From: a virus | DNA length: 25,527 nt | Virus record (IMG/VR): IMGVR_UViG_3300025699_000049 | Span: 1 to 25,527 of that record | Direction: 5' to 3' (one strand) | Shown: piece after piece, positions 1-25,527 of the stretch | Layout: each line of letters starts with the position of its first letter | Position numbering within the stretch: position 1 is the first letter of the stretch | The notes under the pieces: generated by a model | The model's database searches: none | What the model was told of the DNA's origin: nothing | Seen by the model: only the letters and a program-made list of their open reading frames with translations | Program-made: the position numbers and the translations under genes

Positions 1-1
1 A

Positions 2-166
2 GCTATGCCTGATGACTTAAAAGACTACGACAACCCTATTCAGTCTTATCGTGATTACTATCACCTAGATAAGGCTACCTTCGCTGCATGGACTGGTAGA
101 GATAAACCAGACTGGTGGAGTGAGGATTACGCAGATTATGAAAAGAGGATTACAGCCAATGGATAA
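2..166 (+). CDS. Small hypothetical phage protein, possibly cut at its start
   Basis: This frame is open from the window edge to TAA at 164-166 and gives 53-54 residues. An ATG at position 5 could be the true start, but the upstream ribosome site lies outside the window, so it may be longer. The product is acidic and rich in Asp, Tyr and Trp (for example DKPDWWSEDYADYEK) with no recognisable motif, signal peptide or membrane segment. Its stop overlaps the likely ATG (159) of the next gene, the tight coupling seen through this whole block. I do not recognise the family. The case rests on the open frame, the composition and the coupling. Confidence 0.5.
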   Translation, partial: AMPDDLKDYDNPIQSYRDYYHLDKATFAAWTGRDKPDWWSEDYADYEKRITANG

Positions 167-314
167 GTGTAAATATTGTGGCGATGATATGATGGGAGAT
201 GGGTATAAACTACCCTTTCACTGTATCAATGCTTTAGAAGAAGACTGGTGGTACTCCGCTCCTGACGAAGGCCCACACTATTGTAACTTTGTAGACGAGG
301 ACACAGACCAATGA
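159..314 (+). CDS. Small Cys-containing hypothetical protein, possible zinc-binding
   Basis: A 51-residue acidic protein. The start is placed at ATG 159 because AGAGG lies 10 bases upstream (144-148) and the start overlaps the end of the previous gene; the longer frame from GTG 120 lies wholly inside that gene. Near the N-terminus is CKYC (Cys4, Cys7), followed by an HC pair and a later Cys, a pattern that could bind zinc, but no named family is recognised. Its TGA (312-314) overlaps the next ATG as ATGA, which suggests translational coupling. A role in protein or nucleic-acid contact is only a guess. Confidence 0.55.
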   Translation: MDKCKYCGDDMMGDGYKLPFHCINALEEDWWYSAPDEGPHYCNFVDEDTDQ

Positions 315-472
315 ACATAAATGACTACGTTGAAAATGTAACAAGAGTAGAATTGATTGATGGAAGTGGCCGAGTATACGTTAATATGAATGTAGCCGAC
401 GTAATAGTATCACTTCAGGATAATAAAAGAACACTAAAGATTTTTGTAGAGGACGCTAAAGATGAAAGTTAA
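311..472 (+). CDS. Small hypothetical phage protein
   Basis: A 53-residue frame starting at ATG 311 in an ATGA overlap with the previous gene and ending at TAA 470-472, inside the first codons of the next gene. The sequence (MNINDYVENVTRVELIDGSG at the N-terminus) alternates hydrophobic and polar residues, as expected of a small all-beta protein. No cysteine pair, signal peptide or membrane span is seen. It is supported by its exact fit between neighbours and by plausible composition. Function unknown. Confidence 0.6.
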   Translation: MNINDYVENVTRVELIDGSGRVYVNMNVADVIVSLQDNKRTLKIFVEDAKDES

Positions 473-968
473 AATTGGTAAATACCCTACTTGGAGATGG
501 TATCATAACTATCTGCATGATTGGTTTGATTATGCTCCTACTCCAAAGGTTAAAGTGAAGATCCATAACTACGATACGTGGAGTATGGACACTACACTAG
601 CTCATATCGTTATTCCTATGCTGAAACAGCTTAGAGATACAAAACATGGAGTACCTTTAGTAGACGACGAAGACGTAGGTTTGTTTTTTGAGGGTAATAA
701 CGAGGAGAAGTGGGAGTGGATCATGTCTGAGATGCTCTTTGCCTTTGAGTCTAAGTTGAACAACTGGGAAGATAAGTACTCTAGTGGTGAGATGGACTAT
801 GACAGTATTCCAGTTATAGGTAAAGATGGTACCGAGATTGGGGTTACTTGGGAAAAGGCTGCAGGCCATACCTACAAACTAGATATGGATGGGCTTTACC
901 TTGAGCAGGCACGTATTACAAATGGGTTCAGGTTGTTTGGTAAATATTATGAGGCTTTGTGGGACTGA
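462..968 (+). CDS. Conserved phage protein of unknown function
   Basis: A 168-residue soluble protein starting at ATG 462, overlapping the previous gene by 11 bases. The N-terminal part (MKVKIGKYPTWRWYHNYLHD), the segment DTWSMDTTLAHIVIPMLKQL and the following KHGVPLVDDEDV are, from memory, hallmarks of a protein found in many large lytic phages, usually annotated hypothetical. It is rich in Trp and Tyr and acidic in the middle. No catalytic motif is seen. It heads a group of four similar conserved small phage genes (462-2011), so a shared early role such as host takeover is possible but only inferred. Confidence 0.85.
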   Translation: MKVKIGKYPTWRWYHNYLHDWFDYAPTPKVKVKIHNYDTWSMDTTLAHIVIPMLKQLRDTKHGVPLVDDEDVGLFFEGNNEEKWEWIMSEMLFAFESKLNNWEDKYSSGEMDYDSIPVIGKDGTEIGVTWEKAAGHTYKLDMDGLYLEQARITNGFRLFGKYYEALWD

Positions 969-1330
969 TGATAACTTATAGCACAAATTGGATGGGCCCA
1001 GTCTCCACTCGTTGGTACGAAGATAGAAAGGTTCCGTTTGAGTGGAGAGAAACTTCGGGTAAGATTTTCGAAAAGATGGAATACAGACACTACCTAGAGT
1101 CCTACTCTTGTGGCCGCATAGATATATATGGATTAGATGAGACTGAGCATTGGGGTGGTAGAAGCGAGTACAGTGTTGCCCCAATGAGAACTGAAGATTG
1201 GAATGCTTTTGGTGATTGGTTGAATGATTTGGAAACTTACGAGTTGGCTACATACGAAGAACTAATAGAACATTTTCAATATTATTATGGGAAAGAAATA
1301 AGGTGGAGTATAGAAAATGCAGACTCCTGA
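968..1330 (+). CDS. Conserved phage protein of unknown function
   Basis: About 120 residues. ATG 968 overlaps the previous stop as TGATG; a GTG at 959 would add three residues and cannot be excluded, since the ribosome site (GAGG at 951-954) is weak for either. Segments NWMGPVSTRWYEDR, CGRIDIYGL, EDWNAFGDWLNDLET and YYYGKEIRWS match what I remember of a widespread phage protein that often sits beside the preceding family. The protein is acidic and aromatic-rich, with no enzyme motif or membrane segment. Function unknown. Confidence 0.8.
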   Translation: MITYSTNWMGPVSTRWYEDRKVPFEWRETSGKIFEKMEYRHYLESYSCGRIDIYGLDETEHWGGRSEYSVAPMRTEDWNAFGDWLNDLETYELATYEELIEHFQYYYGKEIRWSIENADS

Positions 1331-1628
1331 TAGTTGGGTAGTACTAAAGATAGCCGCAGAGACTGGTGTCATCTACAAAGTCTTAGCAGGATGGAGTGGT
1401 GGTTATCTTGATGGTGATTCTTGGCGATTGAATAGTGGTATCAACATAGTATTTGAACGAAAAGATCAAGTAGACTTCTATGGTAATAGTGGATCATTAT
1501 ATGTTTGTAAGAAAGGCACATACGGACTAGGAATGGGTACATCAGGAATCTACAATGATATAGTATCACGCTTTGGCGACAAAGTGGAGATGATGCCTGA
1601 AGACACAGATTGGAGAAATTTATTATGA
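1317..1628 (+). CDS. Conserved phage protein of unknown function
   Basis: A 103-residue protein whose ATG (1317) lies within the last codons of the upstream gene. It opens MQTPDSWVVLKI, then has GWSGGYLDGDSWRLNSG and SGSLYVCKKGTYGL, a strand-rich layout with many Gly, Ser and aromatic residues that I associate with a small conserved phage family. No catalytic residues are evident. It ends in an ATGA overlap with the next start. It belongs to the coupled block of unknown conserved genes and probably shares its expression time. Confidence 0.8.
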   Translation: MQTPDSWVVLKIAAETGVIYKVLAGWSGGYLDGDSWRLNSGINIVFERKDQVDFYGNSGSLYVCKKGTYGLGMGTSGIYNDIVSRFGDKVEMMPEDTDWRNLL

Positions 1629-2011
1629 CAGATCCTAAAGATAAGAAACCTGAGCTTGATTGGACAAATGATGAATTCTATGTAGCTGCTAGGAGTTGGA
1701 TAGATGGGAATGAAATAAAACAGAGGAGAAAGAAAAAGATGACAATGCCTGAAGAAAGACGACGTGCCGTAAACAGAACTAGAGAGTTTTTACTTGAGTT
1801 ACTGCGTGATGAGAGCGCCCCCAAAAAAGTAAGAGAGGAAGCCTCTCGATGCCTAAAACATTATCCAGGTAACTACTATATGGATCTAGCCAAAGAGCAA
1901 GCACCTCAAATATTTGGCGATTGGGAGGATTACTACGTTAAAGATGCACACGCACCTGAACCATTCGGTGATGGGGATTGGGATGCCGGCATCATACATG
2001 ATGATGGATGA
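1625..2011 (+). CDS. BPSL0761-like small protein
   Basis: The start is set at ATG 1625, with GGAG at 1612-1615 and an ATGA overlap with the previous stop; the longer TTG start at 1610 would place the ribosome site inside the gene. The 128-residue product contains TMPEERRRAVNRTREFLLEL, a helix, and then EEASRCLKHYP, which together match the pattern I know from the BPSL0761 family of small bacterial and phage proteins of unknown function (start helix, then a second helix ending in HYP). The N-terminal 35 residues and the acidic, Trp-rich C-terminal 40 are extra to that core. No enzymatic motif is seen. The family call is from pattern memory. Confidence 0.75.
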   Translation: MTDPKDKKPELDWTNDEFYVAARSWIDGNEIKQRRKKKMTMPEERRRAVNRTREFLLELLRDESAPKKVREEASRCLKHYPGNYYMDLAKEQAPQIFGDWEDYYVKDAHAPEPFGDGDWDAGIIHDDG

Positions 2012-2026
2012 GTACTACGTTAAAGA
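1931..2026 (+). repeat. 14-base direct repeat at the end of the BPSL0761-like gene
   Basis: TACTACGTTAAAGA occurs at 1931-1944 and again at 2013-2026. The first copy lies in the coding region (peptide YYVK). The second lies just after the stop but is read as YYVK in a short +1 frame starting at ATG 1998 and ending at 2039. It may be the trace of a small tandem duplication. Confidence 0.5.
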
Positions 2027-2035
2027 GGAAAGACA

Positions 2036-2320
2036 ATGAAGAATAGATATGGAGACGAATGGCACTGGGAAAAGATTGCCACAAATCAATATAAGTTCCA
2101 TATGAGCGGTGATAATATGAAATACTGTCGTTGCGGAGGAAAATTAGGTCAGTCTAAAATAGATATGCAAGACTTAGGTATGTTTGATCCAAGTGGTGGC
2201 CCTTATATTTCGTGTCGTGATGAATATCCAGGTACGATGATTGAAGGAAAAGAGATTATACACATCGGACATCCCGATGAACACTTTGTAGCAACGGTAG
2301 AGGAAAAAGAAGATGCCTAG
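2036..2320 (+). CDS. Hypothetical protein with CxC and late Cys
   Basis: A 94-residue protein starting at ATG 2036 with AGAGGAA a few bases upstream (2024-2030). It has CRCGGKLG around residue 32 (Cys-x-Cys followed by Gly-Gly) and another Cys in YISCRDEYPG, which could form part of a small metal site, but the spacing fits no standard zinc ribbon. The C-terminus is strongly acidic. It overlaps the next gene by eight bases. Family not recognised; expression with the preceding block is inferred from the spacing. Confidence 0.7.
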   Translation: MKNRYGDEWHWEKIATNQYKFHMSGDNMKYCRCGGKLGQSKIDMQDLGMFDPSGGPYISCRDEYPGTMIEGKEIIHIGHPDEHFVATVEEKEDA

Positions 2321-3002
2321 GATTAAAAAGAAAGAGCACGAAAAGCTATCTACTAGCAATATACAACATGTTGCTGACCTGCTTGCTGCAGATAAACCCA
2401 TAACAAAGAAAGAAGCCTGCGCTATACTAGCTATCTCGTATAACACTACTCGCTTAGCAAAAATACTAAACGACCATGCAGAGAACCTAGCGTACAAAGA
2501 AAAACGTAAGAGTATGAACAGAGGTAAAGCCGCAGCCCCTTATGAGATTAAAGAGGCTACTATGTTGTACCTCAAAGGTGAGAATGTTACTAACATTGCA
2601 AAAGGTCTTTACCGCTCTGCGGGGTTTGTAAAAACCATCTTAGATAAGCTGGGCGTACCTACAAAGCCCTCCAGTGTAGAGGAGAGAGCAGAGGTAGCAT
2701 ATTTGCCAGAGAATTGTGTAGCTGATACTTTTGAGAAAGGTGAGCTTGCATGGTCAGCAAAATACCATTCAATCGTAGAAGTACAAGAAGAGCAGACTCC
2801 TAGGCATATAGCAAGCCACAAAGGTCTGGGAGAGTGTGACTATGAAAGTAAGTATGGCTCAAAGGTTTACTCCATCTACGTCAAAGAACAAACAGAGAAT
2901 GACTTTAATATTGACGGTGGTTATTATGCTTATTCTTTAGCCTATGATCTAGGCAAGCTAGAACATCTTAAAGAACATGGTATTAAGCTTGAAGCAATTT
3001 AA
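2313..3002 (+). CDS. Putative helix-turn-helix phage DNA-binding protein
   Basis: 229 residues from ATG 2313. The first half is helical and basic: ITKKEACAILAISYNTTRLA reads as a helix-turn-helix, and a second HTH-like stretch is seen at KGENVTNIAKGLYRSAGFVK. The second half (from YLPENCVAD) is strand-rich, with WSAKYHSIVEV, KYGSKVYSIYV and YYAYSLAYDLGKLEHL, and looks like a separate globular domain. I recall similar two-part proteins in other large phages, annotated hypothetical or DNA-binding. It is the last gene of the first block and lies just upstream of promoter P1, so a role in transcription control is plausible but unproven. No nuclease or ATPase motif is seen. Confidence 0.75.
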   Translation: MPRIKKKEHEKLSTSNIQHVADLLAADKPITKKEACAILAISYNTTRLAKILNDHAENLAYKEKRKSMNRGKAAAPYEIKEATMLYLKGENVTNIAKGLYRSAGFVKTILDKLGVPTKPSSVEERAEVAYLPENCVADTFEKGELAWSAKYHSIVEVQEEQTPRHIASHKGLGECDYESKYGSKVYSIYVKEQTENDFNIDGGYYAYSLAYDLGKLEHLKEHGIKLEAI

Positions 3003-3011
3003 AAAAAGTTC

Positions 3012-3041
3012 TTGACAATTACGTTTAAAATACTCTATAAT
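3012..3041 (+). promoter_or_regulatory. Promoter P1 (sigma-70 type)
   Basis: -35 TTGACA at 3012-3017 and -10 TATAAT at 3036-3041, spacing 18. It is preceded by AAAAAAGTTC and followed by ATCATTTCAAAATT, a context shared with the four other promoters in this window. Transcription should begin near 3048. It serves the small DNA-binding gene that follows. Confidence 0.9.
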
Positions 3042-3107
3042 ATCATTTCAAAATTTGAGAAAGGAAATAAAAATTGGGAGACCGATTTTACAACCAACAA
3101 CTTAACC

Positions 3108-3127
3108 GTCTGGGTACTTGCCCAGGC
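3108..3127 (+). promoter_or_regulatory. Leader stem-loop downstream of P1
   Basis: GTCTGGG (3108-3114) pairs with CCCAGGC (3121-3127) through seven base pairs, one of them a G-U pair, closing the loop TACTTG. It has no T-tract, so it is not a terminator. It lies between two possible translation starts of the next gene (TTG 3074 and ATG 3158) and could affect which is used. Confidence 0.45.
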
Positions 3128-3157
3128 TACAATAACCCAAACAAAAGGAACAGAAAA

Positions 3158-3514
3158 ATGCCTTGGACTGATGAATCTAAAGCTGAAGCAGTAGAGTTAT
3201 ACGAAGCTGCCAACCCCACCCCAGAAACTAGCATGGAAATCGTAAAAGAAATCGCCGATGATCTTGGTGAGTCGCCTAATGGTGTCCGTATGATTCTTAC
3301 TAAAGCTGGTGTCTATGTTAAGAAAACTCCTGCTGCAAAAGCATCTGGTGGCGCTTCTACTGGAGGCACTCGTGTCTCTAAACAAGCTGCTCAAGACGCT
3401 CTTACTGCCGCCATCACTGATGCCGGACAGGAAGTTGACGAAGATGTAGTAAGTAAATTGACTGGTAAAGCCGCTCAGTACTTCACAAAAGTATTAACAG
3501 CGAATGCCGACTAA
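3158..3514 (+). CDS. Small HTH/SANT-like phage DNA-binding protein
   Basis: 118 residues from ATG 3158 (AAGGAA 3145-3150 upstream). Residues 2-50 start with PWTDESKAEAVELYEA, then EIVKEIADDLGESPNGVRMI: an aromatic-Thr-Asp opening helix followed by an HTH-like IAxxLGxSxxxVR segment. The same pattern is repeated in the protein at 6020-6745, so the two look like paralogs. A low-complexity Ala/Gly/Ser/Thr linker follows, then a C-terminal helical segment (SKQAAQDALTAAI, VSKLTGKAAQYF). An in-frame TTG at 3074 with an equally good ribosome site would add 28 residues. The gene lies alone between P1 and terminator T1, and its codons look expression-favouring (many GCT, GGT, CGT), so it is probably abundant. 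DNA binding is inferred; a transcription regulator or DNA-coating protein are both possible. Confidence 0.8.
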   Translation: MPWTDESKAEAVELYEAANPTPETSMEIVKEIADDLGESPNGVRMILTKAGVYVKKTPAAKASGGASTGGTRVSKQAAQDALTAAITDAGQEVDEDVVSKLTGKAAQYFTKVLTANAD

Positions 3515-3535
3515 GTAGTTTACTTAATTGAAATT

Positions 3536-3568
3536 GCTGGGGAGTATTGTCTCTCCGGCTTTTTCTTT
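3536..3568 (+). terminator. Intrinsic terminator T1
   Basis: GCTGGGGAG (3536-3544) pairs with CTCTCCGGC (3551-3559), nine pairs with two G-U pairs, around the loop TATTGT, followed by TTTTTCTTT. It lies 22 bases after the stop of the DNA-binding gene. Confidence 0.88.
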
Positions 3569-3637
3569 GCCCTCACAAACGACCTAAGAGTATGCACATA
3601 GTAATTATTGTTGCCCAATGCTACCAAAGGAGCTCAA

Positions 3638-3904
3638 GTGAAAAAGCAAGAATTAAAGGATAAAGTCACCGAATATGGTGACGCAGTAATTACTTATAGA
3701 AGTGAAAACTCAAATAAGTTAAAATATAATGTATGTACTCTAGACTTCTCCACCCCTTATATACAAGGTAAGAAGAACAGAGCGAAGGAGACCGATAGTA
3801 GTCTACTATTCTTTTGTTGGGATACTGATTCATATCGACTTCTTAAACCAGGAAGCGTAACCACCGTAGTACCCCTATCAGCGATACTTAAAAACGAGAC
3901 GTAG
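3638..3904 (+). CDS. Conserved small phage protein of unknown function
   Basis: 88 residues. GTG 3638 is chosen because AAAGGAG ends six bases before it; the upstream TTG at 3608 has no such site. Segments TEYGDAVITYRSE, KLKYNVCTLDFSTPYI and LLFFCWDTDSYRLLKP, then TTVVPLSAIL, form a strand-rich pattern that I recall from hypothetical proteins of other lytic phages, often near replication genes. No enzyme motif is visible. The gene follows terminator T1 with no clear promoter of its own, so it probably depends on read-through, and it is followed one base later by the PC4-like gene, suggesting they work or are dosed together. Confidence 0.75.
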   Translation: MKKQELKDKVTEYGDAVITYRSENSNKLKYNVCTLDFSTPYIQGKKNRAKETDSSLLFFCWDTDSYRLLKPGSVTTVVPLSAILKNET

Positions 3905-3905
3905 T

Positions 3906-4205
3906 ATGGAACTCCATGAAGCACCTGAAATGTATGAGAGAATCATACACCTTGACGCTATTAAGCAAACACAAGTCAGGTTAACCGTAAGTACCTTTCG
4001 TGGAATAGAATACCTTAGTTTAAGAAAATACTATATGGACTTTGAAGAGGAATGGCAGCCTTCCAAAGAAGGAATAACTATGCCTATAGACTTCATAAAC
4101 TCTAGGGAGCTCTTCATAGGGCTTACCGAGATACTATCCCTAGCCGAATCAAAGGAAGTTATCATGGAATACTTTGGTGATTTGCTAGAAGATATGTATA
4201 AATAG
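3906..4205 (+). CDS. PC4-like transcriptional coactivator / ssDNA-binding protein
   Basis: 99 residues, one base after the upstream stop. The core VRLTVSTFRGIEYLSLRKYY, then EWQPSKEGITMPIDFI, matches the C-terminal ssDNA-binding domain of the PC4/p15 coactivator family: a strand with an FRG turn, a strand with basic RKYY, then a W-P-(S/T)-K-x-G-I-T loop leading into a final helix (INSRELFIGLTEIL). PC4-like domains dimerise and bind melted or single-stranded DNA; phage members are thought to act in replication, recombination or transcription. The protein ends in an acidic C-terminal helix. The match is by motif memory. It precedes promoter P2 and the ligase genes. Confidence 0.75.
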   Translation: MELHEAPEMYERIIHLDAIKQTQVRLTVSTFRGIEYLSLRKYYMDFEEEWQPSKEGITMPIDFINSRELFIGLTEILSLAESKEVIMEYFGDLLEDMYK

Positions 4206-4208
4206 TTC

Positions 4209-4237
4209 TTGACTTTTCCTTATTTTTTAAGTATAAT
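4209..4237 (+). promoter_or_regulatory. Promoter P2 (sigma-70 type)
   Basis: -35 TTGACT at 4209-4214 and -10 TATAAT at 4232-4237, spacing 17, with the shared upstream AATAGTTC. Expected start near 4244, about 24 bases before the ligase part A ATG. Confidence 0.9.
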
Positions 4238-4267
4238 ACTTATCTAAATTAATGAAAGAGGCAAGTA

Positions 4268-5194
4268 ATGAAGAAGTTCTTAGACAAAGCAGCACACGCT
4301 TATTTCGAAGGTAATCCTATCATCAGTGACGGTGAGTGGGACTTCTTGTCTCGTGTTTTTAACTATGATGATGTTGGTTATACTCCTACAGATGGCGTTC
4401 GTCATTTGTTCCAGATGTATTCTTTGCAGAAATGTTTCGATATATTGAACCCGCCCTTTCATGTACTAGGTAAAGACGTTGTGGCTTCTCCTAAGCTTGA
4501 CGGTGCTGCTGTGTCTCTAGTTTACATTAACGGAGAGTTTACTCAAGCTCTTACGCGTGGCGATGGTATCTTTGGTAGAGATGTTACAGATAAAATGGCT
4601 CTGCGAGTACCTGCACAAATACCAGAAAGTGGCGTAGTACAGATCACTGGCGAGCTAGTAGCTCCTGATAATATTGAAAACTCTCGTAACTACGCTGCGG
4701 GGTCACTGAACCTCAAGTGTACCAAAGAGTTTGATAGCAGGGCTACTTACTTTTACGCCTACGGGCTGCAGTGTGATAACGGTTTATCAACCTGGACAGA
4801 AGATATGGATCGGTTAGCCCTTCAAGGCTTCAACACTGTACATACTCATATGACGGCAGGCTTTCCGCAAGATGGTATTGTCTACCGTATCAATGATAAC
4901 TATGACTTTAGTGCTATGGGATATACTTCTAAGCATCCTCGTGGAGCGTTTGCTCTCAAGGAAGAGCAGGTAGGTGTAGTTACAAAACTATTAGATGTTG
5001 TCTGGCAAGTAGGTAAGTCAGGTATTATTAGTCCAGTTGCAATACTAGAGCCAGTATTGGTAGGAGATGCTACTGTATCGAGAGCCACTCTTCACAATAT
5101 AGATTACATCAGAGAGTTAGACTTAGAGATTGGATGTGACGTAGAAATTATTCGCTCAGGGGAGATCATCCCCAGAGTCGTCAGACGCGTATGA
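4268..5194 (+). CDS. ligA: NAD+-dependent DNA ligase, part A (adenylation and OB domains)
   Basis: 308 residues from ATG 4268, with AGAGGC just upstream. This is the N-terminal half of a bacterial-type NAD+ ligase. ISDGEWD (19-25) fits the NMN-binding Ia domain, which is shortened; HLFQMYSLQKCF follows; SPKLDG (74-79) holds the nucleophile Lys76; then TRGDGIFGRDVT, GELVAP, SRNYAAGSLNLKC and DGIVYRIN of the nucleotidyltransferase domain; and QVGKSGIISPVA, TVSRATLHN and RSGEIIPRVV of the OB fold. It stops exactly where a whole ligase would continue into the zinc finger. Part B at 5268 supplies the rest, so the two probably form one enzyme that seals nicks during phage replication. T5-like phages are known to have two ligase subunit genes. 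Confidence 0.93.
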   Translation: MKKFLDKAAHAYFEGNPIISDGEWDFLSRVFNYDDVGYTPTDGVRHLFQMYSLQKCFDILNPPFHVLGKDVVASPKLDGAAVSLVYINGEFTQALTRGDGIFGRDVTDKMALRVPAQIPESGVVQITGELVAPDNIENSRNYAAGSLNLKCTKEFDSRATYFYAYGLQCDNGLSTWTEDMDRLALQGFNTVHTHMTAGFPQDGIVYRINDNYDFSAMGYTSKHPRGAFALKEEQVGVVTKLLDVVWQVGKSGIISPVAILEPVLVGDATVSRATLHNIDYIRELDLEIGCDVEIIRSGEIIPRVVRRV

Positions 5195-5212
5195 CACACA
5201 AAAAAATAACTC

Positions 5213-5241
5213 TTGACTTTACCTTAAACTTACGATATAAT
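5213..5241 (+). promoter_or_regulatory. Promoter P3 (sigma-70 type) between the two ligase genes
   Basis: -35 TTGACT at 5213-5218 and -10 TATAAT at 5236-5241, spacing 17, followed by ATCTTTTCAAAATT as at P1. Expected start near 5248, about 20 bases before the ligase part B ATG. Confidence 0.9.
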
Positions 5242-5267
5242 ATCTTTTCAAAATTAAGGAATCATAT

Positions 5268-6017
5268 ATGACATACATTGAACCACCGACAAGCTGCCCT
5301 TCGTGTAGCTCGCTGATCGTAGTCATAAATAATCTTTTGTTTTGCAAAAACACATCCTGCGGTACAAAACTTCACAAAAAGCTAGAACACTTTGCAAAGA
5401 CCCTCAAGATCAAAGGGCTTGGACCAAAAGCTATCGAGAAATTAGGGGTCACAACTTCACAAGAGTTGTACTTGCTGACTAAAGATGACTTGGTGTCTCT
5501 CCTAGAATCTGAGAAGATTGGTGCAAAGCTTTTCGCTGAGTTACAAGTATCTAAGAATGTGCCTATGAATGTAGTTATTCCTGCACTTAGTATTCCCTTG
5601 ATCGGCAACACAGCAGCTAAAAAATTAGCAACTGTGTGCGATACAATACACGATATTAATGCAGATACCTGTGAGTCGGCAGGCTTAGGCCCAAAGGCAA
5701 CAGATAACTTACTTTCATACCTGAGTGAGAATGGCATTGCGCTACTAGATCATCCGTTCTCTTTCAAGTTCGAGAAACCACAAGTCGTACTAGCCCAGAA
5801 AGGCGTAGTATGTATCTCAGGCAAGTTAAAATCTTATAAAACAAAAGCTGAAGCCTCAGAGATACTACAACAGAACGGTTACGCGATTAAGGCTTCTTTG
5901 ACAAGAGACGTTACCATTCTAGTTAATGAGAGTGGTATAGAGTCTCAAAAAACACAAAAAGCCAGAGACGCTGGCGTACAAATTATAACTAACCTACAAC
6001 AATTCTTGGAGAATTAA
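5268..6017 (+). CDS. ligB: NAD+-dependent DNA ligase, part B (zinc finger, HhH, BRCT)
   Basis: 249 residues from ATG 5268 (TAAGGA upstream). It begins with a four-Cys zinc finger, Cys10, Cys13, Cys26 and Cys31, followed by LKIKGLGPKAIEKLG and further helix-hairpin-helix units (IPLIGNTAAKKLA, AGLGPKATDNLL), then a C-terminal BRCT-like domain (GVVCISGKL to the end, with VTILVNE and KTQKARDAGVQII). These are the domains that follow the OB fold in one-piece NAD+ ligases, in the usual order. It has no nucleotidyltransferase motif and cannot ligate alone; pairing with part A is inferred. Together they give 557 residues, shorter than the roughly 670 of E. coli LigA. It has its own promoter, P3, and is followed three bases later by the repeat DNA-binding gene. 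Confidence 0.92.
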   Translation: MTYIEPPTSCPSCSSLIVVINNLLFCKNTSCGTKLHKKLEHFAKTLKIKGLGPKAIEKLGVTTSQELYLLTKDDLVSLLESEKIGAKLFAELQVSKNVPMNVVIPALSIPLIGNTAAKKLATVCDTIHDINADTCESAGLGPKATDNLLSYLSENGIALLDHPFSFKFEKPQVVLAQKGVVCISGKLKSYKTKAEASEILQQNGYAIKASLTRDVTILVNESGIESQKTQKARDAGVQIITNLQQFLEN

Positions 6018-6019
6018 AA

Positions 6020-6745
6020 ATGGCACTTCCTAAGTGGACAGACGAGCGTACAGCTCAATTAACAGCATTCATCGGTGACGAGTCACCTGTATCACAATCT
6101 ACTGTTGCAGAAGCAGCAGATCAGTTAGAGACTAGCCCACGCTCAGTTTCTAGCAAACTTCGCAAGATGGGTTTCGACGTAGAACTAGCTTCTGCATCAG
6201 CCACTCGTGCGTTCTCAGAAGCTCAAGAAGCTACTTTAGCCTCTTTTGTTACAGATAACAGCGGTGAATACACTTACGCTGATATCGCGGGTCATTTCGA
6301 AAATGGCGCGTACTCACCTAAATCAATCCAAGGCAAGATCTTGTCAATGGAATTGACTGGTCACGTTAAGCCTGCTCCTAAAGTTGAGTCTGTTAAGACT
6401 TACACTGACGCGGAAGAAGTAACTTTCGTTGAGCTAGTAAATGGTGGCTCTTTCGTTGAAGAAATCGCAGAAGCCTTAGGCAAATCTGTAAACAGTGTTC
6501 GTGGTAAAGCTCTTAGCCTATTACGTGCTGAATTGATTACTGCAATTCCTAAGCAAAAAGAAACTAAAGGTTCTACGAAAGCAGATCCTTTTGCAGACCT
6601 TAATGACATCGACGGTATGACTGTTGAGCAAATCGCTGATGCGATTGGTAAAACTGCACGTGGTGTTAAAACTATGCTTACTCGCCGTGGCTTGGTCGCT
6701 TCTGACTACGATGGCGCTTCAAAGAAAGAAAAAGCATCTGCTTAA
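6020..6745 (+). CDS. Four-repeat HTH/SANT-like DNA-binding protein
   Basis: 241 residues, ATG three bases after the ligase B stop, with GGAG upstream. I read four diverged copies of one unit: about 6-55 (KWTDERTAQLTAFI, then SPRSVSSKLRKMG), 65-115 (FSEAQEATLASFV, then SPKSIQGKI), 128-175 (YTDAEEVTFVELV, then IAEALGKSVNSVRGKAL) and 195-232 (MTVEQIADAIGKTARGVKTM). Each ends in a helix-turn-helix-like IAxxLGxSxxxVxxKL stretch; the first three begin with an aromatic-(T/S)-(D/E) helix and the fourth lacks it. The single-unit protein at 3158-3514 is its closest relative here. The C-terminus is Lys-rich. Terminator T2 follows directly, and codon choice looks expression-favouring. Inferred role: an abundant DNA-binding protein, perhaps architectural or regulatory. 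No enzyme motif is seen. Confidence 0.82.
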   Translation: MALPKWTDERTAQLTAFIGDESPVSQSTVAEAADQLETSPRSVSSKLRKMGFDVELASASATRAFSEAQEATLASFVTDNSGEYTYADIAGHFENGAYSPKSIQGKILSMELTGHVKPAPKVESVKTYTDAEEVTFVELVNGGSFVEEIAEALGKSVNSVRGKALSLLRAELITAIPKQKETKGSTKADPFADLNDIDGMTVEQIADAIGKTARGVKTMLTRRGLVASDYDGASKKEKASA

Positions 6746-6764
6746 TAAGTAGTTGTTAAACTAT

Positions 6765-6795
6765 AAGCCTCTGGGCCAGTTCCAGGGGCTTTTTT
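6765..6795 (+). terminator. Intrinsic terminator T2
   Basis: AAGCCTCTGG (6765-6774) pairs with CCAGGGGCTT (6782-6791), with one internal G-U pair, around a seven-base loop (GCCAGTT), and runs into a tract of T residues ending at 6795. It lies about 20 bases after the stop of the four-repeat gene. Confidence 0.9.
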
Positions 6796-6821
6796 AGAAT
6801 GTCAAATCGGGAGAATTTTGA

Positions 6822-8171
6822 TTGAATATTGCTAGTGCTCTTATAAAGCAAGTGCTTGAGCTACAGGACTTCGAGACCTGGACTAGCTGTCGCAAGAATT
6901 ATCTACCAACGGAGTATCATTCTCTGTATGGAATCATAGATCATCATTGTGAAAAATATCACAAAATGCCTACATTTGACGACCTCAAGTTTGAAATCCG
7001 CGATAGCGGGGTTCGAGAGAAGTTGTATGCAATTGAAGCCGTTGAGGTGGATGCAGATGCCTTCATGCTTTTGGAGTATCTCAAGAATGAGTACGCCCAA
7101 AAAGAGATCTTGAACTCACTTGAGGACTATGTTGAGAATTCTGTAGCTTTTGAAGATGCAGAAGAATCAGTAAGTCATCTCCATCAGATCGTACTAGATG
7201 TCGAAAATAAAGTAGACCTAGAACGACCACAAGATAGTATGCAACGTATTACCTTGTTTGAAGATGATGAAGATATTGGTAATTATCTACCTCTCGGCCT
7301 TAATGAGGAATATGATCATGAGATCAAGTTCTCTCCACGGGATCTAATCCTAGTGGGTGGTAAACGAGGGGCAGGTAAGTCCATTATCTGTTCTAATGTC
7401 GCGAATAACGTATTCAAATCAGGAAAGACTGCTATTTATTTCACTATTGAGATGGATAGCAGATCTATTCTGCAAAGATGCTGCGCTATCGCTACGGAGA
7501 TACCTTTTGCTCGCTTACGTACTAAGAATCTTAGTATGCCTGAGTGGGAGAAAGTAGCTTCATGGTGGGCAGCTCGTTTTGAGAAAGGACAGGAACGTTT
7601 GAAAGAGTATAGAGAAAATCGTGATTTTGATAGGTTTCATCATGAACTTACTACCACCTGTGAGCTCCTCCCGACTCAACAGCTGGATGTAGTTTATGAT
7701 CCCTCTCTAACACTATCTAAGATCAGAGCAGAACTTGATAAGAAGGTTAAAACTCTAGATGTAGGTGTGGTAATTGTCGATTATATCAACCAAGTAAAGC
7801 GTTCCAATCTACCCTCACGTGGCGGTCAATATGATTGGACGGAGCAAATCGAAGTTAGTAAAGCCTTGAAAGCTATGGCACAAGAATTTGAAATACCAGT
7901 ATTCTCACCTTACCAAACTGATGCAAGTGGCGAAGCCCGTTTTGCAAAAGGTATCCTAGATGCGGCAGATGCTGCGTATTCGATAGAAACTTGGGAACAG
8001 GAAGATAACTGTATGACATTGAACTGTGTGAAGATGCGCTCCGCATCCATGAAGTCCTTTTCGTCTAAAATGTGCTGGGAGACCTTGAAGATAGGTCCTG
8101 AGGCTACTCTTACGCCTAACGAGAAAGCGGATGCTGAAAATCGTTCAGACGAGCCCATAGACGACATCTAA
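6822..8171 (+). CDS. DnaB-like replicative DNA helicase
   Basis: 449 residues. TTG 6822 is preceded by GGGAG (6809-6813), eight bases away, so TTG is the likely start. The C-terminal half is a RecA-type DnaB/gp41-like motor: GGKRGAGKS (179-187, Walker A), YFTIEMDSRSILQR (the E after the first strand and the H1a-like helix), VVIVDYINQ (316-324, Walker B), then EIPVFSPYQTDASGEARFA. The N-terminal 170 residues are helical and acidic and do not match the usual DnaB N-terminal domain closely, as in many phage helicases. It should form the hexameric fork helicase working with the primase at 8710 and the polymerase at 9530. No promoter is seen between terminator T2 and this gene, so read-through may set its level. 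Confidence 0.88.
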   Translation: MNIASALIKQVLELQDFETWTSCRKNYLPTEYHSLYGIIDHHCEKYHKMPTFDDLKFEIRDSGVREKLYAIEAVEVDADAFMLLEYLKNEYAQKEILNSLEDYVENSVAFEDAEESVSHLHQIVLDVENKVDLERPQDSMQRITLFEDDEDIGNYLPLGLNEEYDHEIKFSPRDLILVGGKRGAGKSIICSNVANNVFKSGKTAIYFTIEMDSRSILQRCCAIATEIPFARLRTKNLSMPEWEKVASWWAARFEKGQERLKEYRENRDFDRFHHELTTTCELLPTQQLDVVYDPSLTLSKIRAELDKKVKTLDVGVVIVDYINQVKRSNLPSRGGQYDWTEQIEVSKALKAMAQEFEIPVFSPYQTDASGEARFAKGILDAADAAYSIETWEQEDNCMTLNCVKMRSASMKSFSSKMCWETLKIGPEATLTPNEKADAENRSDEPIDDI

Positions 8172-8182
8172 CAAAATAGTTC

Positions 8183-8211
8183 TTGACATTTGCTTTATAA
8201 TTTGATATAAT
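8183..8211 (+). promoter_or_regulatory. Promoter P4 (sigma-70 type)
   Basis: -35 TTGACA at 8183-8188 and -10 TATAAT at 8206-8211, spacing 17, preceded by AAAATAGTTC and followed by ATCTTTCTTAAAT. Expected start near 8218. It probably drives the run from 8240 to 15178. Confidence 0.92.
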
Positions 8212-8239
8212 ATCTTTCTTAAATGAGAGGAGTATATTC

Positions 8240-8521
8240 ATGATAGTAAGCGGAAGTATTAATTACACGCCTTGTGGACGCAAAAGAAAGACGCATAGAA
8301 AAGTCAAAAAGACACAGCCTATTGCTAGAACCTTCTCCAAGCCCGAACCTTACCGTAGGGAGACTGCATATGTGCCTTCTCAGCCTATGATGGGTGTTGC
8401 AAGTAACAATGACACTAGCTATAAAAAAGAAGTATCTAAACAATATACTTTGGCTCCTGCCTACAATAAAGGTGCGTACCAAGTAATCCCACTAGACAAC
8501 ATAAAACATATAGGAAAGTAA
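8240..8521 (+). CDS. Small basic conserved phage protein
   Basis: 93 residues from ATG 8240, with GAGAGGAG about eight bases upstream and P4 just before it. The N-terminal third is strongly basic (CGRKRKTHRKVKK), the middle is polar and Pro-rich and probably disordered, and the end has SKQYTLAPAYNKGAYQVI, a segment I recall from other phage hypothetical proteins. The basic tail suggests nucleic-acid contact, but no fold is recognised. As first gene of the P4 unit it should be expressed with primase and polymerase. Confidence 0.75.
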   Translation: MIVSGSINYTPCGRKRKTHRKVKKTQPIARTFSKPEPYRRETAYVPSQPMMGVASNNDTSYKKEVSKQYTLAPAYNKGAYQVIPLDNIKHIGK

Positions 8522-8522
8522 A

Positions 8523-8708
8523 ATGCCAATTAAGTTCAAACCTTCGCAAAAAGTATTGTTAGACCGTAAAAGTAAGAAATTCACTGTTCAACATTTCTAT
8601 ATGAAAACTACCTCTACAACAGAGCTAGTAAAAGAATTAGCGAGAGCAGTACCAAAAGTACAACAAAAAATACGCAACGAATTAACCAGAAGAAACGTAG
8701 ACTACTAA
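8523..8708 (+). CDS. Small basic hypothetical phage protein
   Basis: 61 residues, ATG 8523 one base after the previous stop, with AGGAAAG upstream. The protein is basic throughout, with helical C-terminal two thirds (TELVKELARAV, VQQKIRNELTRRN). No known motif, signal peptide or membrane span is present. The size, charge and place between another basic protein and the primase suggest a small replication or nucleic-acid-binding accessory; this is inference from context only. Confidence 0.75.
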   Translation: MPIKFKPSQKVLLDRKSKKFTVQHFYMKTTSTTELVKELARAVPKVQQKIRNELTRRNVDY

Positions 8709-8709
8709 T

Positions 8710-9537
8710 ATGAATGTTCAGGATTTACTAGAAAGCAAGAAAGTAGAGTATGTATATAAAGGCCAAGACTTCTTGGTCAAGTGTATAAATCCTGAGCATC
8801 CCGATAGAAACCCTAGTATGCGGGTAGATCAGATTACTGGAGTATTCCAATGTTTTAGTTGTGAGTACAAAGGTAATCTATTTACGCATTTTGGGGAAAA
8901 GGCAAATCAACTGCAATTAAAGCGTGAACTCTTAAAGAAGCGTATAAACGAAAAACGCGCTGAGAGCATTGGTTTGTCTTTTCCCAAAAGTGCGGTACCT
9001 TATATTGGAAACTGGAGAGATATAAAACCGGAAACCTACAAACGATTTGAAGCCTTCAACAGTGTAGACAAAGATCACGTTGGTCGAATCGTTTTTCCTG
9101 TACGAGATATGTCAGGCAGAATAGTAGCCTTTAACGGTAGACATACGGCTCAAGGAATTCCGAAATACATGATCACTCCAGCGGGGGCAAGGATGCCATT
9201 ATTTCCTGTAGTAAAACCAATACAAGGTTCAATCATATTAGTAGAAGGTATATACGATATGATTAATTTGCACGATAAAGGTTTAGATAATGCTGTTTGC
9301 TGTTTTGGAACAAAGAATATAAATACAGATAAGCTATCCATGCTAAAAATACAAGGGATAGACAGTGTAGACATTTTCTTTGACGGCGACGATGCCGGAC
9401 AGCAAGCAGCATCTAAAGTTAAAGAAATGTGTGAGCAGGTAGAGTTGGTGTGTAGAAACATTCACTTAAACAATACCGACCCTGGCGCATTAACCGAACA
9501 ACGAGTACGTAAACTAAGAGAAAAATTATATGCCTAA
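8710..9537 (+). CDS. DnaG-like DNA primase (CHC2 zinc finger plus TOPRIM)
   Basis: 275 residues from ATG 8710, one base after the previous gene. Residues Cys25, His30, Cys48 and Cys51 form a CHC2-type zinc finger with PDRNPSMRV between them. The TOPRIM domain follows: IILVEGIYD (175-183, with Glu179) and FFDGDDAGQQAA (223-234, acidic metal cluster). GRIVFPVRD and IVAFNGRH fit the RNA polymerase basic region before TOPRIM. It lacks the helicase-binding C-terminal domain of bacterial DnaG and is about half its length, as is usual for phage primases. It should make RNA primers at the fork with the DnaB-like helicase. The ribosome site is weak, which suggests coupling to the upstream gene. It overlaps the polymerase start by eight bases. 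Confidence 0.9.
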   Translation: MNVQDLLESKKVEYVYKGQDFLVKCINPEHPDRNPSMRVDQITGVFQCFSCEYKGNLFTHFGEKANQLQLKRELLKKRINEKRAESIGLSFPKSAVPYIGNWRDIKPETYKRFEAFNSVDKDHVGRIVFPVRDMSGRIVAFNGRHTAQGIPKYMITPAGARMPLFPVVKPIQGSIILVEGIYDMINLHDKGLDNAVCCFGTKNINTDKLSMLKIQGIDSVDIFFDGDDAGQQAASKVKEMCEQVELVCRNIHLNNTDPGALTEQRVRKLREKLYA

Positions 9538-11791
9538 AGTTGCATTAGTAGAAACTAAACCAAGTAGAACACGCTTCAAACAAGAGTTCGATAACGCCTT
9601 TGAATTCGACCAGTATCAGCTATGCTCAGACCCAACACTAAAGAAAGTCTTAAAGAAGGACTGCGATATTGAGATTGATATCGATGCTTATGACTGGATC
9701 ATTTTAGTCGGATCTGACGCATTAAAGTACTTTACCAAAATTAATTCAGTTACCGAATACTCTGGCAAATGCATAGAGGATAAGTTCTTGCCTGTAATTA
9801 ATCCTGCCATGCTCGCTTTCAAACCAGAAGCTCGTAGCACGTGGGATTCTTCTAGAGATAGTATCATTGCATATATCAACGGAGAAGTACAAGAAGTAGT
9901 AATTGATGAGACTGTAGCTCGCGGTATTCAAGATACGGACGAAGCTAATGATTACTTCCAGAAAGCCATAGACTGGGACTTAGATTACGTAGCACTAGAT
10001 TCCGAGACCACTGGCCTATACCCTAGAGATGGTCATATTCTAGGCTTATCCCTATCTTACCGACCAGATGAAGGTGTATACATAGACACCACTTGCTTAG
10101 ACGAGAAATCTGAGGAGTTGCTGCAGGAGCTATTCACAAAGAAGAGAGTTATCTTTCACAATGCTAAGTTCGATATTGCATTCTTTGAGTACCATTTCAA
10201 TTTCAAGTTCCCACGTTTTGAAGACACAATGCTGTTACACTACATCATTGATGAGAACTCACGTCATGGTCTAAAAGAGCTATCTCTAAAGTACACTAAG
10301 TATGGCGACTATGAGAAGCCAATGTATGACTGGATGGATAACTACAGAAAGCAAACTGGCATATTGAAGAAAGACTTCACTTGGGATTTGATTCCGTTTG
10401 ATACTATGTATACATATGCCTCACTAGATGCTGTATGTACATTCCTTTTATACGAAAAGTTTGTTAAAATACTAGGCAATGTTAAACTCAAGTCTGTATA
10501 CGAGAATATACTTATTCCTGGCTGCCGCTTCTTAACAGATGTACAAGATAATGGTGTGCCGTTTGACCAAGAGCGTCTAGCAGCCTCTCAAGGTATTATG
10601 CAAGTAGACATTGATAAAGCCGTAGCGGGGTTGTACAAAAACCCTAAGATTGCAGAATTCGAGAAAATTCAGGGTAAAGAGTTCAATCCTAACAGTACGA
10701 TGCAATTACGAGCACTTTTATTCGATTTTATCGGTCTACAGCCTACAGGCAAGAAGACCGGCACAGGAGCAAACAGTACCGATGTAGAAGTACTAACTGA
10801 GCTGTCTCAAAAGTCTGAAGTACCTGCACTTATTATTGACATTCGACAGAAAGGTAAGATCAAGAACACGTACCTTGATAAGATCATACCACAGCTTGAC
10901 CGTGATAGTAGATTACGTACTGGATTTAACTTACACACTACAACATCAGGTCGTTTATCTAGTAGTGGTAAACTTAATATGCAGCAGCTGCCTCGTGACA
11001 ACCCTACTGTTAAAGGTTGTATCAAAGCTGCTCCAGGACACCAAATAGTCGCAATGGATTTAACAACAGCAGAAGTGTATGTAGCAGCAGTACTAGCAAA
11101 AGATAAAGCTCTTATGGACGTATTCCGTAGTGGTGGTAACTTTCACTCAACCATTGCACACAAAGTATTTAGATTACCTTGTGCAGTAGATGAAGTAGCA
11201 GATCTATATGGCGATAAACGCCAAGCAGCTAAAGCAGTAACCTTCGGCATTATGTATGGTGCTGGGCCTGCAAAAATCAGTGAACAAGTTACCAAAGATT
11301 CAGGTAAATACTTTAGTAAACAAGAAGCCCAAGAAGTTATTAGCGATTACTTCAATGAGTTTCATCAATTAAAAGCATGGATTGACAATAACGAGGACTT
11401 CATTAAGAAAAATGGGTTTATCTATAGTTATTTCGGTCGCAAACGGAGATTACCAAATGTCGCCTCAACAGATAACAGTATCGCGAGTAGTAGCGTTCGT
11501 TCTGGTCTTAACTTTCTGGTGCAGTCTGCTGCTTCTGATATTAATTTAATGGGCGGTATTGATATGAACGAACATATCAAAGCCAAGAAAATGAAAAGCA
11601 GAATCTTTGCTCTAGTACACGATAGTATTCTAGCAGAGGTTCCAGATGATGAGATAGAGGATTACTGTGAGCAACTTCAAAAATACATTCAACAAGATAG
11701 GGGTATATTTATACCGGGTGCACCTGTGGGCTGTGACTTCGAGATTGGCGGTGATTATTCGATGGGCAAGTATGAAAAGCTATATCTCTGA
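9530..11791 (+). CDS. Family A (Pol I-type) DNA polymerase with 3'-5' exonuclease
   Basis: 753 residues. Exonuclease motifs: ALDSETTGL (155-163; Asp157, Glu159), HNAKFD (210-215) and YASLD (296-300, Exo III). Polymerase motifs: TTTSGRLSS, motif A around Asp510 and Glu515 (MDLTTAEVY), motif B with Arg564, Lys568, Phe572 and Tyr576 (KRQAAKAVTFGIMYG), motif C VHDSILAEV (His697, Asp698). Phe572 is at the position that discriminates ribose/deoxyribose in Pol I. Motif A has TTAEVY in place of the common SQIELR, and motif C has Ser after His-Asp. No 5' nuclease domain is present; that function is a separate gene at 19473. Residues 1-130 are an extra N-terminal module (WIILVGSDALKYF at 56-68, PVINPAM at 88-94) resembling a worn uracil-DNA glycosylase fold. 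This is the replicative polymerase. Confidence 0.95.
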   Translation: MPKVALVETKPSRTRFKQEFDNAFEFDQYQLCSDPTLKKVLKKDCDIEIDIDAYDWIILVGSDALKYFTKINSVTEYSGKCIEDKFLPVINPAMLAFKPEARSTWDSSRDSIIAYINGEVQEVVIDETVARGIQDTDEANDYFQKAIDWDLDYVALDSETTGLYPRDGHILGLSLSYRPDEGVYIDTTCLDEKSEELLQELFTKKRVIFHNAKFDIAFFEYHFNFKFPRFEDTMLLHYIIDENSRHGLKELSLKYTKYGDYEKPMYDWMDNYRKQTGILKKDFTWDLIPFDTMYTYASLDAVCTFLLYEKFVKILGNVKLKSVYENILIPGCRFLTDVQDNGVPFDQERLAASQGIMQVDIDKAVAGLYKNPKIAEFEKIQGKEFNPNSTMQLRALLFDFIGLQPTGKKTGTGANSTDVEVLTELSQKSEVPALIIDIRQKGKIKNTYLDKIIPQLDRDSRLRTGFNLHTTTSGRLSSSGKLNMQQLPRDNPTVKGCIKAAPGHQIVAMDLTTAEVYVAAVLAKDKALMDVFRSGGNFHSTIAHKVFRLPCAVDEVADLYGDKRQAAKAVTFGIMYGAGPAKISEQVTKDSGKYFSKQEAQEVISDYFNEFHQLKAWIDNNEDFIKKNGFIYSYFGRKRRLPNVASTDNSIASSSVRSGLNFLVQSAASDINLMGGIDMNEHIKAKKMKSRIFALVHDSILAEVPDDEIEDYCEQLQKYIQQDRGIFIPGAPVGCDFEIGGDYSMGKYEKLYL

Positions 11792-11954
11792 TATGTGGAA
11801 GATTTGGTGTAAGGCCATGGGTACAAAGGCTTTTGAAGACGACAAGAGGGCGGACAAAGTAGCTATAGTACGCACTATATGGGTTTTATTTAATATGATT
11901 ACTTGTTGTTTCATTATAGCGTCAGGCATGGTGAATCTAGGGTGGATACAATGA
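11772..11954 (+). CDS. Small single-span membrane protein
   Basis: 60 residues from ATG 11772, inside the last codons of the polymerase; ATG 11793, just after the polymerase stop, would give 53 residues and is possible. An N-terminal cytoplasm-like part (WKIWCKAMGTKAFEDDKRAD) is followed by a hydrophobic stretch of about 23 residues (WVLFNMITCCFIIASGM) that should cross the membrane. Charge distribution suggests the N-terminus inside. It ends in an ATGA overlap with a second membrane protein, and I recall similar small pairs between replication genes of other phages, all without known function. Confidence 0.7.
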   Translation: MKSYISDMWKIWCKAMGTKAFEDDKRADKVAIVRTIWVLFNMITCCFIIASGMVNLGWIQ

Positions 11955-12100
11955 GCGGTGGATTAATAGCGTTAACTGGAGGCATATATTTATATGTCGG
12001 CCTAGAGCAGTATTATAAGTTTAATAATTTGCCCATGCTATATACTTATATTGGGTATGCCTTTGCTAACGTAGGTCTATATATGATGGCCAGTAGATAG
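11951..12100 (+). CDS. Small two-span membrane protein
   Basis: 49 residues from ATG 11951 in an ATGA overlap with the previous gene. Two hydrophobic stretches are visible, GLIALTGGIYLYVGL and LYTYIGYAFANVGLYMMA, separated by a short polar loop (EQYYKFNNLP), so it probably forms a hairpin in the membrane. No lysis-type motif such as a holin charge pattern can be claimed, and the location in the replication block argues against a lysis role. Its stop overlaps the next GTG as TAGTG. Translation is likely coupled to the preceding small membrane gene, and the two could interact. Confidence 0.7.
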   Translation: MSGGLIALTGGIYLYVGLEQYYKFNNLPMLYTYIGYAFANVGLYMMASR

Positions 12101-12594
12101 TGGTAATAACCCTTAAAGGGGTGAAGAATGTAAAGTTTCCTGTTTATATTCTCCCCCACGACGATTGGAGCTTTTCCGATGGACTTATGTTCATGGACGG
12201 AAGAGTTGTAGACGATAGAAATATGAAAGGAGACACGTTGGGTATTCGTAGGTTACAAACCTCTTACCCCGCTATGTTTCCTTTGAGGCGGCAGATAGAC
12301 TCTTTTAACGGATTATTAAAGCAGAACCAGAAAACTTTCATAGATAGTAAGGGTAGACCTTTTATCTACGAGAAAAGTACTTGGTGTACGCTTCAATACT
12401 CTAGAATTAAAAAGAAAGAGCTAAGAGATGAGTATTGTTTACTATGGCTAGAAAATACTTCTACGCCTTTCTCGGTTCCGAGACCTCCAGAAGCTAGTAT
12501 GGCTTTTGCAGGAGTACTATACTTATCTGGGCTACCGTGGATATTATACGAATATTCAGATAGCCGAAAGAAAAAGACACGGAGAAAGGTTTGA
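12100..12594 (+). CDS. Conserved phage protein of unknown function
   Basis: 164 residues from GTG 12100 (TAGTG overlap with the previous stop). Segments FPVYILPHDDWSFSDGLMFM, RVVDDRNMKGDTLGIRRLQT, KTFIDSKGRPFIYEKST, SVPRPPEASMAFAGVLYL and PWILYEYSD are, from memory, typical of a widespread hypothetical protein of large lytic phages. The protein is soluble, strand-rich in its first half and basic at the C-terminus. No catalytic motif is recognised. It precedes PhoH and overlaps it by four bases; that pairing hints at shared expression but not function. Confidence 0.8.
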   Translation: MVITLKGVKNVKFPVYILPHDDWSFSDGLMFMDGRVVDDRNMKGDTLGIRRLQTSYPAMFPLRRQIDSFNGLLKQNQKTFIDSKGRPFIYEKSTWCTLQYSRIKKKELRDEYCLLWLENTSTPFSVPRPPEASMAFAGVLYLSGLPWILYEYSDSRKKKTRRKV

Positions 12595-13262
12595 AAAAAC
12601 GAAATAGAGGACAACAGACGCAAAACATGAATTTGAGGCTAAAAGAGATTGAGCCTTTAACAAAAAATCAGTTAGCGGCTTTTGAATCAAACAATAATCT
12701 GGTACTGCATGGACTTGCAGGCACAGGTAAAACCTTTATATCGTCATATCTAGCTTATGACGATATTGAAAAAGGGTTTGCAGACAACCTAATTATTATT
12801 AGAAGCGCTGTACCCACTAGAGACATAGGATTCCTTCCGGGGAGTGAGAAAGAGAAGTCCGCAGTATATGAAGAGCCCTACAAAGATGTGGCAACACATT
12901 TATTTGATAGAGGTGATGCATATGAGATCATGAAACAGAAGAATATAGTGCAGTTTATGACTACTTCTTTTATTCGAGGTATAACACTACGAAATGCTTG
13001 CATTATAGTAGATGAGTGCCAGAATATGAGTTTCCATGAGCTAGACTCTATTATTACTCGTGTAGGAGAGAATTGCAGAATTATGTTCTGCGGTGACTTT
13101 AGACAAAGTGATCTTAAACGTAACGAGCTGCTATCCTGGCTAAAAGTATTAGAAAGGATGGAAGAGTTCGATTTTATTGAGTTCGGGGTTGACGACATCG
13201 TAAGAAGTGAGTTCGTCAAGAAATACATAATTGCAAAAATGGAAGTAGAAGATGAAGGTTAA
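12591..13262 (+). CDS. phoH: PhoH-like ATPase
   Basis: 223 residues. TTG 12591 is the start; GGAGAAAG sits five bases upstream. Typical PhoH features: LTKNQLAAFE, GLAGTGKT (41-48, Walker A), IIIRSAVPTRDIGFLPGS, the SFIRGITLRNACIIVDECQN segment (126-145, Walker B at IIVDECQN) and FCGDFRQSDL. PhoH-like proteins are P-loop NTPases related to superfamily I helicases; phage copies are common and their role is not settled, though RNA metabolism and phosphate response have been proposed. No KH or PIN domain is attached. It overlaps ThyX by 11 bases and lies among nucleotide and replication genes. Confidence 0.92.
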   Translation: MKKRNRGQQTQNMNLRLKEIEPLTKNQLAAFESNNNLVLHGLAGTGKTFISSYLAYDDIEKGFADNLIIIRSAVPTRDIGFLPGSEKEKSAVYEEPYKDVATHLFDRGDAYEIMKQKNIVQFMTTSFIRGITLRNACIIVDECQNMSFHELDSIITRVGENCRIMFCGDFRQSDLKRNELLSWLKVLERMEEFDFIEFGVDDIVRSEFVKKYIIAKMEVEDEG

Positions 13263-13911
13263 GATTATCAGCCATAGTGCGGCTCCATCAAGGGATAAAA
13301 CTCCTTTAGAGCTTGTGGCATACTGTGCTAGAGTTAGTAACCCTAGTAATCAGAATAATAGTGCTACAAGTGAAAAACTGGTAAAGTACTTAGTAAAGCA
13401 TAAACACTGGTCTCCTCTTGAGATGGTAAATGTGTGCCTAGAAATAGAGACTACTAGAGATATAGCTAGACAGTTACTTCGTCATAGGTCTTTCACTTTC
13501 CAAGAGTTTTCCCAGAGATATGCAAACCCTGACCAGGCGTTTGATGATATGTTTGAGAAACGTGAAGCCAGAATGCAAGATGAAAAGAATCGTCAAAACT
13601 CGGTAGAAGTAGACGATTTAAAAATTCAAACAGAATGGTTTCGCATTCAAAGCCGTGTGGAATGGATGTGTAAAAAACAATACCAAGCTGCTATTAAGTT
13701 AGGTATTGCGAAAGAGCAAGCCAGAGCATTGTTGCCAGAAGGCTTAACAAAGTCTAGGTTATATGTTAGTGGCTCTCTTCGTAGTTGGATACACTATATT
13801 GACATTCGCTCTGGTAACGGAACACAAAAAGAGCATATGGAACTAGCCAAAGCATGCGGCGAGATTATTTATGAATTATTCCCAGTGGACTTAAATGAAA
13901 GCAGTAATTAG
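13252..13911 (+). CDS. thyX: FAD-dependent thymidylate synthase ThyX
   Basis: 219 residues from ATG 13252. The ThyX signature RHRx7S is present as RHRSFTFQEFSQRY (77-90: Arg77, His78, Arg79, Ser87, Arg89, Tyr90). HWSPLEMVNVCLEIETTRDI precedes it, and LPEGLTKSRLYVSGSLRSWI plus YIDIR near the C-terminus give the dUMP and flavin site residues. It converts dUMP to dTMP with methylenetetrahydrofolate and NADPH through FAD, so that no separate dihydrofolate reductase is strictly needed. It supplies thymidine for phage DNA and complements the ribonucleotide reductase at 20302-23286. It overlaps the SF2 helicase start by 17 bases. Confidence 0.96.
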   Translation: MKVKIISHSAAPSRDKTPLELVAYCARVSNPSNQNNSATSEKLVKYLVKHKHWSPLEMVNVCLEIETTRDIARQLLRHRSFTFQEFSQRYANPDQAFDDMFEKREARMQDEKNRQNSVEVDDLKIQTEWFRIQSRVEWMCKKQYQAAIKLGIAKEQARALLPEGLTKSRLYVSGSLRSWIHYIDIRSGNGTQKEHMELAKACGEIIYELFPVDLNESSN

Positions 13912-15178
13912 CAACAGAATATATATGGAAGTTCCTATCGATTTGCAATTAGAGATCGATAAGGAGCTTACGTATATGATTGCCTCGCATAATCCTAGTG
14001 ACCCTCCACAGGTTATTAAGAATATGTCAATAATTAGAACGGGTTTGATCTCTATTCCAGTAGGAAGAACAGATCTTATCCCGACTAATTACGAGATAAT
14101 CGATAAGCGTTTAATGCCGAAAGCAGACTTTCCTGACTTTAAGTTCCCGTTACGTGCTAGTCAACAGGAGGTTTATGACGACCTCGATGACAACTGTATA
14201 GTGAACGCTTGGGTCAGTTGGGGAAAGACTTTTACAGGTTTAGCTATGGCAGGTAAACTTGGTTTAAAAACTCTTGTTATTGTACACACCGTACCTCTTC
14301 GCAATCAGTGGGCGAAGGAAGTAGAAAAAGTCTATGGTTTCAAGGCTGGAATTATAGGCAGTGGAAAGTTTGAAATTGATAGTCCTATAGTGATTGGCAA
14401 TACCCAGACTTTATACCGAAACATAGACAAGATAAGAAAAGAATTTGGCACTATCATTCTAGATGAAATGCACCACGTTAGTAGTCCGACCTTTTCTAAA
14501 CTATTAGATTCAAATTACTGTAGATATAAGATAGGTCTGTCTGGCACGATACAAAGAAAAGATGGGAAACACGTTGTGTTTAGAGACTACTTTGGCAGTA
14601 AAGTATATAAACCACCTAAAGAGAACTATATGGTTCCTAAAGTCCATCTAGTACAATCCGAAGTAAGATTTATGGATGGCAACAAGACACCTTGGGCAAA
14701 CCGTGTAACAGCATTGTCCACTAACGAGGAATATATACACACAGTCGCTATGCTGGCTGCGGCCTACGCCGCAAAAGGGCATAAAGTGCTGGTAGTGAGC
14801 GATCGTGTCCAGTTTTTGAAGGTATGCGCCGAATTAGCAGGTGAAAAAGCAGTTTGTGTTACGGGCGACGTCCCACATGAGGAAAGAGAAGAGATAATAG
14901 ATGAAATTAAACATACTAGCAAGAACATTTTATTCGGCACTCAAGCTATTTTTAGCGAAGGCATTAGCGTCGACGTGCTATCTTGCCTTATCCTTGGTAC
15001 TCCTATCAATAATGATCCCCTCCTAACCCAGTTGGTGGGTAGGGTTATTCGAAAGAGAGAAGGAAAGGTACAGCCAGTGATAGTAGACATTCAATTAAAG
15101 GGCAATACTGCCAAAAGACAAGCGTCCAATCGTATAGGACATTATATGAAAGAAGGCTATGAGATCACATACATTTAA
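13895..15178 (+). CDS. SF2 DNA helicase (UvsW/RadD-like)
   Basis: 427 residues from ATG 13895. Motifs of a superfamily 2 helicase in order: LRASQQEVYDDL (86-97), Walker A region AWVSWGKTF (105-113), TLVIVHTVPLRNQW (Ia), ILDEMHH (188-194, DExH box), GLSGTIQRKDG (motif III), VLVVSDRVQFLKV (IV), then GTQAIFSEGISVDVLSCLIL (V) and QLVGRVIRKREGK (VI). The P-loop keeps the essential GKT but has Trp where Gly or Ser is usual. About 85 N-terminal residues form an extra domain, as in T4 UvsW. UvsW-like enzymes unwind branched DNA and R-loops and help shift from origin- to recombination-dependent replication; that role is inferred here. It ends just before promoter P5. Confidence 0.9.
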   Translation: MKAVISNRIYMEVPIDLQLEIDKELTYMIASHNPSDPPQVIKNMSIIRTGLISIPVGRTDLIPTNYEIIDKRLMPKADFPDFKFPLRASQQEVYDDLDDNCIVNAWVSWGKTFTGLAMAGKLGLKTLVIVHTVPLRNQWAKEVEKVYGFKAGIIGSGKFEIDSPIVIGNTQTLYRNIDKIRKEFGTIILDEMHHVSSPTFSKLLDSNYCRYKIGLSGTIQRKDGKHVVFRDYFGSKVYKPPKENYMVPKVHLVQSEVRFMDGNKTPWANRVTALSTNEEYIHTVAMLAAAYAAKGHKVLVVSDRVQFLKVCAELAGEKAVCVTGDVPHEEREEIIDEIKHTSKNILFGTQAIFSEGISVDVLSCLILGTPINNDPLLTQLVGRVIRKREGKVQPVIVDIQLKGNTAKRQASNRIGHYMKEGYEITYI

Positions 15179-15189
15179 AAAAATAGTTC

Positions 15190-15218
15190 TTGACAAACGC
15201 TTAATTATTTGGTATAAT
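15190..15218 (+). promoter_or_regulatory. Promoter P5 (sigma-70 type)
   Basis: -35 TTGACA at 15190-15195 and -10 TATAAT at 15213-15218, spacing 17, preceded by AAATAGTTC. Expected start near 15225. It probably drives the long unit that ends at terminator T3 (about 8.3 kb). Confidence 0.9.
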
Positions 15219-15276
15219 AATGCTCTTATTTAATTGGAAAAAGATTTACGAAAAAGCGGAGGGGAGTTCTAACAAC

Positions 15277-15615
15277 GTGATAGAGATTCTCCATATGCTT
15301 CATAAGAAAAAGATACCTTATAATAAGTACGACCCATTGTACAAGTATATGGGTGAAAGCTTTTCAGGAGATTCCTTTTTATTGGCTCCTGATGCTCTTT
15401 TAGATTATGCTTTTAAGTATGATTCAAAAGAGGTAGCAGTATATATTGCATTGGCTTCTAGACGCAGATTAGCCGATTATATTGCATTTAATAAAAAGAC
15501 TTTGAGTGTGCGTCACGCTCCACAACTAATAAACTTAATAAATCAAAACAGACTACTTTTTATAGAAGATGGACAAATCCACTTTATATACGAAGAAGCC
15601 CACCGGAGAAAGTAA
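15277..15615 (+). CDS. Hypothetical protein, first gene of the P5 unit
   Basis: 112 residues if started at GTG 15277, which has GGAGGGGAG (15258-15266) ten bases upstream. An in-frame ATG at 15220 lies only two bases past the P5 -10 box, before the expected transcript start, so it cannot be used from that promoter. The product is helical and mildly basic: HMLHKKKIPYNKYDPLY, then SFLLAPDALLDYAFKY, YIALASRRRLADYIAF and a C-terminal helix ending in Arg-Arg-Lys. No known motif, signal peptide or membrane span. Family not recognised. It overlaps nothing and is followed five bases later by the ssDNA-binding protein gene, so it could be a small replication or recombination accessory. Confidence 0.7.
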   Translation: MIEILHMLHKKKIPYNKYDPLYKYMGESFSGDSFLLAPDALLDYAFKYDSKEVAVYIALASRRRLADYIAFNKKTLSVRHAPQLINLINQNRLLFIEDGQIHFIYEEAHRRK

Positions 15616-15619
15616 AACA

Positions 15620-16255
15620 ATGGCAATTTCATTCAATAAGCAAAAAGGTTCAGCACAAAAATCCTCAAACAACTCTTACAAGTACGTAGACGGCGACAAT
15701 AAAGTTCGTATCGTTGGTGATATTCTTGCACGTTATGTTTACTGGGTTAAAGGCGAGAACGACAAAAATCTACCTTTAGAGTGTCTTTCTTTTGACCGTG
15801 ACGCAGAAGCGTTTACTAACAAAGAAAAAGACTGGGTTCGTGAGTATTACCCTGACCTTAAATGTGGTTGGTCTTATGCTACCCAGTGTATCGATCCTAA
15901 AGATGGTCAAGTTAAAGTACTAAACTTGAAGAAAAAATTATGGGAACAAGTCATCACAGCAGCTGAAGACTTAGGTGATCCTACGGATGTAGAGACAGGT
16001 TGGGATATTACCTTTAAACGAGTCAAGACTGGCCCTCTAGCATACAACGTAGAGTATCAACTACAGGCGTTAAAGTGCAAAACTCGCGCTTTGGAAGACG
16101 ATGAGTTAGCAGCTATCAAAGATCTTAAATCAATGGATCTAGTAATGGCTCGACCTACTCCAGACGCTCAGAAAGAGCTTCTTGATCGCATCCGTAAAGG
16201 TAGCGATGATAATGTAGATGAATCTTTAGAAGACGAATTCAAAGTAGGATTTTAA
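15620..16255 (+). CDS. Probable single-stranded DNA-binding protein
   Basis: 211 residues. ATG 15620 is chosen (GGAG at 15605-15608); upstream in-frame codons lie inside the previous gene. The N-terminal part is Lys/Ser/Asn-rich (SFNKQKGSAQKSSNNSYKYV), then DGDNKVRIVGDILARYVYWV starts a strand-rich core with many aromatic and basic residues (WVKGEN, WVREYYP, KLWEQV, WDITFKRVKTGP). The C-terminus is an acidic tail, DDNVDESLEDEFKVGF, of the type that recruits partners in SSB proteins. This architecture and the place directly before SbcD/SbcC suggest a phage ssDNA-binding protein resembling T4 gp32 in general layout. No zinc site is seen. Codon choice looks expression-favouring, as expected for an abundant protein. 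The assignment is inference from layout and context. Confidence 0.75.
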   Translation: MAISFNKQKGSAQKSSNNSYKYVDGDNKVRIVGDILARYVYWVKGENDKNLPLECLSFDRDAEAFTNKEKDWVREYYPDLKCGWSYATQCIDPKDGQVKVLNLKKKLWEQVITAAEDLGDPTDVETGWDITFKRVKTGPLAYNVEYQLQALKCKTRALEDDELAAIKDLKSMDLVMARPTPDAQKELLDRIRKGSDDNVDESLEDEFKVGF

Positions 16256-16261
16256 AGTAGT

Positions 16262-17221
16262 ATGATACTATTCACAGCAGATTGGCATATTAAACTAGGG
16301 CAGAAGAATGTCCCAGTTGACTGGGCGAAGAACAGGTATAAAATGTTCTTCAAACAGGTTCATGAGTTAGAAAAAGAGTGTAATATGCACATCATTGGAG
16401 GCGACCTATTTGATAGGTTGCCGACAATGGAAGAGCTTGAGTTGTATTTCCTATTTATTAGGAATGTTCAGATACCTACCATAATATATGACGGGAATCA
16501 TGAAGCAACTAAGAAACATAAAACGTTCTTTACTAACCTCAAAAAAGCCTCAAAAGATATAAACCCTTTAGTAACAGTGATAGATATATCCTACATAGAT
16601 GAAGATCTAGGATTCGGTATACTTCCTTATGCAGACTTGCATCGTAAAGGTATTATTGATCATTTTGACGCTTCCCAACCTTTGTTTACCCATGTGCGAG
16701 GAGAGATACCTCCCCATGTTAAACCAGAAGTAAATCTAGATATGTTTGATGAGTTTCCTGTAGTATTTGCGGGTGATTTACATTCACATAGCAATACCCA
16801 AAGAAATATAGTATACCCTGGTAGCCCTATGACTACTTCGTTCCACAGGAATAAAGTAGAAACAGGCTACTTACTGATTTCAGAAGATACCTGGGATTGG
16901 TTGTGGTATCCTTTCAAGTTGCCTCAACTACTAAGAAAAACAGTATCTAACACAGACGCTATGATTTCCACCGAGTATGACCACACTATCTATGAGGTAG
17001 AAGGTGATATTCAGGATTTGGCAAACGTAAAAGACTCAGATCTGTTAGATAAGAAAGTAGTTAAACGAAATACAGAAACCAGTCTAGTTATTGGTGCCGA
17101 TATGACGATAGAGGAAGAGTTAGCAGAATACTTAATCTACATATTAGAAATAGAAGAAGAAAAAATCCCCGATATTATAGGAACTTACAATGATTACTCT
17201 CAAAAAGCTCAACTGGGATAA
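16262..17221 (+). CDS. SbcD/gp47-like recombination nuclease subunit
   Basis: 319 residues from ATG 16262. A calcineurin-like metallophosphoesterase: ADWH (6-9, Asp7 and His9), GGDLFD (46-51), YDGNHE (76-81) and AGDLHSH near residue 175 are the metal-binding motifs in order. NIVYPGSPMTTSF follows as in other SbcD/Mre11 proteins. It pairs with the SbcC-like ATPase directly downstream, with a 32-base overlap, matching T4 gp47/gp46 and T5 D12/D13. Together they should trim or open DNA ends and help degrade host DNA or feed recombination. The ribosome site is weak (AAAGTAGT), so coupling to the previous gene is possible. Confidence 0.93.
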   Translation: MILFTADWHIKLGQKNVPVDWAKNRYKMFFKQVHELEKECNMHIIGGDLFDRLPTMEELELYFLFIRNVQIPTIIYDGNHEATKKHKTFFTNLKKASKDINPLVTVIDISYIDEDLGFGILPYADLHRKGIIDHFDASQPLFTHVRGEIPPHVKPEVNLDMFDEFPVVFAGDLHSHSNTQRNIVYPGSPMTTSFHRNKVETGYLLISEDTWDWLWYPFKLPQLLRKTVSNTDAMISTEYDHTIYEVEGDIQDLANVKDSDLLDKKVVKRNTETSLVIGADMTIEEELAEYLIYILEIEEEKIPDIIGTYNDYSQKAQLG

Positions 17222-18989
17222 CTGCTTTAGTTACGGTGCTGGTAACGAGTTGAACCTCGATGCCAATACAGTAACGCAGATCATTGGTACTAACGGGATG
17301 GGAAAGTCTTCCATCCCGTTAATTATAGAGGAAGCATTATATAACAAAAACTCTAAAGGTATCAAGAAAGCAGATATACCTAATAGATACGTAAACGATG
17401 GGTATAGTATATCATTGGAATTCTCAAAAGGAGCCAATGAGTACAAAATATCTATAAACAGAAAAAATTCTGTAAAGGTAAAATTAGAGCACAATGGTGA
17501 AGACATATCTAGTCATACAGCTACTAATACTTACAAAACATTACAAGAGATAATAGGGGTAGACTTCAAGACCTTTTCTCAGTTAGTATACCAAAATACT
17601 AATGCGAGTCTGCAGTTTCTTACAGCTACTGACTCTAATAGAAAGAAGTTCTTGATTGACCTATTACATCTTGAAGAATACGTCGAGTTGTTCGATATAT
17701 TCAAAGAGGCCTCCAAAGAGACTAGCTCCTTGGTTTCTTCGGTTCAAGCAAAGATTGCAACGATAGATAAGTGGTTGACAGACAATAAATTGAGTGATAC
17801 CAATATACTTCCTTTGATAAATATTGATATTTCTACGGAAGAAGACGAGAAGCAATTAAGTACTTTATCTTTAGAAATTAAAAATATCACTGAAAATAAT
17901 AATAAAATATCAAAAAATAATAGTCTAGTAACTATGCTAAAGGATGTAGATTTAGCTAAGGCCCAGGCAGGCTCTCCTGGAGAGAAAGTACCTACTACGG
18001 AACATAAAGAGGCTTTATACGCAGTAAAGGCCAAGAGACTACAGGCAGTAAAGTCGTTAGAGAAGATAGTTAAGTTAAAAAGCAGTTGTCACGTATGTGA
18101 TCAACCTATCAATGAAGAGTTTAGACGTGACTTAATTTCTACTGAGATTGCACAAAGAGACTCTTGCGATATAGAGATTGAAGTATTAGAAGGCGTAATA
18201 GAAGGCGCTAACTTTACTAATCAAAAAGTACAGCAGGCCTTAGATTTAGAGAGAAAATGGAGTGACCTATTTAGGTCTATAGACCGAAGTTTACCTACTA
18301 AGCTAGTGTCTGAGAGTGACCTACTAGTAGAGGTAGAGAACCTTAGTGCTAGACTTAAAATTAAAAGAGATGAGATACGGCTCTTAACTGATCAGAATAC
18401 TGCCATTACCAAGCGTAATACTCGTATACAAGTTATACAGGAACAGACGCAAAACTTTATCACACAGCTAGGAGAAGCCACTAAGACTCTGAATCAACAC
18501 GCGCAGTTAGATGCAAATCTAGAGGTACTAAAGAAGTCATTCAGTACTAACGGATTACTGGCGTACAAGATAGAAAACCTAGTGGTAGAGCTAGAAGATG
18601 TAGCTAATACTTATCTTGCAGAGTTATCAGATGGTAGGTTTACTTTAGGGTTCAATGTAGAAAAGGACAAGTTAAACGTAGAAATTACGGACAACGGTAA
18701 CACTGTTGATATTCTTGCACTTTCATCTGGAGAACTAGCAAGGGTAAACACTGCTACTCTTATTGCGATACGCAAACTAATGAGTAGTATATCAAAGTCT
18801 AAAATCAATATATTGTTTCTAGATGAAGTCATCAATGTATTAGATGAGGTAGGTAGAGAAAAGATGGTAGAATTGTTAATAAAAGAAGATGAACTGAACA
18901 CCTATATAGTATCACACGGCTGGACGCACCCGCTGTTGGATAAGATAGAAGTTGTCAAAGATGGAAATGTGAGTAAACTAGAATGGTAG
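17190..18989 (+). CDS. SbcC/gp46-like recombination ATPase with zinc hook
   Basis: 599 residues from ATG 17190 (TAGGA upstream). N-terminal Walker A GTNGMGKSS (33-41); central long coiled coil interrupted by a zinc hook CHVC (300-303); C-terminal signature LSSGE (511-515) and Walker B ILFLDE (541-546), then VSHGWTH as the switch-like histidine. The coiled-coil arms of roughly 110-140 residues on each side are short for the family, as in phage gp46/D13. It forms the ATP-driven clamp for the SbcD-like nuclease. Its last codons overlap the nuclease gene that follows by seven bases. Confidence 0.94.
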   Translation: MITLKKLNWDNCFSYGAGNELNLDANTVTQIIGTNGMGKSSIPLIIEEALYNKNSKGIKKADIPNRYVNDGYSISLEFSKGANEYKISINRKNSVKVKLEHNGEDISSHTATNTYKTLQEIIGVDFKTFSQLVYQNTNASLQFLTATDSNRKKFLIDLLHLEEYVELFDIFKEASKETSSLVSSVQAKIATIDKWLTDNKLSDTNILPLINIDISTEEDEKQLSTLSLEIKNITENNNKISKNNSLVTMLKDVDLAKAQAGSPGEKVPTTEHKEALYAVKAKRLQAVKSLEKIVKLKSSCHVCDQPINEEFRRDLISTEIAQRDSCDIEIEVLEGVIEGANFTNQKVQQALDLERKWSDLFRSIDRSLPTKLVSESDLLVEVENLSARLKIKRDEIRLLTDQNTAITKRNTRIQVIQEQTQNFITQLGEATKTLNQHAQLDANLEVLKKSFSTNGLLAYKIENLVVELEDVANTYLAELSDGRFTLGFNVEKDKLNVEITDNGNTVDILALSSGELARVNTATLIAIRKLMSSISKSKINILFLDEVINVLDEVGREKMVELLIKEDELNTYIVSHGWTHPLLDKIEVVKDGNVSKLEW

Positions 18990-19441
18990 ATTCGAGAGCA
19001 AAAGGTGCCAGAGGTGAGTACTTAGTAAGGGATATGTTAAGAGAGAGCACAGGCTTAAAGTTCGAGAGAGTCCCCGCTTCGGGGGCTTTAGAATATTTAA
19101 AGGGGGATTTGTACGTACCCAGAGAAGCCAATAAGTACTGCATAGAGATAAAGAACTATGCAGATTCTCCATTAACTGATAAGCTGTTTACGGCTGAAAA
19201 GACTAATAATCTTATTCGTTGGTGGAAGAAGGTAGTTCAACAGGCAAAAGGCGGAGACCAGGAGCCTATGTTGTTCTTCAAGTATAACAGATCAAAGGTA
19301 TTCGTAGTAGTAGATGAATTACCTAAGAATACTAAATATATTCATATCAATTGGTTGGGGTGCTATGTTATGTTAGCCGAGGAGTGGCTGGCACAAGAGG
19401 AGATACACTTTATTCATGAGACGAACATTATCAAGAGGTAG
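18983..19441 (+). CDS. PDDEXK nuclease, Holliday junction resolvase-like
   Basis: 152 residues from ATG 18983. Conserved residues in order: SRAKGARGEYLVRDML (Glu12 in a helix), GDLYV (Asp42), and CIEIKNYA (Glu55-x-Lys57), the D-(E)xK metal site of PDDEXK nucleases; RVPASGALEYLKGDL resembles the Hjc-type loop between them. WWKKVVQQA and the strand FFKYNRSKVFVVV follow as expected for the fold. Archaeal Hjc and several phage resolvases share this arrangement, and position between SbcC and the flap exonuclease supports a recombination role, such as cutting Holliday or branched junctions before packaging. A general restriction-like nuclease is the alternative. Confidence 0.8.
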   Translation: MVDSRAKGARGEYLVRDMLRESTGLKFERVPASGALEYLKGDLYVPREANKYCIEIKNYADSPLTDKLFTAEKTNNLIRWWKKVVQQAKGGDQEPMLFFKYNRSKVFVVVDELPKNTKYIHINWLGCYVMLAEEWLAQEEIHFIHETNIIKR

Positions 19442-19472
19442 CTGCGTTAGACAGCTCGGGAGAAGAAAAATC

Positions 19473-20312
19473 ATGGCTTTTGACTTTAGTAAAAAGCTCC
19501 AAAAAGATGAAGGTACCACACTTGTAGTAGACGCACTTAACTTAGCGTTTCGCTGGAAGCACAACGGAAAGACAGACTTTGTACAAGAGTATATAGGAAC
19601 AGTACAATCATTAGCTACTTCATACAACTGTGAGAAGATCATAATCACAGCAGACCAAGGATCCTCTTCTTATAGAAAGAAGCTTGATCCTGGCTACAAG
19701 ATGAATCGGAAAGAGAAGTATGCTGAACAGACCGAAGAGGAGGCTGCAGCGTTTAAGTTGTTCTTCCAAGAGTACGAAAAGACTTTAGCAGCTTTAGAGA
19801 ACATGTATCCTGTATTACGTTACGACGGTGTAGAGGCTGATGACATTGCAGCTCACCTAGTAAAATTTCAAGCTCGCTACGGACTAGATAAAGTATGGCT
19901 AGTATCTAGTGACCGAGATTGGGACTTACTAATTAATGACACAGTGTCACGCTTCTCGTATGTTACTAGAAAAGAAGTTACTAAAGCTAATTGGTCAGAC
20001 CACTACGATGTATCTATGGAAGAGTATATATCTTTGAAGTGCCTAACTGGGGATAAAGGGGACAACGTCCCAGGCATCCCAGGAGTAGGGCCAAAGCGTG
20101 CTCAAAGTCTCATCGAGCAGTTCGGAGACGCAATGAGTGTGTACGATGCAGTTCCTTTAGGCGGCTCGTATAAATATATACAATCTGTAAACTTACACGC
20201 AGAACAGATACTAAAGAATTATGAACTGATGGATTTACTAACATATTGCGATGATGCAATAGGAGTCGAGAATATAAACGACATCGAAGGAAAACTAATA
20301 AATGAAGATTGA
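19473..20312 (+). CDS. 5'-3' flap exonuclease (T5 D15 / Pol I N-terminal type)
   Basis: 279 residues. ATG 19473 (GGGAG upstream) is preferred to ATG 19416, which would overlap the previous gene and add a basic, unmatched 19 residues. FEN motifs: VVDALNLAFR (18-27, Asp20), VEADDIAAHL (120-129, Glu121, Asp123, Asp124), SSDRDWDLL (145-153) and LTGDKGDNVPGIPGVGPKRA (191-210, metal site plus helix-3-turn-helix). This is the 5' nuclease that the family A polymerase here lacks; it removes primers and flaps and may degrade host DNA. It overlaps the ribonucleotide reductase start by 11 bases. Confidence 0.94.
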   Translation: MAFDFSKKLQKDEGTTLVVDALNLAFRWKHNGKTDFVQEYIGTVQSLATSYNCEKIIITADQGSSSYRKKLDPGYKMNRKEKYAEQTEEEAAAFKLFFQEYEKTLAALENMYPVLRYDGVEADDIAAHLVKFQARYGLDKVWLVSSDRDWDLLINDTVSRFSYVTRKEVTKANWSDHYDVSMEEYISLKCLTGDKGDNVPGIPGVGPKRAQSLIEQFGDAMSVYDAVPLGGSYKYIQSVNLHAEQILKNYELMDLLTYCDDAIGVENINDIEGKLINED

Positions 20313-22071
20313 TTATAACAGAGACAAGTACCTTTCAGAGTTTAGCATAAAAACTCTAGAAGACAGATACTTACTAGAAGGAGAGACTTCTCCTCAAGAT
20401 GCATTTGCTAGGGCTGCTAAAGCCTTTTCGGACGATGATGCACACGCACAAAGACTGTATGACTATGCTAGTAAACTTTGGTTTATGTTTTCTACTCCTG
20501 TTCTTAGCAATGGTGGCAGTAAGCGTGGTTTACCTATTAGCTGCTTTTTAAACTTTGTAGAGGATAGCAGACAAGGTCTTACAGGTCATTATACGGAGAA
20601 TGCGTTTCTTTCTTCTGTTGGAGGCGGTATAGGCGGTTCTTGGAGTGACGTACGCAGTGTTGGATCTAAAACCTCTGCGGGGTCAGAGAGTACTGGAGTA
20701 ATCCCGTTCATTAAAGTAGTTGATGCAGAGATGTTAGCTTTTTCACAAGGTGTTACAAGACGAGGAAGTTATGCAGGTTATCTAGAAGTTAATCATCCAG
20801 AGATTGAAGAGTTTTTGGACGTTCGTAAACCAACAGGTGGAGATGTTAATAGAAAGTCTGTTAATGTTCATCATGGTGTTGTGGTTGGCGACGACTTTAT
20901 GAAAATAATCGAACAAGCCACTCTTGTAGAAGGCTTCGACGATTCCTGGGATCTAGTAGATCCTCACAGTGGTAAAGTTACGAAAACTGTATCAGCGAAG
21001 ACACTTTGGGTTAAACTTATCCAAAACCGTGTTGAAACTGGCGAACCTTATATTATGTTTAAGGATACGGTTCAAGACGCTTTACCCCAATTTCAGAAAG
21101 ATTTAGGTCTACAGGTACACCACTCAAATCTATGTTCTGAGATAACACTTGCGACAAGTGCAGAACGTACTGCAGTTTGTTGCCTGTCGAGCGTCAACCT
21201 TGAAGAGTACGACGAGTGGTGCGACAACGATCAATTCATTCCTGATTTAGTACGAATGTTAGATAATGTTTTAACTTACTTTATTGATAACGCACCTGAT
21301 GAGCTTTACCGAGCAAAGTTAAGTGCAGAACGTGAAAGAAGTATCGGTTTAGGTGCAATGGGCTTTCATGCTTATTTACAGCGACAAGATATTCCTTTTG
21401 AAAGTATGTGGGCAGCAAGCTCAAATCACACAATGTTTAAAAGAATAAAATCGGAGGCAGTACGTGCAACAAAACAACTCGCAGAAGAAAGAGGAGAATG
21501 CCCAGACGCAAAAGGTTATGGAGTACGTAATGCCCATTTGTTGGCCGTTGCTCCTAATGCCAGTAGCAGTATTATTTGTGGTAACACTAGCCCTAGCATC
21601 GAGCCTTATCGCGCTAATGCCTTTACTCAAAAAACTAAGTCAGGATCTAGTCTGCTTAAAAACGAGTATCTGGAACACGCTCTGCAAGAGTTGGATATGG
21701 ATACAGCTGAGGTTTGGTCTAGTATAATGACAAAAGGCGGAAGCGTGCAGCATCTAGACTTCTTAGATCAACATACGAAAGATGTGTTTAAAACAGGCGT
21801 AGAGATAGATCAGAAATGGGTTATACAACATGCCGCAGATCGTCAACAGTACATCTGTCAGAGCCAGTCTTTGAATGTGTTCTTCCCTGGCAATGTATCA
21901 AAGCAAGAGCTGCATGCCATTCATATGAGTGCTTGGAAGAAAGGTGTAAAGACTTTATACTATCTTCGTAGTGAGGCAGTGAAAAGAGCAGACAATGTGT
22001 CAGAGCAAGCTTTGAGACAGTATGTTCTAGATGCAGTTGATGAGAACGAATGCTTAGCGTGTGAGGGATAG
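20302..22071 (+). CDS. nrdA: Class Ia ribonucleotide reductase, large subunit NrdA
   Basis: 589 residues from ATG 20302. Active-site residues: Cys81 in LPISCFLNF, Asn276-x-Cys278-x-Glu280 in HHSNLCSEI, Cys293 in AVCCLSSVNL; the paired Tyr of TLYYLRS continues the radical path to NrdB; and Cys584 and Cys587 in the C-terminal ECLACEG accept electrons from thioredoxin. STPVLSNGG (64-72) and NASSSIICGNTSPSIEPY bind substrate. It starts directly in the helical domain and lacks the ATP-cone of full-length NrdA (E. coli 761 residues), so allosteric inhibition by dATP is probably absent. It makes dNDPs for replication with the thioredoxin and NrdB genes that follow. Confidence 0.96.
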   Translation: MKIDYNRDKYLSEFSIKTLEDRYLLEGETSPQDAFARAAKAFSDDDAHAQRLYDYASKLWFMFSTPVLSNGGSKRGLPISCFLNFVEDSRQGLTGHYTENAFLSSVGGGIGGSWSDVRSVGSKTSAGSESTGVIPFIKVVDAEMLAFSQGVTRRGSYAGYLEVNHPEIEEFLDVRKPTGGDVNRKSVNVHHGVVVGDDFMKIIEQATLVEGFDDSWDLVDPHSGKVTKTVSAKTLWVKLIQNRVETGEPYIMFKDTVQDALPQFQKDLGLQVHHSNLCSEITLATSAERTAVCCLSSVNLEEYDEWCDNDQFIPDLVRMLDNVLTYFIDNAPDELYRAKLSAERERSIGLGAMGFHAYLQRQDIPFESMWAASSNHTMFKRIKSEAVRATKQLAEERGECPDAKGYGVRNAHLLAVAPNASSSIICGNTSPSIEPYRANAFTQKTKSGSSLLKNEYLEHALQELDMDTAEVWSSIMTKGGSVQHLDFLDQHTKDVFKTGVEIDQKWVIQHAADRQQYICQSQSLNVFFPGNVSKQELHAIHMSAWKKGVKTLYYLRSEAVKRADNVSEQALRQYVLDAVDENECLACEG

Positions 22072-22072
22072 G

Positions 22073-22327
22073 ATGAAATTATTAAAATTTAGTGCAGACT
22101 GGTGTAGACCTTGTGCAGCGTTGACAAAGACACTAGACGATATAGATTTACCTGTCCCCGTTGAGACAATGGATGTTGATCAAGAACAAGTACTAGCACG
22201 ATCGTATGGGGTACGTGGTGTACCTACAGTAATTTTGGTAGATGCCACTGGAAAAGCTTTAAAACGCTTTTCTGGTGTCAAAAGTAAGGCTGATATAGAA
22301 GCCTGGTTAGGAGATGTGTACGAATGA
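22073..22327 (+). CDS. Thioredoxin-like protein
   Basis: 84 residues. ATG 22073 is used; GAGGG (22063-22067) is five bases upstream and the ATG overlaps the end region of nrdA. The active site is WCRPC (10-14), and YGVRGVPTVILVDATGK holds the cis-Pro loop (VPT). The fold is a short thioredoxin that lacks the first strand and helix of E. coli thioredoxin, like other phage thioredoxins. Its place between nrdA and nrdB suggests that it is the electron donor for this reductase. Its stop overlaps the nrdB start as ATGA. Confidence 0.93.
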   Translation: MKLLKFSADWCRPCAALTKTLDDIDLPVPVETMDVDQEQVLARSYGVRGVPTVILVDATGKALKRFSGVKSKADIEAWLGDVYE

Positions 22328-23286
22328 GTAATTTATTAGAAGAAAGAGAGTACTATAAACCGTTTAATTACCCTTGGGCATTTGAACATTATAAAGAACA
22401 GCAGCACATGCACTGGTTGCCCGATGAAGTAAACCTTGCAGATGACTTGAAAGATTTTAGAGAAAAGCTAACTCCAGGCAACAAAGTATTGCTTTCGCAA
22501 ATCTTTCGCTTCTTTACACAGGCGGATGTAGATGTATGTTGTGGCTACGCTAAACATTACTTACCTACATTTAAACAGCCCGAAGTAAGAATGATGTTGG
22601 CTTCTTTTGCGGCTATGGAAGCTGTTCACCAAGAGGCATACTCTTTATTACTAGAGACACTGGGCTTTCCGGAGGAAGAATACCAAGAGTTCATGAAGCA
22701 TAAAGCTATGATGGACAAACATGAGCACCTTAGTGACTTTGGCATGGAAACTAAGATGGATATAGCTAAAACTATGGCTATCTACTCAGGTTTTACCGAA
22801 GGAGTACAATTATTTAGTAGTTTTGCTATCTTGTTGAACTTTCCTCGTCACAACTTGATGAAAGGTATGGGTCAGATCGTTACGTGGTCTATTCGAGATG
22901 AGAGTTTACACGTAGAAGGTATGTCAAAGCTTTTCCGTACTTTCATACAAGAGAACCCTGAGTTATGGAATGATGACCTAAAGTATGAGATCTATTGTGC
23001 TGCAGAGCGCACTGTAGAACTAGAAGATGCGTTTATTGATTTATGTTTTGAAGGTGCTGATGTACCTGATCTAACCCCTGAAGAAGTAAAAGCATACATT
23101 CGATATATTGCAGATCGCAGACTACTAGGTCTAGGATTGAAAGAGATTTTTGGAAGTAAGGAAAATCCTTTAAAGTGGTTAGACTATATGTTAAACGCAG
23201 TTGAACACGCAAACTTTTTTGAGAATCGTGCAACTGAATATTCACGAGCTAGTACCACAGGTAACTGGCAAGATATTTTTAAATAG
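22324..23286 (+). CDS. nrdB: Class Ia ribonucleotide reductase, small subunit NrdB
   Basis: 320 residues from ATG 22324. The diiron ligands are all present at E. coli spacing: Asp68, Glu99, His102, Glu159, Glu193 and His196 (MEAVHQEAYSLL, RDESLHVEGM), and the radical Tyr is Tyr106, seven after Glu99. SGFTEGVQLFSSFAIL holds Glu159. The C-terminal end (STTGNWQDIFK) is polar with aromatic and acidic residues and should bind NrdA. It therefore looks like a working tyrosyl-radical subunit. Length is somewhat short against E. coli (376). Confidence 0.96.
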   Translation: MSNLLEEREYYKPFNYPWAFEHYKEQQHMHWLPDEVNLADDLKDFREKLTPGNKVLLSQIFRFFTQADVDVCCGYAKHYLPTFKQPEVRMMLASFAAMEAVHQEAYSLLLETLGFPEEEYQEFMKHKAMMDKHEHLSDFGMETKMDIAKTMAIYSGFTEGVQLFSSFAILLNFPRHNLMKGMGQIVTWSIRDESLHVEGMSKLFRTFIQENPELWNDDLKYEIYCAAERTVELEDAFIDLCFEGADVPDLTPEEVKAYIRYIADRRLLGLGLKEIFGSKENPLKWLDYMLNAVEHANFFENRATEYSRASTTGNWQDIFK

Positions 23287-23294
23287 AGGTATTT

Positions 23295-23534
23295 ATGAGC
23301 GAAGAAAACAATACATTCACACTAGACGGCGAAGATTACGTAATAGACGACGTATCCGATCATGCTAAGTTTTTGGTTTATCACTTAAATAGATTGAATG
23401 AGAAACGTAGGGAGGCTGAAGGAGAGTTAGCACTGCTAAACGCTGCTGAGGCAGGTTTTGTAGAGCAGCTTAGAGACGCTGTTAAGGATGCAGAAGAGCA
23501 GCCTGAAGAAGTCAAAGAAGGTGAAGTAGTATAG
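23295..23534 (+). CDS. Small acidic coiled-coil phage protein
   Basis: 79 residues from ATG 23295 with AGAGGT just upstream. It begins FTLDGEDYVIDDVSDHAKFL, then a heptad-like helix (LNRLNEKRREAEGELALLNA) and an acidic tail. The opening resembles small phage proteins of the DUF6447 type (a short strand turn, then a helix), though this is a memory-based link. No catalytic residues. It is the last gene of the P5 unit, followed directly by terminator T3. A helical oligomer or adaptor is possible; nothing more specific can be said. Confidence 0.7.
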   Translation: MSEENNTFTLDGEDYVIDDVSDHAKFLVYHLNRLNEKRREAEGELALLNAAEAGFVEQLRDAVKDAEEQPEEVKEGEVV

Positions 23535-23560
23535 AAAGGGGGCGAAAGCCCTTTTTCTTT
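23535..23560 (+). terminator. Intrinsic terminator T3 between convergent units
   Basis: AAAGGGGGC (23535-23543) pairs with GCCCTTTTT (23548-23556), nine pairs with two G-U pairs, around a GAAA tetraloop, with T residues running to 23560. It ends the plus-strand unit one base after the stop of the coiled-coil gene and stands three bases from the stop of the minus-strand gene. Its reverse reading gives a weaker T-tract, so it may stop both units. Confidence 0.88.
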
Positions 23561-23562
23561 GT

Positions 23563-24084
23563 CTAAGAAAACGACATAGAATGCTGTATTAGTGTGTGGC
23601 TATCATCTAAATCTTGTACTTCTTCGGATGTATACGCAGAGGCAGAATCATATAGCATAGGCGTCACAGTATTTAACTCATATGTATAAGTAGAGCAGTC
23701 TTTTAAAGTCCATGAAAGTACTTCGGTGTAGTTAGTTCTATAGTAAGACTCAAGCGCATCAAAAAAATCTTGAGAGTATAAATAATTCCTACTCCCTTCA
23801 AAATCTATACCTGCTAAGTAATAAGACTGTCTAAGTACTCCATCTGTTACAATACCATATCTAATCCAGCATAGTACATTATCCTTAAAGTACCCAAAAA
23901 CTACTGCGTTACTATCAGACTCTAGTGAGTAAAGTAAGTCGGAGGTTAACCAATCATGGGCCTCTGTCTCTCTACTATCAGTAACTAAACGCATAGTACC
24001 TTCTAATATTTTGTCTTTGCAGGCATTAAATAGTATATCTATCTCAGATGTCTCTAGCGCAGTAATATTTCTTACTTCATTCAT
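23563..24084 (-). CDS. Hypothetical protein, end of the minus-strand unit
   Basis: 173 residues. ATG 24084 is chosen: GGAG lies six bases before it and the previous gene ends three bases upstream; the frame open to 24159 would overlap that gene. The protein is acidic and Tyr-rich: TSEIDILFNACKDKILEGT, DWLTSDLLYSLESDSNAVVF, YFKDNVLCWIRYG and YYLAGIDFEGSRNYLYSQDF. The arrangement of a helix then paired strands then helix is faintly like an acetyltransferase (GNAT) fold, but no acetyl-CoA loop is evident, so this is not claimed. Its place after tail-type genes suggests a virion or tail-associated role. Family not recognised. Confidence 0.7.
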   Translation of the reverse strand: MNEVRNITALETSEIDILFNACKDKILEGTMRLVTDSRETEAHDWLTSDLLYSLESDSNAVVFGYFKDNVLCWIRYGIVTDGVLRQSYYLAGIDFEGSRNYLYSQDFFDALESYYRTNYTEVLSWTLKDCSTYTYELNTVTPMLYDSASAYTSEEVQDLDDSHTLIQHSMSFS

Positions 24085-24086
24085 AG

Positions 24087-24596
24087 TTAGCTCCAAAGCT
24101 GTATTATTCTTGTCCCAGCTTGGGGCACTATATAATTGAGTGGTTCTGTCCATGACCACCGAGGTAGGTATGTATTTACAAGCCCTTGACCAGGGATATA
24201 TGTATAGCCAGAAGCATCACTAGTATAAGTCAAATCAGATCTTTCTCTAGACCAGAGTAATGTCCTATTTGAACTAAGTAATTTGATTGTTTTAAACGCG
24301 CTTGCATCAGTATTTAGAGGGCTTTGTACAGGAGATGTTATGTAATTAGCATTTAGTGCTCCCAGCTTTAAGTATTCAGTAGTGCCTACACGTCTAAACT
24401 CATAAAAGCCATGAGTGGTTCCATCTGCTACAGTAACATCTGTAGTTGGGTCTATGCTTCCTTGATAGTATCCGAATATCTTAAAGTACCCATAGTATAT
24501 GCTGCCAGTGTAATTAACGGCGGCAGAAGTTAGTTCGACTTCATGAAGCAGCACTGAAGTCGGGGCAGAGGCTGCCACTATCGCGGAACTAAACAC
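24087..24596 (-). CDS. Hypothetical tail-type structural protein
   Basis: 169 residues on the minus strand from GTG 24596, in a TAGTG overlap with the upstream gene's stop. The sequence is rich in Thr, Ser, Tyr, Gly and Asn and strand-like (VNYTGSIYYGYFKIFGYYQG, DLTYTSDASGYTYIPGQG), as common in tail-fibre or baseplate-associated proteins. The N-terminus is mildly hydrophobic (SAIVAASAPTSVLL) but is not a clear signal peptide. No catalytic motif. It sits between a tail-fibre-type gene and an unknown gene and is probably co-expressed with both. Family not recognised; the structural role is inferred from composition and context. Confidence 0.7.
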   Translation of the reverse strand: MFSSAIVAASAPTSVLLHEVELTSAAVNYTGSIYYGYFKIFGYYQGSIDPTTDVTVADGTTHGFYEFRRVGTTEYLKLGALNANYITSPVQSPLNTDASAFKTIKLLSSNRTLLWSRERSDLTYTSDASGYTYIPGQGLVNTYLPRWSWTEPLNYIVPQAGTRIIQLWS

Positions 24597-25527
24597 TATG
24601 AGATACCAGAACCAAAGATAATATAATTATCTACGGCAGTGCAAATAATCTCGGTAACAGCGCCTGTAGCTACTGTTAAGTTGGAAGTACCTGATGATAC
24701 AGCGGAACCATTAAGATGTTTAATTGTCTGAGTATTTGTTGTCCTGTCTACAGTAAGTGCTCCTGTACCTGAGTTAAGAAGTGTCCAGGATTTACCTACA
24801 TCACCAGAGACAGCATCTGCAAGTATAAGGGTTCCCGCACCTCCAGTATAAACAATTTTTTTACCTGCAAAAGTAGCAAACTCGGAAGCATCTATGCTGG
24901 TGTCAACTGTAGCTGCTAAGGTTTGAGATGCAGTTATTGTTCCTGAAGATACTAACGCGCCCGTTGACGGATTATATGTAAGTGCTCCAGTATCATCTAA
25001 GAGACCGTTCGATTCATCATGAAATACAACTGGGAAGTCCGTATTTGCTGTACTATCTGTAACTGTAACAGTTGAAGCAGTAATGTTAGCACCATTTAAA
25101 GAGATCGTACCACTTGTATTAGTAAATTGGTTATTAAAAGAGCCTATTGAGGAATAGTTATTCGAATCTCCTATAAAGAACTTTCCAGTATCTAGGTTGG
25201 GAGTAGCTGCAGTTCGTCCTGCACCCGCAACCATAATAGATCCAGTCTGTTCATGTACTCTTTCAACTTTACCAACATTTTGAATTAAATTAGCAGCACC
25301 TGCAGGTTTAACATTTGTTAATGCTCCAGCCGTTGCTGCGCTTACATATAGTATATCACCGAATTCCCATTCTTCAGCACCGCCTGTTGTGTCACCATGT
25401 GCAAATGTGCCAAACGAAATAACTTCAATATTACCATTAGCACTAACGGCTGCATTAGCTAGTCCAAATGAAGGCATCGTGGCTGCAGAGTTTGCTTGGG
25501 CTTTACTTACTACGGGTTTTTGTCCGC
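24596..25527 (-). CDS. Tail fibre / virion structural protein, partial at its start
   Basis: The minus-strand frame remains open past ATG 25477 to the window edge (residues QKPVVSKAQANSAAT before it), so ATG 25477 is probably internal and the true start is outside. The visible 310 residues match a tail-protein layout: FGDILYVSAATAGALTNVKP and NLIQNVGKVERVHEQTGSI form a head-type domain often seen in phage tail proteins; later come fibre-like repeats (STVTVTDSTANTDFPVVFHD, GALTYNPSTGALVSSGTITA) and a Thr/Gly/Ser-rich C-terminal domain ending in IIFGSGIS. It is probably part of the host-contact or tail-fibre apparatus, transcribed leftward, opposite to the replication genes. Which tail part it forms cannot be told from this piece. 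Confidence 0.85.
   Translation of the reverse strand, partial: GQKPVVSKAQANSAATMPSFGLANAAVSANGNIEVISFGTFAHGDTTGGAEEWEFGDILYVSAATAGALTNVKPAGAANLIQNVGKVERVHEQTGSIMVAGAGRTAATPNLDTGKFFIGDSNNYSSIGSFNNQFTNTSGTISLNGANITASTVTVTDSTANTDFPVVFHDESNGLLDDTGALTYNPSTGALVSSGTITASQTLAATVDTSIDASEFATFAGKKIVYTGGAGTLILADAVSGDVGKSWTLLNSGTGALTVDRTTNTQTIKHLNGSAVSSGTSNLTVATGAVTEIICTAVDNYIIFGSGIS

Follow-up and report, generated by a model that had tools for sequence, protein, structure and literature searches.

The first 118 residues of the family A DNA polymerase encoded in the window, i.e., the whole analysed stretch of 25,527 nucleotides from the IMG/VR record IMGVR_UViG_3300025699_000049, are in the predicted structure a shortened domain of the uracil-DNA glycosylase (UDG) superfamily of the family 4 type. 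Computational analysis revealed its predicted fold, its homology to UDGs, the loss of its active-site residues and strong purifying selection. At roughly even odds (about 0.5), we consider that this probably dead UDG domain serves as a non-enzymatic DNA-holding or DNA-steering part of T5-like polymerases.

The N-terminal module and its predicted fold

The polymerase gene (Table 1) starts with ATG, and its first eight bases are also the last eight of the primase ORF. It lies in a cluster of T5-like replication genes that also codes for primase, helicases and a protein of the SSB family. A match to the thymidylate synthase family is also present in the window.

Residues 1 to about 118 were confirmed as a separate domain ahead of the exonuclease. 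Its fold closes near residue 118, with a faster-evolving linker behind it. When the whole polymerase model was compared by VIA, each of the best 50 rows aligned from residue 123 onwards at the earliest. The sequence-only reading had placed about 130 residues before the exonuclease, in agreement with the Pfam domain start at residue 132, but its module end (position 9919, residue 130) lies about 12 residues too far. The two stretches it pointed out were recovered as residues 56–68, WIILVGSDALKYF, and 85–99, KFLPVINPAMLAFKP, separated by 16 residues instead of about 20, and the Trp-containing helix expected after the second one corresponds to W105 within helix 99–116.

Table 1. Features of the polymerase gene in the window.
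Feature	Position	Strand	Basis
Gene for the T5-like family A DNA polymerase (753 aa)	9530..11791	+	ORF
N-terminal module with predicted UDG fold, residues 1–118	9530..9883	+	AlphaFold2 model, UDG matches, hhalign
Former motif A, residues 4–12, VALVETKPS (for GE(A/G)PG motif)	9539..9565	+	Register inferred from VIA start points
Strand 2 with the conserved basic loop, residues 27–45, DQYQLCSDPTLKKVLKKDC	9608..9664	+	Alignments
Strand 3 with helix and glycine turn, residues 56–80, WIILVGSDALKYFTKINSVTEYSGK	9695..9769	+	hhalign aligned stretch
Former motif B (DNA intercalation loop), residues 90–100, INPAMLAFKPE	9797..9829	+	Conservation
Variable linker, residues 119–150	9884..9979	+	dN/dS 0.122, mean identity 0.586
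3'-5' exonuclease domain, residues 132–315	9923..10474	+	Pfam PF01612, E 2.6e-25
Family A polymerase domain, residues 376–725	10655..11704	+	Pfam PF00476, E 6.2e-75

The AlphaFold2 model of the module, built with 57 sequences, reached a pLDDT of 91.6 and a pTM of 0.85, and the predicted structure displays the four-stranded alpha/beta fold of the UDG superfamily. Among the best 50 of 551 Foldseek rows, ranks 1–10 were family 4 UDGs and UdgX with a probability of 1.00, while all other rows had at most 0.54; flavoproteins, TIR domains and similar unrelated folds were rejected as candidates. Family 4 UDGs and UdgX likewise filled ranks 1–34 of the best 50 VIA rows (Z 10.0–12.3), headed by 1ui1 (Z 12.3, 120 residues, 2.5 Å). 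The fold is common to the module, the family 4 UDG of Thermus thermophilus (1ui0/1ui1) and UdgX of Mycobacterium smegmatis over 115–121 aligned residues, but the latter are longer stand-alone proteins. Among viral structures, the best match was the polymerase of Gostya9, an Escherichia phage that we take to be T5-like (TM by query 0.85); phage polymerases, phage UDGs and entries lacking a name ranked behind it. Predicted structure and PDB matches therefore agree in supporting the UDG-like N-terminal fold first proposed from the sequence, and fold prediction brought up neither a fold unrelated to UDG nor a closer similarity to another known domain.

Among the matches is PDB entry 9qhs, the solved structure of a phiLo family A DNA polymerase, which aligns with the module over 124 residues from chain residue 45 onwards (Z 9.4). 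It differs by its 1122-residue chain, the likeness being drawn from the entry title and the structural match, and a literature search on 9qhs returned no paper. With this entry, the PDB already includes a phage polymerase that shows a UDG-like match.

At the profile level, the module aligned by hhalign with ten UDG domains fused to phage polymerases, including L141 (eroded) and L309 (polymerase part in the next ORF), with a probability of 96.3 and an E value of 1.7e-9 (one comparison), whereas eight control segments of the same polymerase gave at most 0.5. The comparison with seven cellular UDG-superfamily proteins was weak, with a probability of 36.3 for all 57 modules and of 26.2, 1.5 and 4.4 for the 17 rows near the window, the 8 near T5 and the 16 of a third group, respectively (control segments, 0.0–0.9). 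This cellular set was picked from 28 UDG places by score with the phage profile and includes the degenerate L327 and a second copy in L312 with Asn for His. Searching the PDB sequences with the module, by phmmer and by profile, retrieved no UDG, the T5 module gave no match to the Pfam UDG model, and a PF03167 search of the window record gave none either. The Pfam UDG model scored 13.1 bits on the window module, below the cut-off of 24.3, and matched 26 of the 57 modules weakly (best E 0.018, well short of the cut-off). Sequence alone offers no convincing reach to cellular UDGs, so the UDG case rests on the fold and on profile comparison via phage intermediates, not on direct likeness to cellular UDG sequences.

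Lost active-site residues in a conserved module

In the register used, none of the 57 modules retains the motif-A acid, position 9 being T, K, S, N or V in every one. The window module reads ETKPS where GE(A/G)PG with the catalytic acid would be expected in this register, so that Thr9 occupies the place of the catalytic Glu and Glu8 stands one residue before it. An acid (Glu/Asp) is found at position 8 in 53 of the 57 modules and might stand in for the lost one if the register were one off. The uracil-binding Asn after strand 2 is replaced by C, S, A or T throughout (0/57 retained), with Cys32 at its expected place in the window module, as located by eye in the alignments. Motif-B His is missing from all 57 aligned modules and from 205 of 205 loci, which carry N or S there; position 91 is Asn in 50 and Ser in 7 of the modules. 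In the window, Asn91 takes the place of His and the leucine is kept as Leu95, as the sequence-only reading had correctly seen when it described Asn-Pro-Ala instead of the His of an HPS loop. All 57 modules have the Pro of motif B. A GKPFxG loop like that of MW202455 is absent from the module.

Family 4 UDGs carry Cys ligands of an Fe-S cluster. The first 130 residues of the window polymerase were searched for Cys-x2-Cys and contain none; the module begins at motif A. Unlike the module, UdgX and the intact cellular sequences compared have Glu in motif A, the uracil-binding Asn and His in motif B, and the fused phage UDGs also contrast with it by having the His in 9 of 10 and the motif-A acid in 10 of 10. 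According to passages of PMC10359453, N91 and H178 of UdgX bind uracil, E52 of motif A is catalytic and motif B of Ung is the DNA intercalation loop. The substrate-binding Arg in motif B of UdgX, R184 in the same passages, corresponds by counting to Phe97 of the module. Taken by its residues, the module is probably a UDG dead for uracil excision.

Selection nevertheless acts on the module, as its dN/dS of 0.041 compares with 0.035 for the exonuclease and with 0.035–0.055 over the catalytic domains, all ratios being rough because mean dS is high (0.62–0.97). They derive from 212 of 3240 pairs of 81 sequences with 0.15 < dS < 1.2, of which 197 were usable for the module, 157 for the linker, 173 for the exonuclease and 212 for each of the two polymerase parts. 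No stretch of the module is better conserved than motif B (3.56 bits vs. 2.75 for the strands), which now reads (N/S)PxxLxFKPE or, more closely, (N/S)P(A/S)xLxFKPE, and L59, G61 and G79 are invariant in all 57 aligned modules. Since dN/dS is close to that of the exonuclease and the motif-B loop is the most conserved part, the module is not decaying; ongoing decay is rejected on the value of 0.041, and the description as a “worn” glycosylase does not hold for its present state. Its net charge is −3 in the window and −1 as the median of 57, compared to 0 to +5 for fused phage UDGs and +4 to +9 for cellular UDGs, and only loop 31–45 is clearly basic (mean +2.35).

Distribution and kinship among phage polymerases

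In a tblastn search with the module (E up to 1), 917 of 50,697 phage records matched, 897 of them over at least 80% of its length, and matches this widespread indicate more than chance. One scan of viral contigs gave no matches. Among 213 polymerase loci examined, 205 contain the module. The eight others, dropped because no match began within the first 30 residues, comprise six polymerases outside the T5-like group (L083, L085, L086, L087, L140, L141), while in L126 and L225 the match is truncated N-terminally. The 205 loci, with the window's own locus and contigs fetched twice counted, represent 173 distinct proteins and 126 distinct modules; clustering at 86% left 58 modules, of which 57 were aligned (L084 left out), the window standing for L001 and L088 for L082.

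The same N-terminal module is found in the same place in the T5 polymerase (Demerecviridae), with 31% identity over residues 3–118 (E 6e-11), and the T5 copy in IMG/VR (L088) is 45% identical to the window over the aligned polymerase. In both, primase lies just before the polymerase, and in T5 a helicase follows soon after it. T5 differs in ISPAQL for INPAML, in Lys for Thr9 and in its C-terminal extension; by alignment, the window polymerase lacks the latter and stops at residue 753, directly after GGDYSMGKYEKLYL, and early ends also occur in L118 and L123.

A UDG domain N-terminal to exonuclease and family A polymerase, as in the window, is also present in SPO1 gp31, MW202455, Yersinia phage P744, Lebethron and Serbin. 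The fused phage UDG domains align by profile with the module but are longer. For SPO1, a Pfam UDG match of 82.7 bits bears out the earlier statement that its polymerase has such a domain. The nearest kin of the module are the T5-like polymerases and not those of the SPO1 type, which corrects the sequence-only reading. In the exonuclease-polymerase tree, in which the SPO1 relative LysYB2 was used in place of SPO1, 13 of 30 rows form one clade with T5 (support 100/100). The deep forks are weak (55/79); SPO1-like and other UDG-fused polymerases take no firm place relative to the T5 group, and the T5-like and SPO1-like UDG domains may stem from a single fusion or from separate ones.

Possible roles of the module

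The module retains the fold and the former DNA intercalation loop while residues for uracil recognition and excision are lost. Most likely, the loop side holds or steers DNA that enters or leaves the exonuclease-polymerase core. With no separate clamp needed, this would aid processivity, strand displacement or the exchange in proofreading. While the domain, its predicted fold, homology, residue losses and purifying selection are computed, the lack of glycosylase activity, the DNA contact and the effect on processivity are inferred. Vaccinia virus D4 belongs to another UDG family. As described in passages of PMC10253040, it offers a precedent as a UDG serving as polymerase processivity factor, but it is an active protein of its own that A20 connects with the viral polymerase; catalysis is dispensable in some reports and not in others. 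The same passages state that D4 processivity depends on basic surface residues, and as the module is slightly acidic, a D4-like working mode is disfavoured. According to a passage of PMC3303844, the strand-displacement effect of T5 is a property of the C-terminal extension, which is absent from the window; this, like Phe97 at the place of R184 of UdgX, weighs against the DNA-holding reading.

A plausible but less probable role is purely structural or in docking: the dead domain would brace the exonuclease or let another replication protein (primase, helicase, SSB) land on it, and the FKPE loop would be a protein interface instead of a DNA contact. The net acidic character, unlike that of the fused and cellular UDGs compared, combined with a strictly conserved loop, and the position within a cluster encoding such partners would fit docking; on the other hand, the conserved stretch corresponds to the loop entering DNA in Ung (PMC10359453, in passages), and a pure brace need not keep it. 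It appears unlikely that the module acts as a template sensor binding uracil or a modified base uncut ahead of the polymerase and stalling synthesis. It folds, as predicted, like a protein that flips bases and binds uracil, and the thymidylate synthase family match shows that base metabolism matters to the phage, but with Asn and His replaced in 57 of 57 modules and the GKPFxG loop missing, the uracil pocket has been taken apart.

Still less credit is due to an active glycosylase of other specificity that would use Glu/Asp8 and Asn91. Both residues are frequent (53 and 50 of 57), and E. coli Mug has Asn in both motifs. Against it, VIA start points let position 9, not 8, meet the catalytic acid of T. 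thermophilus UDG and UdgX, in a register that assumes a gap-free first strand and relies on presumed T. thermophilus residue numbers; furthermore, 7 of 57 modules have Ser at 91 and the pocket loop is missing. A chance resemblance of an unrelated small alpha/beta domain, as might be suspected when sequence alone retrieves no UDG from the PDB and the Pfam match in the window stays under its cut-off, is extremely improbable given the fold ranks, the profile comparison with its negative controls and the fact that UDG-bearing polymerases have their domain in the same position ahead of the exonuclease.

Returning to the DNA-holding reading, a wider version is tentative and rather speculative: phages could repeatedly have made a polymerase-joined UDG a dead DNA-holding module, the T5 lineage before diversifying and in replacement of a separate clamp, with L141 and the phiK7B1 family C polymerase having lost the motif-B His independently.

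The T5 polymerase has long been a standard example of high processivity, and the title of the paper by Andraos et al. 2004 describes its termini as unique. Literature titles and the beginnings of abstracts on UDG-like domains in T5-like or family A phage polymerases contained none stating it for T5, a word search of papers on phage polymerases found no uracil, glycosylase or UDG, and passages of PMC2147016, PMC3765255, PMC7824862, PMC12230644 and PMC12677585 say nothing on the module. The N-terminal region of the T5 polymerase thereby gains a fold and an origin, and residues for mutation are indicated. Because selection holds the module about as strongly as the exonuclease, it must do something; a repair enzyme appears to have been turned into a working part of a copying enzyme, that of T5 included. 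In this context, it becomes a testable question whether a repair glycosylase has been domesticated more than once as a processivity or DNA-steering part, as with D4 in poxviruses.

The polymerase and its UDG-like N-terminal module

The closest annotated relatives of the window polymerase among phage records are T5-like phage polymerases, with about 44% identity over the full length, and its exonuclease-polymerase part falls into one clade with T5 (tree support 100/100). The 25,527-base virus record carries a T5-type replication cluster, whose gene order resembles that of T5. Two of its ORFs share the NAD-dependent DNA ligase, one encoding the adenylation/OB part and the other the HhH/BRCT part. 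The polymerase ends without the C-terminal extension seen in T5. According to a citing paper, deletion of this extension abolishes strand displacement by the T5 enzyme (PMC3303844), so that short relatives lacking it must do without.

Features of the window and of the compared loci
Feature	Location	Details
Polymerase ORF	window 9530-11791	753 residues
3'-5' exonuclease domain	polymerase residues 132-315	
Family A polymerase domain	polymerase residues 376-725	
Polymerase end	window 11700-11791	
Ligase ORF pair	window 4268-6017	
Cluster genes		split NAD-dependent ligase, D5-like regulator, DnaB-like helicase, primase, polymerase, PhoH
Further cluster genes		thymidylate synthase family, helicase, SSB, SbcD/SbcC-like pair
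Further cluster genes		RusA-like resolvase, 5'-3' exonuclease, ribonucleotide reductase
T5 polymerase start	L082 3498-3588	AY587007.1
Eroded UDG domain	L141 1001-1435	
phiK7B1 polymerase	L310 1130-4522	family C, annotated PolIII alpha

Used as a tblastn query (E up to 1), residues 1-130 matched 917 of 50,697 phage records, in 897 of them with a query coverage of at least 80%. A fold prediction built on an alignment of 57 modules (pLDDT 91.6, pTM 0.85) placed strands at residues 4-8, 27-30, 56-60 and 86-89 and helices at 61-68 and 99-116. Foldseek against 350,542 PDB chains returned family 4 uracil-DNA glycosylases (UDGs) or UdgX at all of ranks 1-10 with probability 1.00 (E 1.5e-3 for the best match, with a TM-score by query of 0.64); the other rows among the best 50 listed reached at most 0.54. 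In VIA, the model aligned to 1ui1 over 120 residues (Z 12.3, 2.5 A), and among the best 50 rows listed, 34 family 4 UDG/UdgX rows took the top ranks, ahead of the phiLo phage polymerase 9qhs (Z 9.4). Among predicted viral structures, the top match was the polymerase of the T5-like phage Gostya9 (TM 0.85); next came phage polymerases, phage UDGs and entries without a name.

On the sequence level, the 57-module profile matched ten UDG domains of phage polymerases over residues 47-120 (hhalign probability 96.3, E 1.7e-9). Subgroup profiles gave 94.4 (17 rows near the window), 94.8 (8 near T5) and 88.2 (third group, 16), and eight control segments of about 130 residues from the same polymerase alignment at most 0.5. 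Against seven cellular UDG-superfamily proteins, the match was weak for the whole profile (36.3) and for the subgroups (26.2, 1.5 and 4.4, respectively; controls up to 0.9), and searches of PDB sequences with the module (phmmer, profile) did not find a UDG. Between the window module and the polymerase of Yersinia phage P744 there is a weak direct tblastn bridge (residues 39-94, 33%, E 0.03).

Residues lost and residues kept

VIA sets model residue 1 opposite UdgX residue 44 and T. thermophilus UDG residue 33, and residue 9 therefore lies opposite the catalytic Glu, provided that the first strand has no gap. UdgX binds uracil by N91 and H178 and uses E52 of motif A as catalytic residue, and motif B forms the DNA intercalation loop in Ung (PMC10359453). 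Among the 57 modules, the expected Glu at position 9 is replaced by K (27), T (21), S (7), N (1) or V (1), the Asn at position 32 by C (30), S (21), A (4) or T (2), and the His at position 91 by N (50) or S (7). This motif-B His is missing in all 205 T5-like loci, representing 126 distinct modules. An acid at position 8 (53/57) could be relevant if the register were shifted by one. Furthermore, the window module has neither the N-terminal Cys-x2-Cys segment nor the GKPFxG loop, both present in the UDG-polymerase of MW202455.

Conservation within the module peaks at residues 90-100, the former motif B, with 3.56 bits per column vs. 2.75 in strands, 2.48 in helices and 2.09-2.64 in other stretches. 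P92, K98, P99 and E100 occur in 57/57 modules, and Leu95, which corresponds to the intercalating leucine, accounts for 87% by weight; Phe97 is, by counting, the counterpart of the UdgX motif-B Arg. Rough dN/dS values among 81 relatives, with high dS, were 0.041 for the module, 0.035 for the exonuclease, 0.122 for the linker, 0.049 for the thumb region and 0.055 for palm and fingers. Selection on the module is thus about as strong as on the catalytic parts.

In T5 itself, the conserved module begins at TTG 71181, after AGGAG, giving an 855-residue polymerase; the annotated start (71271) drops 30 residues, including motif A and the first strand.

UDG domains in other phage polymerases

UDG-polymerase fusions are already known, as is a phage polymerase structure with a UDG-like match. 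The Pfam UDG domain is found in the polymerases of, e.g., SPO1 (82.7 bits), MW202455 (133.8; E 9.6e-43 against T. thermophilus UDG), P744 (64.5) and LysYB2 (95.8), and the uracil-binding Asn is kept in just three of the ten fused phage domains. Our search of open-licence literature (titles and abstract starts) did not find the T5-type N terminus described as a reduced, catalytically dismantled UDG.

Parallel cases come from two other polymerases. That of locus L141 clusters with MW202455 and L140 (tree support 100/100). It is a close relative of the MW202455 enzyme, whose UDG is intact. Its own eroded UDG domain, still matched by the Pfam model (31.9 bits), is without Cys-x2-Cys and GKPFxG loop and has SPA replacing HPA. 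In Pseudomonas phage phiK7B1, the family C polymerase carries a C-terminal UDG domain (50.4 bits) with, by eye, NPA replacing HPS; UDG-like matches also lie within PolIII alpha-annotated genes of Rhizobium and other Pseudomonas phages. In locus L312 (contig C43), two UDG genes stand side by side; motif B of the second one reads NPA, and its motif-A Glu and uracil-binding Asn are kept. A gene annotated as dCMP or cytidine deaminase directly precedes the UDG-bearing polymerase gene in L302, L303, L306 and L083, overlapping it in three of the four, and thymidylate synthase and dUTPase are annotated nearby in three of the four, hinting at uracil or modified-base metabolism.

Possible role of the module

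The main rival explanation is that the module serves as a docking part. Two points count against a role in holding DNA. The median net charge of the module is -1, in contrast to 0 to +5 for fused domains and +4 to +9 for cellular ones, whereas the processivity function of the vaccinia UDG D4 depends on basic surface residues (PMC10253040). Moreover, the strand-displacement effect reported for T5 is attributed to the C terminus (PMC3303844). D4 is at the same time a precedent for a UDG acting as processivity factor, and whether catalysis is needed there is disputed (PMC10253040). Judged by its residues, the module has apparently lost catalysis, and its DNA loop is kept; together, this points to a DNA-holding or -steering role as the most likely one, in which the former UDG would act as a built-in module at the polymerase.
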